DNA of 64,000 nt, from positions 124,001 through 188,000 of the forward strand of contig NZ_FLQR01000010.1 in assembly GCF_900078385.1 (NCBI RefSeq), written 5' to 3'. The stretch is from an uncultured Microbacterium sp. (GTDB lineage Bacteria > Actinomycetota > Actinomycetes > Actinomycetales > Microbacteriaceae). The position numbers and the translations under genes are program-made. The notes beneath the pieces were generated by a model that was given only the letters and a program-made list of their open reading frames with translations, had not been told where the DNA came from and ran no database searches. Shown piece by piece: positions 1 to 64,000 of the stretch (position 1 is its first letter; each line of letters opens with the position of its first letter).

Positions 1-1
1 C

Positions 2-631
2 ACCGACGGCAAGAAGGTGTCGCTCGCCGACCTCATCGTGCTGGCCGGCAACGCGGCCGTCGAGAAGGCCGCGCAGGATGCCGGAGTCGAGCTGACGGTG
101 CCGTTCCGCGCGGGCCGCACCGACGCCACGCAGGAGCAGACCGACGTGGAGTCGTTCTCCTACCTGGAGCCGGCCGCCGACGGGTTCCGCAACTACTACG
201 GGCGCAACGCCGTCCTGCCGCAGGAGCACCAGCTCATCGACAAGGCCAACCTCCTCACCCTCACGGCGCCGGAGATGACCGTCCTCGTCGGCGGCCTGCG
301 CGTGCTCGGGGCGAACTGGGACGGCTCGGAGTACGGCGTGTTCACCGGTCGAGCCGGCGTGCTGACGAACGACTTCTTCGTCAACCTCCTCGACCTCGGC
401 ACGACGTGGACGGCGCTGGACCCGGGGTCGCAGGCATACGAAGGCGTCAAGGAGGGCTCGACCGAGCGTCTCGGGCGCGGCACGCGCGTCGACCTCCTGT
501 TCGGCTCGAACTCCGAGCTGCGCGCTCTCGCCGAGGTGTACGCCTCGGACGACGCGACGGAGAAGTTCGTGCGCGACTTCGCGGCGGCGTGGGGCAAGGT
601 CACCGAGCTCGATCGGTTCGACCTCGTCTGA
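2..631 (+). CDS. katG: Catalase-peroxidase KatG, C-terminal part (5' truncated by window edge)
   Basis: Bifunctional haem catalase/peroxidase that removes hydrogen peroxide in the cytosol. The reading frame is open from base 2, so the ORF-track start at 17 (MSLADL) is internal. The visible ~209 residues are the C-terminal peroxidase-like domain typical of KatG (segments such as [25 protein letters not shown] and [18 protein letters not shown]). The haem-binding N-terminal domain with its catalytic residues lies off the window, so activity cannot be judged here. The frame ends normally with TGA and is followed by a strong hairpin. Family assignment is very secure; regulation cannot be seen. 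Confidence 0.96.
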
Positions 632-645
632 CGGCTCGTCTCGTC

Positions 646-683
646 GGAAGGCCCGTCCCTCGTTTTCGGGGGCGGGCCTTTCC
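646..683 (+). terminator. Hairpin terminator after katG
   Basis: A GC-rich imperfect inverted repeat (ggaaggcccg... paired with ...cgggcctttcc) starts 15 nt after the katG stop codon. No long U tract follows, which is usual in high-GC actinobacteria. It probably ends katG transcription. Confidence 0.7.
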
Positions 684-707
684 GCGTCCTGATCGCGCTT
701 CCGCGGG

Positions 708-757
708 GTGCTCGCGCTTCGCGCGTCGCGGACGGTGCTCGCGCTTCGCGCGTCGCG
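708..757. repeat. Short tandem duplication in katG-aqpZ gap
   Basis: Two perfect 23-base copies beginning gtgctcgcgcttcgcgcg lie 27 bases apart in the non-coding gap between katG and the convergent aquaporin gene. A further degenerate copy (gatcgcgcttccgcgggg) precedes them. No ORF is convincing here; the rest of 684-863 shows nothing recognisable. Confidence 0.6.
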
Positions 758-863
758 CTCCCGCTGCGCGGTTCGCGGGGGTTCGGACAACAGGGCCCCT
801 ACCCCGACTGTCCGTACCCCCGCGAACCGCTCCGCTGGCGTCGTGGGCGGGTCCGGGGCGCGG

Positions 864-1670
864 TCAGGCGGCGCTGCGGGAGTCGAAGAGGGCCTTGTGG
901 GCGAAGCCGGCGATGAGCGCCCCGACGATCGGGAAGACCAGGAACACCCAGAGCTGCGCCAGCGCGTCGACGCCGCCGTAGATGGCCGTCGCGATCGACC
1001 GCGCGGGGTTCACCGACGTGTTGTCGATGGGGATCGTCGCGAGGTGGATGAGCGTGAGCGTCAGGCCGATGACGAGCCCCGCGAGCGGTGTGCCGCGCGT
1101 CGCGTGCGTGACGCCCAGGATGACGAGAACGAAGACGCCGGTGAAGAGGATCTCCGCCGTGATCGCGGCGCCGAGCCCGAAACCGCCGGGGGACTGGGCG
1201 CCGAAACCGTTGCTCGCGAAGCCGGAGCTCTGCCGCGCGGCGAGCCAGCCGTCGGGACCGAACATGCCGATCAGCACGAGCAGGCTCGTCCCCACGGCGC
1301 CGCCGACGATCTGGGCGATGATGTAGCCGAGCGCGTCCCGCCACGGGAACCGCCCCGCGGCGGCGAGTCCGAGCGTCACGGCGGGGTTGAAGTGCCCGCC
1401 GGAGATCGGCCCCCACGCATACGCGCCGGCGACGACGGTGAGTCCGAAGGCCAGCGCGACGCCGACGAAGCCGATGCCGAGGGAGGTGCCCGCCGCGCTC
1501 GTCCCGAAGTCGGCCGCGAACAGCGCGGCGCCGATCGAGCCGAAGACGAGGAGGAACGTCCCGGCGGCCTCGGCGAGGAGCTTGATCCCGGTCGTGGGCC
1601 CGGCCTCCGGCGGGGTGTGCTCGAGCGGTGTCGGGACGGCGGGCTGATCGGGGATCGGATCGGGGCTCAT
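864..1670 (-). CDS. aqpZ: Aquaporin Z-like water channel
   Basis: Six-helix MIP-family channel, 268 aa, inner membrane. Both half-helix NPA motifs are present: GGHFNPAVT (NPA at about 95-97) and NTSVNPARS (about 221-223). The second-half pattern LIHLATIPIDNTSVNPARS places His about 210, Thr about 219 and Arg 224 as in the narrow water-selective filter of AqpZ, so a water channel is favoured over a glycerol facilitator. The N-terminal ~27 residues are a proline-rich cytosolic extension. The ATG is preceded by a strong ribosome site (aaggaggag). It is monocistronic and convergent with katG; the next gene upstream is 152 nt away on the same strand. Confidence 0.93.
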   Translation of the reverse strand: MSPDPIPDQPAVPTPLEHTPPEAGPTTGIKLLAEAAGTFLLVFGSIGAALFAADFGTSAAGTSLGIGFVGVALAFGLTVVAGAYAWGPISGGHFNPAVTLGLAAAGRFPWRDALGYIIAQIVGGAVGTSLLVLIGMFGPDGWLAARQSSGFASNGFGAQSPGGFGLGAAITAEILFTGVFVLVILGVTHATRGTPLAGLVIGLTLTLIHLATIPIDNTSVNPARSIATAIYGGVDALAQLWVFLVFPIVGALIAGFAHKALFDSRSAA

Positions 1671-1822
1671 GACTCCTCCTTCGGGTGCGGATGCCGCGAG
1701 TCTCCCGCCGATCGCGCGCGACCGCCAGAGCCGCGTCGCCGGGACCGCGTCGTGCGGGCGGCGGCGTCGAGGTCACCCCTCTCGGTCGCCCCGGTCCCGC
1801 GGCGTCTGAGCGACGCCGGGGA

Positions 1823-3124
1823 TCACAGCCGGCCCGCGGCCTTCAGCGCGAGATAGCGGTCGGCCACCCGCGGCGGCAGCGACTCGGCGTCGGCGACGAC
1901 GGCATCCGCCCCCGCGCGCCCGATCGCGGACGCGACCTCGCGGGCGTCGCGCGCGCTGCGCTCGGCCGCCGCGAGGGCGTACACGCCCGCGGCGTCGCGG
2001 GCACGGTCGGTCAGAGGCTCGTCCGCCGACACGCTGCCCACCACGACGCGGCTGCGCGCGGTGAGCGCGGGCAGCGCCGCGAGGAAGCCGCGCGCCGAGT
2101 CGACGGCATCCTGCGCCGTCAGCAGCACGACGAGCGCGGGGCGGGTCGTCAGCCGGTGCACCTGCGCGGCCGCGGCATCCCAGTCCGTGTCGATGAGCTG
2201 CGCCTCCACAGGCGCCATGGCGTCCACGAGCGCCGGCAGCAGCCCCGTCCCGTCCACGCGCGTCACGCGGGCCCGCAGCACGCGGTCGAACATGACGAGA
2301 TGCACGTGGTCGCCGGCGCGGACGGCGAGGGCGCCGAGGAGCAGCGCCGCCTCCATCGCGGCGTCCAGGCGCACACCGTCCCCGACGCGCGCCGCCGAGG
2401 TGCGGCCCGTATCGATGACGATGACGACATGCCGGTCCCGCTCGGGCCGCCACGTCCGCAGCATCGTGGTCGTCGCGCGCGCGGTCGCCCGCCAGTCGAT
2501 CGAGCGCACATCGTCGCCCCGCACATACTCGCGGAGGCTGTCGAACTCGGTGCCCTGCCCGCGCATCTGGACGCTCGTGTTGCCGTCGAGTTCGCGGAGC
2601 CGCGCGAGCCGCGAGGGCAGGTGCCGGCGCGCGGTGAAGGGCGGCAGGACGCGCAGCGCGCCGGGCGCCTCGACGCGGCCCTGACGACCCGCGAACCGCA
2701 GCGGCCCGTCGGCGCGGACGACGACGAACCCGGTGCGCAGCTCGCCGCGCCGGCGCGGATGCAGCGTGATGTCCACGGCCCGCCGCTCGCCGGCGGGGAT
2801 GTCGATCACGCTGCGGCCCTCCGGCGCGCCCGCGGTCGGCTGCCACGCGTCCCGCACCCGCCCGCGCAGGCGGCGACGGCCCCGATTGGTGAGGAGCACG
2901 GTCGTCGGCACGTCCTGGTCGCGCAGCACCCGTCCGGGCACGCGGCGCTCGACGTCCACGGTGCGCGGGTCGGCCGCGCACGCCGCGTCGACCGCGGCCG
3001 CGGCGACGCACAGCGCCGCCCACGCGCCGGCGACCGTCCACGCGGGCAGCCCGGCGGCCGAGAGCAGCACGACGGGGACCACCCCCAGCGCGAGCGCGAG
3101 CGCGAGGCGACCGGTGACGAACAT
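1823..3124 (-). CDS. DUF58 domain protein, MoxR partner
   Basis: About 433 aa. Two hydrophobic N-terminal segments (roughly 5-50) are followed by a cytosolic region with the DUF58 signature GTEFDSLREYVRGDDVRSIDW and a von Willebrand A-like C-terminal half (VVIVIDTGRTS). I chose the ATG at 3124, which overlaps the moxR TGA by one base (tgatg), over the longer ORF-track start at 3292, which lies inside moxR. DUF58/vWA proteins commonly accompany MoxR AAA+ ATPases and are thought to work with them as chaperone-like complexes; a specific substrate is not known. It is the last gene of the five-gene minus-strand operon. Confidence 0.85.
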   Translation of the reverse strand: MFVTGRLALALALGVVPVVLLSAAGLPAWTVAGAWAALCVAAAAVDAACAADPRTVDVERRVPGRVLRDQDVPTTVLLTNRGRRRLRGRVRDAWQPTAGAPEGRSVIDIPAGERRAVDITLHPRRRGELRTGFVVVRADGPLRFAGRQGRVEAPGALRVLPPFTARRHLPSRLARLRELDGNTSVQMRGQGTEFDSLREYVRGDDVRSIDWRATARATTTMLRTWRPERDRHVVIVIDTGRTSAARVGDGVRLDAAMEAALLLGALAVRAGDHVHLVMFDRVLRARVTRVDGTGLLPALVDAMAPVEAQLIDTDWDAAAAQVHRLTTRPALVVLLTAQDAVDSARGFLAALPALTARSRVVVGSVSADEPLTDRARDAAGVYALAAAERSARDAREVASAIGRAGADAVVADAESLPPRVADRYLALKAAGRL

Positions 3125-4119
3125 CAGATCGGGACGCGGGTCTGGGCCAGCACCGACGTGAGGATCGCCTCCACGGAGACCGCCTCCAGCTCGGCCTCGG
3201 GGCGCAGTCGCACCCGGTGCCGCCACGTCGGCAGCAGCATCGTCTGCACGTGGTCGGGGGTGATGGCGGGGTAGCCGCCGAGCCAGGCCCACGTCTTCGC
3301 GGTGGCGAGGAGCGCGGTCGCCGCGCGCGGGCTCGCCCCGAGCTGCACGGACGGGGACTGCCGGGTCGCGCGGGCGAGGTCGACCACGTATCCCAGCACG
3401 TCGTCCGAGACGGTGACGGATGCCGCGGCGCGCTGCGCCGCACGGATCTCCGCGGCTCCGACGACCGGCTGCAGCCCCGCGCCGGCCAGATCCCCGGGCC
3501 GGAACCCGTCGGCGTGCCGGCGGAGCACCGCCATCTCGTCGGCCCGCGCGGGCACGTCGATGAGGAGCTTCAGCAGGAACCGGTCCAGCTGTGCCTCGGG
3601 CAGGGCGTACGTGCCCTCGTGCTCGATCGGGTTCTGCGTCGCGGCGACGAGGAACGGGTCGGGGAGGGGACGGGACTGCCCGTCCACGGAGACCTGGCGC
3701 TCCTCCATGGCCTCCAGCAGTGCCGCCTGGGTCTTCGGGGGCGTGCGGTTGATCTCGTCGCCCAGCAGCACGTGGGTGAACACCGGTCCCGCGCGGAACT
3801 CGAACTCGCCCGCCCGCGCGTCGTAGACGAGAGATCCGGTGACGTCGCCCGGCATGAGGTCGGGGGTGAACTGGATGCGGGTGGTGTCCAGTCCGATGGC
3901 GCGGCTGAAAGCCCGGACGAGCAGCGTCTTGGCGACGCCCGGCACGCCCTCGAGCAGGACGTGTCCGCGCGCGAGCAGTGCGATCAGCAGGCCGGTGACG
4001 GCGCCGTCCTGGCCGACCACCGCCTTGCCGACCTCGAGCCGCACGCGGTTCATCGCCTCCCGGAGCACGTCGTCGGAGGGCTCGTCGGCGGAGGGGACAT
4101 CGGCGACGGTGTCGCTCAT
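3124..4119 (-). CDS. MoxR-family AAA+ ATPase
   Basis: 331 aa cytosolic AAA+ ATPase. Walker A is EGVPGVAKT (about residue 50), Walker B is HVLLGDEINR followed by the MoxR hallmark TPPKTQAALLEAMEE, and sensor 1 is VAATQNPIEHEGTY. The C-terminal lid domain ends RHRVRLRPEAELE. Full length for the family. It sits between DUF4350 (4-nt overlap) and DUF58 (1-nt overlap), the arrangement in which MoxR proteins are thought to remodel or assemble envelope-associated clients. Function beyond ATPase chaperone activity is inference. Confidence 0.93.
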   Translation of the reverse strand: MSDTVADVPSADEPSDDVLREAMNRVRLEVGKAVVGQDGAVTGLLIALLARGHVLLEGVPGVAKTLLVRAFSRAIGLDTTRIQFTPDLMPGDVTGSLVYDARAGEFEFRAGPVFTHVLLGDEINRTPPKTQAALLEAMEERQVSVDGQSRPLPDPFLVAATQNPIEHEGTYALPEAQLDRFLLKLLIDVPARADEMAVLRRHADGFRPGDLAGAGLQPVVGAAEIRAAQRAAASVTVSDDVLGYVVDLARATRQSPSVQLGASPRAATALLATAKTWAWLGGYPAITPDHVQTMLLPTWRHRVRLRPEAELEAVSVEAILTSVLAQTRVPI

Positions 4120-5285
4120 GGGCTGTTCCTTTCGGGGCGAAGGGTGCGGGTCACCGCGTCCTCGAGGTCGCGGAGGCGGTCGGCGAGGTCGACGAGTTCG
4201 CGGTCGGTGCGCGGCACGGCGTCCAGCAGCACGTCGGTCACGGTGGCGCGGTCCGCGCCCAGATGTGCGGCGACCGCGTCGGCGACCTCCCGGACGGATG
4301 CCGCGGGGCCGAGTCCGAGGAGCCGGGCCAGGCGATCCAGGGCGGCGATGCGCAGCTGGTCCGCGGCGTGCCCGGCGTCCCCGGCGCGCGCGTACAGCTG
4401 GGCGCGGCCGACGGTCGTCTCGCCCGCGCGGACGGACACGGGGAGCGTCTCGGCCACGAGCGGACCGAACCGCCGTCCGCGCCAGATCGCGGCCGCGAGC
4501 GCCGCGCCGGCGAGGAGGGCGAGCGCCGGCGTGACCCAGTCCGGCGTCAGTTCACCGATCGTGGGGGCTGTCGTCAGGTCGCTGTCCGTGAGCGCCGGCA
4601 GGTACCAGACGACGTGGGCCCCTCGCCCGAGCAGGTTCGCGCCGAGGGCCGCGTTGCCGTCGTCGGCGAGGTGCTCGTTGGTGAGGAGGGCTGTGGCGTC
4701 GAGGGCGGCGATCCGGCCGCCGTCGGTGTCCCGCACGAGCAGGCCGTGCCCGCCGCCGGACGGGTAGCACGCGACCGCATCGCCGGCGGCCCCGAAGACG
4801 GTTCCGGGCGAGATCTCGCCGGACCGCGCGGCCTCGGGCAGCGCGCAGGCCGGCACGGCCGCGCCGGCACCGACCCCCGCGGGGGTCGACCCGTCCAGCA
4901 GGAGGCGCAGATCCCGTGACCGAGGCTCGAGCAGCACGACATCCGCGGCCTCCGCCGTCAGGGCGGCGAGATCCTCGTCCGACAGCGGGGCGGTGTCGGT
5001 GACGACCAGTGTGGATGCGGATGTGAGCGCGTCCGCCGCCGCGGCGCGGTCGCGGGCGACGTCGACCGCGACCCCGTGGTCATCCAGCAGGCGGGCGAGC
5101 GCACGGCCGCCGTCCGGGGCGGGGGACTCCGGGTCCAGCAGACCCGCGGCCGGCATCTGCGAGATCCCGCCGATCGCGGCAGCGACCGCGCCGATGACGA
5201 GCAGTGCGGCGCCGATCGCCGCCCACCCCGCGATCGCCCGGCGGCGCGGCCGCACAGCCGCGCGCGCCGGGGCGGCCGCCGTCAT
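4116..5285 (-). CDS. DUF4350 domain membrane protein
   Basis: 389 aa. A basic N-terminus is followed by one membrane segment (AGWAAIGAALLVIGAVAAAIGG, about 18-40), then an extracytoplasmic DUF4350-type domain (GGRALARLLDDHGVAVDV, VVTDTAPLSDEDLAAL) resembling GATase-like folds. A second membrane helix (PALALLAGAALAAAIWRGRRFGPLV, about 255-275) leads to a cytosolic tail rich in AQLYARAGDAGHAADQLR. It overlaps moxR and the DUF4129 gene by 4 nt each, indicating translational coupling. Biochemical role unknown; part of the MoxR-associated envelope module. Confidence 0.82.
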   Translation of the reverse strand: MTAAAPARAAVRPRRRAIAGWAAIGAALLVIGAVAAAIGGISQMPAAGLLDPESPAPDGGRALARLLDDHGVAVDVARDRAAAADALTSASTLVVTDTAPLSDEDLAALTAEAADVVLLEPRSRDLRLLLDGSTPAGVGAGAAVPACALPEAARSGEISPGTVFGAAGDAVACYPSGGGHGLLVRDTDGGRIAALDATALLTNEHLADDGNAALGANLLGRGAHVVWYLPALTDSDLTTAPTIGELTPDWVTPALALLAGAALAAAIWRGRRFGPLVAETLPVSVRAGETTVGRAQLYARAGDAGHAADQLRIAALDRLARLLGLGPAASVREVADAVAAHLGADRATVTDVLLDAVPRTDRELVDLADRLRDLEDAVTRTLRPERNSP

Positions 5286-5920
5286 ACCGGGGTCCGTTCC
5301 GGCCGCGGCGCCGCCAGGAGGCGCTCATCGAGCGACGCGACGAGCTCGTACGCGTCGGCGGTCCCCGGGCGCCGGAGGTAGCGGACGTCGTCGAACGCAT
5401 CCGCCGCGCGGGCCAGCGTCTCCGCCTCGGCGGGGAAGGCGCCCGTCGCGGAGCGTGCGAAGCCGTGGACCGTCGCCCCCGGCGGCGTCTCCACGATCGT
5501 GCGGTCCGCGAGCGATCGGGCGATCGCGCGGAAGCGCAGCACGATCGCGTCCTCCCACCGCGCGGCGGCGGCCGCTGTCCGGGCGGCGCGGCGCAGATCG
5601 TCCGCGGACCGGCGCTCGGCGTCGCCGAAGAGGACGGCGGCGGCGCGCGTCCGCGCGGCCCCGCGTGGCCGACCCCAGATCACGACGGCGACGGCGATCG
5701 CCGCGACGACGACCACGAGCACCGCGACCGCGAGCCACGGGCCGAACGCCGGCGGGAGGTCGCCGCTGAACAGCGAGAGGAAGAAGTCGCCCACGGCCCG
5801 GGCCGCGCGATCGAACGGCGTCGGCTCCGCGACCCGGTAGACGGGGTCCGCGAGCTCCCGCTCCGCCCACTCGCGCGCTTCGTCCCCGTCCGGGATCAAC
5901 GGCGCGATCGGCACCCTCAC
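5282..5920 (-). CDS. DUF4129 domain protein (transglutaminase-core lacking)
   Basis: About 212 aa. I chose GTG at 5920, which overlaps the upstream stop in a gtga; the ORF track runs this frame far upstream only because of GC-rich frame openness. One membrane helix (WLAVAVLVVVVAAIAVAVVIWG, about 60-82) separates an N-terminal segment from the C-terminal DUF4129 domain (DLRRAARTAAAAARWEDAIVLRFRAIAR). DUF4129 often forms the tail of large transglutaminase-like membrane proteins; here the transglutaminase core is absent from the gene and from the operon. Function unknown. Confidence 0.85.
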   Translation of the reverse strand: MRVPIAPLIPDGDEAREWAERELADPVYRVAEPTPFDRAARAVGDFFLSLFSGDLPPAFGPWLAVAVLVVVVAAIAVAVVIWGRPRGAARTRAAAVLFGDAERRSADDLRRAARTAAAAARWEDAIVLRFRAIARSLADRTIVETPPGATVHGFARSATGAFPAEAETLARAADAFDDVRYLRRPGTADAYELVASLDERLLAAPRPERTPV

Positions 5921-7161
5921 GGCGATCCCGGTGCGCCGCCGGGCGGTGTCCACGTCCTCGGCGACGGAGCGGGATCCCTTGCGGGGGGAGTCGCGGCGCC
6001 GGGCGAGGGCGTCGGCGGCGCGGCCGTGGGGTACGGCGGGGCCGGGAACGGGGGCGCGGGGTGACCCGCGAACCCCGGCACCGCGGTGCCCGGTGCGGGC
6101 GGAGCCCACCGGGGGAGGTCGCGTCCGATGTGGATCCGGTAGGGATCGGTCGGCACGGCGCCCGGAAGCTCGCGCCGGTCGACGTAGGCCAGGAGGTCGA
6201 GGTCCAGGCCCTCCCGCCGCATCCGGGAGTCGATGTAGATGAGCGCCGTCGCCGTGGACTGGACGACAAGTGCGACCGACTGCAGGAGCACCACGAGCAC
6301 CTCGGTGACGAGCAGGCCGACCAGGAGCGCGATGACGCTGCCGACCTCCGGGTCTCCGGTCGGAGAGAAAACCGTCGTGATCCCGGTCGTCAGGAACGAC
6401 ATCGGCAGGCTGACGAGCTGCGCGAGCGCCCCGAACGCCGCCGAGATGATGACCACGATCCCGAGCGACGGCCAGAACCGTCCGCGCGTGAGGGACCAGG
6501 AGCGGCGCACGGCGTCGAGGATGCGTGCCCGCTCCATGACGATGACGGCCGGTGCCAGCAGGAGCTTGACGGTGAGCCACAGCGACACCGGGACGGCGAC
6601 GAGGATCGCCAGGATGACGAGACCCACGACGACGGCGACCGATGCCTGCGCCAGCAGCACGAATGCGGCGACCAGGATGCCGACGAGCACGCCGACCGCG
6701 AGGCTCAGCAGCACCGTGTACCCGATGAGCCGCCACGCGACGGGCGTGACCTGCCGCCAGAGTCCGCCGAGGGTCAGCTTCTCCGCGAGGGCGGCGTGCG
6801 CGACCTCCCGCACGATCACGGCCTGCACGAGCACGCTGAACGCGTTGGCGGCGAGGCCGAGGACGAGGCTCACGGCGCCGACGAGCGCGATCGAGCCCGC
6901 CATCACGGTGTCGAAGTCGTCGTCGCCGGGCGACAGTGTCGCGAGGCGTCCGAACGAGTAGATCCCCGCCGCGACGATGCCGGCTGCCGCGACGATCGTC
7001 ACGACGGTCTGCGCGACCAGTGCGAAGCCGAGCAGCACGCGCGGGTTCTGCCGCAGCGCCGCGAAGGCGCGACCGAGGATGGTGCCGAATCCCAGAGGTC
7101 GGAGCGGAATGATGCCGGGCCGGGGGGCAGGCGTCCACGTCGGGTAGGCCGTCACATGCAC
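5917..7161 (-). CDS. Multi-pass membrane protein, GPDPase membrane-domain family
   Basis: 414 aa with roughly six to eight hydrophobic helices (for example LLGFALVAQTVVTIVAAAGIVAAGIYSFG, VVVGLVILAILVAVPVSLWL) and a proline-rich cytosolic tail of ~50 residues. The pattern PLGFGTILGRAFAALRQNPRVLLG at the N-terminus and AVRRSWSLTRGRFWPSLGIVV mid-protein fits the family annotated as glycerophosphoryl diester phosphodiesterase membrane domain; no catalytic phosphodiesterase domain is present. First gene of the MoxR operon, preceded by a gaggag ribosome site, and divergent from mtrA. Its role is unknown; a membrane scaffold for the module is a guess. Confidence 0.75.
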   Translation of the reverse strand: MHVTAYPTWTPAPRPGIIPLRPLGFGTILGRAFAALRQNPRVLLGFALVAQTVVTIVAAAGIVAAGIYSFGRLATLSPGDDDFDTVMAGSIALVGAVSLVLGLAANAFSVLVQAVIVREVAHAALAEKLTLGGLWRQVTPVAWRLIGYTVLLSLAVGVLVGILVAAFVLLAQASVAVVVGLVILAILVAVPVSLWLTVKLLLAPAVIVMERARILDAVRRSWSLTRGRFWPSLGIVVIISAAFGALAQLVSLPMSFLTTGITTVFSPTGDPEVGSVIALLVGLLVTEVLVVLLQSVALVVQSTATALIYIDSRMRREGLDLDLLAYVDRRELPGAVPTDPYRIHIGRDLPRWAPPAPGTAVPGFAGHPAPPFPAPPYPTAAPPTPSPGAATPPARDPAPSPRTWTPPGGAPGSP

Positions 7162-7200
7162 TCCTCGAACGATCGGCGCGGGTCGTCCTATCGTGTCATA

Positions 7201-7220
7201 CCGGGGCCGTCGGGCCCCGG
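7201..7220. other. 8-bp inverted repeat upstream of mtrA
   Basis: Perfect inverted repeat ccggggcc-gtcg-ggccccgg in the 140-nt divergent gap. It lies just upstream of a possible mtrA -10 (tactgt at 7236-7241). It could be an operator or a small hairpin; nothing in the sequence decides between them. Confidence 0.35.
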
Positions 7221-7301
7221 CGGGGCGGGGTCCGATACTGTGGGGGATGCGCCCGGCCGGCGCACCGGCATCCGCCGCACCCGAAGGACGAACAGGTCAC
7301 A

Positions 7302-7982
7302 ATGACATCCCGCATCCTGGTTGTCGACGACGACACCGCTCTGGCAGAGATGATCGGCATCGTCCTGCGCACCGAGGGGTTCGAGACGGCGTTCTGCGCC
7401 GACGGGGCGGTCGCGATGGATGTGTGGCGCGCCGAGCGCCCGGACCTCATCCTGCTCGACCTCATGCTGCCCGGAATGGACGGGATCGAGATCTGCACGC
7501 GCGTGCGGGCCGAGTCCGGCGTGCCCATCATCATGCTGACGGCGCGCACCGACACGGCCGACGTCGTGCGCGGTCTCGAATCCGGCGCCGACGACTACAT
7601 CGTCAAGCCCTTCAACCCCAAGGAGCTGGTCGCGCGCATCCGCACGCGCCTGCGGCCGGCATCCCAGCCGGCGGGGGAGACGCTGCGGATCGGCGACCTC
7701 TCCGTCGACGTCGCCGCCCACGAGGTCCGCCGCGCCGAGACCGTCATCGCGCTGACGCCGCTGGAGTTCGAGCTGCTCGTGGCGCTCGCCTCCAAGCCGC
7801 AGCAGGTGTTCTCCCGGGAGATGCTGCTCGAGCAGGTCTGGGGCTATCACTACAAGGCGGACACCCGCCTCGTGAACGTGCACGTCCAGCGGCTGCGGGC
7901 CAAGGTCGAGATCGACCCCGACAACCCGAAGATCGTCACGACGGTGCGCGGCGTGGGCTACCGCGCCGGCGCCGTCGTCTAG
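7302..7982 (+). CDS. mtrA: Response regulator MtrA
   Basis: 226 aa OmpR-family regulator, the partner of MtrB. In actinobacteria MtrA controls cell-wall, division and osmotic genes and is often essential. The receiver domain (about 4-115) has the acidic pocket DDD at 9-11, phospho-acceptor Asp53 (LILLDLMLPGMDG), Thr80 and Lys102 (IVKPFN). The C-terminal winged helix (about 130-224) ends KIVTTVRGVGYRAG. The ATG follows gaagga by a slightly long spacer. mtrB starts 19 nt downstream and lpqB overlaps mtrB, the conserved mtrA-mtrB-lpqB order, so the symbol is well supported. Confidence 0.96.
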   Translation: MTSRILVVDDDTALAEMIGIVLRTEGFETAFCADGAVAMDVWRAERPDLILLDLMLPGMDGIEICTRVRAESGVPIIMLTARTDTADVVRGLESGADDYIVKPFNPKELVARIRTRLRPASQPAGETLRIGDLSVDVAAHEVRRAETVIALTPLEFELLVALASKPQQVFSREMLLEQVWGYHYKADTRLVNVHVQRLRAKVEIDPDNPKIVTTVRGVGYRAGAVV

Positions 7983-8001
7983 CCCCCGCCGGAATCGGAT
8001 C

Positions 8002-9681
8002 GTGTCGCCGACGAGCACCGCCACTCACGCCGTCGTCACCGACTGGCGGAACGCGCGGGAGTGGCCCCGCCGCATCATGCTGGCGTGGCGCCGGTCGCTG
8101 CGGTTCCGCACGGTCGCCCTGACACTCGGGTTGACGGCTCTCACGATCCTGGTGGCCCTGGTCTGGATGGCCCTCGCGATCCAGAACGATCTGTTCGAGT
8201 CGCGTATCCAGCAGGTGCAGTCGGCGGCGAGCCGGGCGACGCAGTCGGCGCAGACCACGCTGGACGCGGCTGTCGTCGAGAGCGACACGCTCGCGCTCCA
8301 GAACCTCATGGACCGGGTCCGCGACTCGATGGCGCGGCAGGCGTCGACCGACATGATCGCCGCCTTCCGCATCTCGGACGAGCCGTCCTCGACGGCGCCC
8401 CAGGACTTCGAGGCCGGCGGCCTCACCTCCGCCCTGCTGACCTCCGGCCTCCGCGAGACCGTACGGCGGGACGCCGGCACGCAGTGGTGGCAGTCCATCG
8501 GCATCCCCGCCGACGACGGCGGGCGGATACCGGGCGTCGTGATCGGGCAGCAGCTCATCCTTCCCGAAGCCGGCGCCTACGAGGTCTACTTCGCCTACGA
8601 GCTGGGTTCCGAGGCGCAGACGCTGCAGTTCGTGCAGGTGACGCTCTGGGGCGTCGGCATCGTCCTCGTCGTGCTGATCGGCGCGGTCAGCTGGTTCGTC
8701 CTCCGTTCGGTCACGGTACCCATCGCGCGGGCCGCGGAGACGAGCGCCAAGCTCGCGTCCGGCGACCTCGGCGTCCGCCTGCCGGTGCAGGGCGAGGACG
8801 AGTTCGCGACGCTGGGGCGCTCCTTCAACGCCATGGCGGACAGCATCGAGGCGCAGATCAAGGAGCTCGCCGAGCTGTCGCTCGTCCAGCAGCGGTTCGT
8901 CTCCGACGTCTCGCACGAGCTGCGCACGCCGCTGACCACCATCCGGCTCGCGTCGGACATGCTCAACGACCAGCGCGCCGCGTTCGACCCCACGACCGCG
9001 CGCGCCGCGGAGCTGCTGCACGCGCAGGTCCAGCGCTTCGAGACGCTGCTGACCGACCTCCTCGAGATCAGCCGGTACGACGCGGGCTCGGTCCAGCTGG
9101 AGAACGAGGCCACGAGCCTCGCCCATCTCGCCGAGGACGTCATCGCCTCGATGCAGCAGCTCGCCGATCAGCACGGCACCGATGTGCGTCTCGTGGCCCC
9201 CGGCGGGTACTCGCCCGTCGACATGGATCCCCGCCGCGTGCGCCGGATCGTCCGCAACCTCCTCGGCAACGCGATCGAGCACGGCGAGGGGCGGCCCATC
9301 GTCGTGATGGTCGACAGCAACCAGCAGGCCGTCGCGCTGAGCGTCCGCGACTTCGGTCTCGGCATGAGCGCGGCCGACGCGGAGCGCGTGTTCGACCGGT
9401 TCTGGCGCGCCGACCCGTCGCGCAAGCGCACGATCGGCGGGACCGGGCTCGGCCTGTCGATCGCGCTCGGCGACGCCCGCCTGCACGGCGGCACCCTCGA
9501 GGTGTGGTCCGAGCTCGGCCGGGGGACGAATTTCGTCCTGACCCTGCCGCGCCAGGGAGCGACGCTCCGCGGCGCCCCGCCGATCCCCGCCGACCCCGGT
9601 GACGACGGCACGCCCGTGGACGATCTCGGCATGACCCAGCCGCTCGATCTGCCCGACCTCGCCCAGGGAGGCCGCCCGTGA
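8002..9681 (+). CDS. mtrB: Sensor histidine kinase MtrB
   Basis: 559 aa inner-membrane kinase for MtrA. Order: cytosolic N-terminus, TM1 (about 36-60), extracytoplasmic sensor of ~150 residues, TM2 (about 215-236), HAMP (about 237-290), HisKA with phospho-accepting His305 in VSDVSHELRTPLTT, and HATPase_c with N box (NLLGNAIEHGEG), G boxes and GTGLGLSIALGDARLHGG. The C-terminal ~35 residues are a proline-rich tail. GTG start. Its stop overlaps the lpqB GTG by 4 nt. LpqB is known in other actinobacteria to modulate MtrB, consistent with this coupling. Confidence 0.96.
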   Translation: MSPTSTATHAVVTDWRNAREWPRRIMLAWRRSLRFRTVALTLGLTALTILVALVWMALAIQNDLFESRIQQVQSAASRATQSAQTTLDAAVVESDTLALQNLMDRVRDSMARQASTDMIAAFRISDEPSSTAPQDFEAGGLTSALLTSGLRETVRRDAGTQWWQSIGIPADDGGRIPGVVIGQQLILPEAGAYEVYFAYELGSEAQTLQFVQVTLWGVGIVLVVLIGAVSWFVLRSVTVPIARAAETSAKLASGDLGVRLPVQGEDEFATLGRSFNAMADSIEAQIKELAELSLVQQRFVSDVSHELRTPLTTIRLASDMLNDQRAAFDPTTARAAELLHAQVQRFETLLTDLLEISRYDAGSVQLENEATSLAHLAEDVIASMQQLADQHGTDVRLVAPGGYSPVDMDPRRVRRIVRNLLGNAIEHGEGRPIVVMVDSNQQAVALSVRDFGLGMSAADAERVFDRFWRADPSRKRTIGGTGLGLSIALGDARLHGGTLEVWSELGRGTNFVLTLPRQGATLRGAPPIPADPGDDGTPVDDLGMTQPLDLPDLAQGGRP

Positions 9682-11354
9682 CCCGCCGCCGCGCCACCCT
9701 CGGCCTCGCCGCCGCGCTGCTCGCCCTGCTCCTCACCGCCTGCGCCGGGCTCCCCACGACCGGTCCGGTCAACGCCGGCCGACCCGTCACGGAGGAGGAC
9801 GGCGACACCGACGTCGCGTTCGTCCCGGCAGGGCCGTCCCCCGGTGCGACGCCCGCCCAGATCGTCGAGGGCTTCATCGCGGCGGGGTCCGGCACACGGA
9901 GCAACTGGGCGACCGCACAGGAGTTCCTGACCACGGAGTTCCGGGCGACGTGGCGCCCGCAGGCCGGCGTCACCATCTACCGGGCCGGCGAGCGCGCGCT
10001 CTCCGAACCGGCCGAGGACGAGATCGTCCTCACGATCGCCCCGGAGGCGACGGTGGACGCGGCGGGGGCCTACGAGGTCGCCGGCGAGGGGGAGATCGCG
10101 ATCGGATTCCGCCTCGAGCGCGCACAGGGGGAGTGGCGCATCGCCGAGGCGCCGGACGGCGTCATCCTCGACGAGACGCGATTCCGGTCGGTCTTCCGCA
10201 GCTACGAGCTGATGTACTTCGACCCCAGCTGGCACTTCCTCGTCCCCGATCTGCGCTGGTTCCCGACCACCAACGCCGCGACTCGGATCGCGGAGGCGCT
10301 CGTCGACGGCGCGCCGAGCCCCTGGCTCGCCGAGTCCGTCGTCACCGCGTTCTCCGCCGATGTCGACCTCGCGCAGCGGTCGGTGCCGGTCCGCTCCGGC
10401 GTCGCTCAGGTGTCGCTGGAGAGCGGCGCCCGTCAGCTCGAGTCCGGGATCCTCGACCGCATGCAGACCCAGCTCCGGGAGAGCCTCGCCGGCGCCGGCA
10501 TCCCGGAGGTCGACATGCTCGTGGACGACCAGGTGCTCACCGCCGAGGCCGTGAGCGTCGCACCGACGCGCATCGACTCGCGGCCGCTGGTGCTGACCGA
10601 CGATGCGTTCGGGTTCCTCTCCGGCACGCAGATCGAGGAGATCCTGGGGCTGTCCGCCGCCGTCCGCTCGGTCGACGCCGTCGCGATCGAGGTGGCCGCG
10701 TCCCGCTCGTTCGCGGCCGTGCAGACGGCGGCGGGCAGCACGGCGCGGGTCGAGGCGGGTGCCGCCGTCACCGAGATCGACGCCCGGCGGGGCCTCGTGG
10801 GGCCGACGATCGACACCGAGGACTACATCTGGAGCGTGCCGGCGGAGGATCCGGGGGCGGTCGTCGCGATCGGGCCGGACGGTGCGTGGCACGAGATCGC
10901 CGACGCATGGAGCGGGGCGACACGCCTCTCCGCCATGCGCATCTCGCGCGACGGCGCGCGTATCGCGGCGGTCGTCCGCGACGGCGCCCACCCCTCGGTG
11001 TGGGTGGCCGGCATCGTGCGCAATGAAGACGCGGTGCCCGTCGCGCTCAGCGACCCTCAGCTGCTGGCCGTGCTCCCGGGGGACGGGGTCGGGCTCGCGT
11101 GGGGAGATGCGACCACCCTCGCCCTGTCGTACACCGACGGCGGGCAGACGTTCGTGCTGGAGCAGCCAGTCGGCGGTCCGGGGTCGTCGCTGCGCGCCCC
11201 CGCCGGCATCACGACGGTCGCCGGTGGCAACCAGCCCGGCGGCGTGCGGCTCCGTGATGAGGACGGCGAGCTGTACGTCCAGCGCGGCGCGTCGTGGCAG
11301 GACCAGTTCTCCGGAGTCCGTGTGCTCGCGACGCAGCAGGGCACGCCGCGCTGA
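9678..11354 (+). CDS. lpqB: Lipoprotein LpqB
   Basis: 558 aa. A lipoprotein signal (basic RRR, hydrophobic LAAALLALLL) ends in lipobox LTAC with lipidated Cys22. The mature protein has a GerMN-type domain (about 180-310) and a C-terminal beta-propeller-like region (LTDDAFGFLSGTQIEEI and repeats such as GAWHEIADAWSGATRLSAMRIS). It is predicted to sit on the outer face of the membrane and tune MtrB. Translationally coupled to mtrB through a gtga overlap. Length is usual for the family. Confidence 0.93.
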   Translation: MTRRRATLGLAAALLALLLTACAGLPTTGPVNAGRPVTEEDGDTDVAFVPAGPSPGATPAQIVEGFIAAGSGTRSNWATAQEFLTTEFRATWRPQAGVTIYRAGERALSEPAEDEIVLTIAPEATVDAAGAYEVAGEGEIAIGFRLERAQGEWRIAEAPDGVILDETRFRSVFRSYELMYFDPSWHFLVPDLRWFPTTNAATRIAEALVDGAPSPWLAESVVTAFSADVDLAQRSVPVRSGVAQVSLESGARQLESGILDRMQTQLRESLAGAGIPEVDMLVDDQVLTAEAVSVAPTRIDSRPLVLTDDAFGFLSGTQIEEILGLSAAVRSVDAVAIEVAASRSFAAVQTAAGSTARVEAGAAVTEIDARRGLVGPTIDTEDYIWSVPAEDPGAVVAIGPDGAWHEIADAWSGATRLSAMRISRDGARIAAVVRDGAHPSVWVAGIVRNEDAVPVALSDPQLLAVLPGDGVGLAWGDATTLALSYTDGGQTFVLEQPVGGPGSSLRAPAGITTVAGGNQPGGVRLRDEDGELYVQRGASWQDQFSGVRVLATQQGTPR

Positions 11355-11445
11355 CGTCTCCTCCCCAATGCGGTCTCCGCGGCGGGGGGACACGGAACGG
11401 GGGTCTCGCGGGACGGCGGGAGCACTCCCGCCGCACGATGGGCGG

Positions 11446-12102
11446 ATGCCGTCCTCCCATCTCCGTGGCGCGCTCGCCGAGGCCCTCTCGCTCGTCTTCC
11501 CGACCTGGTGCGCCGGCTGCGACCTGCCGGGGGTGCCGCTGTGCACGGACTGCGCCGCGGCGCTCGCTCCTGACCCGCGCATGCGCCGGCTGCCGGACGG
11601 CCTCCGCGTGCACAGCGCGTTCGCCTTCGAGGGCGTTGCGGCACGCGTCATCCGCGCGCTCAAGGAGGAGGGTCGGACGCCGCTCGCGCGCCCGCTCGGG
11701 GCGGCGCTGCGCACCGCTGCGCAGGCTGCGGATGCGGGCGGCGACGTGCATGTCGTGCCCGTGCCGACCTCGCGCGCTGCCCTGCGCCGACGCGGCTACC
11801 GCGTCGCGGAGCTCGTCGCCACGCGGGCGGGGCTGGCGCCGGAGCGACTGCTCGTCGCCGCGGCGCCGTCCGCCGACCAGCGCGGACTCGGACGTGCCGA
11901 GCGCGCCGGCAACGTCGCGGGGACGATGCGCGCCCGCCGCGTCGCGGGGCTGCGCATCGTGCTCGTGGATGACGTCGTGACGACCGGTGCGACGCTCGCC
12001 GAAGCGGTTCGGACGCTGCGCGACGGGGGCGCCGACGTGCTGGCGGCCGCGACGATCGCCGCCACGCCGCTTCGGGGGATAATCACGGCACACCGCGCGT
12101 GA
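11446..12102 (+). CDS. ComF family phosphoribosyltransferase-like protein
   Basis: 218 aa. An N-terminal four-cysteine zinc motif (CAGC at 22-25, CTDC at 33-36) precedes a type I phosphoribosyltransferase fold whose PRPP loop is IVLVDDVVTTGAT (about 178-190). This is the ComF/GntX architecture, linked to DNA uptake in naturally competent bacteria but widely conserved without proven competence. The ATG at 11446 was chosen because homology begins at HLRGALAEALSLVFPTWC; the upstream ORF-track extension runs through lpqB in another frame. It lies 91 nt after lpqB and 89 nt before hpf. Confidence 0.88.
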   Translation: MPSSHLRGALAEALSLVFPTWCAGCDLPGVPLCTDCAAALAPDPRMRRLPDGLRVHSAFAFEGVAARVIRALKEEGRTPLARPLGAALRTAAQAADAGGDVHVVPVPTSRAALRRRGYRVAELVATRAGLAPERLLVAAAPSADQRGLGRAERAGNVAGTMRARRVAGLRIVLVDDVVTTGATLAEAVRTLRDGGADVLAAATIAATPLRGIITAHRA

Positions 12103-12191
12103 CATGCGGCGGCGCCGGGGCTACGTTGGGGGGACAGAAGGCGAACCGAGGTCCGCCCTTGACCGGGAGGACCGGAACAAGGAGGTCAGGG

Positions 12192-12851
12192 ATGGAAACC
12201 AGCATCGTCGGCGTGGGCGTGAGCATCACGGATCGGTTCCGCACCGTTACCGAGGAGAAGTCCGCCCGGATCGAGAACCTCGCGCCGCGGGCGCAGCGAC
12301 TCGACGTCAAGGTCACCCACCGCGTCTACCACAACGGCGGACGCGAGGATGAGACCGTCGAACTGACTCTGACCGGCAAGGGCCCCATCGTCCGCGCGGA
12401 GGCCACCGACGGCGACAAGTTCGCCGCACTGGACATCGCGGTGGACAAGATGGCCGAGCAGCTGCGGCGCGCGAAGGACAAGCGGGTCGACGCCCGCAAC
12501 CACTCCCGTGGCGCCAAGCTCGAGAAGGGCACCGGAACGATCGCCGGGATCGACGTGAAGCCCGCCTCGCTGGATGTCATCCGGGCCGTGGCGACAGGGG
12601 AGATCCCCATCATCACCGGCAACGAGGAGGAGGCGGACTACACCCCCGTCGTCATCCGCACCAAGCTGTTCGAACCGGAGTGGATGACCGTCGAGGAGGC
12701 CGTGGACCGCATGGAGCTCGTCGGGCACGACTTCTTCCTCTTCATCGATGCGCGCACCGACCACCCCAGTGTGGTGTACCGCCGCAAGGGCTGGGACTAC
12801 GGCGTCATCTCGCTGACCACGGTCGCAGCCGCGGAGGAGCTGGTCTCCTAG
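12192..12851 (+). CDS. hpf: Long-form ribosome hibernation promoting factor
   Basis: 219 aa. The N-terminal S30AE/YfiA domain (about 1-105: METSIVGVGVSITDRFRTV, DETVELTLTGKGPIVRAEATDGDKFAALD) binds the 30S decoding site. The C-terminal domain (about 160-218, VVIRTKLFEPEWMTVEEAVDRMEL... HDFFLFIDA) dimerises ribosomes into 100S particles. The start is set by a near-perfect aaggaggt 4 bases before ATG; the ORF-track extension upstream has no homology. Probably expressed in stationary phase or stress. Ends at a strong bidirectional terminator. Confidence 0.95.
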   Translation: METSIVGVGVSITDRFRTVTEEKSARIENLAPRAQRLDVKVTHRVYHNGGREDETVELTLTGKGPIVRAEATDGDKFAALDIAVDKMAEQLRRAKDKRVDARNHSRGAKLEKGTGTIAGIDVKPASLDVIRAVATGEIPIITGNEEEADYTPVVIRTKLFEPEWMTVEEAVDRMELVGHDFFLFIDARTDHPSVVYRRKGWDYGVISLTTVAAAEELVS

Positions 12852-12860
12852 ACCGAGCAC

Positions 12861-12894
12861 GGGAGGGCGGATGCCGTGCGGCATCCGCCCTCCC
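12861..12894. terminator. Perfect 15-bp bidirectional terminator hairpin
   Basis: gggagggcggatgcc pairs without mismatch with ggcatccgccctccc across a 4-base loop. It stands between hpf and the convergent coiled-coil gene and can serve both strands. The stem carries the GGATGCC/GGCATCC heptamer discussed in the findings. Confidence 0.85.
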
Positions 12895-12911
12895 GCACGT
12901 CCGGGCGGTGA

Positions 12912-14234
12912 TCAGTCGAACATGCCGTCCAGGAGGCTGCCGATCACGAGGCCGCCGAGGAGGCCGCCCATGATGTCGGGACCGCCGCGCTGACCGCGCC
13001 CGCCGCCCTGACCCCATCCGCCGTCGTTCGGGCGGGACGAATCGATGTCGCGCTGCGCGAGCTGCAGCGCCTCGGCGGCGAGCATCCCGCACCGGCGCGC
13101 GTCGGCGAGCGCCTGCTCGCGGAGGTCCTCGTCGATCGGCGCGCCGATGAACGGTGCCAGCTCGAGGCGGATGCGCTCGGCTTCGGCGAGCCGTGTGCGG
13201 GCGTCGGCCCCGATCCAGCCGCGGTGACCCGAGATGACGCTGCGCGCGACGCCGAGCTGGCGGTCGGCGTCGTCGATCGCATGGCGCACATGCGACTCCG
13301 GCGGCAGGGGGCGCGCGGCGCGCTCGCGGGCCTTCGCGACGGCGAGGTCGAGCGCCGTGTTGGCCTCGCGCAGCCGGGTGAGCTCGGTGAACGGGTCGGG
13401 CTTCTCGGCGGTCGTGCCGAAGTCGTCGAGCGCCTTCTCAAGCGCCGTCGTCGCTGCGGCGACGGCCGGGACGCCGGCGAGGTCACGCGCGTCGACGATG
13501 TCCTGCCGGGAGTCATCGACGATGGCCGTGAGGGTCGACGAGGCACGCAGGGCCTCGACCTCGAACTGGTCGACGGACTCGAGCAGCGTCGTGGCACGGC
13601 GCACCGCCTCGATCGCGGTCTCGAGCGCGATGTTGGCCTGCTCGCGCTGGCCGCTCTCGCGGCGGACCTCGGACACGTCGGAGCCGTGCACGGCGAAGTC
13701 CAGCAGCTGCCGGGCTTCGGCGGGGTTCCCGGAGATCTTGCGGAGGGCCGCGGGGGAGTAGCGCTGCTGCAGCCGGGCGACCGTCTCCTCGGCCTGCGGC
13801 AGGCGGGCGCGCAGGCGCTCGACGTCCCGGCGGATGCCGGCGATGATCTCCGGTGCGCGCCGCGCGCGGGCGATGGACTCGGCGAGCGCCTCGGTCCGGT
13901 CGTCGAGGAGCTCCTGCGCCCAGTCGCACAGCTGGATGATGCGCTCGTTGCGGGTCTGCAGCTCCTCCGACGTGTCCGGGATCTCGTCGTGGTTCAGCTG
14001 GTTCAGGTGGAAGGCCTCGCCCAGATGCTGCCGGACGGCGGCGACCGCCGCGCGCAGCTCGCCCGTGGCATCCCGTCCCAACTCGATCTCGGCGTACGTG
14101 AGCTCGTCGGCGGTGGTGCGGATGCGCTCATCGGCGGCGACGAGAGCGGAGTCGGCCCGTCGGCCGAGCTCGGCGATCTTCGCCTGCAGCTCCTCTTGCT
14201 CGCGTTTGCGTCTGCCCCAGATTCCACCAGCCAT
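12912..14234 (-). CDS. Coiled-coil protein with glycine-rich C-terminus (TPM-protein-like, TPM domain absent)
   Basis: 440 aa, no signal peptide or membrane helix at the N-terminus. Nearly the whole chain is charged alpha-helix/coiled coil (ELQAKIAELGRRADSALVAAD, RRDVERLRARLPQAEETVARLQQRY). It ends in a Gly-rich stretch (GGWGQGGGRGQRGG) and a hydrophobic tail GGLLGGLVIGSLLDGMFD. The central helices and Gly-rich end resemble the cytosolic part of actinobacterial TPM-domain (YgcG-like) proteins, but the TPM domain and signal peptide are missing. Function unknown. ATG chosen at MAGGIWGRRKREQ; divergent from secA. Confidence 0.75.
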   Translation of the reverse strand: MAGGIWGRRKREQEELQAKIAELGRRADSALVAADERIRTTADELTYAEIELGRDATGELRAAVAAVRQHLGEAFHLNQLNHDEIPDTSEELQTRNERIIQLCDWAQELLDDRTEALAESIARARRAPEIIAGIRRDVERLRARLPQAEETVARLQQRYSPAALRKISGNPAEARQLLDFAVHGSDVSEVRRESGQREQANIALETAIEAVRRATTLLESVDQFEVEALRASSTLTAIVDDSRQDIVDARDLAGVPAVAAATTALEKALDDFGTTAEKPDPFTELTRLREANTALDLAVAKARERAARPLPPESHVRHAIDDADRQLGVARSVISGHRGWIGADARTRLAEAERIRLELAPFIGAPIDEDLREQALADARRCGMLAAEALQLAQRDIDSSRPNDGGWGQGGGRGQRGGPDIMGGLLGGLVIGSLLDGMFD

Positions 14235-14384
14235 GGCTCGATCCTAGATCCGCGGCGCCCGGCGGCGCCGCGGGCGGCCGCGGTTCCCTGCCGGTTCGCA
14301 GAACCCGTCCCCGCGCGCGCATCCCGGCTGTCCGCTGTGGGAGATACCGGACCCCATGCAGATGTCTCCAAGGTCACAGGCGGA

Positions 14385-14390
14385 TAACAT
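14385..14390 (+). promoter_or_regulatory. Candidate -10 element for secA
   Basis: TAACAT in ggataacatgg would place transcription start near 14397, giving a leader of about 70 nt before the secA GTG. No clear -35 is visible. Confidence 0.4.
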
Positions 14391-14421
14391 GGCTCAATAT
14401 GCCTGCGCCTTGCGCGGGCAC

Positions 14422-14443
14422 CCGCCGACCGGGACGTCGGCGG
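14422..14443 (+). promoter_or_regulatory. Leader hairpin upstream of secA
   Basis: ccgccgac and gtcggcgg form a perfect 8-bp stem with a 6-nt loop in the predicted secA 5' leader, ending 23 nt before the start codon. It could modulate secA translation or simply be a leader structure. Confidence 0.4.
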
Positions 14444-14466
14444 CACCCGACAGATGGAGATCGTCC

Positions 14467-17256
<2,790 letters not shown>

Positions 17257-17406
17257 TACGCGCGGCATCCCGGCCGACGTCAGGCGATCGGCCGGGGTCC
17301 GGCGGGCCCGGCCCGGATCGGCCTGACCCGGGCGGATCGCCCGAACCCGGCAGCCGGCGGCCCGCCGGGGGCCACGGGGCGCGCATTGGCCTGGTCGGCG
17401 CGGGGA

Positions 17407-17412
17407 TATCCT
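17407..17412 (+). promoter_or_regulatory. Leaderless-type -10 for aminotransferase
   Basis: TATCCT lies exactly 6 nt before the ATG at 17419, so transcription is predicted to begin at the start codon. Confidence 0.6.
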
Positions 17413-17418
17413 GAGCGG

Positions 17419-18642
17419 ATGAGCCCCCGCATCCTGGACCAGTCGTCGAAGCTGAAGGACGTCCTCTACGAGATCCGTGGGGCCGCCCTCGTGGAGGCCG
17501 ACCGGCTCGAGGCCGACGGGCACACGATCCTCAAGCTCAACACCGGGAACCCCGCCGTGTTCGGCTTCGAATCGCCGTTCCAGATCGTGCGCGACATGAT
17601 CGAGGCCATCCCGCACGCGCACGGGTACAGCGACAGCCGCGGCATCATGTCGGCGCGCCGCGCGATCGTGTCGCGCTACGAGGAGGAGGCCGGCTTCCCG
17701 GCCTTCGACCCGGATGACGTGTACCTCGGCAACGGCGTGTCCGAACTCATCACCATGACGATGCAGGCGCTGCTCGACGAGGGCGACGAGGTGCTGATCC
17801 CCTCGCCGGACTATCCGCTGTGGACCGCGATGACGAGCCTCGCCGGCGGCACTCCCGTGCACTACCGCTGCGCGGACGAGAACGGCTGGCAGCCCGACCT
17901 CGAGGACATCCGCGCGAAGGTCACCCCGCGCACGAAGGCCATCGTCGTCATCAACCCGAACAACCCGACCGGCGCCGTGTACTCGCGCGAGGTGCTGGAG
18001 GGGATTGTGGAGATCGCCCGGGAGCACGAGCTCCTGCTGCTCTCCGACGAGATCTACGACCGCATCCTCTTCGACGATGCCGTGCACGTCCCGCTCGCGA
18101 CCCTCGCCCCGGACCTGCTGTGCCTCACGTTCAACGGGCTGTCCAAGACCTACCGGGTCGCCGGCTACCGCTCCGGCTGGATGGTCATCACCGGGCCGAA
18201 GAAGCACGCGTCCGGCTTCCTCGAGGGCATCCAGCTGCTGGCCTCCACGCGGCTCTGCCCCAACGTCCCCGGGCAGCACGCCGTCCAGGCCGCCCTCTCC
18301 GGCGTCCAGTCGATCAATGCGCTCATCGCCCCGACCGGTCGCCTGCACGAGCAGCGGGATGCCGCCTGGGCGGGCCTGGAGAAGATCCCGGGCGTCACGT
18401 GCTTCAAGCCGAAGGGCGCGCTGTACGCCTTCCCGCGGCTGGACCCCGAGGTGCACGACATCCGCGACGACGCGAAGCTGGTCTACGACTTCCTCGTCGC
18501 CGAGCACGTGCTGCTGGTCCCCGGCACCGGCTTCAACTGGCCGACGCCCGATCACCTGCGGATCGTCACACTGCCCGAGGCGCGCGTGCTGACCGAGGCG
18601 ATCGAACGGCTCGGCAACTTCCTCGCCTCGTACCGGCAGTGA
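17419..18642 (+). CDS. Pyridoxal-phosphate aminotransferase, alanine (AlaA-like)
   Basis: 407 aa class I/II aminotransferase. AlaA-type enzymes interconvert pyruvate and alanine using glutamate; this role is likely from overall similarity (LNTGNPAVFGFESP, YSDSRGIMSARRAI, NPNNPTGAVYSREVLE). The PLP lysine is Lys243 in FNGLSKTYRVAGYRSGW, with the partner Asp in LLSDEIYDR. ATG at 17419 was chosen since the -10 box is 6 nt upstream and homology begins at RILDQSSKLKDVLYEIRG; the ORF-track start has no support. Single gene, no ribosome site, as expected for a leaderless message. Confidence 0.88.
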   Translation: MSPRILDQSSKLKDVLYEIRGAALVEADRLEADGHTILKLNTGNPAVFGFESPFQIVRDMIEAIPHAHGYSDSRGIMSARRAIVSRYEEEAGFPAFDPDDVYLGNGVSELITMTMQALLDEGDEVLIPSPDYPLWTAMTSLAGGTPVHYRCADENGWQPDLEDIRAKVTPRTKAIVVINPNNPTGAVYSREVLEGIVEIAREHELLLLSDEIYDRILFDDAVHVPLATLAPDLLCLTFNGLSKTYRVAGYRSGWMVITGPKKHASGFLEGIQLLASTRLCPNVPGQHAVQAALSGVQSINALIAPTGRLHEQRDAAWAGLEKIPGVTCFKPKGALYAFPRLDPEVHDIRDDAKLVYDFLVAEHVLLVPGTGFNWPTPDHLRIVTLPEARVLTEAIERLGNFLASYRQ

Positions 18643-18860
18643 CGCCCCCGGCGACCGCGGCGTGGTAGCGGACGGCGCGGGCCGTCGTGGCGCTGTCGGC
18701 CGGCCGCGGGCGGCGTGCGGCCCGGTGCAGCGCCGGCCATGGTGCGCGAACGGCAGGACCGGATGTCGCGCCTGGGGCGCCCGGCCACTCATCCGCCCCA
18801 CCCGTCACGTCTGATCCTGCAGATCGCCCCGCAGGACGGCGTCGACAGCCGGGCGTCTCA

Positions 18861-18891
18861 GTGATGCAGTGACGCCGTGATGCAGTGACGC
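18861..18891. repeat. Short tandem repeat upstream of helicase 3' end
   Basis: Two 15-base copies of gtgatgcagtgacgc, 16 bases apart, in the 263-nt non-coding gap between the aminotransferase and the convergent DEAD-box gene. The rest of this gap shows no recognisable feature. Confidence 0.6.
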
Positions 18892-18905
18892 AGCGACGCC
18901 CTGCC

Positions 18906-20633
18906 TCAGCGGCGCGGCGGACGATCCGGGCGCTTGGCGGAGCCGCCGAATCGGTCGGGCTGGATCTCGATGAGCTTGCCGCTGATGCGCGTGCCCTCGA
19001 GGCGCTTCAGCGTCTCGCGAGGCAGGTCGGCGGTGAGTTCGACGAGCGAGAAGTCGGGGCGGATCTGGATCGCGCCGAAGTCCTCGCGCCGCAGGCCCCC
19101 CTCGTTGGCGAGGGCGCCGACGATCTGGCGCGGCTCGACCTTGTGGCGACGGCCGACCGAGATCCGGTAGGTGGTCATCGACGAGCCGCCCGAGCGCGGA
19201 CGGCGATCGCCCCGCTCTCCCTGGTCGCTGCCGCCACGGGTCTCGCGATCGGACCGGGGCTCGGGCGCCGCGGCGGGGTCGAGGAGGAGCGGCGTCTCGC
19301 CCTGGGCCACGACGGCGAGAGCGGCGGCGACATCGGCCTCGGGCACGTCGTGGTGCTCGACGTAGTGGGCCACGATGTCGCGGAAGACCCCGATCTGCGC
19401 CGGGTCGGCGAGGGCCGCGGTGATCGCGTCGTCGAAGCGGGTGAGGCGCGTCGCGTTGACGTCCTCGACGCTGGGGAGCTTCATCTCGGTGAGCGGCTGG
19501 CGCGTGGCCTTCTCGATCGTGGTCAGCATCCGCCGCTCCCGGGGCGTGACGAAGCTGATCGCGTCGCCGGTGCGCCCGGCACGACCCGTACGGCCGATGC
19601 GGTGCACGTACGACTCCGTGTCGATCGGGAGGTCGTAGTTGACGACATGGCTGATGCGGTCGACGTCGAGCCCGCGCGCGGCGACGTCCGTCGCCACGAG
19701 GATGTCGAGCTTCCCGCTCTTGAGCTGGCTGACCGTGCGCTCGCGCTGGGCCTGTGCGACGTCGCCGCTGATCGCCGCGGCGGTGTACCCGCGGGCGCGC
19801 AGCTTCTCGGCGAGGGTCTCGGTCTCGTTCTTGGTGCGGGTGAAGACGATCATGGCCTCGAAGTTCTCGGTCTCGAGGATGCGCGTGAGCGCGTCGACCT
19901 TCTGCGGGTACGACACCATGAGGTAGCGCTGGGTCGTGTTGGCCGACGTCGTCGTCTTCGTCTTGACCGTGATCTCTTCGGGATCGTTCAGGTACTGCGT
20001 CGAGATGCGCCGGATCTGCGTGGGCATCGTGGCGGAGAACAGTGCCACCTGCTTGCTGGTCGGGGTGTCGGCGAGGATCGTCTCGACATCCTCGGCGAAG
20101 CCCATCTTGAGCATCTCATCGGCCTCGTCGAGCACGAGGTACTTGAGCTCCGACAGGTCGAGCGTGCGCTTCTCCAGGTGGTCCATGATGCGTCCCGGCG
20201 TGCCGACGACGATGTGGACGCCGCGGCGGAGCGCCGAGAGCTGCTGACCGTAGCCCTGGCCGCCGTAGACGGGGAGGACGTGCACGCCGCGCATGTGCGA
20301 GGCGTACTTCTCGAACGCCTCGCACACCTGCAGGGCGAGCTCGCGCGTGGGCGCGAGCACGAGGGCCTGCGGGGTCTTCTGGGCGAGGTCGAGGCGGGAG
20401 AGGATCGGCAGCGCGAAGGCGGCGGTCTTGCCGGTGCCTGTCTGCGCGAGGCCGACGACGTCGCGGCCGGAGAGCAGCGGCGGGATGGTGGCCGCCTGAA
20501 TGGCGGAGGGCGTCTCGTAGCCGACGTCCTTCAGGGCCTTCATCACCGCATCGCTGAGCCCGAGCTCGCTGAAGGCTGATTCCGGACGGGCAGATTCTGC
20601 CTCAACGGAAGGATTCTCGGTGGATGACGCCAT
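18906..20633 (-). CDS. DEAD-box ATP-dependent RNA helicase with DbpA-type RNA-binding tail
   Basis: 575 aa. All helicase motifs are present: Q motif around FSELGLSDAVMKALKDVGYETPSAIQ, Walker A AQTGTGKT, PTRELALQV, GTPGR, VLDEADEML, LFSATMP, and HRIGRTGRAGR. A linker rich in Arg/Asp (about 440-490) leads to a DbpA-like RNA-binding domain (TYRISVGRRHKVEPRQIVGALANEGG, about 495-560). DeaD/CsdA-type proteins act in ribosome assembly and mRNA turnover, often in the cold; a specific role here is inference. The start has TACCGT 6 nt upstream, so it is predicted leaderless. Confidence 0.94.
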   Translation of the reverse strand: MASSTENPSVEAESARPESAFSELGLSDAVMKALKDVGYETPSAIQAATIPPLLSGRDVVGLAQTGTGKTAAFALPILSRLDLAQKTPQALVLAPTRELALQVCEAFEKYASHMRGVHVLPVYGGQGYGQQLSALRRGVHIVVGTPGRIMDHLEKRTLDLSELKYLVLDEADEMLKMGFAEDVETILADTPTSKQVALFSATMPTQIRRISTQYLNDPEEITVKTKTTTSANTTQRYLMVSYPQKVDALTRILETENFEAMIVFTRTKNETETLAEKLRARGYTAAAISGDVAQAQRERTVSQLKSGKLDILVATDVAARGLDVDRISHVVNYDLPIDTESYVHRIGRTGRAGRTGDAISFVTPRERRMLTTIEKATRQPLTEMKLPSVEDVNATRLTRFDDAITAALADPAQIGVFRDIVAHYVEHHDVPEADVAAALAVVAQGETPLLLDPAAAPEPRSDRETRGGSDQGERGDRRPRSGGSSMTTYRISVGRRHKVEPRQIVGALANEGGLRREDFGAIQIRPDFSLVELTADLPRETLKRLEGTRISGKLIEIQPDRFGGSAKRPDRPPRR

Positions 20634-20639
20634 ACGTCG

Positions 20640-20645
20640 ACGGTA
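20640..20645 (-). promoter_or_regulatory. Leaderless-type -10 for DEAD-box helicase
   Basis: On the minus strand TACCGT is followed by 6 nt and then the ATG at 20633. Confidence 0.6.
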
Positions 20646-20725
20646 GTCCTCTCCCGACGCCCCCCGCGACCGGCCCGGACTCCCCCGACGTCACGAGCCG
20701 CCGCGGCCCCGCTCAGCGACGCGCG

Positions 20726-21163
20726 CTACAGGAGGGCGAGGGATGTCGCGCGCCAGCGCCCGTCCCATCCCTCCAGGCGCAGTGCGACGGCGCGGGTCCG
20801 CGCAGGGCCGGCCACGATCACGACCGCTTCCACGACGCCGTCGGCGGGCGCGTCATGCCGGATGGTGAGGATGCGATGCGCGGGCCGGGCGGCCGCCACG
20901 CCTCGGGCGCTGCGGGCTCGTGCCGACAGGTTCGCGCGGGTGACGAGGGCGCGGAACGCGTCCTCCCCGAACCAGCGCGCCAGCTGATCGACCTCTCGGA
21001 CGCCGGCGAGCACCTCGAGGACCCCGATCGTGAGGTTCTTCAGCAGGGGCTCGGGCTCCGGCAGCTCGCTGCTGGGAGTGCGCTGCGGGGCGAAGTACTC
21101 CGCCACGTGGAGCGCGGAGCCGGAGGCTGCCGGTGTGCGCGCGGTGCTCGGTGGGGGAGCCAT
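20726..21163 (-). CDS. Rv3235-family protein
   Basis: 145 aa cytosolic protein of the actinobacterial Rv3235 family, found near secA in this phylum. Conserved features visible: YFAPQRTPSSELPEPEPLLKN, LTIGVLEVLAGVREVDQLARW and a C-terminal beta region ending RAVALRLEGWDGRWRATSLALL. Function unknown. The ATG at 21163 has an agagagga upstream and excludes the GC-rich read-through of the ORF track. Confidence 0.8.
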   Translation of the reverse strand: MAPPPSTARTPAASGSALHVAEYFAPQRTPSSELPEPEPLLKNLTIGVLEVLAGVREVDQLARWFGEDAFRALVTRANLSARARSARGVAAARPAHRILTIRHDAPADGVVEAVVIVAGPARTRAVALRLEGWDGRWRATSLALL

Positions 21164-21288
21164 GCCGAGTCCTCTCTCGAGGGGTGTCGCGGGGGTGTCG
21201 TGGCCACGAGTAGAGCACAGCCGCGCGGGGCGCAGGATGAGAATCCTCCAACTGTGGACAACCGGTGCACGCCGCGCCCGAGGTGTCC

Positions 21289-21294
21289 TAGCCT
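21289..21294 (+). promoter_or_regulatory. Leaderless-type -10 for gene at 21302
   Basis: TAGCCT is 7 nt before the GTG at 21302. Confidence 0.5.
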
Positions 21295-21301
21295 CTGCCG
21301 C

Positions 21302-21901
21302 GTGCCATGGGAACGGTTCTTCGAGGACCTGGAAGACCAGCTCGACTCCGAGTGGGAGGCCGAGCGCGCCGCGCTGGACACCGAGGCCGAACGGCTCCGT
21401 CTCGCCCGGCTCACCCTGCGGCAGCGGCTCGTCGCGCTGACGGACGGCGGGCAGTCGCCGCCGCGGCTCGAACTCGCCGACGGCGACGCCGTCACGGGAC
21501 GCCTGGCAGCGGTCGGCGCCGACTGGATCGCGCTCACGCCGGACACCCGCCGCGCGGGCGCCGTGCTGGTCCCCTTGGCCGCGGTCGTGGCCATCGGGAT
21601 GCCCCACGCCGACGTCCTCCGCAGTGCGCGCGCGGATGTCGCGTCCACGCGCCTGGCCGAGCGGATGACGTTCGGCTTCGTGCTGCGCGACCTCGTCCGG
21701 CGGCGGACGCCTCTGACCGTCACGGTGCTCGGCGGCCGCACCCTCTCCGGCACGATCGACCGCGCGGGGGCGGACCACCTCGATCTCGCGCTGCACGACC
21801 GCGGCCAGCCGCGCCGCAGCGGGCTGGTGACCGGGCACCGCCTCATCCCGTTCTCCGCGGTCGTCGCGGTGCGGCTCGACGCCCCCGCGCCGCTGCCCTG
21901 A
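21302..21901 (+). CDS. Conserved hypothetical protein, coiled N-terminus
   Basis: 199 aa. An acidic helical start (WERFFEDLEDQLDSEWEAERAALDTEAERLRLARLTLRQRL) is followed by two similar beta-rich halves (LADGDAVTGRLAAVGADWIAL and VLGGRTLSGTIDRAGADHLDL) that read like a duplicated SH3/Sm-type barrel. Cytosolic, no signal. I do not know its function. GTG at 21302 is chosen by the -10 spacing and because the longer ORF-track frame runs through the opposite-strand gene. Its neighbour at 21910 faces it. Confidence 0.72.
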   Translation: MPWERFFEDLEDQLDSEWEAERAALDTEAERLRLARLTLRQRLVALTDGGQSPPRLELADGDAVTGRLAAVGADWIALTPDTRRAGAVLVPLAAVVAIGMPHADVLRSARADVASTRLAERMTFGFVLRDLVRRRTPLTVTVLGGRTLSGTIDRAGADHLDLALHDRGQPRRSGLVTGHRLIPFSAVVAVRLDAPAPLP

Positions 21902-21909
21902 ACCGCTGC

Positions 21910-22191
21910 TCAGTCCGGGCGGCGGACCGCCCCGCGGCCCCACAGCTCCGGGAAGCTCGCCGCGTTGGACTCCCGCCACAGCGCGATGCGCCGGGCCTCC
22001 TCGGCCTGGTCGTCGAGATAGTGCTCGACGCTGTCCGCCTCGATCCGCCACCGGGCGGGCGTCCCGACCTTCACCCCGCGCAGTCGGCCGTCCAGGACGA
22101 GCGCCACGACTTCGTCGACGCCGATCTGGAGCACCTCGGCGACCTGGGCCGGGGCGAGCATGCGCGCGGCGGACCGCGGTGTCTCGGGCAT
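21910..22191 (-). CDS. BldC/excisionase-like helix-turn-helix protein
   Basis: 93 aa. A single MerR-type winged HTH fills residues about 10-60 (LAPAQVAEVLQIGVDEVVALVLDGRLRGVKVGTPARWRIEADSVEHYLDD), the arrangement of BldC and phage excisionases. The extension (ALWRESNAASFPELWG) may mediate oligomerisation. BldC-type proteins bind DNA cooperatively and control development or secretion genes; the target here is unknown, though the SAF/CpaE pair starts 98 nt away divergently. A CATAAT box is 6 nt before the ATG. Confidence 0.82.
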   Translation of the reverse strand: MPETPRSAARMLAPAQVAEVLQIGVDEVVALVLDGRLRGVKVGTPARWRIEADSVEHYLDDQAEEARRIALWRESNAASFPELWGRGAVRRPD

Positions 22192-22289
22192 GAGGCCATT
22201 ATGTTCCGGCCCCGCACCAACCCTCGTCGGCCGCGCCGGGCTGTGGATAACCGCCGCGGCGCCGCGTGCACCTGGTCCACCATGGGGCG

Positions 22290-22919
22290 ATGACCGCTGT
22301 GGAGATGGCCCGCCCCCGTCCGCGCGCGTTCTGGTCCGACGCGCGCTTCCTGCTGGGGATCGCCCTCATCCTGGTCTCGATCGCGGGCGTCTGGCTCATC
22401 GTGTCGGCGGCGCGGCAAACCGTCCCCGTGTTCGCGGCGGCGCGGACCATCGTGCCGGGTGAAGAGGTGGCGGCATCCGACCTGCGGGTCGTGGAGGTCG
22501 CGCTCGGTCAGGTGGGGGACGCGTACACGTCGCCCGGGACACTGGACGGCGGCGTCGTGGCGACGCGGACCATCGAGGCCGGCGAGCTCGTGCCCCGGAG
22601 CGCCGTCGGCGATGCCGCACGCGCAGCCGTCACGACGGTGGCCCTGCGCAGCGCGGGAGACGTGCCGGCGGCGGTGGACACCGGGACGGTCGTGGAGGTC
22701 TGGGCGGCGCCGCAGCGGGAGCGCGGCGTATTCGACCCGCCGCGCATCCTCGTCCCTGCCGCGACGGTGGTCTCGGTATCGCGGGACGACTCCGTCATCG
22801 GCGGGACCGGCACCGCGCTGGAGGTCGTCATCGACCGCGCGGATGTCGCTGCGACGCTGGAGGCGGTCTCGGCGGGCTGGAGCATCTCGGTCGTCCCGGC
22901 GACGGGGCCGGGCCGATGA
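22290..22919 (+). CDS. SAF-domain membrane protein (CpaB-like)
   Basis: 209 aa. One N-terminal membrane anchor (FLLGIALILVSIAGVWLIVSAA, about 18-40), then a SAF domain (VPVFAAARTIVPGEEVAASDLRVVEV, about 43-70) and a second beta-rich half (VPAAVDTGTVVEVWAAP). This is the layout of CpaB/RcpC, a periplasmic component of Tad pilus assembly, but shorter. ATG at 22290 is picked over 22266 because it lies closer to the anchor. Coupled to the next gene by a 4-nt overlap. No other Tad genes are present in the window. Confidence 0.75.
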   Translation: MTAVEMARPRPRAFWSDARFLLGIALILVSIAGVWLIVSAARQTVPVFAAARTIVPGEEVAASDLRVVEVALGQVGDAYTSPGTLDGGVVATRTIEAGELVPRSAVGDAARAAVTTVALRSAGDVPAAVDTGTVVEVWAAPQRERGVFDPPRILVPAATVVSVSRDDSVIGGTGTALEVVIDRADVAATLEAVSAGWSISVVPATGPGR

Positions 22920-24169
22920 GGGTCGTCCTCGCCCTCGATGGGGCGCGCGCGTCGACCCTCGCGGAGGACCTGCGGCTCGAGGGCGCGGAGGTGCGCACCG
23001 TCGTCGCCGCGGGTGACCCGGCCGCCGCCGTCGCGGACGCGATGGCCGGGCCCGAGGCGGCGGAGCTGCTCGGAGAGCTCGCGCGGGCCGACCTCCTCAT
23101 CGTGGCTGCCGGACGCGGCGCCCTGACGGCGGAGCTCGTCGGCGCGTGCGACCGCTTCGGCGTGCGGATCGCCCCGGTGTGCGCACGCGAGGCGGACCGG
23201 CGGCTCGCCGCCATGTTCGGCCTGCACCCGTACTCGGGCGATGCGGACGCCGTGGCGCTCCTGCGGCCTCCGGAGCGCCCGGAGACGGCGGTCGAGAGCG
23301 CGCCGGGCGGGCGCGTCCTCGCCGTCTGGGGGCCGGGCGGCGCACCGGGACGGACGACGCTGGCCATCGAACTCGCCTGCGAGCTCGTCCGCGACGGGCG
23401 CCGCGTCGGTCTTGTCGACGCCGACGCGCACGCGCCCTCACTCGCCCTCGCGACAGGGCTCGCCGACGAGGGGCCCGGCTTCGCCGCCGCCTGCCGGCAG
23501 GCGGAGCGCGGGACCCTGACCGTCGCCGAACTCGCCCGCATCGCCGCGCCGCTGGGTGATGTGGAGGTGCTCACGGGGCTGAACCGGCCGGGCAGGTGGC
23601 CCGAGCTCAGCCAGGCCAGGGTCGCCGCGGCGCTGGACGTGTGCCGAGCCTGGGTCGATGACACCGTCGTGGACGTCGCGGCCCCGCTGGAGCGCGACGA
23701 GGAGATCGTGAGCGACATCGACGGTCCCCGCCGCAACGCCGCGACCCTCGCGGCGCTCGCGTCCGCCGACGTCGTCGTCGCCGTCGTGGCCGCCGACCCC
23801 GTCGGGGTGTCGCGGTTCGTGCGCGACCATGCGCAGCTGCGCGCGGTGGTCGGAGCGACTCCCGTGCGCGTCGTCGTCAACAAGACGCGCGGCGGTCCGC
23901 TCGGCATCGACGCGCGGGGGCAGGTGCGGCGCACGCTCGAGCGATTCGCGGGCATCGAGGACGTGTGGTTCGTGCCCTGGGACGGCCGGGCCGTCGACGC
24001 GGCGCTGCTGTCCGCGCGGCCCGTCGCCCACGTGTCGCCCCGTTCGGCGCTCACCGGGGCCCTCCGGCGGTTCGTGGGCGAGGCCGTCGTGCCGCCGATC
24101 AGGAAGCCGGTCGAGCGCCGCGAGCGCGGACGCACCGGCCTCTCGGCGCGGCTGCTGCGCACCGCGTGA
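22916..24169 (+). CDS. CpaE/TadZ-like P-loop ATPase
   Basis: 417 aa. A weakly conserved N-terminal domain (about 1-125; receiver-like, DLLIVAAGRGALTAELV) is followed by a MinD/ParA-type ATPase with deviant Walker A WGPGGAPGRTTLAIELA (about 138-155), DADAHAPSLALATGL and Walker A-prime features. CpaE/TadZ proteins position secretion or pilus machinery at the pole. The C-terminus is basic (KPVERRERGRTGLSARLLRTA). Translationally coupled to the SAF gene. Without TadA/B/C nearby its actual client is unclear. Confidence 0.76.
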   Translation: MRVVLALDGARASTLAEDLRLEGAEVRTVVAAGDPAAAVADAMAGPEAAELLGELARADLLIVAAGRGALTAELVGACDRFGVRIAPVCAREADRRLAAMFGLHPYSGDADAVALLRPPERPETAVESAPGGRVLAVWGPGGAPGRTTLAIELACELVRDGRRVGLVDADAHAPSLALATGLADEGPGFAAACRQAERGTLTVAELARIAAPLGDVEVLTGLNRPGRWPELSQARVAAALDVCRAWVDDTVVDVAAPLERDEEIVSDIDGPRRNAATLAALASADVVVAVVAADPVGVSRFVRDHAQLRAVVGATPVRVVVNKTRGGPLGIDARGQVRRTLERFAGIEDVWFVPWDGRAVDAALLSARPVAHVSPRSALTGALRRFVGEAVVPPIRKPVERRERGRTGLSARLLRTA

Positions 24170-24208
24170 GGGGCGCCTCCTCGCGCGCGGCGCGCCGGCG
24201 TGCCCCCG

Positions 24209-24214
24209 TAGGCT
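24209..24214 (+). promoter_or_regulatory. Leaderless-type -10 for pdtaS-like kinase
   Basis: TAGGCT is 7 nt before the GTG at 24222. Confidence 0.5.
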
Positions 24215-24221
24215 AGGTGGG

Positions 24222-25709
24222 GTGTCGACGCTCAGCGATCTCGTGTATGCCCAGGGCCGTTCCACCGCGGCCGACGTCGAGTGGCTGCACCGCCTGGCCG
24301 GTGACGGGCAGCTTCTGGCCGACCTGGCGTTCGCCGACATCGTGATCTGGGTGCCGACCGCCGACGATTCGTTCATCGCGGTCGCGCACACCCGGCCCGG
24401 CGGAGCGGCGACGCTGTTCTACCGCGACATCGTCGGCGATCGCGTGCGCCCGCAGTGGCGGACGCAGGTGAAGGATGCCTTCACGCAGGTCCGCATCGTC
24501 GACTCCGCGTCGCCGGACTGGTTCGAGGAGACGCCCACCCGCGTCCGCGCCGTCCCGATCGTGCGCGAGCGGGGCACCGATGCCGCGCCGGCGACGGTCA
24601 TCGGCGTGCTCACGCGGCACACGAACCTCGGTGAGACGCGCGCCCCCTCGCGACAGCAGATCACTTTCAACGACTGCGCCGACGACGTGTTCGGGATGAT
24701 CGCGACCGCCGACTTCCCCGACCTGACCGCGCCGACCTCGCCGCGCCGCGGCGCGCCGCGCGCGTCGGACGGCCTCATCCGGGTCGACGTCGACGGTGTC
24801 ACGACCTTCGCGAGCCCCAACGCGCTGTCCGCGTTCAACCGGCTCGGGTTCGAGGATGAGCTGGAGGGGGAGTCCCTCATCGAGGTCGCGACCACGATCC
24901 TCCCCGCCAAGCGTCAGTTCGACGAGTCGCTGCCGATCGTCATGACCGGTCGTGCGCCGTGGCGTGCCGACATCGAGGCGCGCGGCGTCACGGTGTCGCT
25001 GCGCACCGTCCCGCTCCGCGATCACGGCACCCGCATCGGCGCCATCGTGCTGTGCCGCGATGTGACCGAGATCCGGCACCAGGAGCAGGAGCTCATCACC
25101 AAGGACGCCACGATCCGCGAGATCCATCACCGCGTGAAGAACAACCTGCAGACCGTCGCCTCCCTCCTGCGGATCCAGGCGCGGCGGACGCACTCCGACG
25201 AGGCCCGCGACGCGCTCACGCAGGCGATGCGGCGGGTGTCGGCCATCGCTGTGGTCCACGACACCCTCTCCGAGGGTCTTGCGCAGAACGTCGAGTTCGA
25301 CGACGTCTTCAACCGGGTCCTCAAGCTCGTCGCCGAGGTCGCGGCAGCGCCGAACACGCGTGCGCGGACGCATCGGACGGGGTCGTTCGGGACGCTGCCG
25401 AGCGAATACGCGACGCCCCTCGCGCTCGCGCTGACCGAGCTCGTCACCAACGCCGTCGAGCACGGGCTCGCCGACAAGGAGGGCGACGTCGAGATCATCG
25501 CCGAGCGGTCCGAGGACCGCCTCGAGGTCCGCGTGCGCGACAGCGGCGTCGGTCTGCCGGAGGGGCAGGTCGGCCGTGGCCTCGGCACGCAGATCGTGCG
25601 CACCCTCATCCAGGGTGAGCTCAGCGGCACGATCGACTGGCACACGATCATGGGCAGCGGAACCGAGGTCACCATCGACATCCCGCTGCGCTACATCTCG
25701 CAGGCCTAG
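24222..25709 (+). CDS. pdtaS: PdtaS-like soluble sensor histidine kinase
   Basis: 495 aa cytosolic kinase. N-terminal GAF-like sensor (about 20-160), a PAS-like domain (about 175-295, ending VLCRDVTEIRHQEQELITKDA), then a HisKA_2 dimerisation region with phospho-His in IREIHHRVKNNLQTVASLLRIQARR and a HATPase_c (LTELVTNAVEHGLAD, GTQIVRTLIQGELSG). This matches PdtaS, which signals to the antiterminator PdtaR in mycobacteria; pdtaR is not in this window. The start GTG at 24222 follows a leaderless-type box. The gene directly precedes the 63-bp tandem repeat. Confidence 0.88.
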   Translation: MSTLSDLVYAQGRSTAADVEWLHRLAGDGQLLADLAFADIVIWVPTADDSFIAVAHTRPGGAATLFYRDIVGDRVRPQWRTQVKDAFTQVRIVDSASPDWFEETPTRVRAVPIVRERGTDAAPATVIGVLTRHTNLGETRAPSRQQITFNDCADDVFGMIATADFPDLTAPTSPRRGAPRASDGLIRVDVDGVTTFASPNALSAFNRLGFEDELEGESLIEVATTILPAKRQFDESLPIVMTGRAPWRADIEARGVTVSLRTVPLRDHGTRIGAIVLCRDVTEIRHQEQELITKDATIREIHHRVKNNLQTVASLLRIQARRTHSDEARDALTQAMRRVSAIAVVHDTLSEGLAQNVEFDDVFNRVLKLVAEVAAAPNTRARTHRTGSFGTLPSEYATPLALALTELVTNAVEHGLADKEGDVEIIAERSEDRLEVRVRDSGVGLPEGQVGRGLGTQIVRTLIQGELSGTIDWHTIMGSGTEVTIDIPLRYISQA

Positions 25710-25727
25710 TCGTCGCGCAGCCTACCG

Positions 25728-25882
25728 GTCACGCCACCGGTGGCTGCGTGCCGGCGGGGTCGCCGGTGCCGTGACGCGGTGGCGCAGTGTGTCACGCCAC
25801 CGGTGGGTGCGTGCCGCCGGGGTCGCCGATGCCGTGACACGGCGGCGCTGGGTGTCACAGCACCTGCGGTGCGTGCTGGCGG
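25728..25882. repeat. 63-bp tandem repeat, about 2.4 copies
   Basis: Copies start at 25728, 25791 and 25854, exactly 63 bases apart, each opening gtcac(g/a)(c/g)cac. The first two are highly similar over their whole length; the third stops after ~29 bases. Each full unit also contains a near-inverse of its start (ccgtgac), so hairpins are possible. It fills the gap between the convergent pdtaS and whiB1 genes; the long ORF on the minus strand through it is not credible. Confidence 0.85.
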
Positions 25883-25903
25883 AGAGCGGAGCCGGGGGCT
25901 CCG

Positions 25904-26152
25904 TCAGGAGGCGCGGCGGGCGCGGGCAGCGCGGCGCTTGAGTGCGCGGCGCTCGTCCTCGGACAGCCCACCCCAGACGCCCGAATCCTGACCGGACTCG
26001 AGGGCGTATTGCAGGCAGATCTCTGTGACGGTGCACCGTGCGCACACGGTCTTGGCCTTCTCGATCTGGTCGACGGCCGGGCCGGTGTTCCCCACGGGGA
26101 AGAAGAGCTCGGGGTCGACGGTCAGGCAGGCGGCTTTGTCGCGCCAATCCAT
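25904..26152 (-). CDS. whiB1: WhiB1 iron-sulfur transcription factor
   Basis: 82 aa WhiB-family protein that binds a [4Fe-4S] cluster and the primary sigma factor. Cluster ligands are Cys9, Cys37, Cys40 and Cys46; the turn GVWGG is at 58-62 and the basic DNA-contact tail is RRALKRRAARARRAS. The sequence MDWRDKAACLTVDPELFFPVGN is that of WhiB1 (WblE), the essential nitric-oxide-responsive paralogue. A ribosome site (aaggag) precedes the ATG. The 262-nt upstream gap holds its promoter region but I cannot fix the -10 with confidence. Confidence 0.95.
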   Translation of the reverse strand: MDWRDKAACLTVDPELFFPVGNTGPAVDQIEKAKTVCARCTVTEICLQYALESGQDSGVWGGLSEDERRALKRRAARARRAS

Positions 26153-26414
26153 AGTGGGGTGCTCCTTGGATGCGGGATTGAAGATGCGGGTGTGGGCTCG
26201 GACGCACGTGGACGTCGACTACCCTTGTGGGTGTGCGAGCTGACCGCTCGCCCCACTGCGCTGTGGGAGCACACGCTTCTTCCATCCTCCCACGGACGAC
26301 AAGGTGAATCAAGGGTGAACGGCGCCTCAAACGGCGCGGTTTGCTGTGTATCGCCTCCATGCGAGGCCCATCTGCGCCGCGTCGCGGCGTCGAAGAACGA
26401 GGAGACCGCACCGG

Positions 26415-26804
26415 ATGCCCATCACCGTCGTCGAGCGGACCGCCGCCGCGCTCTTGGCCGCAGAAGGCGTCGGGCTGCTCGTGCTCCTCGGCTGGCAGAT
26501 CGTCGCGATCGTGACGGGTGACACCGACTCGGTCGCGAGCGCGGTGGCGCTGATCGTCCTCACGGCGCTCGGCGCCGCGGCCGTCCTGGGCTTCGCCGTC
26601 GCCACCTGGATCGGGCAGTCCTGGGGGCGCTCGGGCGGGATCGTCACGCAACTGCTGATCCTCGCCGTCGCGCTCGGCGCGGCCACCGGTGACTACGGGC
26701 ATCCCGCGGTGGCGGTCGCGCTCGCGGTCCCGGCGGTCGTCATCGGGATCTGCCTCGTGGCGGCGGCGCGCGCCGCCGGAGGGCGTCGTCCCGCGGCCGA
26801 GTGA
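26415..26804 (+). CDS. Small four-helix membrane protein
   Basis: 129 aa, four hydrophobic helices (AAALLAAEGVGLLVLLGWQIVAIV; VALIVLTALGAAAVLGFAVATWI; VTQLLILAVALGAAT; VAVALAVPAVVIGICLVAAAR) with short loops and a basic C-terminus. Actinobacterial genomes carry many such proteins; function unknown. ATG at 26415 is chosen because MPITVVERTAAALLAAEG begins at helix 1; the ORF-track extension is Arg-rich and unlikely. Confidence 0.7.
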   Translation: MPITVVERTAAALLAAEGVGLLVLLGWQIVAIVTGDTDSVASAVALIVLTALGAAAVLGFAVATWIGQSWGRSGGIVTQLLILAVALGAATGDYGHPAVAVALAVPAVVIGICLVAAARAAGGRRPAAE

Positions 26805-26816
26805 GTCGCTGGTGGG

Positions 26817-27284
26817 TCAGGTGAGGCCGAGAAGCGCCCGCACGCGGGCGACGTGTCCCGTCGCCTTCACGTTGTACAGCGCGTGCGCGATGCGGCCGTC
26901 GGCATCGACGACGAACGTCGAGCGGATGACGCCCTCGACGAGCGTGCCGTAGTTCATCTTCTCGCCCCACGCGCCGTACGCCTCGTGGACGGCGTGATCG
27001 GGGTCGCTCAGCAGGTCGTAGGTGAGACCGTCGCGCTCCCGGAACGCGCGGAGGGTGGCGGGGTCGTCGCGCGAGACACCGAGCACGGTGTACCCGGCCG
27101 CCTGCAGCGGTGCCAGGCTGTCACGGAAGTCGCACGCCTCGGTGGTGCACCCCGGCGTCATCGCGGCGGGGTAGAAGAACAGCACGACGCCTCCGCCGCG
27201 CAGGTCGGCGAGGGCCACGGGGCGCTCGTCCTGGTCGACGAGCGTGAAGTCGGGAGCGGGGGAGCCGGGCTCGAGTCGGGACAT
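26817..27284 (-). CDS. bcp: Thiol peroxidase, Bcp/PrxQ type
   Basis: 155 aa atypical 2-Cys peroxiredoxin that reduces hydrogen and organic peroxides. Peroxidatic Cys46 and resolving Cys51 lie in AMTPGCTTEACDFRD; the thioredoxin fold continues to VDADGRIAHALYNVKATGH. Complete length. It converges on the small membrane gene 13 nt away. TAGGCT sits 6 nt before the ATG, so it is predicted leaderless and separate from rsgA. Confidence 0.95.
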   Translation of the reverse strand: MSRLEPGSPAPDFTLVDQDERPVALADLRGGGVVLFFYPAAMTPGCTTEACDFRDSLAPLQAAGYTVLGVSRDDPATLRAFRERDGLTYDLLSDPDHAVHEAYGAWGEKMNYGTLVEGVIRSTFVVDADGRIAHALYNVKATGHVARVRALLGLT

Positions 27285-27290
27285 GCCCCC

Positions 27291-27296
27291 AGCCTA
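27291..27296 (-). promoter_or_regulatory. Leaderless-type -10 for bcp
   Basis: Minus-strand TAGGCT, 6 nt, then ATG at 27284. It lies in the short gap after the rsgA stop codon. Confidence 0.6.
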
Positions 27297-27301
27297 GATC
27301 G

Positions 27302-28339
27302 TCAGGCGAACGTCGCCAGCAGTCTCTGCAGGGAGTCCAGGCGCGCGGCTCCGCTCTCCCCGAGCCGACCCTCCTGCACGGCCTCCACGAGCGCGCAGTC
27401 CGGTGCATCCGGCAGGTGCGTGCAGCCGCGCGGGCACTCCTCCGCGACGATCGCGAGGTCGGTGAACGCCTTCAGGATGTTGGCCGGGTCGACGTGTCCG
27501 AGGCCGAAGGAGCGGACGCCCGGGGTGTCGATGACCCAGCCGCGGCCGCCCGCGCCGATGTAGCGGAGCGAGACGGTGGAGCTGGAGGTGTGCCGGCCGC
27601 GTCCCGTCACGGCGTTGACGTGGCCGGTCGCCCGCAGCGCGCTCGGCACGAGCGCGTTCACGAGCGTCGACTTGCCGACGCCGGAATGCCCGACGAACAC
27701 GGTCGAATGTCCGATCAGGTGGGCGCCGACCACGTCGACCGGCATGTCGTCGCGGGCGCTCGTGAACACCTGCAGGGCATCGAGTCCCTCGAAGTTCGCG
27801 AGGAACGCGGACGGGTCGGCGAGGTCGGTCTTTGTCACGACGAGGAGGGGACGGATGCCGGCATCCAGCGCCGCGATGAGGTACCGATCCACGAGCCGCG
27901 GGCGCGGCTCCGGGTCGGCCGCGGCGACCACGATGAGCATCTGGTCGGCGTTGGCCACGACGATCCGCTCGACCTGATCGGTGTCGTCGGCGCTCCGGCG
28001 CAGGAGCGACGTGCGCTCCTCGATGCCGACGATCCGCGAGAGACTGCCCACGTCGCCGCTCGTGTCGCCGACGATCCGCGCACGGTCGCCCGTCACGATC
28101 GGCTGCTTGCGCAGCTCCCGCGCCCGCGTCGCGAGCGCCTGGTGCTCCTCGGGCCCGTCCTCGTCGACGAGGACGGTGTAGCGTCCGCGGTCCACGCCCA
28201 GCACGCGGGCGATCTTGGCGTCGGCGTGCGCGGGCCTCCGCTTGGATCGGGGACGGTTCGCCTTCGGGTTCGGGCGGACCCGGATATCCGACTCGTCGTA
28301 CTCCGGTTCGTCGTCGTCGGTGTCGTCGAGCCAGCTCAC
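27302..28339 (-). CDS. rsgA: Ribosome small-subunit GTPase RsgA
   Basis: 345 aa circularly permuted GTPase for late 30S maturation. An OB-fold (about 50-115, GRYTVLVDEDGPEEHQA) precedes the GTPase: G4 VVTKTDLAD, G1 GHSGVGKST, G3 DTPGVRSFGLGHV in permuted order. The C-terminal zinc site is CPRGCTHLPDAPDC. GTG start at 28339, 13 nt after the aroA stop, so the two are one operon, an order seen next to sigR in other actinobacteria. Confidence 0.94.
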   Translation of the reverse strand: MSWLDDTDDDEPEYDESDIRVRPNPKANRPRSKRRPAHADAKIARVLGVDRGRYTVLVDEDGPEEHQALATRARELRKQPIVTGDRARIVGDTSGDVGSLSRIVGIEERTSLLRRSADDTDQVERIVVANADQMLIVVAAADPEPRPRLVDRYLIAALDAGIRPLLVVTKTDLADPSAFLANFEGLDALQVFTSARDDMPVDVVGAHLIGHSTVFVGHSGVGKSTLVNALVPSALRATGHVNAVTGRGRHTSSSTVSLRYIGAGGRGWVIDTPGVRSFGLGHVDPANILKAFTDLAIVAEECPRGCTHLPDAPDCALVEAVQEGRLGESGAARLDSLQRLLATFA

Positions 28340-28352
28340 GCGGCGCCTCTCG

Positions 28353-29687
28353 TCACGCCGGATCGCCCTCGAGCATCCGCTGCCAGAGCTGCGGGAACTC
28401 CGGCATGGTCTTCGCGGTGGTGCCGATGTCGTCGACCTCGACGCCCGGGACGCGCAGGCCGATCACGGCGCCCGCCGTGGCGATCCGGTGGTCGTGGTGG
28501 GCGCGCCACAGCCCGCCGCGGAGCGGGCGGGGAAGGATGCGGATGCCGTCGGGCAGCTCTTCGGCCTCGCCGCCGAGAGCGCGCAGATTCGACACCAAAG
28601 CCGCGATGCGATCGGTCTCGTGGCCGCGGATGTGCCCGATCCCGTGCAGGGTGGTCGGCGCGTCGGCGAAGGCGGCGAGCGCGAACAGGACGGGGGTCAG
28701 CTCGCTCGCGGCGCTGAGGTCCAGGTCGACGCCCGCGATGCGATCGGTGCCGGTCACCGTGAGCGCGCCGGCGCGGCGCGAGGTGCGGGCGCCCAGCACG
28801 GTGAGGATGTCGGAGAGGAGCGCGCCGGGCTGCGTGGAGTGCGCGGGCCAGCCGGGGACCGTCACGGACCCGCCGGTGACGACGGCGGCCGCGAGGAACG
28901 GCGCGGCGTTGGAGAGGTCCGGCTCGATCGCGATGTCCTTGCCGCGGAGAGCCCCAGCGGGGACGAGCCACTCGTGCGCGTTCGGCCGCTCGACGTGCAC
29001 GCCGCGATGGGCGAGCGCCTCGACGGTCATGTCGATGTGCGGCGCGCTGGGCAGCCGGTCTCCGGAGTGGATGAGGTGCAGGCCGACGTCGAAGCGGGGC
29101 GCCGCCAGCAGGAGGCCCGAGACGAACTGGCTGGACGTGCTCGCATCGATCGTGACCTCGCCGCCGCGGATGTGCCCGCGTCCGCGCACCGTGAACGGCA
29201 GCGACCAGTTCCCGCCGTCGTCGATGTCGACGCCGATCTCGCGGAGCGCCTTGATCATCGTCCCCATCGGGCGGTGCAGGGCGTTCTCGTCGGCCGTCAG
29301 GGTGACATCGCCCCGCGACAGGCCCGCCAGCGGAGCGACGAACCGCATCACCGTGCCCGCCTGCCCGCAGTCGACGACCGTGTCGCCGGTCAGCGCGGCA
29401 GCCGGGTTGACCTCGAGGTCGGGACCGAATTCGCCCTCGCCGTCCACCGACTCGATCTGGACGCCGAGCGTCCGCAGCGCCGTGATCATGCGCGCCGAGT
29501 CGTCCGAATGCAGGGGCGACAGGAGGCGGCTGGGCGTCTCGGCGAGGGCCGCCAGGATCAGCTCGCGGTTGGTCAGCGACTTCGATCCCGGGACCGTGAC
29601 GGTCGCGTGCACGCCTGCCACCGCCACCGGCGCGGACCAGAGTTCGCGGGTGGCGGGCGGCTGCGGGGAATACCCAGGGGCGGTCAT
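28353..29687 (-). CDS. aroA: 3-phosphoshikimate 1-carboxyvinyltransferase (EPSP synthase)
   Basis: 444 aa shikimate-pathway enzyme joining shikimate-3-phosphate and PEP. Signatures: VPGSKSLTNRELILAAL (about 32-48), GQAGTVMRFVAPLAG (the usual GTAxRP loop reads GTVMRF here), MTVEALAHRGVHVE, and C-terminal DHRIATAGAVIGL. Cytosolic, full length. Promoter sequence facing the opposite strand (SigR type) overlaps its start codon region. Operon with rsgA. Confidence 0.95.
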   Translation of the reverse strand: MTAPGYSPQPPATRELWSAPVAVAGVHATVTVPGSKSLTNRELILAALAETPSRLLSPLHSDDSARMITALRTLGVQIESVDGEGEFGPDLEVNPAAALTGDTVVDCGQAGTVMRFVAPLAGLSRGDVTLTADENALHRPMGTMIKALREIGVDIDDGGNWSLPFTVRGRGHIRGGEVTIDASTSSQFVSGLLLAAPRFDVGLHLIHSGDRLPSAPHIDMTVEALAHRGVHVERPNAHEWLVPAGALRGKDIAIEPDLSNAAPFLAAAVVTGGSVTVPGWPAHSTQPGALLSDILTVLGARTSRRAGALTVTGTDRIAGVDLDLSAASELTPVLFALAAFADAPTTLHGIGHIRGHETDRIAALVSNLRALGGEAEELPDGIRILPRPLRGGLWRAHHDHRIATAGAVIGLRVPGVEVDDIGTTAKTMPEFPQLWQRMLEGDPA

Positions 29688-29693
29688 CGGGTT
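29666..29693 (+). promoter_or_regulatory. Candidate SigR-type autoregulatory promoter
   Basis: GGGAAT at 29666-29671 and GTT at 29691-29693, separated by 19 bases, match the thiol-stress sigma SigR/SigH promoter pattern (GGGAAT, 18-19 nt, GTT). It points at sigR, 43 nt upstream of its ATG, and overlaps the aroA start. Confidence 0.6.
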
Positions 29694-29735
29694 CTACCCT
29701 AACGAACCCGTCCGTCCCTGAGCCTTTGGAGTGCA

Positions 29736-30392
29736 ATGATCGCGACCGTCGACCCACTCTCCGAATGGGAGGAACTCGCCGACGTAGACTGGCTCCTGAT
29801 GGAAGATCAGGCGGCCGTCGACCCGCGTACCCAGTTCGAAGAGCAGGCGCTCCCCTTCATGGACCAGCTGTACGCAGCGGCCATGCGGATGACGCGCAAC
29901 CCGGCCGACGCCGCAGATCTCGTGCAGGAGACGTTCGTCAAGGCGTTCGCCGCCTGGGCCTCGTTCACGCAGGGGACGAACCTCAAGGCGTGGCTCTACC
30001 GCATCCTCACGAACACGTACATCAACACGTATCGAAAGAAGCAGCGGGAGCCGTACCAGGGGACGATCGACGACCTCGAGGACTGGCAGCTCGGCGGCGC
30101 GGAGTCGACCACGGCGACCAGTTCGCGGTCGGCCGAGGCCGAGGCGATCGACCGCATGCCGGCATCCATCGTCAAGGATGCCCTGCAGTCCATCCCGGAG
30201 GACTTCCGTCTGGCGGTGTACTTCGCCGACGTGGAGGGGTTCGCGTATCAGGAGATCGCGGACATCATGAAGACACCCATCGGCACCGTCATGAGCCGTC
30301 TGCATCGTGGCAGACGGATGCTGCGTGACCTGCTGGCCGACTATGCGAGAGAACGCGGCATCGACGTGCCCGCGACGAGGAGCGCGAAATGA
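29736..30392 (+). CDS. sigR: ECF sigma factor SigR/SigH (thiol-oxidative stress)
   Basis: 218 aa ECF sigma factor. Region 2 (about 40-105: [40 protein letters not shown]) and region 4 (about 145-205: [47 protein letters not shown]) are complete. It directs thioredoxin, mycothiol and protease genes in relatives. The partner rsrA overlaps by 4 nt, which fixes the identity. A second possible start, [13 protein letters not shown] at about 29799, would give a shorter isoform; both forms are known for Streptomyces SigR. Confidence 0.94.
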
Positions 30393-30634
30393 CCGACTGC
30401 GGCTGCGACAAGGCCCGGAAGGACCTCGAGGAATACCTCCGCAACGAAGTGTGCAAGACCGAGCATTCGGACATCACCGAGCATCTTGCGAACTGCCCGA
30501 GCTGCCAGGAGGAGGCGCTGGTCGCCCGAACCCTGACCGAAGTGGTCGCCCGGGCGTGCCGCGAGACGGCGCCCGAGACGCTGCGCGACCAGGTGCTCGC
30601 GCGACTGCGCTCCGAGCAGGCCGCGCACCACTGA
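30389..30634 (+). CDS. rsrA: Zinc-binding anti-sigma factor RsrA
   Basis: 81 aa. The zinc anti-sigma motif is His32-x3-Cys36-x2-Cys39 (EHLANCPSC) with N-terminal Cys4/Cys6 (DCGCDK) as the further ligand or redox partner, plus Cys22 and Cys57. Disulfide formation under thiol oxidation releases zinc and frees SigR. Cytosolic. Coupled to sigR through atga. Confidence 0.93.
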
Positions 30635-30647
30635 TCCCCGCGTGAAC

Positions 30648-30670
30648 CGCCCGCGTCGTTCAGGCGGGCG
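30648..30670. terminator. Convergent hairpin after rsrA
   Basis: cgcccgc and gcgggcg form a 7-bp stem with a 9-nt loop; it begins 14 nt after rsrA and includes the stop codon of the convergent diacylglycerol kinase gene. Confidence 0.55.
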
Positions 30671-31565
30671 CGAAGAGCGTGAGGGCGTGCGGCACGACCT
30701 CGACCCGCACGGGCAACGCGCCCATCGCGTCGCCGTCCGCATAGGCGGTGACGCCCGCCGAGGCCAGGCGCGCCGCGCGCACGCGGTACGTCGACACCTG
30801 GGGAGCGGATGTGTGCGTCCCGCGGTAGACCCGCGGGAGCAGGCGCAGCAGGAGGCGCAGCCGCCCCGCGGGCCGGATGAGCGTGACATCGAGGAGGCCG
30901 TCGGCGGGGTCGGCGTCCGGGCAGATGGGCACGCCGCCGCCGTAGGTGCGCCCGTTGCCGACCGTCGCGATCAGCAGGTCGCCGCCGATGTGCTGCGTGG
31001 TCCCGTCCGCCAGTTCGAGGTCGACGTCGTACGGCTCACCACGCAGTCGCACGAACTCGATCAGCAGGGCGATGCGGTAGCGCATCGCGCCGCGCGGCCA
31101 CCGCATCCGGTTCGCCCGGTCGTTGACCTTCGAGTCGAAGCCGCTCGCGAGCACCGTGCCGTACAGCGTGCTGGTGCCGTCCGCGCGGACGATCCGGGCG
31201 AGGTCGATCGTGCGGGTGCGGCCGGCGATGACGGCGTCGGCGGCGCCGTCGGCGTCGAGATCGCGGAGCCCCACCGTCGTGGCGAGGTCGTTGCCTGTAC
31301 CGGAGGGGACGATGCCGAGCGGGATGCCGGTGCCGGCCAGCTGCTGGATCGCCAGGTTCACGGTGCCGTCGCCCCCCGCGACCAGGACGGCGTCGACCCC
31401 CAGCTCGAGGGCCGCGGCCAGCAGCTCCGAGGATTCCCGCGCGCTCCCGCCCGAGACGAGCGCCGTCTGCACGCCGTGCGCGCGCAGCCGGTCGGCGGCG
31501 TGCTCGGCCGCGTGGGCGCCGGCATCCGCGCGCGCGGTGGGGTTGACCAGGAGAGCGACGTGCAT
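30660..31565 (-). CDS. Diacylglycerol/sphingosine kinase-family lipid kinase
   Basis: 301 aa. The catalytic domain has VLVAGGDGTVNLAIQQL (GGDGTVN at about 64-70) and LGIVPSGTGNDLATTVGL, both family signatures. The C-terminal beta-sandwich includes IATVGNGRTYGGGVPICPDADPADGLLDV. Such proteins phosphorylate diacylglycerol or related lipids for phospholipid turnover; the substrate is not decided by sequence. The ATG at 31565 (MHVALLVNPTARADAG) starts where homology starts; the ORF-track read-through belongs to the kgd strand frame. 38 nt after kgd, same strand. Confidence 0.9.
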   Translation of the reverse strand: MHVALLVNPTARADAGAHAAEHAADRLRAHGVQTALVSGGSARESSELLAAALELGVDAVLVAGGDGTVNLAIQQLAGTGIPLGIVPSGTGNDLATTVGLRDLDADGAADAVIAGRTRTIDLARIVRADGTSTLYGTVLASGFDSKVNDRANRMRWPRGAMRYRIALLIEFVRLRGEPYDVDLELADGTTQHIGGDLLIATVGNGRTYGGGVPICPDADPADGLLDVTLIRPAGRLRLLLRLLPRVYRGTHTSAPQVSTYRVRAARLASAGVTAYADGDAMGALPVRVEVVPHALTLFAPA

Positions 31566-31603
31566 GGCGTCCCGTCTGCGCGGCCGATGCCGCCGTCGCT
31601 GTC

Positions 31604-34600
31604 CTACAGGGAGAGGGCCTTGGCCATGATGGCGGCGTGCTCGACCGCGTGCACCTTGGGGGAGCCCGTCGCCGTGGAGGCCGCGGCGGCGCGGGAGACC
31701 CGGCGGATCGTCCGGCCGTGCAGGTGCTTGACGACCTCGAGCGCGATGAACGGCCACGCCCCCTGGTTCTCCGGCTCGTCCTGCACCCACACCAGCTCGG
31801 CCCCCGGGTAGGAGTCGAGGACGGCGTTGAGCTCGTCGATCGGCGCCGGGTAGTACTGCTCCAGGCGGACGAGGGCGATCTCCGGGTTGGGGTTCTTCTC
31901 GAGCTCGGACGCGAGGTCCCAATGGATCTTGCCGGCGTGCAGCAGCACGCGCTTGACCGCGCCGCGGTCGAGCGTCCGGCCGTCGTCGAGCACCGGCTGG
32001 AACCGGCCGGTCGCGAAGTCCTCGACGGGGCTCGTCGCACCGCGCAGGCGCAGCATCGCCTTGGGCGTGAACACGATGAGCGGGCGACGCGGGCGCGCGT
32101 AGGCCTGCCGGCGGAGCAGGTGGAAGTACGAGGCGGGGGTCGAGGGGCGCGCGACGGTCATGTTGTCCTGCGCGCACATCTGCAGGTAGCGCTCGATGCG
32201 CGCCGAGGAGTGGTCCGGTCCCTGACCCTCGTAGCCGTGCGGCAGCAGCAGCACGACGCTCGACTGCTGTCCCCACTTCTGGTCGGCGGCCGAGATGTAC
32301 TCGTCGATGACCGACTGGGCGCCGTTGGCGAAGTCGCCGAACTGGGCCTCCCACAGCGTCAGGGTGTCGGCGCGCTCCACGGAGTAGCCGTACTCGAAGG
32401 CCATCGCGGCGTACTCGCTGAGCAGCGAGTCGTAGGCGTAGAACTTGCCCTGACCGTCGGCGAGGTTCGCGAGCGGCAGCCACTCCTGGCCGTTCGCGCG
32501 GTCGTGGATGACCGCATGGCGCTGCACGAACGTGCCGCGGCGGGAGTCCTGCCCGGCGAGGCGGACGTTCGTGCCCTCCATCAGGAGGGAGCCGAAGGCG
32601 AGCAGCTCGCCGAAGCCCCAGTCGATGCTGCCGTTGCGGCTCATGTCATGGCGCTTGTCCAGCAGCTGCTGGATCTTGTTGTGCACCGTGAAGCCCTCGG
32701 GCTTGTTGATGAACGCCTCGCCGACCTGGCGGACGACGTCGGCGGAGACGCCGGTCGTTTCGGGCTCGCCGGCGACGACCTCGATCGTCGTGGTGGGGGC
32801 GACGACGGGGGAGGAGCCGGTCTCGGCGGCGTGGGTCTGGGCGAACGCGATCTCCAGGCGGTCCTGGAAGTCGCGCTTGGCCTGCTCGTACTCCTCTTCC
32901 GTGATGTCGCCGCGACCGACGAGCGCCTCGGTGTACAGGCGCCGGACCGAGCGCTTCGCCTCGATGAGGTTCGTCATGAGCGGCTGGGTCATCGAGGGGT
33001 CGTCGCCCTCGTTGTGACCACGGCGGCGGTAGCACACGATGTCGATCACGACGTCGCGGTTGAACTCCTGGCGGTACCGGAACGCGATCTCCGCGACACG
33101 GACGACGGCCTCCGGGTCGTCGCCGTTCACGTGGAAGATCGGCGCCTGGATCGTCTTGGCGACGTCGGTGGCGTAGATCGACGTGCGGGCGTCCTGCGGC
33201 AGGGTCGTGAAGCCGACCTGGTTGTTGACGATGACGTGCACGGTGCCGCCGGTGCGGTACGCGCGCAGCTGCGACATCTGCAGCGTCTCGAACACGACGC
33301 CCTGGCCCGCGAAGGCCGCGTCGCCGTGCACGAGGATCGGCAGCCAGGAGAACGAGCCGATCGGCATCCGGTCCTGCTTGGCGCGGGTGATGCCCTCGAG
33401 CACGCCGTCGACCGTCTCCAGGTGGGAGGGGTTCGCGGCGAGGTACACCGGCAGCTCGTCGCCGTCGTCGGCGACGAAGGTGCCCTCGGTGCCGAGGTGG
33501 TACTTCACGTCACCCGACCCGCTCTTCGAGCCGATCGCGACGGAGCCCTCGAACTCGCGGAAGATCTGGCTGTAGGTCTTGCCGGCGATGTTGGTGAGGA
33601 CGTTGAGGCGGCCGCGGTGGGCCATGCCGATCGCGACCCCGTCCAGCGTCGCGCCCGCGGCGCCCTGCAGGATCTCGTCGAGCAGGGGGATGAGCGACTC
33701 GCCGCCCTCGAGGCTGAAGCGCTTCTGGCCGACGTACTTGGTCTGCAGGAACGTCTCGAACGCCTCGGCCTGGTTGAGCTTGTCGAGGATCCGCAGCTGC
33801 TCGCCGTGACCGGGCTTCTGGTACTTGACCTCGACGTTGTCCTGGAACCACTTGCGCTGGCCCGGGTCCTGGATGTGCATGTACTCGAGGCCGATGGTGC
33901 GGCAGTACGAGTCGCGCAGCACGCCGAGGATGTCGCGGAGCTTCATCTGGCGCTTGCCGCCGAAGCCGTTCGTGACGAATTCGCGGTCCAGGTCCCAGAA
34001 CGTCAGCCCGTGCGACTCGATCTCGAGGTCGGGGTGCGTGCGCTGCACGTACTCGAGCGGGTCGATGTCCGCCATGAGGTGGCCGCGGACGCGGAACGAG
34101 TTGATGAGCTCCTGCACGCGGGCGGTCTTGTCGACGCGCTCAGCCAGGTCGACGTTGATGTCGGTGCCCCAGTGGATGGGGGCGTAGGGGATCCGCAGCG
34201 CCGCGAAGATCGACTCATAAAACCCGCGCTGCCCGGTGAGCAGCTCGTGGACGATCTTGAGGAACTCGCCCGAGCCGGCACCCTGGATGACGCGGTGGTC
34301 GTAGGTGCTCGTGAGCGTGATGGTCTTGCCGATGCCGAGCTCGACGAGGGTCTTCTCGCTGGAGCCCTGGAACTCGGCCGGGTACTCGAGGGCGCCGGCG
34401 CCGACGATGCAGCCCTGACCCTTCATGAGGCGCGGCACGGAGTGCACGGTGCCGATGCCGCCCGGGTTGGTGAGGGAGATCGTGGTGCCCTGGAAGTCGG
34501 CGGCGGTGAGCTTGTTGCCACGGGCGCGGGTGACGAGGTCCTCGTAGGAGGCGAGGTACTCGCTGAAGGTGAGGGCCTCGGCGCGCTTGATGCTCGGCAC

Positions 34601-35332
34601 CATGAGGGCGCGCGAGCCGTCCGGCTTGGGGAGGTCGATCGCGATGCCGAGGTTGATGTGCGCCGGCGCGACGACCGAGGGCTTGCCGTCGATCTCGGCG
34701 TAGGACACGTTCTGGCTCGGGAAGGCCTTCAGCGCCTGGATGAGCGCCCAGCCGATGAGGTGCGTGAAGCTGACCTTGCCGCCGCGGGTGCGGGCCATGT
34801 GGTTGTTGATGACGATGCGGTTGTCGATCATCAGCTTGGCCGGGACGGTGCGCACACTCGTGGCCGTGGGGACGGTGAGCGACTCGTCCATGTTGGCCGC
34901 GAGGGTCTTCGTCATGCCGCGGAGCGGCGTGACGACGTCCTCACCGGCCTCGGAGGGAGCCGCGGGCGCGGCCTTCGGCGCCTGCGCCGGGATCGGCTGC
35001 GGGGAGGCGGGGCGGGCGGTCGTGCGGGCGACGGGGGCGGATGCCGACGGGGTCGGCGCCGCTGCGGCGGTCGTGGGCGCGTCCTGCGCGGGTGCGGCTG
35101 CCGGTGCCGCTAGCGGTGCAGCTGCGGGTGCCGGTGCCGGTGTCGCTTCCGGTGCGGGCGCGGCGGCCTCAGCGGCGCCGTCGGGCTGGTAGGCCTCGAG
35201 GACCGGCCACCACTCCTTGTCGACCGAGTTCCGGTCCTTCGCGAATTGCTCGTACATCTCGGCGACGAGCCATTCATTGGCCCCGAATTCGCTTTCGCTC
35301 GAAGTTCCCACGCCGGTCGCCGGACTGGACAC
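31604..35332 (-). CDS. kgd: Multifunctional 2-oxoglutarate decarboxylase/dehydrogenase (Kgd/OdhA type)
   Basis: 1242 aa fusion found in actinobacteria: short N-terminal helix (ANEWLVAEMYEQFAKDRNSVDKEWW), Ala/Pro linker (about 55-130), a lipoyl-domain-lacking E2 succinyltransferase domain (about 135-375, with TSTYDHRVIQGAGSGEF), then the thiamine-diphosphate E1 (GMAHRGRLNVL, HGDAAFAGQGVVFE, YRRRGHNEGDDPS). It feeds the TCA cycle. GTG start at 35332. A possible -10 (TACCCT at 35405-35410, minus strand) would give a ~66-nt leader. No GarA or lipoyl partner genes are in the window. Confidence 0.96.
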   Translation of the reverse strand: MSSPATGVGTSSESEFGANEWLVAEMYEQFAKDRNSVDKEWWPVLEAYQPDGAAEAAAPAPEATPAPAPAAAPLAAPAAAPAQDAPTTAAAAPTPSASAPVARTTARPASPQPIPAQAPKAAPAAPSEAGEDVVTPLRGMTKTLAANMDESLTVPTATSVRTVPAKLMIDNRIVINNHMARTRGGKVSFTHLIGWALIQALKAFPSQNVSYAEIDGKPSVVAPAHINLGIAIDLPKPDGSRALMVPSIKRAEALTFSEYLASYEDLVTRARGNKLTAADFQGTTISLTNPGGIGTVHSVPRLMKGQGCIVGAGALEYPAEFQGSSEKTLVELGIGKTITLTSTYDHRVIQGAGSGEFLKIVHELLTGQRGFYESIFAALRIPYAPIHWGTDINVDLAERVDKTARVQELINSFRVRGHLMADIDPLEYVQRTHPDLEIESHGLTFWDLDREFVTNGFGGKRQMKLRDILGVLRDSYCRTIGLEYMHIQDPGQRKWFQDNVEVKYQKPGHGEQLRILDKLNQAEAFETFLQTKYVGQKRFSLEGGESLIPLLDEILQGAAGATLDGVAIGMAHRGRLNVLTNIAGKTYSQIFREFEGSVAIGSKSGSGDVKYHLGTEGTFVADDGDELPVYLAANPSHLETVDGVLEGITRAKQDRMPIGSFSWLPILVHGDAAFAGQGVVFETLQMSQLRAYRTGGTVHVIVNNQVGFTTLPQDARTSIYATDVAKTIQAPIFHVNGDDPEAVVRVAEIAFRYRQEFNRDVVIDIVCYRRRGHNEGDDPSMTQPLMTNLIEAKRSVRRLYTEALVGRGDITEEEYEQAKRDFQDRLEIAFAQTHAAETGSSPVVAPTTTIEVVAGEPETTGVSADVVRQVGEAFINKPEGFTVHNKIQQLLDKRHDMSRNGSIDWGFGELLAFGSLLMEGTNVRLAGQDSRRGTFVQRHAVIHDRANGQEWLPLANLADGQGKFYAYDSLLSEYAAMAFEYGYSVERADTLTLWEAQFGDFANGAQSVIDEYISAADQKWGQQSSVVLLLPHGYEGQGPDHSSARIERYLQMCAQDNMTVARPSTPASYFHLLRRQAYARPRRPLIVFTPKAMLRLRGATSPVEDFATGRFQPVLDDGRTLDRGAVKRVLLHAGKIHWDLASELEKNPNPEIALVRLEQYYPAPIDELNAVLDSYPGAELVWVQDEPENQGAWPFIALEVVKHLHGRTIRRVSRAAAASTATGSPKVHAVEHAAIMAKALSL

Positions 35333-35489
35333 GGTTGCGCCTGCTTTCGTCAGTGAAGTTCAGTACGTGCGGGGCATCGGATCCGCCCACGCGCACACTC
35401 GACAAGGGTATCCCAGGTTTGCGCGCCGTACCCCGGCTCTCCGACCGCACGAAGGCATCCGACGATGCGGAACCGGCACGCAGAGTCGC

Positions 35490-35495
35490 TACCGT
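35490..35495 (+). promoter_or_regulatory. Leaderless-type -10 for guaB1
   Basis: TACCGT, 6 nt, ATG at 35502. Confidence 0.6.
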
Positions 35496-35501
35496 GGACT
35501 C

Positions 35502-36959
35502 ATGCAGTTCTCCGGAGAACAGCCCACCGTCGACCTGACGTATTCGGACGTGTTCCTCGTCCCCCGACATTCCGCCGTGACGAGTCGGCTCGACGTCGAT
35601 CTGTCACCGCACGACGGCACGGCGGCGACCATCCCGCTCGTCGCGTCGAACATGAACTCGGTCACGGGGCCGCGGCTCGCCGCGGCGCTGGCACGCCGCG
35701 GCGGACTCGGCGTCCTGCCGCAGGACATGCCGCTGCAGGACCTCGACGCGGCCATCCGCTGGGTCAAGGACCAGCCGGTGCCCTGGGACACGCCCCTCGT
35801 GCTGCCCCCGGACGCGACGGTGGCGGAGGCCGCCGGGCTGCTGCCGCCCGCGGGTCCGCACGCGATCGTCGTCGCCGCGGCGGGCCGTGCCGGCATCCAC
35901 ATCGACGACGTGCTCGGGATCGTGTCGGCGTCGCGGCTCGCGACCGCCCTGCCCGATGCCCGGCTCGGCGACCTGACGCGGGGGCGCGCGCCCTCCATCG
36001 ACGCGGACGACGTCGAGGACGCGCGACACGCCTTCGACCTCCTCGTCGACGCCGGCGCGGAGACCGTCTGCGTCCTGCACCAGGGTCACCTCGTCGGGAC
36101 GCTCTCGCAGCGCAGCGCGCTGCGCTCGACGCTGTACCGCCCCGCGGTCGACGCCGACGGCCGGCTCATCGTCGCGGCCGCCGTGGGGATCAACGGCGAC
36201 GTGGCGGCGAAGGCGCAGGCGCTCGCCGCGGCCGGCGTCGACGTCCTCGTCGTCGACACGGCGCACGGCCACCAGGACGGGATGCTGCGGGCGCTCCGCG
36301 CGGTCGCCGACCTGCAGCTGGACATCCCCATCGCGGCGGGCAACGTCGTCACGACCGAGGGCGTGCAGGACCTCGTCGCCGCCGGCGCCTCGATCCTCAA
36401 GGTCGGCGTGGGACCCGGCGCCATGTGCACGACGCGCATGATGACGGCCGTGGGTCGTCCCCAGTTCTCCGCCGTGCTGGAGACCGCCGACGCCTCCGCC
36501 GAACTGGGCGCGCACGTCTGGGCGGACGGCGGAGTCCGCTACCCGCGCGACGTCGCGCTCGCGCTCGCCGCAGGGGCCGCGTCCGTCATGATCGGCTCGT
36601 GGTTCGCCGGCACGATCGAGTCGCCGGGCCCGCTGCAGATCGACGAGACCGGCCGTGTCTTCAAGGAATCGTGGGGGATGGCCTCGACGAAGGCGGTGCA
36701 CGGCCGCTTCGGGCGTCTGGACCCCTACGAGCGGGCACGCAAGGAGCTCTTCGCGGAGGGCATCTCGTCGTCGCGCATCTACCTGGACCCGCTCCGGCCG
36801 AGCGTCGAGGACCTCATCGACATGATCACCTCGGGCGTCCGGTCGTCGTTCACGTACGCGGGGGCGGCGACGGTGCCCGAATTCCACGAGCGGGCCACGG
36901 TCGGCCTGCAGTCGGCGGCCGGCTACGAGGAGGGCAAGGCGCTGCCGGTCAGCTGGTAG
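35502..36959 (+). CDS. guaB1: GuaB1-family IMPDH-related protein / GMP reductase
   Basis: 485 aa TIM-barrel enzyme with an inserted CBS pair (about 95-215). The catalytic loop VGVGPGAMCTTRMM carries Cys309, replacing the usual GPGSIC of IMP dehydrogenase. The N-terminus LTYSDVFLVPRHSAVTSRLDVDL and AAGNVVTTEGVQDLVAAGA are typical. The actinobacterial GuaB1 group is not the main IMPDH and is associated with GMP reductase activity (purine salvage). ATG at 35502 is supported by the leaderless box; the track start at 35217 lies across the kgd promoter. Confidence 0.9.
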   Translation: MQFSGEQPTVDLTYSDVFLVPRHSAVTSRLDVDLSPHDGTAATIPLVASNMNSVTGPRLAAALARRGGLGVLPQDMPLQDLDAAIRWVKDQPVPWDTPLVLPPDATVAEAAGLLPPAGPHAIVVAAAGRAGIHIDDVLGIVSASRLATALPDARLGDLTRGRAPSIDADDVEDARHAFDLLVDAGAETVCVLHQGHLVGTLSQRSALRSTLYRPAVDADGRLIVAAAVGINGDVAAKAQALAAAGVDVLVVDTAHGHQDGMLRALRAVADLQLDIPIAAGNVVTTEGVQDLVAAGASILKVGVGPGAMCTTRMMTAVGRPQFSAVLETADASAELGAHVWADGGVRYPRDVALALAAGAASVMIGSWFAGTIESPGPLQIDETGRVFKESWGMASTKAVHGRFGRLDPYERARKELFAEGISSSRIYLDPLRPSVEDLIDMITSGVRSSFTYAGAATVPEFHERATVGLQSAAGYEEGKALPVSW

Positions 36960-37569
36960 CCGCCTCGCGCTCCCGGTCCTCCCACTCCCGGCGCAGCACG
37001 CCCATGACGACGGAGTCGTAGCGCTCACCCCGCACCTCGCGGGCGTCGCGGAAACGCGCCTCCTCCGTGAAGCCGAGGCGGCGCCCGACGGCCAGCATCC
37101 GCTCGTTGCCGGACCACGTCGAGTAGTCGAGGCGGACGGCATCCGTCGTGCGGAAGAGGTAATCGGTCCAGATGTGCAGCGCCGCGGTGCCGATGCCGCG
37201 CCCGCGGAGCACGGGGTCGTAGACGGTGAGGCCCATGCGCCGCCAGTCCGACGCCTGCGACTCCCAATGCCACGAGACGGTGCCGAGGATCGTCGCCGGG
37301 TCCTCGGCGGCGGCGATCACGGCGCGCTGCAGCGGCGAGTGCGCGGCGTACGACCCGTCGGCGAGCCCCGTCGCCAGCCGTGCGCACGCGGCGTCGATCT
37401 GCCCGGCGTCGAGCTTCGCGAAGTAGGGGCCGTCCCAGCGGTGCCAGTCCTGGTCGGGCTGCAGCCAGCGCCGATAGGCGTCGATGTCCTCCGCCACGAA
37501 GGGACGCACCCGGATCCCGCCGCGATCCTCGCCGACTCCGCCAGCTCCGCCCGCTCCGCTGCCACTCAC
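36949..37569 (-). CDS. GNAT family N-acetyltransferase (RimJ-like)
   Basis: About 206 aa. After a Gly-rich lead, the GNAT fold runs from IRVRPFVAEDIDAYRRW to the end, with acetyl-CoA loop VLRGRGIGTAALHIWTDYLF and C-terminal GNERMLAVGRRLGFTEEARFRDAREVRGERYDSVVMGVL, the RimJ/RimL-like pattern. Substrate unknown. The start is uncertain: GTG at 37569 excludes the ORF-track N-terminus, which reads through the palindromic repeat at 37594-37657. Its 3' end overlaps guaB1 by 11 nt, convergent. Confidence 0.82.
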   Translation of the reverse strand: MSGSGAGGAGGVGEDRGGIRVRPFVAEDIDAYRRWLQPDQDWHRWDGPYFAKLDAGQIDAACARLATGLADGSYAAHSPLQRAVIAAAEDPATILGTVSWHWESQASDWRRMGLTVYDPVLRGRGIGTAALHIWTDYLFRTTDAVRLDYSTWSGNERMLAVGRRLGFTEEARFRDAREVRGERYDSVVMGVLRREWEDREREAATS

Positions 37570-37593
37570 CACGCCCCCATTCTGCCCGTCGCC

Positions 37594-37657
37594 CGCGCTG
37601 CCGAAAGCGGCACGCGCTGCGGAACGTTCGACCGCGCGTGCCGCTTTCGGCCGCGCG
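37594..37657. repeat. Palindromic repeat element, copy 1
   Basis: A perfect 17-bp stem (37601-37617 with 37634-37650; ccgaaagcggcacgcgc) with a 16-base loop containing gaacgttc, flanked by cgcgctg and ccgcgcg. A second copy lies at 38741-38804 in the same orientation; the two differ at only a handful of positions. It is non-coding and probably genome-wide, like a REP or small palindromic mobile element. Confidence 0.88.
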
Positions 37658-37664
37658 GATGCCG

Positions 37665-38634
37665 TCACCGCAGGACGGGGTCGCCGGCGCGCGGGCGCGG
37701 CTTGCTGCTGCGCAGGCCGTCCGCGGTCAGGACGTCGTAGACCCGCTGAGGGTGGTCCGCGTCGGTGGCCTCGAGACGGGAGAATCCCCGCACCTCCCGG
37801 CGGATCTCGTTCTCGCGGGTCTTCTCCTCGATGACGATCGCGGCCGGCGTCCGGCCGGCGCTGAACTCCGGGCTCAGGTACTTTCCGCGGCCGTCGATCT
37901 CGAGCCAGTGATCGGCCTCCGGGAAGTACAGATCACCGAAGACGAGGCGGCCGCTGCGCAGCCGGCGGCGCTCCTGCAGCCGCGGGTGCGGGAAGCCGAG
38001 CGCGATCACCAGCAGCCGCATCTGCGTCTCACGGGCATTGGCGGCCAGCGACGCGGATGCCGCGACCGCGCCGCGCACGCGCATCCCCGCGCACGGGCTC
38101 CGTGTCGAGCAGTGCGAGGATGTCCTCCGTCGTCGCGAGAGCCCCGCCGCCCCGGCCCGTCCACAGCGCCTGGTCGATCGCGGACACGCCGCGGGCGAAC
38201 GGCAGGATGCGCGCCAGGTCGAGAGCGGTCTGCGCGGGCGTCGTGACCTCGTGCGCACCGAACGGCACCCGCGCGACCCGCTCGAGCCCCAGCGCTCGCC
38301 GACGGATCGCTCCGCCGGAGCGTCCGCCCGTGGCCCGTGCAATCGTGACGTCGACGGCATCCGGCCACGGGCCGAGCAGATCGATGCCCCACACGGCCGC
38401 AGCGGCGAAGTGCGACACCACCGCGGGCGCATCGAGCCGGGCGAGCACCTCCTCGACGCGCAGGCGGTGACGTCGGATGCCGCTCAGCGCGCGCCATTCG
38501 GGGCTGCTCACGAACACGCCCGGGGCGATCCGCGTCCAGGTGCGCTCGCGCAGGTGACGCCGGACGCGCCGGTAGTCGGGGTGGGCGATCAGCTCCCGCC
38601 GACGCGCCACCAGGATCTCGGGGACGGGCATCAT
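37665..38634 (-). pseudogene. Frameshifted AbiEi-antitoxin-domain / DUF559-like nuclease-fold protein
   Basis: Two overlapping frames make one protein of ~320 aa. The first (start ATG 38634 or 38631, MPVPEILVARRRELIAH) has an AbiEi-like HTH start (RERTWTRIAPGVFVSS) and a middle domain to about 38075. The second frame supplies MRLLVIALGFPHPRLQERRR, then a Vsr/DUF559-type PD-(D/E)XK-like core (FGDLYFPEADHWLEIDGRGKY, AIVIEEKTREN) to the stop at 37665. The two frames switch around 38050-38090, in a GC-run, so a one-base indel is likely. Could be a true mutation or a sequencing error; a pair of genes is less likely because neither half is complete. It is bracketed by the palindromic repeats. Confidence 0.72.
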
Positions 38635-38740
38635 GCCTCCCACCGTGACCGGCCCCGCCCGCCACGCGCGGCCGGACCCGCGCACCCGTGGACCACCGGG
38701 CCATCGCGCGTCCCGGGGAGGAGGCGCCGCGACGCCGATG

Positions 38741-38804
38741 CGCGCTGTCGAAAACGGCACGCGCTGCGGAAGGTTCGACCGCGTGTGCCGCTTTCGACCG
38801 CGCG
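38741..38804. repeat. Palindromic repeat element, copy 2
   Basis: Same element as copy 1: tcgaaaacggcacgcgc (38748-38764) against gcgtgtgccgctttcga (38781-38797), 16-base loop, same flanks. The outer pair changed from C-G to T-A on both sides, a compensatory change; two inner positions became wobble or mismatch. It lies 107 nt upstream of the frameshifted gene start. Confidence 0.86.
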
Positions 38805-38877
38805 ACGGGTGACGACGGGGTGGGGTGGGCGGGGCGGCGGCGGGGTGGGCGGATGCCGAAGGGACGGACGCGTGCCG

Positions 38878-38883
38878 TAGAAT
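38878..38883 (+). promoter_or_regulatory. -10 element upstream of leader ORF and CNNM gene
   Basis: TAGAAT, a good -10 match, would start transcription near 38890, just before the ATG of the leader ORF at 38894. No clear -35. The preceding stretch 38810-38870 is an unusual G-rich tract (gggg tgggg tgggcgggg pattern). Confidence 0.6.
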
Positions 38884-38893
38884 CGGCGGCACA

Positions 38894-38962
38894 ATGGACG
38901 ACCCTCCCAGTAGACGCTCGCCCCACCGACCCTCCTCGCTGCGGAGCGGGGGTGATGCGTGA
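38894..38962 (+). CDS. Putative 22-aa leader peptide, acidic/proline then arginine-rich
   Basis: Not in the ORF track. ATG at 38894, about 4 nt after the predicted transcription start; 22 codons begin MDDPPSRRSP and end at TGA 38960-38962, which overlaps the ATG of the CNNM gene (tgatg). The acidic-proline opening followed by Arg resembles the MgtL leader of enterobacteria, where such starts destabilise ribosomes at low magnesium. The resemblance is in character, not homology. It could also just couple translation to the next gene. Confidence 0.5.
   Translation: MDDPPSRRSPHRPSSLRSGGDA
38933..38952 (+). promoter_or_regulatory. Hairpin within leader ORF near CNNM start
   Basis: tcctcgct pairs with agcggggg through a GCGG loop (8 pairs, two G-U in RNA), covering the purine-rich sequence just before the CNNM start. 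Ribosome movement on the leader ORF would open it. Confidence 0.4.
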
Positions 38963-40293
38963 TGGATTACGTCATGTTGGGCGTGGGGCTGCTCCTGACC
39001 ATCGGCACCGGTCTCTTCGTCGCCAGCGAGTTCGCGCTCGTCAACCTCGACCGCGCCGACCTCGAAGCGCGGCAGGCCGCCGGTGAATCCCGGCTCGCGC
39101 GGACCATCGCGGCTCTGCGGATCACCTCGACCCACCTCTCCAGTGCGCAGCTCGGTATCACGCTGACGACGCTGCTCACCGGCTACACGATGGAGCCCGC
39201 CATCTCGAACCTGCTCCGGCCGGTCTTCGAGGGCTGGGGGATGCCGGACTCGGCGTCCCGTCCCATCGCGACGATCATCGGCGTCGCGATCGCGACCGTC
39301 TTCTCGATGATCCTCGGCGAGCTGGTGCCCAAGAACTTCGCGCTCGCGATCCCGCGCCAGACGGCGAAGCTCGTGATGCCGTTCCAGGTGGCGTTCACCA
39401 CGGTGTTCCGTCCGGCCATCACCGTGCTCAACGGCAGCGCGAACGGCGTGCTCCGCGCCGTCGGCATCGAGCCGAAGGAGGAGCTGTCCGGCGCGCGCAC
39501 CGCCGAGGAGCTGTCGAGCCTGGTCCGCCGCTCCGCCAGTGCGGGTCTGCTCGAGAAGGACACCGCGTCGCTCCTGGACCGCACCCTGAACTTCGCCCGC
39601 CTGACCACGGCCGACGTCATGACGCCGCGCCCCAGCATCCACGCCGTGGCAGCGGGCGACAGCGTCGAGGACGTCGTGCAGCTCGCGCGCCGCACCGGCC
39701 ACAGTCGCTTCCCGGTCTACGACGAGTCGATGGACGACATCACCGGCATCGTGCACCTCAAGCAGGCCGTCAGCGTGCCGCGCGATCGCCGCGCCGACGT
39801 TCCGGCCGCCGCGATCGCGGAGGAGCCGCTGCGGGTCCCGGAGGCCGTGCACCTGGATGCCCTGATGTCCGAGCTCCGTGCCCGGGGGTACCAGATGGCC
39901 ATCGTCGTCGACGAGTACGGCGGGACCGCCGGCGTCGTCACCCTCGAGGACCTCGTGGAGGAGATCGTCGGCGAGGTGCTCGACGAGCACGACCGCAGTC
40001 GCGCCGGCATCGTGCGCGGCCGCGAGGGCAGCGTCGTCTTCCCCGGCGACCTCCGGCCGGACGAACTGCTCGACCGCACCGGCATCCGCGTCCCCGAGGG
40101 CGACGTCTACGACACGATCGGCGGATTCCTCATGGCCACGCTCGAGCGGATCCCGACCGTCGGCGACGCCGTCGAGCTCGAGGACGGCACGCTGCGCGTC
40201 CAGCGCATGGACGGCCGCCGTGTCGACCGGGTCCGCTTCCTGCCCACGCCGCTCCCGGGCGGCGCCGACGAGACGGGCGGTGAGACCCGATGA
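38962..40293 (+). CDS. CNNM/CorC-type membrane protein with CBS pair and CorC_HlyC domain
   Basis: 443 aa. The CNNM (DUF21) membrane domain covers about 1-190 (helices such as [24 protein letters not shown], and the motif [15 protein letters not shown]), followed by two CBS repeats ([48 protein letters not shown]) and the CorC_HlyC domain ([22 protein letters not shown]). Family members move or regulate Mg2+/Co2+ or other divalent ions. ATG at 38962 overlaps the leader stop; an adjacent in-frame GTG at 38959 is possible. Coupled to the next gene by a 4-nt overlap. Confidence 0.92.
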
Positions 40294-41345
40294 ACGACTG
40301 GGCCGGAATCGCGTGGCTCGTGGTGCTGCTCGCGTTCAACGCGTTCTTCGTCGGCGCCGAGTTCGCCGTCATCTCCGCGCGCCGCTCGCAGATCGAGCCG
40401 CTCGCCGAGAAGGGCTCGCGCGCCGCCAAGACCGCGCTGTACGCCATGGAGCACGCGACCCGCATGCTCGCGACGAGCCAGCTGGGCATCACGATCTGCT
40501 CCCTGCTGATCCTGAACGTCTCGGAGCCGGCGATCCACCACCTGCTGGAGGGTCCGCTCGGGCTCACGGGCTGGAGCGAGGCCGTCATCGGCGGCGTTGC
40601 GTTCGCCGTCGCACTGCTGCTCGTGTCGTACCTGCACGTCGTCTTCGGCGAGATGGTGCCGAAGAACCTGGCGTTCTCGCTGCCCGACCGCGCGGTGCTC
40701 ATGCTCGCGACACCGCTCGTCTGGGTCTCCAAGCTCTTCCACCCGCTGATCGTCGTACTCAACTGGATCGCGAACCACGCGGTCCGCCTCTTCGGCGTCG
40801 AGCCGAAGGACGAGGCCGCCTCGACCTTCACGCTCGACGAAGTCGCGACGATCGTCAACCAGTCGCGCATCGAGGGCGTCCTGGACGACGCCTCCGGGGC
40901 GGTCGCGGCGGCGGTGGAGTTCACCGACAAGAAGGCGAAGGACATCGCCGTGCCGCTGTCGGCGCTCGTGACACTGCCGGAGCACACGACGCCGGACGAG
41001 ATCGAGCGCGCCGTCGCCAAGCACGGCTACTCGCGCTACGTGATCGTCGACGCCGAGAGCCTGCCGATCGGCTACGTGCACTTGAAGGACGTGCTGCGGG
41101 AGGCGGAGGACCCGGATGCCGGCGCGAGCGCCGCGCTGCCGATCAAGCCCAAGCGCATCCACCACATGCTGCCGGTCGCCGAGACCACCGACCTCGAGGA
41201 CGCCCTGGCGCTCATGCGCCGTTCCAGCCGCCACCTCGCGCAGGTGCGCGACACGAAGGGCCGGATCACCGGCGTGCTGTTCCTCGAGGACATCATCGAG
41301 GAGCTCGTCGGCGAAGTGCACGACGCCACCCGTCGCGGCTTCTGA
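40290..41345 (+). CDS. CNNM-domain protein with CBS pair, CorC_HlyC domain absent
   Basis: 351 aa paralogue of the preceding gene: CNNM domain (WLVVLLAFNAFFVGAEFAVISARRSQIEPL; ATSQLGITICSLLI) and two CBS repeats ending VRDTKGRITGVLFLEDIIEELVGEVHDATRRGF, with no CorC_HlyC tail. The pair probably forms hetero- or homodimeric membrane assemblies in divalent-cation homeostasis. Translationally coupled (atga) to the first gene, so both should share its regulation. Confidence 0.9.
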   Translation: MNDWAGIAWLVVLLAFNAFFVGAEFAVISARRSQIEPLAEKGSRAAKTALYAMEHATRMLATSQLGITICSLLILNVSEPAIHHLLEGPLGLTGWSEAVIGGVAFAVALLLVSYLHVVFGEMVPKNLAFSLPDRAVLMLATPLVWVSKLFHPLIVVLNWIANHAVRLFGVEPKDEAASTFTLDEVATIVNQSRIEGVLDDASGAVAAAVEFTDKKAKDIAVPLSALVTLPEHTTPDEIERAVAKHGYSRYVIVDAESLPIGYVHLKDVLREAEDPDAGASAALPIKPKRIHHMLPVAETTDLEDALALMRRSSRHLAQVRDTKGRITGVLFLEDIIEELVGEVHDATRRGF

Positions 41346-41387
41346 GCCGGGCGCGCCGGACCCGAGCGGGGGCGGCGCGCCCCGCGC

Positions 41388-42467
41388 TCAGCCGGCGACG
41401 CGCGGCCGTGCCCGCTCGTACTGCGGCGGCCAGGGTGCGGCCGTCGGCTCGCCCAGCTCGGTGGCGGCCCGGAGGCCGAAGTGCGGGTCGCGCAGCCACT
41501 CCCGCGCGGCGAGGATCGCGTCGGCCTCGCCCGCGGCGACGATCTGCTCGGCCTGCTGTCCGCCGGTGATCTCGCCGACCGCTCCGACCGGAACGCCCGT
41601 GCGCCGTCGGATCTCCGCCGCGAGCGGCACCTGGTAGCCGGGACCGGTCGTGATGCTCTGGTGGGCGACGAGCCCGCCGCTGGAGATGTCGAGCAGGTCG
41701 GCGCCGTGCGCGGCGACCCAGCTGCCGACCGCAACGGTCTCCTCGACGCCCCAGCCGCCGTCGGCCCAGTCGGTCGCCGAGAACCGGACGAAGACCGGCC
41801 GGTCGCCCGCGGCCGCGCGCACGACGTCGACGACCCGCAGCAGCAGGCGCGCGCGGTTCTCCAGCGACCCGCCGTACTCGTCCTCGCGCAGGTTCGACAG
41901 GGGCGAGAGGAACTGGTGCAGCAGGTAGCCGTGCGCCGCGTGCACCTCGAGCACCTCGAAGCCCGCCTCGACGGCCCGGACGGCGGCCGCCGCGAACGCA
42001 TCCACGATCGCGTCGATACCGGCGGCATCCAGTGCCTCCGGCGCCGCGAAGCCGTCGAACGCGATCGCCGAGGGCGCCGTCGTGGTCCATCCGCCGTCCT
42101 CGGCCGACACCGATCCGCGCCGCCCGGAGAACGGGGACCAGGTGGACGCCTTCCGGCCCGCGTGCGCGAGCTGGATGCCGGGCACCGCGCCGCGCGCGCG
42201 GATGGCGGCCACGATGGGCGCCCACGCGTCACGCTGCCCGTCCGTCCACAGCCCGGTGTCCTCCGGGGTGATCCGTCCCTCCGGCACCACCGCGGTGGCC
42301 TCCGCGATGACGAGGCCCGCCCCGCCGGAGGCGAACTGCGCCAGGTGCACGTGGTGCCAGTCGTTGGGGATCCCGTCGACGGCGGAGTACTGGCACATCG
42401 GCGCCACCCACAGCCGGTTGCGGAACGAGGTCCGTCGGAGGGTCAGGGGGGTCAGCAGCGAACTCAT
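41388..42467 (-). CDS. NADH:flavin oxidoreductase, Old Yellow Enzyme family (YqjM-like)
   Basis: 359 aa FMN-dependent TIM-barrel enoate reductase. YqjM-type hallmarks: APMCQYSAVDGIPNDWH near the N-terminus, QLAHAGRKAS, and the HAAHGYLLHQFLSPLSNLREDEYGG segment. Physiological substrates of this group are electrophilic enones; possibly detoxification. ATG at 42467 with gaagga upstream; the longer ORF-track frame crosses the divergent nnrD gene and is not real. Faces nnrD across 51 nt. Confidence 0.93.
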   Translation of the reverse strand: MSSLLTPLTLRRTSFRNRLWVAPMCQYSAVDGIPNDWHHVHLAQFASGGAGLVIAEATAVVPEGRITPEDTGLWTDGQRDAWAPIVAAIRARGAVPGIQLAHAGRKASTWSPFSGRRGSVSAEDGGWTTTAPSAIAFDGFAAPEALDAAGIDAIVDAFAAAAVRAVEAGFEVLEVHAAHGYLLHQFLSPLSNLREDEYGGSLENRARLLLRVVDVVRAAAGDRPVFVRFSATDWADGGWGVEETVAVGSWVAAHGADLLDISSGGLVAHQSITTGPGYQVPLAAEIRRRTGVPVGAVGEITGGQQAEQIVAAGEADAILAAREWLRDPHFGLRAATELGEPTAAPWPPQYERARPRVAG

Positions 42468-42506
42468 GCGCTCATGTCCTTCGTGTAGGCACTCGTGGGG
42501 GGCGGG

Positions 42507-42512
42507 TAGGGT
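42507..42512 (+). promoter_or_regulatory. Leaderless-type -10 for nnrD
   Basis: TAGGGT, 6 nt, ATG at 42519. Confidence 0.6.
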
Positions 42513-42518
42513 GGCGCC

Positions 42519-43355
42519 ATGTTCGACACCGACGAATGGACGTCGGCGGATACCGCGGGCGTCCTCCGGGTGCCAACGGCGTCCGACGACAAGTATTCCC
42601 GTGGGGTCCTCGGCGTCCGCACCGGGTCGGATGCGTATCCCGGCGCCGCGGTCCTCGGTGTGGAGGCCGCGTGGCGGACGGGGCTCGGGATGGTGCGCTA
42701 CCTGGGGCCGGACCGAGCCACCGATCTCGTCCTGCGGAGGCGGCCCGAGACGGTGACGGTGGACGGCCGGGTGCAGGCCTGGCTGATCGGGTCCGGGACG
42801 GATGCCGGCGTGCGTTCGCGCGCGGAGACCGAGGCCCTGCGCGACATCCTGACCGGCGCGGAACCCGTCGTCGTCGACGCCGGCGCGCTGGATCTCGCGC
42901 CGGAGGCCACCGCGCCGATCATCGTGACGCCGCACGCGCGCGAACACCGCCGGCTGCGCGACCTGCTCGGCCTGGGTGAGGCGCCGGACGACGTCACGGC
43001 CGCGCGGGAGACCGCGGCGACACTCGGCGGGGTCGTGCTGCTCAAAGGCGCCGCCACGATCGTCGCCGCGCCGTCGGGCTGGGTGCGGGTCGTGCGCGCC
43101 GAGACCTCGTGGCTCGCGACGGCGGGGACCGGGGATGTGCTCGCGGGCGCGCTGGGCGCGCTCGTCGCCGGCGCCGAGGCCGCCCGGGGAGCGGAGCCGA
43201 CCGTGGATCTGGCCGCGCTGGCGGCCGCCGCGGCGTGGCTGCATTCGCGTGCCGCCCGGCTCGCCTCGCACGTGCGGGACGGCGGACCCGTGACGGCCGG
43301 CGATGTGGCCGACGCGCTCGCGGCGGCGGTGGGCGGCGTGCTGTCCCGCGGCTGA
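42519..43355 (+). CDS. nnrD: ADP-dependent NAD(P)H-hydrate dehydratase
   Basis: 278 aa ribokinase-like enzyme that repairs hydrated NAD(P)H. Signatures: KYSRGVLGVRTGSDAYPGAAVLGVEAAWRTGLGMVRY, VVVDAGALDL, IVTPHAREHRRL, and TAGTGDVLAGALGALVA at the nucleotide site. It lacks the epimerase (NnrE) domain found fused in some bacteria; no nnrE is in the window. Leaderless start; a separate unit from the divergent OYE gene. Confidence 0.93.
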   Translation: MFDTDEWTSADTAGVLRVPTASDDKYSRGVLGVRTGSDAYPGAAVLGVEAAWRTGLGMVRYLGPDRATDLVLRRRPETVTVDGRVQAWLIGSGTDAGVRSRAETEALRDILTGAEPVVVDAGALDLAPEATAPIIVTPHAREHRRLRDLLGLGEAPDDVTAARETAATLGGVVLLKGAATIVAAPSGWVRVVRAETSWLATAGTGDVLAGALGALVAGAEAARGAEPTVDLAALAAAAAWLHSRAARLASHVRDGGPVTAGDVADALAAAVGGVLSRG

Positions 43356-43387
43356 CGCGGCGTCGGGGTCCCGCCGTCCGCGCTCCC

Positions 43388-43393
43388 TAGGAT
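43388..43393 (+). promoter_or_regulatory. Leaderless-type -10 for GT87-like gene
   Basis: TAGGAT, six G residues, ATG at 43400. Confidence 0.6.
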
Positions 43394-43399
43394 GGGGGG

Positions 43400-44623
43400 A
43401 TGTCGAGGCGCGCCGTCCTGTGGATCGCCTTCGCGCTCGTGCACCTCGGCGTCGCGTGGCTGGGGTTCGTCATGCCCAACGAGCCGATGGGCGACGTGTA
43501 CCGCGTGTACGAGCCGTGGTCGGCGCAGGCGCTCACCGGCGGCGGAATCGTCGGCATCGACTCGACGTGGGTGTATCCGCAGCTCGCCCTCGTGCCGATG
43601 GTGCTGACGCAGGTGGTGGCGGCCCTCGTGGGCAGCTACACCGTGGCGTGGGCGGTCCTCGTCGTGCTGATGGATGCCGTCGCGTTCGCCGTCCTGGTGG
43701 GGCGCGGCCGCTCCACCGGGCGCAGCGTCGCGGCCTGGTTCTGGCTGGCCGCGATCGCGCTGCTCGGCCCGGTCGGCATCTACCGTCTCGACGGGTTCAC
43801 CGTGCCGGTCGTCATCCTCGCGTCCCTGTGGATCATCGGCCGCCCGTGGGTCGCCTCGCTCCTCCTGGCCGCGGTGACGTGGATGAAGGTGTGGCCCGCC
43901 GCCGTCCTCGCCGCGGCCGTGATCGCCGCCCGCCGACGCGGCGCGCTCGTCGGCGGGGCGGTCGTGGTCTCCGCGCTCACGCTCGCGGCGGTGGGGGCCG
44001 CCGGGGGGATGGCCAGTGCGTTCGGGTTCATCTCCGATCAGACCACGCGCGGCCTGCAGGTCGAGGCGCCCGTGAGCATGCCCTACCTCTGGGGGGCGCT
44101 CCTCCGCCTCGACGGGTTCTGGGTGTACTACTCCACCGACCTGCTGACCTTCCAGGTCACCGGCACCGAGATCGACACCGTCATCGCGGCGATGACCCCG
44201 CTGCTGATCATCGCGGTCGGCGCCGTCGCGGTGCTGGGGGCGGTGCAGGCCGTGCGCGGCGTGCGGTTCATCACCCTGTTCCCCACCCTCGCTCTCGCGC
44301 TCGTCACCGGGTTCATCGTGTTCAACAAGGTCGGCTCCCCGCAGTACCTCGGCTGGCTCATCCCCCCGGTCGTCATCGGCCTGGTCCTCGACCGCGCCGC
44401 GTGGTTCGCGCCGGCCGGCCTGGCCCTCGGCGCGGCGTTCCTCACGCAGCTCGTGTACCCCGTGCTGTACGCCGACATCCTCTACCCCGCCCCGCTCGCC
44501 GTCACGCTGCTCACCGTGCGCAACCTCGTGATCGTCGCGCTGTTCGCCTGGATGGTCGTCCGCCTCGCCCGCCTGCACCCGCACGTCCGCGCCCGCGCCG
44601 CCCTGCTGCACCCGATCCCCTGA
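43400..44623 (+). CDS. Polyprenol-phosphate-sugar glycosyltransferase, GT87-like integral membrane
   Basis: 407 aa with about ten hydrophobic helices. DVYRVYEPWSAQAL in the first loop carries the acidic residues expected for a GT-C enzyme, and FNKVGSPQYLGWLIP near the end is typical of the GT87/DUF2029 group, which moves mannose from polyprenol phosphate to lipid-linked glycans in actinobacteria. Acceptor unknown. Next gene starts 9 nt later. Confidence 0.8.
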   Translation: MSRRAVLWIAFALVHLGVAWLGFVMPNEPMGDVYRVYEPWSAQALTGGGIVGIDSTWVYPQLALVPMVLTQVVAALVGSYTVAWAVLVVLMDAVAFAVLVGRGRSTGRSVAAWFWLAAIALLGPVGIYRLDGFTVPVVILASLWIIGRPWVASLLLAAVTWMKVWPAAVLAAAVIAARRRGALVGGAVVVSALTLAAVGAAGGMASAFGFISDQTTRGLQVEAPVSMPYLWGALLRLDGFWVYYSTDLLTFQVTGTEIDTVIAAMTPLLIIAVGAVAVLGAVQAVRGVRFITLFPTLALALVTGFIVFNKVGSPQYLGWLIPPVVIGLVLDRAAWFAPAGLALGAAFLTQLVYPVLYADILYPAPLAVTLLTVRNLVIVALFAWMVVRLARLHPHVRARAALLHPIP

Positions 44624-44632
44624 GAGGTCCCC

Positions 44633-44959
44633 ATGCTCATCGCCTTCTCCGTCGCCCCCAGCGGCACCGGCCGCGCCGACGGCTCCGTCCATGACGCGGT
44701 CGCGGCGGCCGTCGCCGTCGTCCGGGCATCCGGGCTCTCGCACCGCACGTCCTCGATGTTCACCGAGATCGAGGGGGAGTGGGACGAGGTCATGGCGGTC
44801 GTGAAGGCCGCGACCGACGCGGTGCTGCCGTTCGGGTCGCGCGTGTCCCTCGTGCTGAAGGCCGACATCCGCCCGGGCTGGACCGGCGAGATCGACGGGA
44901 AGATCGAGCGGCTGGAACAGGCCATCGAATCGGTTCGACACGTGTCGGAAACCGAGTAG
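44633..44959 (+). CDS. Thiamine-binding protein, MTH1187/YkoF family
   Basis: 108 aa ferredoxin-like fold (LIAFSVAPSGTGRADGSVHDAVAAAVAVVRASGLSHRTSSMFTEIEGEWDEVMAVVKAATDAV) of the family annotated as thiamine-binding. The C-terminal part GSRVSLVLKADIRPGWTGEI is conserved. Probably a small cytosolic dimer. No TPP riboswitch is visible upstream; it seems co-transcribed with the GT87-like gene. Its TAG stop also serves as the start of the next gene's -10. Confidence 0.88.
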   Translation: MLIAFSVAPSGTGRADGSVHDAVAAAVAVVRASGLSHRTSSMFTEIEGEWDEVMAVVKAATDAVLPFGSRVSLVLKADIRPGWTGEIDGKIERLEQAIESVRHVSETE

Positions 44960-44962
44960 CAT
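44957..44962 (+). promoter_or_regulatory. Leaderless-type -10 overlapping stop codon (MFS gene)
   Basis: TAGCAT, 6 nt, GTG at 44969. The first three bases are the stop codon of the thiamine-binding gene. Confidence 0.6.
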
Positions 44963-44968
44963 CGACGT

Positions 44969-46183
44969 GTGACCGCCTCGACCAGCTCGAGGGGTGCGGC
45001 GAAGTGGGCGCTCCTCTCCCTCGCCATCGGCAGCTTCGGCATCGGCATGACCGAGTTCGTCGTCATGGGCCTGCTCCCCGACATCGCCCGCGATCTCCTG
45101 CCGCAGGCCTGGGCGACCGACCCCGAGGACGCGATCGCACGCACGGGGTGGCTCATCACGCTGTACGCCCTCGGCGTCGTCATCGGCGCGCCGACGATCG
45201 CCGGCTCGGTCGCGAAGTACCCGCGTCACCGCGTCATGCTTCTCCTGGCCCTCGCGCTGACGGTCTTCAACGCGCTCACCTTCCTCCTCCCCACGTTCGA
45301 GGCGGTCGCCGCGTCGCGTCTGCTCGCGGGCCTGCCGCACGGGGCCTACTTCGGCATCGGGGCGCTCGTCGCCGCCGACGCCCTCGGGCCGGGCAAACGC
45401 GCGAAGGGCGTCGCGTTCGTGCTGACCGGCCTCACGGTCGCCAACGTCGTCGGGGTGCCGCTCGGCACCTTCCTCGGCCAACAGCTCGGCTGGCGCACCG
45501 CGTTCCTCCTCGTCGCCGGCATCTTCGCCCTCGCGACCGTCCTCATCGGGCTCACGGTGCCCGCGCACGTCGGCGATCCGGGGCGGACGCTCCGCGCCGA
45601 GCTCGCCGTCTTCCGCGTCGGGCAGGTGTGGCTCGCCCTCGGCATCGGCGCGATCGGGTTCGGCGGCTTCTTCGCGGTGTACAGCTACGTCGCGCCGGTC
45701 GTGACCGAGGTGACCGGGTCACCCGCGTGGGTGGTGCCGCTCGTCCTGGTCGTGATGGGGGTCGGGATGACGGTGGGCAACCTCGTGGGCGGACACCTCG
45801 CCGACGTGGACCTCACCCGCACGATCCTCGGCGGACTCGGCGTCCTCATCCTCGTACAGGTGCTCCTCGCCCTCACGGCCGGCTCGATCGTCGCGGTCAC
45901 CGTCCTCGTCTTCGCCGTCGGGTTCGCCTCGTCGGTGCTCAGTCCCGCCATCCAATCCCGTCTCATGGACGTCGCCGGCGACAACCAGTCGATCGCCGCC
46001 GCCCTCAACCACTCGGCGCTCAACATCGGCAACGCGGCGGGCGCGTTCCTCGGCGGCGCCGTCATCGCCGGCGGCTTCGGCTACGTCGCCCCGCTGTGGG
46101 TCGGCGCGGGCCTGGCCGCGGCGGGCCTCGTCATCGCGATCGCCAGCTTCGCCTCCGAGCGCCGCGTCGCGCTCGCCGTCTGA
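44969..46183 (+). CDS. MFS transporter, DHA1 (AraJ/Cmx-like)
   Basis: 404 aa with 12 predicted helices. GSFGIGMTEFVVMGLLPDIARDL in helix 1 and LLAGLPHGAYFGIGALVAADALGPGKRAKGVAFV in helix 4-5 are typical of the DHA1 sugar-efflux/chloramphenicol exporter group. Export of small drugs or sugars is the family trend; substrate unknown. Leaderless start. Confidence 0.9.
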   Translation: MTASTSSRGAAKWALLSLAIGSFGIGMTEFVVMGLLPDIARDLLPQAWATDPEDAIARTGWLITLYALGVVIGAPTIAGSVAKYPRHRVMLLLALALTVFNALTFLLPTFEAVAASRLLAGLPHGAYFGIGALVAADALGPGKRAKGVAFVLTGLTVANVVGVPLGTFLGQQLGWRTAFLLVAGIFALATVLIGLTVPAHVGDPGRTLRAELAVFRVGQVWLALGIGAIGFGGFFAVYSYVAPVVTEVTGSPAWVVPLVLVVMGVGMTVGNLVGGHLADVDLTRTILGGLGVLILVQVLLALTAGSIVAVTVLVFAVGFASSVLSPAIQSRLMDVAGDNQSIAAALNHSALNIGNAAGAFLGGAVIAGGFGYVAPLWVGAGLAAAGLVIAIASFASERRVALAV

Positions 46184-46208
46184 CCCGCCCACGGCCCGGC
46201 CCTCCGCG

Positions 46209-46214
46209 TAGAGT
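46209..46214 (+). promoter_or_regulatory. Leaderless-type -10 for Nudix gene
   Basis: TAGAGT, 6 nt, GTG at 46221. Confidence 0.6.
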
Positions 46215-46220
46215 CGTGCC

Positions 46221-46943
46221 GTGTCCGACGACGTGACCCGCGACCTCGCCGCCGCTGCCGCGGAGCCCCGAGACGATGCGCCCGCTCCCGCCGCCGCGGA
46301 CGATCTCCCGGTCGCGGCCACCGTCGTGGTCCTCCGCGATGCGCCCGGCGGCGCGGAGGCGCTCCTCATCCACCGTCCCGACCGGGGGAGCTTCGCGGGG
46401 GCGTGGGTCTTTCCCGGCGGCAAGCTCGAACCGTCCGACGAGGGCGACGACGAGGAGGCCGCGGCCCGCGCCGCCGCCATCCGGGAGACCTGGGAGGAGA
46501 CCGGGCTCCGTCTCGCCCCCGACGCCCTGCACGCGTTCGCGCGGTGGGAGCCGCCGCCGGGCATCGCGCTGCGCATCCGCACCTGGTTCTTCCTCGCCCG
46601 AGACACCGGCACCGAGCTCGCGCTCGCCGACGCCGAGGCCGTGGGAGCGATGTGGGCCCGTCCGGCCGACGTGCTCGCGCGTCACTCCCGCGGGGAGCTC
46701 ACGCTGTACCCGCCCACCTGGGTGACCCTGCACGAGCTGTCCGGAGGCGGCGTCGACGCGCTCCTGGTGCGCGCCGATCGCGAAGCGCTCCGCACCTACG
46801 AGACGGCACTGCACCATGGTGGGCACGGCACGCTCCTGCTGTGGCGGGAGGATGCCGAATACGACGCCGCCGCAGCGGGCGGCTCCGCACGGCACCGGCT
46901 CGACGTCTCCGCGCTGCCGTGGGTGTACACCCGCGCCGACTGA
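46221..46943 (+). CDS. Nudix hydrolase with acidic insertion in the Nudix box
   Basis: 240 aa. A disordered Ala/Asp-rich start (about 1-30) precedes a Nudix fold: VFPGGKLEPSDEGDDEE... then AAIRETWEETGLRL. The REtWEEtGL half of the box is intact, but the first half is stretched by an acidic segment, as in NUDT7/NUDT19-like enzymes acting on CoA esters. A CoA diphosphatase role is possible, not shown. Ends 1 nt before the convergent metX stop. Confidence 0.87.
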   Translation: MSDDVTRDLAAAAAEPRDDAPAPAAADDLPVAATVVVLRDAPGGAEALLIHRPDRGSFAGAWVFPGGKLEPSDEGDDEEAAARAAAIRETWEETGLRLAPDALHAFARWEPPPGIALRIRTWFFLARDTGTELALADAEAVGAMWARPADVLARHSRGELTLYPPTWVTLHELSGGGVDALLVRADREALRTYETALHHGGHGTLLLWREDAEYDAAAAGGSARHRLDVSALPWVYTRAD

Positions 46944-46944
46944 G

Positions 46945-48147
46945 TCAGTCCGCGAGCAGTCGCTCCAGATGCCGGCCGACGGCCGGTGTCTCGATGAGGA
47001 AGCCGTCGTGCCCGAAGTCGCTCGTGAGCACGACGGCGTCGTCGTCGATCGTCGACCGGATGCCGCGGGCGATGCGGTGCTGCCCGTCCACCGGGAACAG
47101 CCGGTCGCTGTCGATGCCGAGGACGAGGGTCCGCGCGGTCACGCGGGCCAGCGCATCCTCCACGCCGCCCCGGTCGCGGCCCACATCGTGCGAGTTCATG
47201 GCCTCGACGAGGGCGATGTAGCTGTTCGCGTCGAAGCGGCGCGTGAACTTGTTGCCGTGGAAGTCGAGGTAGCTCTCGACCGCGAAGCGCCCGCCGTGCC
47301 CGAGCGGGCTCTTCCCGGACTGCCACGACCGCTGGAAGCGCTGGTTCAGCTCGGTCGGGCTGCGGTAGTTCAGCAGTGCCATACGACGCGCGAGCGCGAG
47401 GCCCCGGTGGGGGCCGTCGCCGTCCCCGGCGTCGTAGTACTCGCCCCCGGCGTAGCGCGGGTCGATCTGGATGGTCGCCAGCTGCACCGAGTTCAGCGCG
47501 ATCTGGTCGGCGGTGGTCACCGGGGGAGCCGACAGCACCGCGAGACGCTGCACCCGCTCCGGCGCGCCGATGCCCCACTCCAGGGCATGCATGCCGCCCA
47601 TCGACCCGCCCACGACCGCAGCCCAGACGTCGATGCCGAGCGCGTCCGCGAGGCGCGTCTGCGCCGCGACCTGATCGCGGATCGTCAGGTAGGGGAAGCG
47701 TGCGGCCCACTCGTAGCCGTCCGGCGCGATGCTCGACGGCCCCGTCGAGCCCTGGCATCCGCCCAGCATGTTCGGGGCCACGACGAACCAGCGGTCGGTG
47801 TCGATGGGGCAGCCGGGCCCCACGATGTCGCCCCACCAGCCGTCCGTCGGGTGCCCGGGGCCGGCGGGACCACGGACGTGGCTGTCGCCGGTGAGGGCGT
47901 GCAGGACCAGCACCGCATTGTCGCGGGCCGCGTTCAGCTCGCCCCACGACTCGTACGCGAGGCGGATGCCGGGAAGCTCCCGGCCGCCCTCCGTCCGGAA
48001 GGCGCCGAACGCGGCGAACCGCCGCTCGCCCTGCGGATCGCCGTCGCGCCACGCCCCCGACGTCGGCGGGCGCCCGAGCAGCGAGCGCGCGTCGGCCTCC
48101 GTGATCGGCGCGCTCGGCACCGTGTCCTCGGAGGTCTGCCAGTCCAT
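46945..48147 (-). CDS. metX: Homoserine O-acetyltransferase MetX
   Basis: 400 aa alpha/beta hydrolase-fold enzyme that acylates homoserine (acetyl-CoA by family trend), first step to methionine. Nucleophile elbow VVGGSMGGMHALEW (Ser182), acid DSDRLFP, and His in SDFGHDGFLIE complete the triad. Also NMLGGCQGSTGPSS. ATG at 48147 was chosen: gggaga is well placed before it, while the in-frame ATG at 48156 is too close. Divergent from 48229; metY lies upstream beyond that gene. Confidence 0.95.
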   Translation of the reverse strand: MDWQTSEDTVPSAPITEADARSLLGRPPTSGAWRDGDPQGERRFAAFGAFRTEGGRELPGIRLAYESWGELNAARDNAVLVLHALTGDSHVRGPAGPGHPTDGWWGDIVGPGCPIDTDRWFVVAPNMLGGCQGSTGPSSIAPDGYEWAARFPYLTIRDQVAAQTRLADALGIDVWAAVVGGSMGGMHALEWGIGAPERVQRLAVLSAPPVTTADQIALNSVQLATIQIDPRYAGGEYYDAGDGDGPHRGLALARRMALLNYRSPTELNQRFQRSWQSGKSPLGHGGRFAVESYLDFHGNKFTRRFDANSYIALVEAMNSHDVGRDRGGVEDALARVTARTLVLGIDSDRLFPVDGQHRIARGIRSTIDDDAVVLTSDFGHDGFLIETPAVGRHLERLLAD

Positions 48148-48216
48148 GCGTGCCATTCTCCCGTGCGCGCACCCCGGCGCGGTCCGTGTTACGTCGCGGG
48201 TGTCCACGCCCGTGGG

Positions 48217-48222
48217 TAGCAT
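48217..48222 (+). promoter_or_regulatory. Leaderless-type -10 for gene at 48229
   Basis: TAGCAT, 6 nt, GTG at 48229. Confidence 0.6.
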
Positions 48223-48228
48223 TGCGCC

Positions 48229-49161
48229 GTGGACGACGTGCTCGATCACCTGCTGTCCGGCGACCCGGCGATCCGCTGGCAGGTGCTGCGCGATCTGACC
48301 GATGCCCGGCCCGAGGACGTCGCCGCCGAACGCGCGAAGGTCGCGGTCGAGGGCTGGGGGGCACGTCTTCTCGCGCTGCAGGCGGAGGACGGGCTCTGGG
48401 ACGGCGGCACGTACCGCCCCGGCTGGGCGGATGAGGATCGGCCCATGTTCGACGCCTGGACGGCGACGCACTTCTCGCTGCAGCAGCTGGTCGACTTCGG
48501 CGTGGACCCGGACAGCCCCGCGGCGCGCGTCGCCGTCGAGCGGGTCCGCGTGCACGTGCGCTGGGAGCATGCGGGTGAGCCCTACTTCGACGGCGAGGTG
48601 GAGCCGTGCATCAACGGCGTCGCGCTGAGCGTCGCCGCCTACTTCGGGCAGGACGGTCACCGCCTGATCGACACGCTCCTCGCCGGCCAGCTCGCGGACG
48701 GCGGCTGGAACTGCTGGGACGACGCCGACGTGTCGTCGCTGCACTCCACGATCTGCGCGCTCGAGGGGCTGCGCGACGCGGACGCGGCCACGGGCGACGA
48801 CCGCATCCCGGAGGCCTGCCGCCGCGCCGAGGAGTACCTGCTCGCGCGGCGGCTGCTCTGGCGTCGTGGCGACGGAGGGCTCATCGACCCGCGGTTCGGG
48901 ATGCTGTCCTACCCGGTGCGCTGGTTCTACGACGTCCTGCGGGCCCTCGATCACTTCCGGCTCGTCAACCGCCGAGACCCGCGCCTCGCGGACGCCGTCG
49001 CGCTGCTGCGCGCCAAGCGGCTGCCGAACGGCCTGTGGCCGCTGGAGAACACGCACGAGGGTCCCACCCTCTTCGCCATGGAGCGCGAGTTCGAGGGGTT
49101 CCCGAGCCGGTGGGTGACCCTGCGCGCCCTGCGCGTGCTGCGCTGGTGCGACGCGTCCTGA
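48229..49161 (+). CDS. Alpha/alpha-toroid protein, squalene-cyclase/prenyltransferase-like
   Basis: 310 aa of repeated helical hairpins; repeats such as LLALQAEDGLWDGGTYRPGW, LLAGQLADGGWNCWDDADVSSLHSTICALEGL and RLPNGLWPLENTHEG resemble the QW motifs of the squalene-hopene cyclase superfamily. The catalytic DXDD of true cyclases is not seen, so cyclase activity is doubtful; the fold may bind a lipid or act as a scaffold. Cytosolic. It lies head-to-head with metX and ends at a terminator before the metY 3' end. Confidence 0.72.
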   Translation: MDDVLDHLLSGDPAIRWQVLRDLTDARPEDVAAERAKVAVEGWGARLLALQAEDGLWDGGTYRPGWADEDRPMFDAWTATHFSLQQLVDFGVDPDSPAARVAVERVRVHVRWEHAGEPYFDGEVEPCINGVALSVAAYFGQDGHRLIDTLLAGQLADGGWNCWDDADVSSLHSTICALEGLRDADAATGDDRIPEACRRAEEYLLARRLLWRRGDGGLIDPRFGMLSYPVRWFYDVLRALDHFRLVNRRDPRLADAVALLRAKRLPNGLWPLENTHEGPTLFAMEREFEGFPSRWVTLRALRVLRWCDAS

Positions 49162-49170
49162 CCGCAGAAG

Positions 49171-49203
49171 ACGGATGCCCCGCCCGAAGGGCGAGGCATC
49201 CGT
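49171..49203. terminator. Bidirectional hairpin terminator between 48229 gene and metY
   Basis: acggatgcc-c-cgccc pairs with gggcg-a-ggcatccgt around a GAA loop: 14 pairs with one mismatch. It again contains the GGATGCC/GGCATCC pair. Confidence 0.8.
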
Positions 49204-49224
49204 CGTGTTCTGAGGAGGAACGGA

Positions 49225-50547
49225 TCAGGCGCGGGCGGCCTCCGAGACGCGGCGCGCGGCGCCGAGCGCCTGCTCGAGGTCGGCCTTGAGGTCCTCCACG
49301 TTCTCGAGGCCCACCGACAGGCGCACGAGACCCGGCGTCACGCCGCTCGTGAGCTGCTGCTCCGGGGTGAGCTGGGAGTGCGTCGTGGACGCCGGGTGGA
49401 TGACGAGCGAGCGCACGTCGCCGATGTTGGCGAGGTGGCTGAACAGCGTCAGGGAGTTCACGAACTCGCGGCCCGCCTGCACGCCGCCCTTCAGCTCGAA
49501 GGACAGCACGGCGCCGACGCCCTTGGGCGCGTAGCGGTTCGCGGCGGCGTACCAGGGCGAGGTCGGCAGGCCGGAGTAGTTGACGGACGCGATGTCCTCG
49601 TGGTTCTCCAGCCACTCCGCGATCTCCTGGGCGTTCTGGACGTGGCGCTCGATGCGCAGCGACAGCGTCTCGATGCCCTGGATGAGCAGCCAGGCGCTCT
49701 GCGGCGAGATGGCGGCGCCGAGGTCGCGGAGCAGCTGCACGCGGGCCTTGATGATGTAGGCCAGGCCGTCGCCCACCGCGGTCGTGTACGACGCGCCGTG
49801 GTAGGAGGGGTCGGGCTCGGTGAGGCCCGGGAACTTCTCGACGTTCTTGGACCACTCGAAGGTGCCGCCGTCGACGATCACGCCGCCGATGACGGTGCCG
49901 TGGCCGCCCAGGAACTTCGTCGCCGAGTGCACGATGATGTCGGCGCCGTGCTCGAACGGGCGGATCAGGTACGGGGTCGCGATCGTGTTGTCGACGATCA
50001 GCGGGACGCCGGATTCGTGTGCCACATCGGCGACCGTGCGGATGTCGAGGACGTTGATCTGCGGGTTGCCGATCGTCTCCGCGAAGAACAGCTTCGTGTT
50101 CGGGCGGACGGCGGCGCGCCAGGCGTCGGGGTCGTCCTGGTTCTCGACGAAGGAGACCTCGATGCCGAGCTTGGCCAGCGTGTACTTGAAGAGGTTGTAC
50201 GTGCCGCCGTAGATGGAGCTCGAGGAGACGATGTGGTCGCCGGCCTGCGCGATGTTGAGGACCGCGAAGGTCTCGGCGGCCTGGCCCGAGGCGACGAGGA
50301 GTGCGCCGGTGCCGCCCTCGAGTGCAGCGACGCGCTGCTCGACGACATCCTGGGTCGGGTTCTGGATGCGCGTGTAGATGTTGCCGAACTCGGCCAGCGC
50401 GAAGAGGTTCGCGGCGTGGTCGGCGTTGTCGAACACGTACGAGGTGGTCTGGTAGATGGGGGTGGCGCGGGCCTTCGTGACCGGGTCCGGAGCGGCGCCG
50501 GTGTGGATCTGCTTGGTCTCGAAGCGCCAGTTCTCGGGTGCGGACAT
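49225..50547 (-). CDS. metY: O-acetylhomoserine sulfhydrylase MetY
   Basis: 440 aa PLP enzyme making homocysteine from acylhomoserine and sulfide. PLP lysine Lys211 in HSATKFLGGHGT; substrate region FGNIYTRIQNPTQDVVEQRVAALEGG; SIYGGTYNLFKYTLAKLGIEV. ATG at 50547 follows aggag and matches the family start; the ORF-track extension is Arg-rich and unlikely. Together with metX it supplies the direct sulfhydrylation route. Confidence 0.95.
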   Translation of the reverse strand: MSAPENWRFETKQIHTGAAPDPVTKARATPIYQTTSYVFDNADHAANLFALAEFGNIYTRIQNPTQDVVEQRVAALEGGTGALLVASGQAAETFAVLNIAQAGDHIVSSSSIYGGTYNLFKYTLAKLGIEVSFVENQDDPDAWRAAVRPNTKLFFAETIGNPQINVLDIRTVADVAHESGVPLIVDNTIATPYLIRPFEHGADIIVHSATKFLGGHGTVIGGVIVDGGTFEWSKNVEKFPGLTEPDPSYHGASYTTAVGDGLAYIIKARVQLLRDLGAAISPQSAWLLIQGIETLSLRIERHVQNAQEIAEWLENHEDIASVNYSGLPTSPWYAAANRYAPKGVGAVLSFELKGGVQAGREFVNSLTLFSHLANIGDVRSLVIHPASTTHSQLTPEQQLTSGVTPGLVRLSVGLENVEDLKADLEQALGAARRVSEAARA

Positions 50548-50600
50548 GTCGGCTCCTGCGGTCGGTCGGGGCCTGCGACGGACGCCGCGGGCCATCACCG

Positions 50601-50630
50601 ACAGTAGGGTCGCGGGCGGGGACGCGACAA
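50601..50630 (-). promoter_or_regulatory. Candidate metY promoter
   Basis: On the minus strand TTGTCG (50630-50625) and TACTGT (50606-50601) are 18 nt apart. Transcription would start near 50594, ~47 nt before the ATG. No SAM or cobalamin riboswitch is visible in this leader. Confidence 0.5.
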
Positions 50631-50695
50631 CGCGTGGGACATCTGACGTAACGCGGCACGCGGCGGGCCCGGACGCCGCGTCGCGGCGGGGTGGG

Positions 50696-50701
50696 TAGCG
50701 T
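50696..50701 (+). promoter_or_regulatory. Leaderless-type -10 for SDR gene
   Basis: TAGCGT, 7 nt (which also contain a ggaggt), ATG at 50709. Confidence 0.5.
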
Positions 50702-50708
50702 GGAGGTC

Positions 50709-51491
50709 ATGACGACACGACGCGCCGTGGTGACCGGCGCCAGCTCCGGGATCGGCGAGGCGACGGTGCGTGCGCTGCGCGCGACGGGATGGGACGTGGT
50801 GGGCGTCGCCCGCCGCGCGGAACGGCTCGCGCGCCTGGACGAGGAGGTCGGGTCGGTGTCCTTCGCCGCCGACCTCACCAAGCCCGCCGACGTCGACGCC
50901 CTCGCCGAGCACCTCGCCGGCACCGGCGACGTCCACGCCCTCGTGCACATCGCGGGGGGCGCACGCGGCACCGACCGCGTCGAGGACGGCGACCCGGAGG
51001 ACTGGCGGTGGATGTTCGAGGTGAACGTGCTGTCGGCGCAGCTCGTGACCGCCGCGCTCCTGCCGCTCCTGCGCGAGGCCGCCGTCGACGGCTACGCCGA
51101 CACGCTGTACGTCACGTCCACGGCCGCGCAGACCGCGTATCCGGGGGGTGCGGGCTACAACGCCGCGAAGGCGGGGGAGTCGATGCTCGTGCACGCGCTC
51201 CGCCTCGAGCTGAACGGGGAGCCGATCCGGGTCACCGAGGTCGCCCCGGGCATGGTGCAGACCGAGGAGTTCACCCTCAATCGTCTCGGCGGCGACCGGG
51301 CGAGCGCGGAGCGCGTCTACGAGGGCGTCCCCGAGCCGCTCACGGCGGACGACGTGGCCGACGTCATCGCCTACGCGCTCAACGCCCCCGGCCACGTCAA
51401 CCTGGACCTCGTCACGATGCGTCCCGTCGCGCAGTCCGCGCAGCACCTGCTCGCGCGCGGTCCGCTGCGCCCGCGCCTCCCGCACGACTGA
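50709..51491 (+). CDS. Short-chain dehydrogenase/reductase
   Basis: 260 aa classical SDR. Cofactor motif TGASSGIGEAT at the N-terminus, NAG-like HIAGGARG, catalytic Ser in LYVTSTAAQTAYPGGAGYNAAK and YxxxK (YNAAK). VGVARRAERLA suggests NADP preference. Substrate unknown; similarity to YdfG-like serine/hydroxyacid dehydrogenases is possible. Its last 80 nt overlap the 3' end of the convergent MFS gene. Confidence 0.92.
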   Translation: MTTRRAVVTGASSGIGEATVRALRATGWDVVGVARRAERLARLDEEVGSVSFAADLTKPADVDALAEHLAGTGDVHALVHIAGGARGTDRVEDGDPEDWRWMFEVNVLSAQLVTAALLPLLREAAVDGYADTLYVTSTAAQTAYPGGAGYNAAKAGESMLVHALRLELNGEPIRVTEVAPGMVQTEEFTLNRLGGDRASAERVYEGVPEPLTADDVADVIAYALNAPGHVNLDLVTMRPVAQSAQHLLARGPLRPRLPHD

Positions 51492-52956
51492 TCGGGGCGG
51501 CTGATCGCTGGGCGGCGCCGGCCGGGGGAGCGTCCGCGAAGGCCACCTTCGGCACGAAGACGAGCAGCAGCGCGGCGAGGAACCCGCCCGCGGCGCAGAT
51601 CGCCCACACGGTGAGGTAGCCGCCGAGCGACGCCGCGGTCTCGCTCGCGACGATGCCCGCGCCGGCGGCGAGGACGACGCCGAACACGGCCGAGGAGAAC
51701 GTCCCGCCGATCGTCTTCGTCGTATTGGTGAGCGCGGATGCCACACCCGTCTGCCCCCGGGGGGCGGCCGCCGCGGCAGCGGCCGGCATCGCGCCGACGA
51801 GGGCGCCGCAGCCGAGCCCGGCGATCGAGAGGTTCAGCAGCACCTGCCACAGCTCCACGTGGAACGGCAGGAACAGGGCGTAGCCGATGCCGACGAGGAG
51901 CGCCGCCGCGATCAGCACGACGCGGGGGCTCGCCCGCCGCGATGTGACGGCGAAGATCACGGCGCCGACGATGAGCGAGACGAGGTAGACGCCGATGACG
52001 TTCGACCGCTCGGTCGCGTCGAGACCCAGCCCGTAGCCGAGCGACGGGTCGGTGCCGGCGTACGTCGAGAGCGGCCCCTGCGCGCCGAGCAGACTGATCC
52101 CGACGAGGAAGGCCGTCGCCTGCACGGGCCACATCTCCGGCCGGCGGAGTACGCGGATGTCGACGGCCGGGTCGCTCTGGCGCAGCTCGTAGCGCACGAA
52201 CAGCACGAAGCCCGCGAGACCGGCCGCCAGCAGCAGCCACACCCACACCGCGCCGGGGCCGTTCAGCCGCAGGAAGGTGAGCGAGCTCGTGACGAGCAGC
52301 AGCGAAAGCGCCAGCAGCACGAAGCCGCCGGTGTCCAGGCGCCGGCCGGGCACCGGCTCGGACTCGGGCACCCAGAGCCAGATGACGACGGCGACGAGGG
52401 TGACCGCGATCGCCGGCACGAGGAGGGTGAGGGTGAGGTTCTCTCCGGTCGCGGCGAAGATCCGCCCCGCGGCCAGCGCCCCGATGATGGCACCCGCCTG
52501 GAGGCCGACGACGAGGAGGCCCGCCGCTCGACGCGTGAGCGAGACGCCGCGGTTCTGCGTGCGGCCCCGCTCGAAGATGAGCGCGATCTCCAGCGGCAGC
52601 CACACGACGTAGAAGCCCTGCAGCGCCCACGCGATGAGGAAGGTCCAGAACGAGGTCGCGAACGCGAGCCACCACGTCGCCCCGGCGGTGAGGATCGCCG
52701 CGATCAGCAGGATCCGCTTGTGGCCGTACATGTCGCCGAGCTTCGCGAGCACCGGCACGACGAGGGCGGAGAGCAGCAGCTGCGCCGCCTCGAACCAGTT
52801 GACGTCCGAGTCGTGGATGCCGAGCGCCAGCACGATGTCGCTGAACAGCGGCACGTAGTACCCCTGCAGCATGCCGGAGACCAGCTCCACGACGATGAAC
52901 CAGCCGATGAGGCTCGCGGTGATGCCGAGCGTGGAGGTGCGGAGCGCCGTGGTCAC
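51412..52956 (-). CDS. MFS transporter, 14-helix-like (DHA2) family
   Basis: 514 aa, about 12-14 helices (IVVELVSGMLQGYYVPLFSDIV; LAFATSFWTFLIAWALQGFYVVWLPLEIALIF; LTLTLLVPAIAVTLVAVVIWLWV). DHA2-type exporters handle drugs; substrate unknown. GTG at 52956 has TAGACT 7 nt upstream. The stop at 51412 lies inside the SDR gene; the C-terminal ~30 residues are Ala/Arg-rich and may be a non-conserved extension. Confidence 0.87.
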   Translation of the reverse strand: MTTALRTSTLGITASLIGWFIVVELVSGMLQGYYVPLFSDIVLALGIHDSDVNWFEAAQLLLSALVVPVLAKLGDMYGHKRILLIAAILTAGATWWLAFATSFWTFLIAWALQGFYVVWLPLEIALIFERGRTQNRGVSLTRRAAGLLVVGLQAGAIIGALAAGRIFAATGENLTLTLLVPAIAVTLVAVVIWLWVPESEPVPGRRLDTGGFVLLALSLLLVTSSLTFLRLNGPGAVWVWLLLAAGLAGFVLFVRYELRQSDPAVDIRVLRRPEMWPVQATAFLVGISLLGAQGPLSTYAGTDPSLGYGLGLDATERSNVIGVYLVSLIVGAVIFAVTSRRASPRVVLIAAALLVGIGYALFLPFHVELWQVLLNLSIAGLGCGALVGAMPAAAAAAAPRGQTGVASALTNTTKTIGGTFSSAVFGVVLAAGAGIVASETAASLGGYLTVWAICAAGGFLAALLLVFVPKVAFADAPPAGAAQRSAAPISRAGGAGAADRARAGAARTARRDAS

Positions 52957-52963
52957 GGCGATC

Positions 52964-52969
52964 AGTCTA
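52964..52969 (-). promoter_or_regulatory. Leaderless-type -10 for MFS gene
   Basis: Minus-strand TAGACT, 7 nt, GTG at 52956. Confidence 0.5.
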
Positions 52970-53030
52970 GGGGTGGGCGGTCGGCGCGCCGCGGCGGCTC
53001 TAGGCTGGGGCGGAGCAGAGGAGGCGCCGG

Positions 53031-53531
53031 GTGACGGATGAGCGGGAGACCCTGACCTGGGACGGGTTCGGCGACGCATCGCGGGAGCTGGCACGCGCGA
53101 TCGTCGCGGAGGGCTTCGTCCCCGATGTGGTCGTCGCGATCGCCCGCGGCGGGCTCCTGCCGGCCGGCGCCATCGCGTACGGCCTGGGTGTGAAGAGCTG
53201 CGGTGCGCTGAACGTCGAGTTCTACACCGGCATCGGCACGGTCCTCGACGCCCCCGAGCTGCTGCCCCCGGACCTCGACCTCGGGTACCTGCCCGGCAAG
53301 CGGGTCCTGCTCGTCGATGACGTCGCCGACAGCGGACGCACGCTCGCGCTCGCCGTGAAGCTGCTGCGCGAGGTCGGCGCCGATGTGCGGTCGGTCTGCA
53401 TCTACACGAAGCCGGGATCCGTCGCGCTGCCCGACTTCTCCTGGCGCGAGACCGACCGGTGGATCGATTTCCCGTGGTCGTCGCGGGGGAGCGTCCTCGA
53501 GGAGGATGCGGGCGCGGCGGCGTCGGCCTGA
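53031..53531 (+). CDS. Phosphoribosyltransferase (Gpt-like)
   Basis: 166 aa type I PRTase. PRPP-binding motif [18 protein letters not shown], and [21 protein letters not shown] for the hood/loop region; the short form matches hypoxanthine/xanthine-type (Gpt-like) or related proteins. Base specificity is not decided. GTG start with gaggaggcg upstream. The stop overlaps the ung ATG by one base (tgatg). Confidence 0.87.
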
Positions 53532-54241
53532 TGTCCGCGTCGCTCGACGAGCTGGCCGAGGCCGGTCTCATCGATCCGGAGTGGGCGGTCGCACTGGCTC
53601 CCGTCGCCGGCGACATCGCGGCGCTCGGCGCCCGGCTGCGCGCCGAGGTCGCCGCCGGTCGCGGCTACCTTCCCGCGGGCGATCGCGTGCTGCGTGCGTT
53701 CGCGCGCCCGCTGCGCGAGGTCAAGGTGCTCATCGTCGGTCAGGACCCCTATCCGACCCCGGGGCACCCCATCGGCCTGTCGTTCGCGGTCGAGCGGAGC
53801 GTGCGGCCGCTGCCGCGCAGCCTGCAGAACATCTACCGCGAGCTGCACGACGACCTCGGCATCCCACCGGCCCCGCATGGCGACCTCTCCGCATGGAGCG
53901 CGCAGGGGGTCATGCTGCTGAACCGGGTGCTCACGGTCGCCCCCGGCGTCCCGGCATCCCACCGCGGATGGGGATGGGAGGCGGTCACGGAGCACGCCAT
54001 CCGTACGCTCGTCGCCCGTGCGCAGCCGCTCGTCGCGATCCTGTGGGGGAAGGATGCCGCCGGCCTGAAGCCGCTTCTCGGGCCGACCCCCGTCATCGAG
54101 TCGGCGCATCCGTCGCCGCTGTCCGCGCGGCGGGGCTTCTTCGGCTCACGGCCGTTCTCCCGCACGGACGACCTGCTGCGGGGCCTCGGCGCCGACCCCG
54201 TCGACTGGCGGCTGCCCGACCCGGACGCGCTCCCCGCGTAG
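53531..54241 (+). CDS. ung: Uracil-DNA glycosylase
   Basis: 236 aa family 1 UDG of base-excision repair. Water-activating Asp72 in [17 protein letters not shown] and the leucine-loop motif SAHPSPLS (His193) are intact; [11 protein letters not shown]-type segment and WGKDAAG also present. ATG at 53531 is chosen by coupling to the PRTase stop. The TAG stop begins the next gene's -10. Confidence 0.96.
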
Positions 54242-54244
54242 GCT
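54239..54244 (+). promoter_or_regulatory. Leaderless-type -10 overlapping ung stop codon
   Basis: TAGGCT, 6 nt, ATG at 54251; its TAG is the ung stop codon. Confidence 0.6.
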
Positions 54245-54250
54245 GTCGGC

Positions 54251-54868
54251 ATGCTGGAGGAGGAATACGACCGCGACCGTCGCCGCCTGCCGCGGCACCT
54301 GCGCCGCCAGCCCGAACCGGAGCGGCCGTTCACTTACGAGATCCGTCCTGCCGTCCGCGCGGACGTCCCCGACATCCGGGAGATCTACAACTACTACGTC
54401 ACCAACTCCGTCGTCACCTTCGACGAGAAGAAGTGGACGCACGCGCAGTGGGCCGACAAGTTCGACCACCTGCAGAAGCTCGGCCTGCCGTTCCTCGTCG
54501 CCGTCTCGCCGTCGGGCCAGGTCCTCGGCTACGGCTACGTGTCACCCTGGACCGGCAAGTCCGGCTACCGCTACACCGTCGAGAACTCCATCTACCTGGG
54601 CCAGGCGGCCACCGGCAAGGGCCTCGGGCGAGCGCTCCTGGAGGCGCTCATCGCGGCGTGCCAGCAGCTCGGCATCCGCGAGATCGTCGCCGTGATCAGT
54701 GACCGCGGGGCCGAGGCCTCGGTCGCGCTGCACGGGCGGCTGGGCTTCGTCGAGGTCGGCCGGATGGGCAAGGTCGGGTTCAAGTTCGGGCGCTGGCTCG
54801 GCACGATCTACATGCAGAAGCACCTCGAGCCGCTGAAGAAGCGCTCATTCCTGCGGCGCCGCGACTGA
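54251..54868 (+). CDS. GNAT N-acetyltransferase, phosphinothricin acetyltransferase-like
   Basis: 205 aa. A charged ~28-residue lead is followed by the PAT/YncA fold: EIRPAVRADVPDIREIYNYYVTNSVVTFDE, GYGYVSPWTGKSGYRYTVENSIYL, acetyl-CoA loop GKGLGRALLEALIAAC, and LHGRLGFVEVGRMGKVGFKFGRWLGTIYMQ. Members acetylate phosphinothricin or methionine sulfone/sulfoximine. Leaderless. Its 3' end overlaps the convergent emfourin gene by 24 nt. Confidence 0.9.
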   Translation: MLEEEYDRDRRRLPRHLRRQPEPERPFTYEIRPAVRADVPDIREIYNYYVTNSVVTFDEKKWTHAQWADKFDHLQKLGLPFLVAVSPSGQVLGYGYVSPWTGKSGYRYTVENSIYLGQAATGKGLGRALLEALIAACQQLGIREIVAVISDRGAEASVALHGRLGFVEVGRMGKVGFKFGRWLGTIYMQKHLEPLKKRSFLRRRD

Positions 54869-55171
54869 CCGCGCGAGCTCTCGCACGGCGTCGATGAGCT
54901 CACGCCACGGCCCGTCGACATCCTGTTCGGCGAGCTCCGCGTGGCGCTCGTCGGGGCCGCGCACGGCGGAGACCGACCACGTGAACCGGTCGGCGCCCTC
55001 CGGCTCCGCGGCGACCTCGTCGCAGGCCTCCCACGGGCAGCGCTCGACGATGTCGGCGAGGCCGGAGGCCGCGCCGCCCTCCACGTGCCAGCGCCGGGAC
55101 AGTCCCGCGAAGCCGCCCGTGCGCACGACGGTCACGGCGACGGCGGGTGCGTCCTCGGGTTCAGCGGCCAT
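54845..55171 (-). CDS. Emfourin-type inhibitor of protealysin
   Basis: 108 aa cytosolic protein. AVTVVRTGGFAGLSRRWHVEGG and the C-terminal helix GPWRELIDAVRELARSV match the emfourin family, specific inhibitors encoded next to protealysin-like M4 proteases. It overlaps the protease gene by 11 nt, so it is translated from the same message. Serves to keep the protease silent in the cell (established for protealysin). Confidence 0.85.
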   Translation of the reverse strand: MAAEPEDAPAVAVTVVRTGGFAGLSRRWHVEGGAASGLADIVERCPWEACDEVAAEPEGADRFTWSVSAVRGPDERHAELAEQDVDGPWRELIDAVRELARSVAAPQE

Positions 55172-56213
55172 CCTCGATCACGCCGACGCCCGTCCATGCG
55201 TCTCGGACGGCGGCGGCCTCCTCCGACTCCTCACCGTACTCCTCGACGGCGGTGGCCAGGGTGGCCGTCGCGAAGGCCGTGAAGTCGGCGCGCGGGGTGA
55301 GGCGGCCGCCGGTCAGGGTGAGGTACCAGATGCGTCCGGCGCGCTCCCACGCGTGTCCGCCGAGCGCCGTCGCCGCGAGGTGGAACGCGCGGTTCGGGAT
55401 GCCCGAGTTGATGTGCACGCCGCCGTTGTCGGAGGTCGTCTCCACGTAGTCGGCCATGTGCCCGGGCTGCGGGTCGCGGCCCAGCACGTCGTCGTCGTAG
55501 GCGGTCCCGGGCGCGCTCATCGAGCGCAGCGCCGTACCCTGCACGGCGTCGGTGAAGATGCCGGCCCCGATGAGCCACGTCGCCTCGTCGGCGGTCTGCC
55601 CGTGCAGGTGCTGCTCGGTCAGAGCGCCGAACACATCGGCGATCGACTCGTTGAGGGCGCCGGACTGGCCCGTGTAGTCCAGGCCGCCGGCGTTCTCGAT
55701 CACCCCGTGGCTGAGCTCGTGTGCGATGACCGTCACGGAGCGGGTGAAACCGGCGAAGACCTCTCCGTCGCCGTCGCCGAACACCATCCGCTCGCCGTTC
55801 CAGAACGCGTTGTCGTAATCGACGCCGTAGTGCACGGTCGCCGCCAGCGTGCCCCCGACGCCGTCGATCGACGCGCGGCGGAAGGCGTCCCAGTACATGT
55901 CGAACGTCGCCCCCAGCCCGTCGAACGCCTCATCGGCGGCACGGTCGCCGGTCGCCGGATCGTCCTCCCCGCGCACGCGCACACCCGGCAGGGTCTCCCG
56001 GTTCTGCGCATCGGAGATCACCCGGTCGGGCAGCGGCGAGGCCTCCATGACGAGCGCGTCGCCGTCGACCGACAGGTCGAGCCGGGCCCGCACCGGACGG
56101 TACTCCCGGGCGACGGCCAGCGTCGCGCGGGCCGCCTCGGCCGCGCGCGCAAAGTGCGGCTCCTGGGTCGCGGCGAGCCGGGCGAGCAGATACGGGGGGA
56201 CGATGGCGTGCAT
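55161..56213 (-). CDS. Protealysin-like M4 metalloprotease
   Basis: 350 aa zinc protease. A short propeptide starts [14 protein letters not shown] (the PPYLL motif of protealysin precursors), no signal peptide, then the catalytic domain: HELSH at 165-169, third zinc ligand Glu189 in NESIADVFG, and C-terminal [20 protein letters not shown]. It may act inside the cell or leave by a non-Sec route. ATG at 56213 is chosen for MHAIVPP and its TAACGT box 7 nt upstream; GTG at 56222 is an alternative. Co-operonic with emfourin. Confidence 0.93.
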
Positions 56214-56220
56214 GTGCGAC

Positions 56221-56226
56221 ACGTTA
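56221..56226 (-). promoter_or_regulatory. Leaderless-type -10 for protealysin-like gene
   Basis: Minus-strand TAACGT, 7 nt, ATG at 56213. It overlaps the 3' end of the ABC transporter operon, so the protease can be transcribed separately. Confidence 0.5.
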
Positions 56227-57042
56227 GCCCTCGCCCCCGACGCGGCGGTCCCGCGCGTCGATGACGGGGATGGAGGCCAGCAGCCGTCGCGTGTACGCGA
56301 CCTGGGGCTCCAGCAGGACCTTCTCGGTCGGTCCCTCCTCGACGATGCGGCCGTCTTTCATGACGATCACCTCGTCGCAGAGGTTCTGCACGACGCCGAT
56401 GTCGTGGGAGACGAGCAGGAGCGTGAGCTGCTCGCGACGGCGGAGGTCGCGGAGGAGCTCGAGGATCTGCGCGCGCACCGTGACGTCGAGCGCGGAGAGC
56501 GGCTCGTCGCCGACGAGGACGCGGGGACGGTGCACGATCGCGCGCGCGATCGCGATGCGCTGCCGCTGGCCGCCGGAGAACTCGTGGGGGAAGCGGTCGG
56601 CCATGTCCGCCTCGAGTCCCACGTCCTCGAGCACCTCGTGCACGCGCGCACGGCGGTCACCGGGGATGCCGAGGGCCCACAGCGGCTCGGCGACGATGCG
56701 CCCGACGCTCATCCGCGGATCCAGCGACGCGTACGGATCCTGGAACACGATCCCGGTCTCGCGGCGCAGCCAGTGCAGCGAGCGCGCGCCGGCGCGCGCA
56801 TCGACCGGTCGCCCGTCGAAGGTGACGGTGCCGGTCGTCGGGGTGTCGAGCCCGAGCAGGAGGCGGATGAGCGTCGACTTGCCGGAACCGGACTCCCCGA
56901 TGATGCCGACCGCCGAGCCGGCGCGGACGTCGACGTCGGCGTCGTCGAGGGCCGTCGTGTACCTCGGTGGCGCGAAGAGTCCGGGGGAGGGCGCGCGGAA
57001 ACGGCGGCCGAGGCCGCGCGCGCGGATGAGGTCGTCGCTCAC
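56224..57042 (-). CDS. dppF: Oligopeptide ABC transporter ATP-binding protein (DppF/OppF type)
   Basis: 272 aa. Walker [14 protein letters not shown], signature [15 protein letters not shown], Walker [17 protein letters not shown]-loop [10 protein letters not shown]. One of the two ATPases of a peptide/nickel family importer. GTG at 57042 overlaps the dppD stop (gtga), better than the track start at 57063. Last gene of the operon. Confidence 0.92.
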
Positions 57043-57827
57043 GCCCGACCTCCCGGGCGCCACAGGGTCGCGGTGGCGTCGCGCAGCAGACCCTGCGTGA
57101 CGGGGGAGGTCGGTGCACTGAGCAGCTGGGAGATGGCGCCCTCCTCGACGACGCGGCCGTCCTCGAGGACGACGGCGTGCGTCGCGATCTGCGACAGGAC
57201 GGCGAGGTCGTGGGTGATGAAGACGAGCGACATCCCGTCGTCGGCGACGAGGGAGCGGAGGAGTTCGAGGATCTCCGCCTGGATGGTCACGTCCAGGGCC
57301 GTGGTCGGCTCGTCGGCGATGAGGAGGCGCGGCCGGCAGGCGAGGGCCATCGCGATCGCCACCCGCTGCCGCTGACCGCCGGAGAGCTGGTGCGGATAGC
57401 GTCCGACGATCTGCTCCGGGTCGGGCAGCCGCACGCGGTCGGCCTCGGCGACGGCGCGGGCGAGTGCCTCACGCCGCCCGAGCCCCTCGTGGATGCGGAT
57501 GGACTCGGCGATCTGCCGGCCCACGGTGCGGATCGGGTTCAGCGCCGTGCGGGGCTCCTGGAAGACGATCCCGATCTCGTCGCCGCGCAGCTGCGCGAGC
57601 TCGCGGTCGGGCAGGTCGATCAGCTCGCGTCCGGACCAGCGGATGCTGCCGGTCGCCGTCGCGCCGCCGGGGAGCAGTCCGAGGAGCGCGAGGGCCGTGA
57701 GGGACTTCCCGGAACCGGACTCGCCGATGAGGCCCACACGCGCGCCGTCGGGCACGTCGAAGGAGATGCCGTCCACGACACGGCGGCCGGAGATCTCGAT
57801 CGTCAGGTCCCGCACCTCGAGGCTCAC
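57039..57827 (-). CDS. dppD: Oligopeptide ABC transporter ATP-binding protein (DppD/OppD type)
   Basis: 262 aa partner ATPase: Walker [24 protein letters not shown], signature [16 protein letters not shown], Walker [16 protein letters not shown]-loop [12 protein letters not shown] at 57827 overlaps the dppC stop (gtga). The C-terminal OppD extension with an Fe-S cluster is not evident; the chain ends soon after [18 protein letters not shown]. Confidence 0.92.
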
Positions 57828-58696
57828 GCGACCACCGCCGGCACGTGATGCGCGGCGCGGCGCCGCGACAGGGTGGGATCGGTGGCCTCGCGGAGGCCGT
57901 CGCCGAGCAGGTTCAGGCCCAGCACCGTGAGCGTGATCGCCAGGCCCGGCCACACGACCGTGAGCGGATACACCGTGATGTAGGCCTGCAGATCCTTCAG
58001 CAGCAGTCCCCACGACGGTTCGGTGACGGGCGCCCCGAAGCCGAGATAGCTGAGACCCGCCTCGGCGAGCACAGCGACGGCCATCGCCCAGGACAGCTGC
58101 ACGATGAAGACGGGCGCGACGTTGGGGAGCAGGTGCCGCCAGAGGTTCTGGAACGGGGTGAGGCCGCTCGCGCGGCCGGCCAGGACGAAGTCGCTGTGCA
58201 GCACACGGCGCAGCTCGGGACGGGTGACGCGGGCGACGTTGACGCCGAAGCCGATCCCCACCGAGATGATGACGACCCACAGCGAGCCGCCCCACACCGC
58301 GGAGATCATCATCGCGATGATCAGCACGGGGAACGCGATCAGGATGTCGACGAGCACCGCGACGGACTCCCGGAGCCACCGCGCCGTCAGCGCGCCGAGT
58401 GCGGCGAGGACGATCCCGATCACGGTCGCCACGACGGCGGCGCCCACGGCCACCCAGACCGTCGTGCCGGCGCCCGCCATCAGGACGCTCAGGATGTCGC
58501 GGCCCGATCCGTCGGTGCCGAGCAGATGCGGCCAGCCCGGCGGAGCCCAGCGGTCGGCGATGTCGACGCGCTGCGGGTCGAACGGCGTCCAGAAGCGCGC
58601 CACGAGCGCGACGACGGCGATGCTCGCCGCCACGATCAGTCCGAATCGGCCGGTGGAGAGTGCCCACAGCCGGCGGAGCCACGCGAACCGGGTCAT
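57824..58696 (-). CDS. dppC: Oligopeptide ABC transporter permease DppC
   Basis: 290 aa, about six helices. LLGTDGSGRDILSVLMAGAGTTVWV and the EAA-type loop EAGLSYLGFGAPVTEPSWGLLL are typical of DppC/OppC. Overlaps dppB by 4 nt. Forms the pore with DppB. Confidence 0.92.
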   Translation of the reverse strand: MTRFAWLRRLWALSTGRFGLIVAASIAVVALVARFWTPFDPQRVDIADRWAPPGWPHLLGTDGSGRDILSVLMAGAGTTVWVAVGAAVVATVIGIVLAALGALTARWLRESVAVLVDILIAFPVLIIAMMISAVWGGSLWVVIISVGIGFGVNVARVTRPELRRVLHSDFVLAGRASGLTPFQNLWRHLLPNVAPVFIVQLSWAMAVAVLAEAGLSYLGFGAPVTEPSWGLLLKDLQAYITVYPLTVVWPGLAITLTVLGLNLLGDGLREATDPTLSRRRAAHHVPAVVA

Positions 58697-59643
58697 TCCG
58701 CCTCCCGCTGTCGCGGGTCGATGACCCGGTGGGTGAGGTCGACGAGGAACCCGACGATCAGCACGAAGCTCGTCAGCACCAGGAGCTCGCCCTGCACCTT
58801 GAGCAGGTCGCGGTTGCTGACGTCGGCGACCAGCATCCGCCCGATCCCGGGCAGCGTGAACAGCTGCTCGATGACCACGGCGCCCACGATGATCCCCGCG
58901 ACCTGAAGCCCGAGGACCGTGATGATCGACAGTCCGACGGTCGGCAGGCCGTGCCGGACGAGTGCCTGCGTGCGGGTCAGTCCCTTCGCGGCGGCGGTGC
59001 GGACGAAGTCCTCGCCGACGGCCTGCAGGGTCGCCGAGCGGACGAACCGCAGCAGCATCGCGCCCTCGATGACGCCGATCGTGATGGCGGGCAGGAGCAG
59101 CGCGCGCAGCGCCGCGCCGGGGTCGGACCAGCCGCCGCGCGGGAACCCCTGCGCGGGCAGCCAGCCGAGCCAGACGGCGAACACGACGACGAGCATCATG
59201 CCGGCCCAGACGACCGGGACGGCCGCCACCGCCTGCGCGGCGACGCTCAGGGCCGTGCCGTCGGCCCGGCCGCGCCGGATCGCGGAGAGGACGCCGAAAG
59301 GCAGTGCGATGACGATGGCCACGGTCATCGAGAGGAGACCGAGTGGGATCGTGACCTGCGCCTTCTGGGCCAGCTCGCTCGCGACCGGCGTGCCGGTGAG
59401 CATCGACTCGCCGAGGTCGCCGGTCAGGACACCGCCGATCCAGGCGGCGTACTGACCGAGCAGGGGCTGGTCCAGGCCCAGGCGCTCCCGGATCGCCGCG
59501 ACCTGCTCCGGCGTCGAGTTGAGGCCCGCGATGAGCTGGGCGACGTCTCCGGGGAGCACCCGCAGAGTGAAGAAGATGAGCGCACTGGCGACGAACAGCC
59601 CGAGCAGCAGCAGGGCCGATCGCGTCAGGGCGTATCGGATCAC
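58693..59643 (-). CDS. dppB: Oligopeptide ABC transporter permease DppB
   Basis: 316 aa. N-terminal helix YALTRSALLLLGLFVASALIFFTLRVLPGD, the B-type signature ERLGLDQPLLGQYAAWIGGVLTGDLGESMLTGTPV, and the EAA loop AKGLTRTQALVRHGLPTVGLSIITVLGLQ. GTG at 59643 overlaps the dppA stop. Long ORF-track frame upstream reads inside dppA and is false. Confidence 0.92.
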   Translation of the reverse strand: MIRYALTRSALLLLGLFVASALIFFTLRVLPGDVAQLIAGLNSTPEQVAAIRERLGLDQPLLGQYAAWIGGVLTGDLGESMLTGTPVASELAQKAQVTIPLGLLSMTVAIVIALPFGVLSAIRRGRADGTALSVAAQAVAAVPVVWAGMMLVVVFAVWLGWLPAQGFPRGGWSDPGAALRALLLPAITIGVIEGAMLLRFVRSATLQAVGEDFVRTAAAKGLTRTQALVRHGLPTVGLSIITVLGLQVAGIIVGAVVIEQLFTLPGIGRMLVADVSNRDLLKVQGELLVLTSFVLIVGFLVDLTHRVIDPRQREAE

Positions 59644-61151
59644 TCCGTGCTCTTGACCAGTTCGGCGAGGTTGAGGCGCTCGTTGACGTTCACCGACGGC
59701 ACACCGGCGACGTCGGAGGACACGGCGAGCACGGACGCGCCGTTGTACAGCCAGTCCGCCGCCATGTCCTCGGACACGATGCGCGCCGCCTGGGCCAGCA
59801 GGTCGGCGGCCTCGTCCGGGTCGACCGCGGCGATGGAGTCCGCGAACAGCTTCTGCACCTCGGGATTGTCGTAGGTGAAGTAGTACTCCGGGTTCGCCCA
59901 GTTCTCGAAGTCGCGGGACTCCGTGTGGAGCACGAAGCTCAGGTCGTAGTCCTTGTTGATGTACACGTCGTTGATCCACGTGGGGAACTCCACCTGGTTC
60001 ACCTTGAGCGTGATCCCCACGTCGTTGAGGTTCGACACGAGGATCTGCGAGACCGTGGTGCCGTACCCGCTGTACAGCGTGAGCGTCAGCGTCAGGTCCT
60101 CCGCGCCGGCGTCGGCCAGCAGCGACCGGGCGGCTTCGGGATCGAAGGGCGCCACGTCGGAGAGGTCCTCGTAGCCGGGGTCGAGCTCGGGGATGGGGCC
60201 GTACTGCGTCTGGCCGGCACCGAGCGCCTCGACGATGGCATCCTTGTCGATCGCCTGCCGGATCGCCTGGCGCACGCGCTTGTCGCTGAGCGGGCCGCTC
60301 GCGGAGTTCATCGCGAGGGTGCCCTTGTCGGTGGACTTCCCGAGCACGAGGCTGAAGTCGCCGCCCGCCTCGATCTGGTCCTTCAGGTTCGCGTCGAAGC
60401 CGGTCAGCACATCCAGCTCGCCCGCGAGCGCGCCGTTGAGTGCGGCCTGCGTCTCCGGGATGTAGCTGAAGACGACCTCGGCGACCTGCGCGGGCTCGCC
60501 CCAGTAGTCCGCGTTGCGCGCGAACGTGATGCTGGCGCCCTGCTTCCAGCTCGCCAGGGTGAACGGACCGGTGCCGTTCGCGGCCGTCTTGCGGTCGATC
60601 TTGTCGCCCTTCTTGAGGACGAGCCCGGCGCGGCCGGTGAGGTTCCACAGGAGCGTCGAGTCCGGCGCGCTCAGCGTGAGGGTGATCGTCTGCCCCTCGG
60701 CGGCGATGCCCGTGACGCCCGCGAGGCGTGCCGAGTCGCGGTAGGCCGCGTTGTCCCGCACCTGCGTCAACGACCACACGACGTCCTCGGGGGTGAGCTC
60801 CTGGCCGTCGTGGAAGGTGACGCCCTCGCGGAGCGTGAACGTGTAGGTGAGGCCGTCGGGCGAGATCTCGTAGTCGCTCGCGAGGGCGGGGACGATCTCC
60901 TGATCCGGCGTGCGGGCGACGAGGCCCTGGTAGACGTTGTCGATCAGGATCTGGTCCAGCGCCGCACCGGCGGTCTCGCGGATGTCGAGGTTGCCGGGCT
61001 CCAGCACGAGGCGGATGCCGACCGAGGCGTCCGGGTCGGGGGTGACGTCGGTCTCGGACGGGCCGGGCGTCGTGCTGCCGGTGCACGCGGTGAGGAGGAG
61101 GGCGCCGGCGGCGAGCATCGCCGCAGCGGCGAGGGCGGTTCGACGAAGCAT
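59640..61151 (-). CDS. dppA: Oligopeptide ABC transporter substrate-binding lipoprotein
   Basis: 503 aa family 5 solute-binding lipoprotein. Signal AAAAMLAAGALLLTAC gives lipidated Cys23; SBP_bac_5 features: LVARTPDQEIVPALASDYEISPDGLTYTFTLREGVTFHDGQELTPEDVVWS and GTGPFTLASWKQG. Captures peptides (or another substrate of this broad family) outside the membrane. ATG at 61151 has aaagga upstream and starts at the signal peptide; the track start at 61226 does not. First gene of the five-gene operon. Confidence 0.93.
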   Translation of the reverse strand: MLRRTALAAAAMLAAGALLLTACTGSTTPGPSETDVTPDPDASVGIRLVLEPGNLDIRETAGAALDQILIDNVYQGLVARTPDQEIVPALASDYEISPDGLTYTFTLREGVTFHDGQELTPEDVVWSLTQVRDNAAYRDSARLAGVTGIAAEGQTITLTLSAPDSTLLWNLTGRAGLVLKKGDKIDRKTAANGTGPFTLASWKQGASITFARNADYWGEPAQVAEVVFSYIPETQAALNGALAGELDVLTGFDANLKDQIEAGGDFSLVLGKSTDKGTLAMNSASGPLSDKRVRQAIRQAIDKDAIVEALGAGQTQYGPIPELDPGYEDLSDVAPFDPEAARSLLADAGAEDLTLTLTLYSGYGTTVSQILVSNLNDVGITLKVNQVEFPTWINDVYINKDYDLSFVLHTESRDFENWANPEYYFTYDNPEVQKLFADSIAAVDPDEAADLLAQAARIVSEDMAADWLYNGASVLAVSSDVAGVPSVNVNERLNLAELVKSTE

Positions 61152-61257
61152 GCGGGGGAGGTCCTTTCGCAAGGGCAGACTCGGCGTCATCGGTGTCCGA
61201 TGCGGGTCTGCGGACGTGGTGCGCACAACAGCCTAGGGTGACGTGTGGCTCGCGCGG

Positions 61258-62217
61258 TCATCGGGCGTCATGAACGCGTTCCGCGATGAGACCGCCGAGC
61301 TGGACGGGCACGTCCTCCTGCACGTTGTGCCCCGCCGGGACCGTGATGATCTCGGCGGCGGGAAGGCGCCGCGCGTACTCGTCGACGTCCGCGGAGGAGA
61401 GGTAGCCGCGCGCGCCGCGGATGAGCGTGAGCGGCACCGTGACGGCGGCGAGGTCGTCCCACCCGGCGGACGACAGCACGCCGGCCGCGGCAGTGGCCGC
61501 ACTGTCGGCCGCGTCCGCGGCCGCGCGGTCGGTGGCCAGCAGATGGGCCAGGTGCGCGAAGTGGTGCTTCCACTCGACGCGCCCGTCGGCGCGGACGCGG
61601 GAGTTGAGGAACACGCCCCGCGTCGCCGCCTCCCGCGAGCCGCCGAGTCCGAAGGAGAGGGCGCGGTCGACGAGCTCCTCCCGCGAGGCCCAGTCGCTCG
61701 GGCCGGCGAAGAACTCGCGGATCTGGCGGGCGCCGCCGTTCGGATCGAGGCCGGGGGAGATATCGACGACGATGAGGCCGCGCACGAGGCCCGGATGCGC
61801 CGCGGCGAGGGCCGCGGCGGTCAGTCCGCCGAGCGACTGTCCGACCACGATCTGCGGCGACGGCGCCCACTCCGGCAGGACCACGGCGAGGTCCGCCGCG
61901 AGGGTGCGACCGCTGTACGCGCCGTCGGCGCGCCACGACGAGTCGCCGTGCCCGGGCAGGTCGACGGCGAGGGCCGGCAGCCCGAGGGCGAGGATCGTCG
62001 TGTCCCAGGTGTGGGCGTTCAGCCCGGCGCCGTGCAGGAAGGTGACCACCGGCGGGGTGAAGCCGCCGGTGGCGGCGTCGCCGTACTGCAGGGCGCTGAC
62101 CGTGCGGCCGTCCGGCAGGGACGCGGTAAGGCGGCGGACCGGCGGGATCGCGGCCGCCCCGATGTCGGCCGCCTGCGCGGGAAGGAACGAGAACTCGTCG
62201 AACGGCGTCGTGGTCAC
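61258..62217 (-). CDS. Alpha/beta hydrolase
   Basis: 319 aa. TFLHGAGLNAHTWDTTILAL (oxyanion HG), nucleophile elbow VVGQSLGGLTAAALAAAHPG, and PAGHNVQEDVPVQL for the catalytic His. Substrate unknown; esterase or lactonase types share this pattern. GTG at 62217 (VTTTPFDEFSFLPAQA) was chosen; the track frame beyond it overlaps the opposite-strand gene. Divergent from the AhpD-like gene across 69 nt. Confidence 0.88.
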   Translation of the reverse strand: MTTTPFDEFSFLPAQAADIGAAAIPPVRRLTASLPDGRTVSALQYGDAATGGFTPPVVTFLHGAGLNAHTWDTTILALGLPALAVDLPGHGDSSWRADGAYSGRTLAADLAVVLPEWAPSPQIVVGQSLGGLTAAALAAAHPGLVRGLIVVDISPGLDPNGGARQIREFFAGPSDWASREELVDRALSFGLGGSREAATRGVFLNSRVRADGRVEWKHHFAHLAHLLATDRAAADAADSAATAAAGVLSSAGWDDLAAVTVPLTLIRGARGYLSSADVDEYARRLPAAEIITVPAGHNVQEDVPVQLGGLIAERVHDAR

Positions 62218-62273
62218 GCGGCATCCTCGGGGTGACGGGGTGATGGTCGATCCATTCTCGCGGATGCCGTCGG

Positions 62274-62279
62274 TAGGGT
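62274..62279 (+). promoter_or_regulatory. Leaderless-type -10 for AhpD-like gene
   Basis: TAGGGT, 7 nt, ATG at 62287. Confidence 0.5.
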
Positions 62280-62286
62280 GGGCGTC

Positions 62287-62772
62287 ATGACCACGGAACG
62301 CCGCGTGCACCTCTCCCGCTCGGCTCGTCCCGCGTACGACGCCCTCGAGGCGTTCTCGCAGACCGTCGGCGAGATCGCGGCCCAGGCGGGGATCGACGCG
62401 CGGCTGAAGGAGCTCACCCTCGTCCACGCGTCGCAGCTGAACGGCTGCGCGTACTGCGTCCGTATCCACGTGGACCGGGCCGTCGCGGCGGGCCTCACGG
62501 CGGACGAGATCGCGCAGATCGCGACATGGCGCGACTCGGGCGTCTTCACGGCACGGGAGCGCGCCGCGTTCGAGCTGGCCGAGCGCTACGTGTACATCCA
62601 TGAGGACGGGATCCCCGACGAGGTGTACGACCATGTCGGCGGCATCCTCTCCGAGCCGGAGTACGTCGCCCTCAGCTGGCTGCTCGTGTCGATCAACGCC
62701 TTCAACCGCATCACGATCGCGGGCAAATACCCCGTCCCGCCGCGGCGGGGGGCCATCGCGGACCCGGCATGA
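62287..62772 (+). CDS. Carboxymuconolactone decarboxylase/AhpD-like protein
   Basis: 161 aa all-helical AhpD fold. Redox CxxC: Cys54 and Cys57 in ASQLNGCAYCVRIH with His61, and a Glu upstream (KELTLVHAS), as in alkylhydroperoxidase D-type proteins. It may reduce peroxides or act as a thiol-disulfide partner. Overlaps the next gene by 4 nt. Confidence 0.92.
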   Translation: MTTERRVHLSRSARPAYDALEAFSQTVGEIAAQAGIDARLKELTLVHASQLNGCAYCVRIHVDRAVAAGLTADEIAQIATWRDSGVFTARERAAFELAERYVYIHEDGIPDEVYDHVGGILSEPEYVALSWLLVSINAFNRITIAGKYPVPPRRGAIADPA

Positions 62773-63491
62773 CCGATCCGCTGACGATCGCGGGGGCCCT
62801 CAACTTCCGGGACACCGGCGGTCTTCCCGCCGATGGCGGCACGACGCGTCCGGGCGTCCTGTTCCGTTCGGGCAACCTCGCACGCGTCGACGCCGCCGGG
62901 CGCGCCGCGCTGCAGCGGCTCGGCCTTCGTCGCATCATCGACCTCCGCGACGACGCCGAGGTCGCGTGGGAGCCGACCCGGCTGGCCGAGCTCGGCCACG
63001 AAACCGTCCGGATCCCGCTGTTCACCGGGTCGACGGCATCCTTCTTCGCCGAGGACCTCACGCTGGACGACCTGTACCGGAGCCTCGTCGACGGTTCGGG
63101 GGAGAGCATCGTGGCCGTCGTGCGGGCGGTGATCGCGGACCAGCCCGTGCTCGTGCACTGCACGGTCGGCAAGGACCGCACCGGGGTGACCGTGGCCCTT
63201 GCGCTCGCCGCTGCCGGCGTCGACGAGGACGCCGTGGTCGCAGACTACGCGCGCACCGAGGCGCTGCTGCCGGCGCGGCGCAACGAGCAGGTGGTCGCCT
63301 ACCTCCGCAGCATGCACCCGGAGGCGCGTCACCTCGAGGAGCTGGCGACCCGTTCGCCGGCGCCCGCCATGCGCCGGGTGCTCGACGATCTGCGGGCCCG
63401 GTTCGGTGCCCCCGTCGACTTCCTCCGCGCGCACGGGCTCCGTGACGACGAGATCGATGAGCTGCGACGCGTCCTGATCGTCCCGCGCTGA
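62769..63491 (+). CDS. Protein tyrosine/serine phosphatase, LMW-unrelated (PtpB-like)
   Basis: 240 aa. P-loop VLVHCTVGKDRTGVTVALALAAAGV with nucleophile Cys131; N-terminal NFRDTGGLP and LFRSGNLARVDAAG are typical of the actinobacterial PtpB/Y_phosphatase3 family that acts on phosphotyrosine, phosphoserine or phosphoinositides. No signal peptide. Translationally coupled to the AhpD-like gene. Confidence 0.93.
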   Translation: MTDPLTIAGALNFRDTGGLPADGGTTRPGVLFRSGNLARVDAAGRAALQRLGLRRIIDLRDDAEVAWEPTRLAELGHETVRIPLFTGSTASFFAEDLTLDDLYRSLVDGSGESIVAVVRAVIADQPVLVHCTVGKDRTGVTVALALAAAGVDEDAVVADYARTEALLPARRNEQVVAYLRSMHPEARHLEELATRSPAPAMRRVLDDLRARFGAPVDFLRAHGLRDDEIDELRRVLIVPR

Positions 63492-63508
63492 CATCCGCGC
63501 GGCGGAGG

Positions 63509-63527
63509 CAAGGTAAGGCAACCCTTC
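63509..63527 (+). promoter_or_regulatory. DtxR/IdeR-type iron box
   Basis: caaggtaaggcaacccttc matches the DtxR/IdeR operator pattern (TTAGGTTAGGCTAACCTAA) at most of its positions, with dyad symmetry AGGTAAGG/CCC. It lies just upstream of the -10 TATAGT (63537-63542), so an iron-loaded repressor would block the downstream gene. Confidence 0.72.
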
Positions 63528-63536
63528 CTCACAGGG

Positions 63537-63542
63537 TATAGT
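63537..63542 (+). promoter_or_regulatory. -10 element of SIP gene
   Basis: TATAGT; transcription would start near 63549, almost at the ATG at 63552. Confidence 0.6.
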
Positions 63543-63551
63543 GGTCGCATC

Positions 63552-64000
63552 ATGTCCAGCTCCCTCGCGCACACTCCCGCCGCCTGCCGGGCGTCGAAGC
63601 ACACGCGCGTCCAGCACCTCATCACGGCGGACGAGTCCTCGCTCGCCGAACTGGAGGCGCTGATCGCGACGCTGCCGCTCTGCTCTACCGGTCGCGTGTT
63701 CGTCGAGGTCCCGGATGCCGGCTGGATCGGCCGGATCGCGGCGCCCGCGCGGATGACCGTGACGTGGCTCGACCGCTCGCGCCGCTCCGGAGCCCCCGGC
63801 ACGAGCCGGGCCTGCGCGCCCGGCCAGGCTCTCGCGCGCGCCGTCACGGCGTGGGCTGACGAGATGCTGTGCCGTGCGGACGATGCGACCCGCATCCACC
63901 TGCTCGGCGGGTTCCTCGGCACGGCCGACATCGTGGACCACCTGACGACGGCGCTGCACGTCGAGGCCTCCGCCATCGACGCTCCCGAGCGCTTCGGGCT
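63552..64000 (+). CDS. Siderophore-interacting-protein (SIP) domain protein, 3' truncated by window edge
   Basis: At least 149 aa, absent from the ORF track because it has no stop in the window. HLITADESSLAELEALIATLPLCSTGRVFVEVPD, TWLDRSRRSGAPGTSRACAPG and HLLGGFLGTADIVDHL are the pattern of actinobacterial SIP domain proteins, which belong with siderophore ferric reductases of the ViuB group. The N-terminal FAD domain is not visible, so this may be the SIP-only form. Controlled by the iron box upstream, consistent with iron uptake. Confidence 0.87.
   Translation, partial: MSSSLAHTPAACRASKHTRVQHLITADESSLAELEALIATLPLCSTGRVFVEVPDAGWIGRIAAPARMTVTWLDRSRRSGAPGTSRACAPGQALARAVTAWADEMLCRADDATRIHLLGGFLGTADIVDHLTTALHVEASAIDAPERFG

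Follow-up and report, generated by a model that had tools for sequence, protein, structure and literature searches.

Palindromes and genes at the locus

Two 64-nt palindromes, 92% identical, in the same orientation and 1147 nt apart (37594–37657 versus 38741–38804), lie in the window, which is the whole 64,000-nt stretch of DNA analyzed. Their bracketing of a frameshifted gene, described in an earlier note on this DNA, is real, and none of 100 dinucleotide-shuffled versions of the window contained a matching pair of this kind. As also claimed there, the pair encloses a single gene only. The features of the locus are as follows:

35489–36959 (start approximate), plus strand: IMP dehydrogenase (guaB-like) gene, a conserved neighbor on the opposite side from the CNNM gene
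36949–37580 (start approximate), minus strand: GNAT acetyltransferase gene, adjoining palindrome copy 1
37594–37657, no strand: palindrome copy 1, about 7 bp past the stop codon of the AbiEi-nuclease gene
37595–37606 and 37614–37625: direct boxes of copy 1, 19 bp apart
37626–37637 and 37645–37656: inverted boxes of copy 1
37665–38634, minus strand: frameshifted gene with AbiEi-like and Vsr-like nuclease-fold parts (identified by intact homologues, fold, and AbiEi HMMs)
38065–38090, minus strand: frameshift stretch of that gene, where the frames of its N-part and C-part overlap
38741–38804, no strand: palindrome copy 2, about 107 bp ahead of the gene start
38742–38753, 38761–38772, 38773–38784, and 38792–38803: the four boxes of copy 2
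38959–40293, plus strand: CNNM-type transporter gene, a conserved neighbor that fixes the locus

By DNA folding, each copy forms one long hairpin (z = -7.9 and -3.8). The hairpin of the earlier note was recovered, but not its 17-bp stem, as the supposed loop partly pairs with itself and the stem is longer. The change of the outer pair from C-G to T-A between the two copies was confirmed. Among 27 family members, double changes in the inner stem occupied 24 cells versus 14.5 in 500 shuffles (0/500 for covariation) and also exceeded slid controls, an excess that is inflated by relatedness. Hairpins are able to act as terminators. Comparison with Rfam gave only chance miRNA-type matches for the palindromes.

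The N-part frame of the gene (38065–38622) corresponds to profile positions 7–193, and the C-part frame (37689–38090) to positions 185–319. In the sister species M. saccharophilum (G156), the gene is frameshifted elsewhere, near residue 153, and the simplest reading is that the two breaks are independent events.

AbiEi homology was detected in the N-terminal two thirds of the protein, both by PADLOC HMMs (E to 1e-16) and by a fold match of the model (pLDDT 81) to AbiEi 6y8q (E = 6e-5), which bears out the assignment made earlier. The C-terminal part gave weak fold matches to Vsr, AbaSI, and PvuRts1I (E > 0.1), and in 17 divergent proteins the residues E204, D236, E247xD249G, K253, and E272K273 are invariant. 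Nuclease-like residues are conserved in a protein homologous to AbiEi, and the most likely architecture is an AbiEi-type DNA-binding part fused to a putative Vsr-like PD-(D/E)XK nuclease part. The label DUF559 stays a resemblance, as Pfam returned no significant family match for the protein, PF04480 included; a PDB sequence search with the protein gave nothing useful. The invariant E-D-ExDG-K pattern and the weak fold matches recall the Vsr, DUF559-like, and PvuRts1I-AbaSI PD-(D/E)XK nucleases, from which the protein differs by the Pfam result, its fusion to AbiEi, and its tie to palindromes. With the AbiE type IV toxin–antitoxin systems it shares the AbiEi part, and AbiEi too binds inverted repeats. 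Unlike those systems, however, the window-lineage gene has no adjoining AbiEii toxin gene (its neighbors are IMPDH, GNAT, and CNNM), it carries the extra C-terminal domain, and the matching repeats lie on both sides of the gene and are dispersed.

Association of the gene family with palindromes

The gene family was found in 94 of the 150 Microbacteriaceae genomes sampled (61 of 85 genera); no homologues were found in phages, and plasmids gave one weak match. The association was measured by local alignment of the 400 nt upstream against the 400 nt downstream of each gene, with a cut-off score of ≥18. This score was reached by 48/68 close homologues (P ~1e-19; four loci appear under two ids each, which makes the effective n slightly lower), 15/20 distant Microbacterium paralogues (P ~1e-11), and 23/30 family-wide loci, versus 1/137 unrelated ORFs of the same genus. 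The null set consisted of random intervals and unrelated ORFs, since the paralogues first meant as controls proved to be members. About a quarter of the family genes had no matching flanks by this test. The link between gene and repeat that the earlier note had proposed thus extends across the family: the palindromes are scattered, yet strongly enriched beside these genes. A resident gene bracketed by a dispersed palindrome family, which is a feature of RAYT/REP systems, is likewise found in the AbiEi-nuclease genes.

Five copies of the palindrome (type 1) were detected by a covariance model in the 3.14-Mb genome to which the window belongs (G000). The three outside the window sit between other genes, two of them in the gaps between an epimerase gene and argC and between genes for an ABC transporter and a DUF6807-like protein (names from ORF reading). 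The gene of this lineage is now broken, and its five palindromes are probably relics. When the inner sequence was left free, the pattern matched 8/198 congeners, and the reversed control matched none. The genome of the window also carries a second member of the gene family, about 30% identical (G000:C11:199729–200586), which is an open frame without stops and is bracketed by an unrelated type 2 palindrome, GAGAAACCAC..., present in 15 copies; in G156, type 2 has about 20 copies, as a count of distinct places. These copies were counted by BLAST, the strict pattern having matched one copy only.

The second gene apparently ends within its downstream palindrome, with the stop codon in the first box (CAG TGA GAAACCAC; L084 1010–1030, minus strand), an arrangement reported for some GTAG REPs. 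In G156, three near-identical type 2 palindromes stand in tandem, in units of about 170–215 bp (L253, G156:C2:217312–217761), and this trio sits where the synteny of G156:C2 with G000:C11 is broken.

Twelve gene-flanking palindromes, joined by N spacers, were also searched in their 12 genomes, from eight genera. Among the approximately 150 of 351 matches listed, all were to the genome's own gene-flanking palindrome. Match totals ranged from 2 to 74 per genome at about two per copy (up to ~37 copies), and several copies were present in 11 of the 12 genomes; in the remaining one, G530, the search at E < 1e-4 gave no dispersed copies.

For types 1 and 2 in G000 and G156 together, 17 of 22 dispersed copies were intergenic, versus 16% at random; positions came from a simple gene caller, whose over-long ORFs probably account for some of the "genic" copies, and the 22 may include one site twice. 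Nine of the 17 were in convergent, seven in tandem, and one in divergent gaps. Occupancy differed between the two genomes at no fewer than two palindrome sites, and the one readable comparison of an occupied with an empty site (~120 bp) showed neither a target-site duplication nor a clean boundary. Scattered, lineage-specific, and different between sister species, the copies fit the "palindrome-dispersal system" suggested from the window alone.

Across 84 loci, palindromes were alike mainly when protein identity exceeded about 60%; among 2220 protein pairs below 40% identity, essentially none were alike at a palindrome score of 14, and none at 18. One layout is nevertheless common to unrelated sequences, namely box, short spacer, box, and then the inverted pair. 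Of the offsets from 8 to 35 nt, 19 nt gave the highest self-match in each of the three gene sets (6.3, 8.9, and 7.0, versus ~3 at other offsets). Such constant spacing in unrelated palindromes suggests a protein that recognizes two boxes on a fixed 19-bp frame.

A candidate gene-palindrome system and its alternatives

Gene and repeat are partners by association on both flanks, dispersal, lineage specificity, co-divergence, and 19-bp geometry. The most economical inference from these sequences is that the protein would bind, cleave, and copy the repeat, and to a single system of this kind, made up of gene and palindromes, we give a probability of roughly two in three. The protein would bind its own palindrome at all four boxes, a direct pair spaced by 19 bp plus the mirror image of that pair, and would cut or nick DNA at the palindrome or at a target, which would let repair or recombination write new copies into intergenic DNA. 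The gene would stay between two anchor copies and be inherited vertically, while the palindromes would multiply, drift, and co-diverge with it.

The main rival is a regulon. On this view the protein would act as a regulator that binds the palindromes as operators, those beside its own gene serving autoregulation. AbiEi proteins autoregulate through inverted repeats, the AbiEi antitoxins doing so at their own promoter (PMC7319586, PMC3985639), and this precedent, together with the homology to AbiEi, the copy upstream of the gene, and a box geometry suggestive of protein binding, gives the idea some substance. We nevertheless consider it unlikely, as it does not account for the second copy downstream of the gene, for dispersed copies that favor convergent and tandem 3' sites (1/17 divergent), or for copies that differ between sister species, and a regulator has no need of conserved nuclease residues.

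The earlier note had also proposed a small mobile cassette, that is, the gene and two palindromes moving as a unit. Same-orientation palindromes bracketing the gene would agree with this, as would one genome (G028) with exactly one palindrome and no gene, whose flanks match those of M. kyungheense (left 49/58, right 83/95 identical). However, the window gene lineage stays at the guaB-CNNM locus in about 10 further species. The homologues there are accompanied by palindromes or by arrays of them, in a variant specific to each lineage (CGCTACAG..CTGTAGCG in M. lacticum, tandem palindromic arrays in M. ulmi), so that gene-bearing relatives do carry flanking copies, contrary to one outcome that would have counted against the link. 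In another genome (G018), a remnant of the 3' end of the gene, read by eye, is kept at the locus, which points to ancestral presence followed by loss, and recombination between the two palindrome copies accounts for the state of G028. In pairs of near-identical species, palindrome copies at the gene had been neither gained nor lost. The cassette is improbable: as judged from synteny, the gene here has been passed down without moving and is decaying, and it is the palindromes that disperse.

Elsewhere, a single genome (G525) has three family genes with identical scores (C1:34247, C1:3150367, and C2:33428), perhaps duplicated recently, perhaps repeated in the assembly, and the gene itself may have moved there. 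Half-palindrome units amplified in tandem were seen beside the gene in G014 (L100 2800–3360 and 4400–4620; period ~18–19 nt), in M. ulmi (L108 3209–4000 and 4910–6160; longer period), and in G156 (L094 3423–3626), as if the repeat had grown locally.

Least probable, and ranked low, are ordinary terminators, for which the ability of such hairpins to terminate would speak but of which genome-specific sequences with 19-bp box spacing would not be expected, and an unlinked mobilizer of MITE-like palindromes (a RAYT or IS transposase, for example), with the gene between copies by chance: REPs likewise favor 3' sites (PMC3733652), but own-palindrome matches across 12 genomes, palindrome-gene co-divergence, and the presence of two such pairs of gene and palindrome within a single genome would be unexpected from an unlinked enzyme.

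Comparison with known repeats and implications

The system in which the protein would spread its own palindrome resembles REP/REPIN elements and their RAYT (TnpA-REP), where one resident gene is bracketed by palindromes and related, lineage-specific copies lie between genes, mostly near 3' ends (PMC3116915, PMC2817692, PMC3733652). It is an analogue and not a relative. The HuH motif is not conserved in the 17 members (two chance occurrences), which have no invariant His, and the protein, AbiEi plus PD-(D/E)XK-like in make-up, is not a RAYT; the palindromes, moreover, are about 60–90 bp long, with four boxes spaced 19 bp apart within each arm. CGTC-tagged REPs are also dispersed palindromes, reported without a known dedicated transposase, but they are tagged, 20–40 bp long, and mainly alphaproteobacterial, and differ in sequence and size (PMC3733652).

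On balance, we favor an undescribed intragenomic replicator of Actinobacteria, in which a resident AbiEi-nuclease gene would maintain and spread its own palindrome, with boxes co-evolving on a fixed 19-bp frame, in parallel to REPIN-RAYT. A search of the open-access literature found no account of an AbiEi-nuclease/palindrome system, and on that basis it could be counted as a separate kind, less so if all gene-plus-palindrome systems are regarded as one.

If this reading is true, bacteria would have at least two unrelated kinds of gene with dispersed palindromes, and the origin and upkeep of REP-like repeats would become a comparative question. The repeats of Microbacteriaceae would gain a candidate maker, and the family would offer many natural pairs of protein and DNA box on one geometry for the study of protein-site co-evolution.
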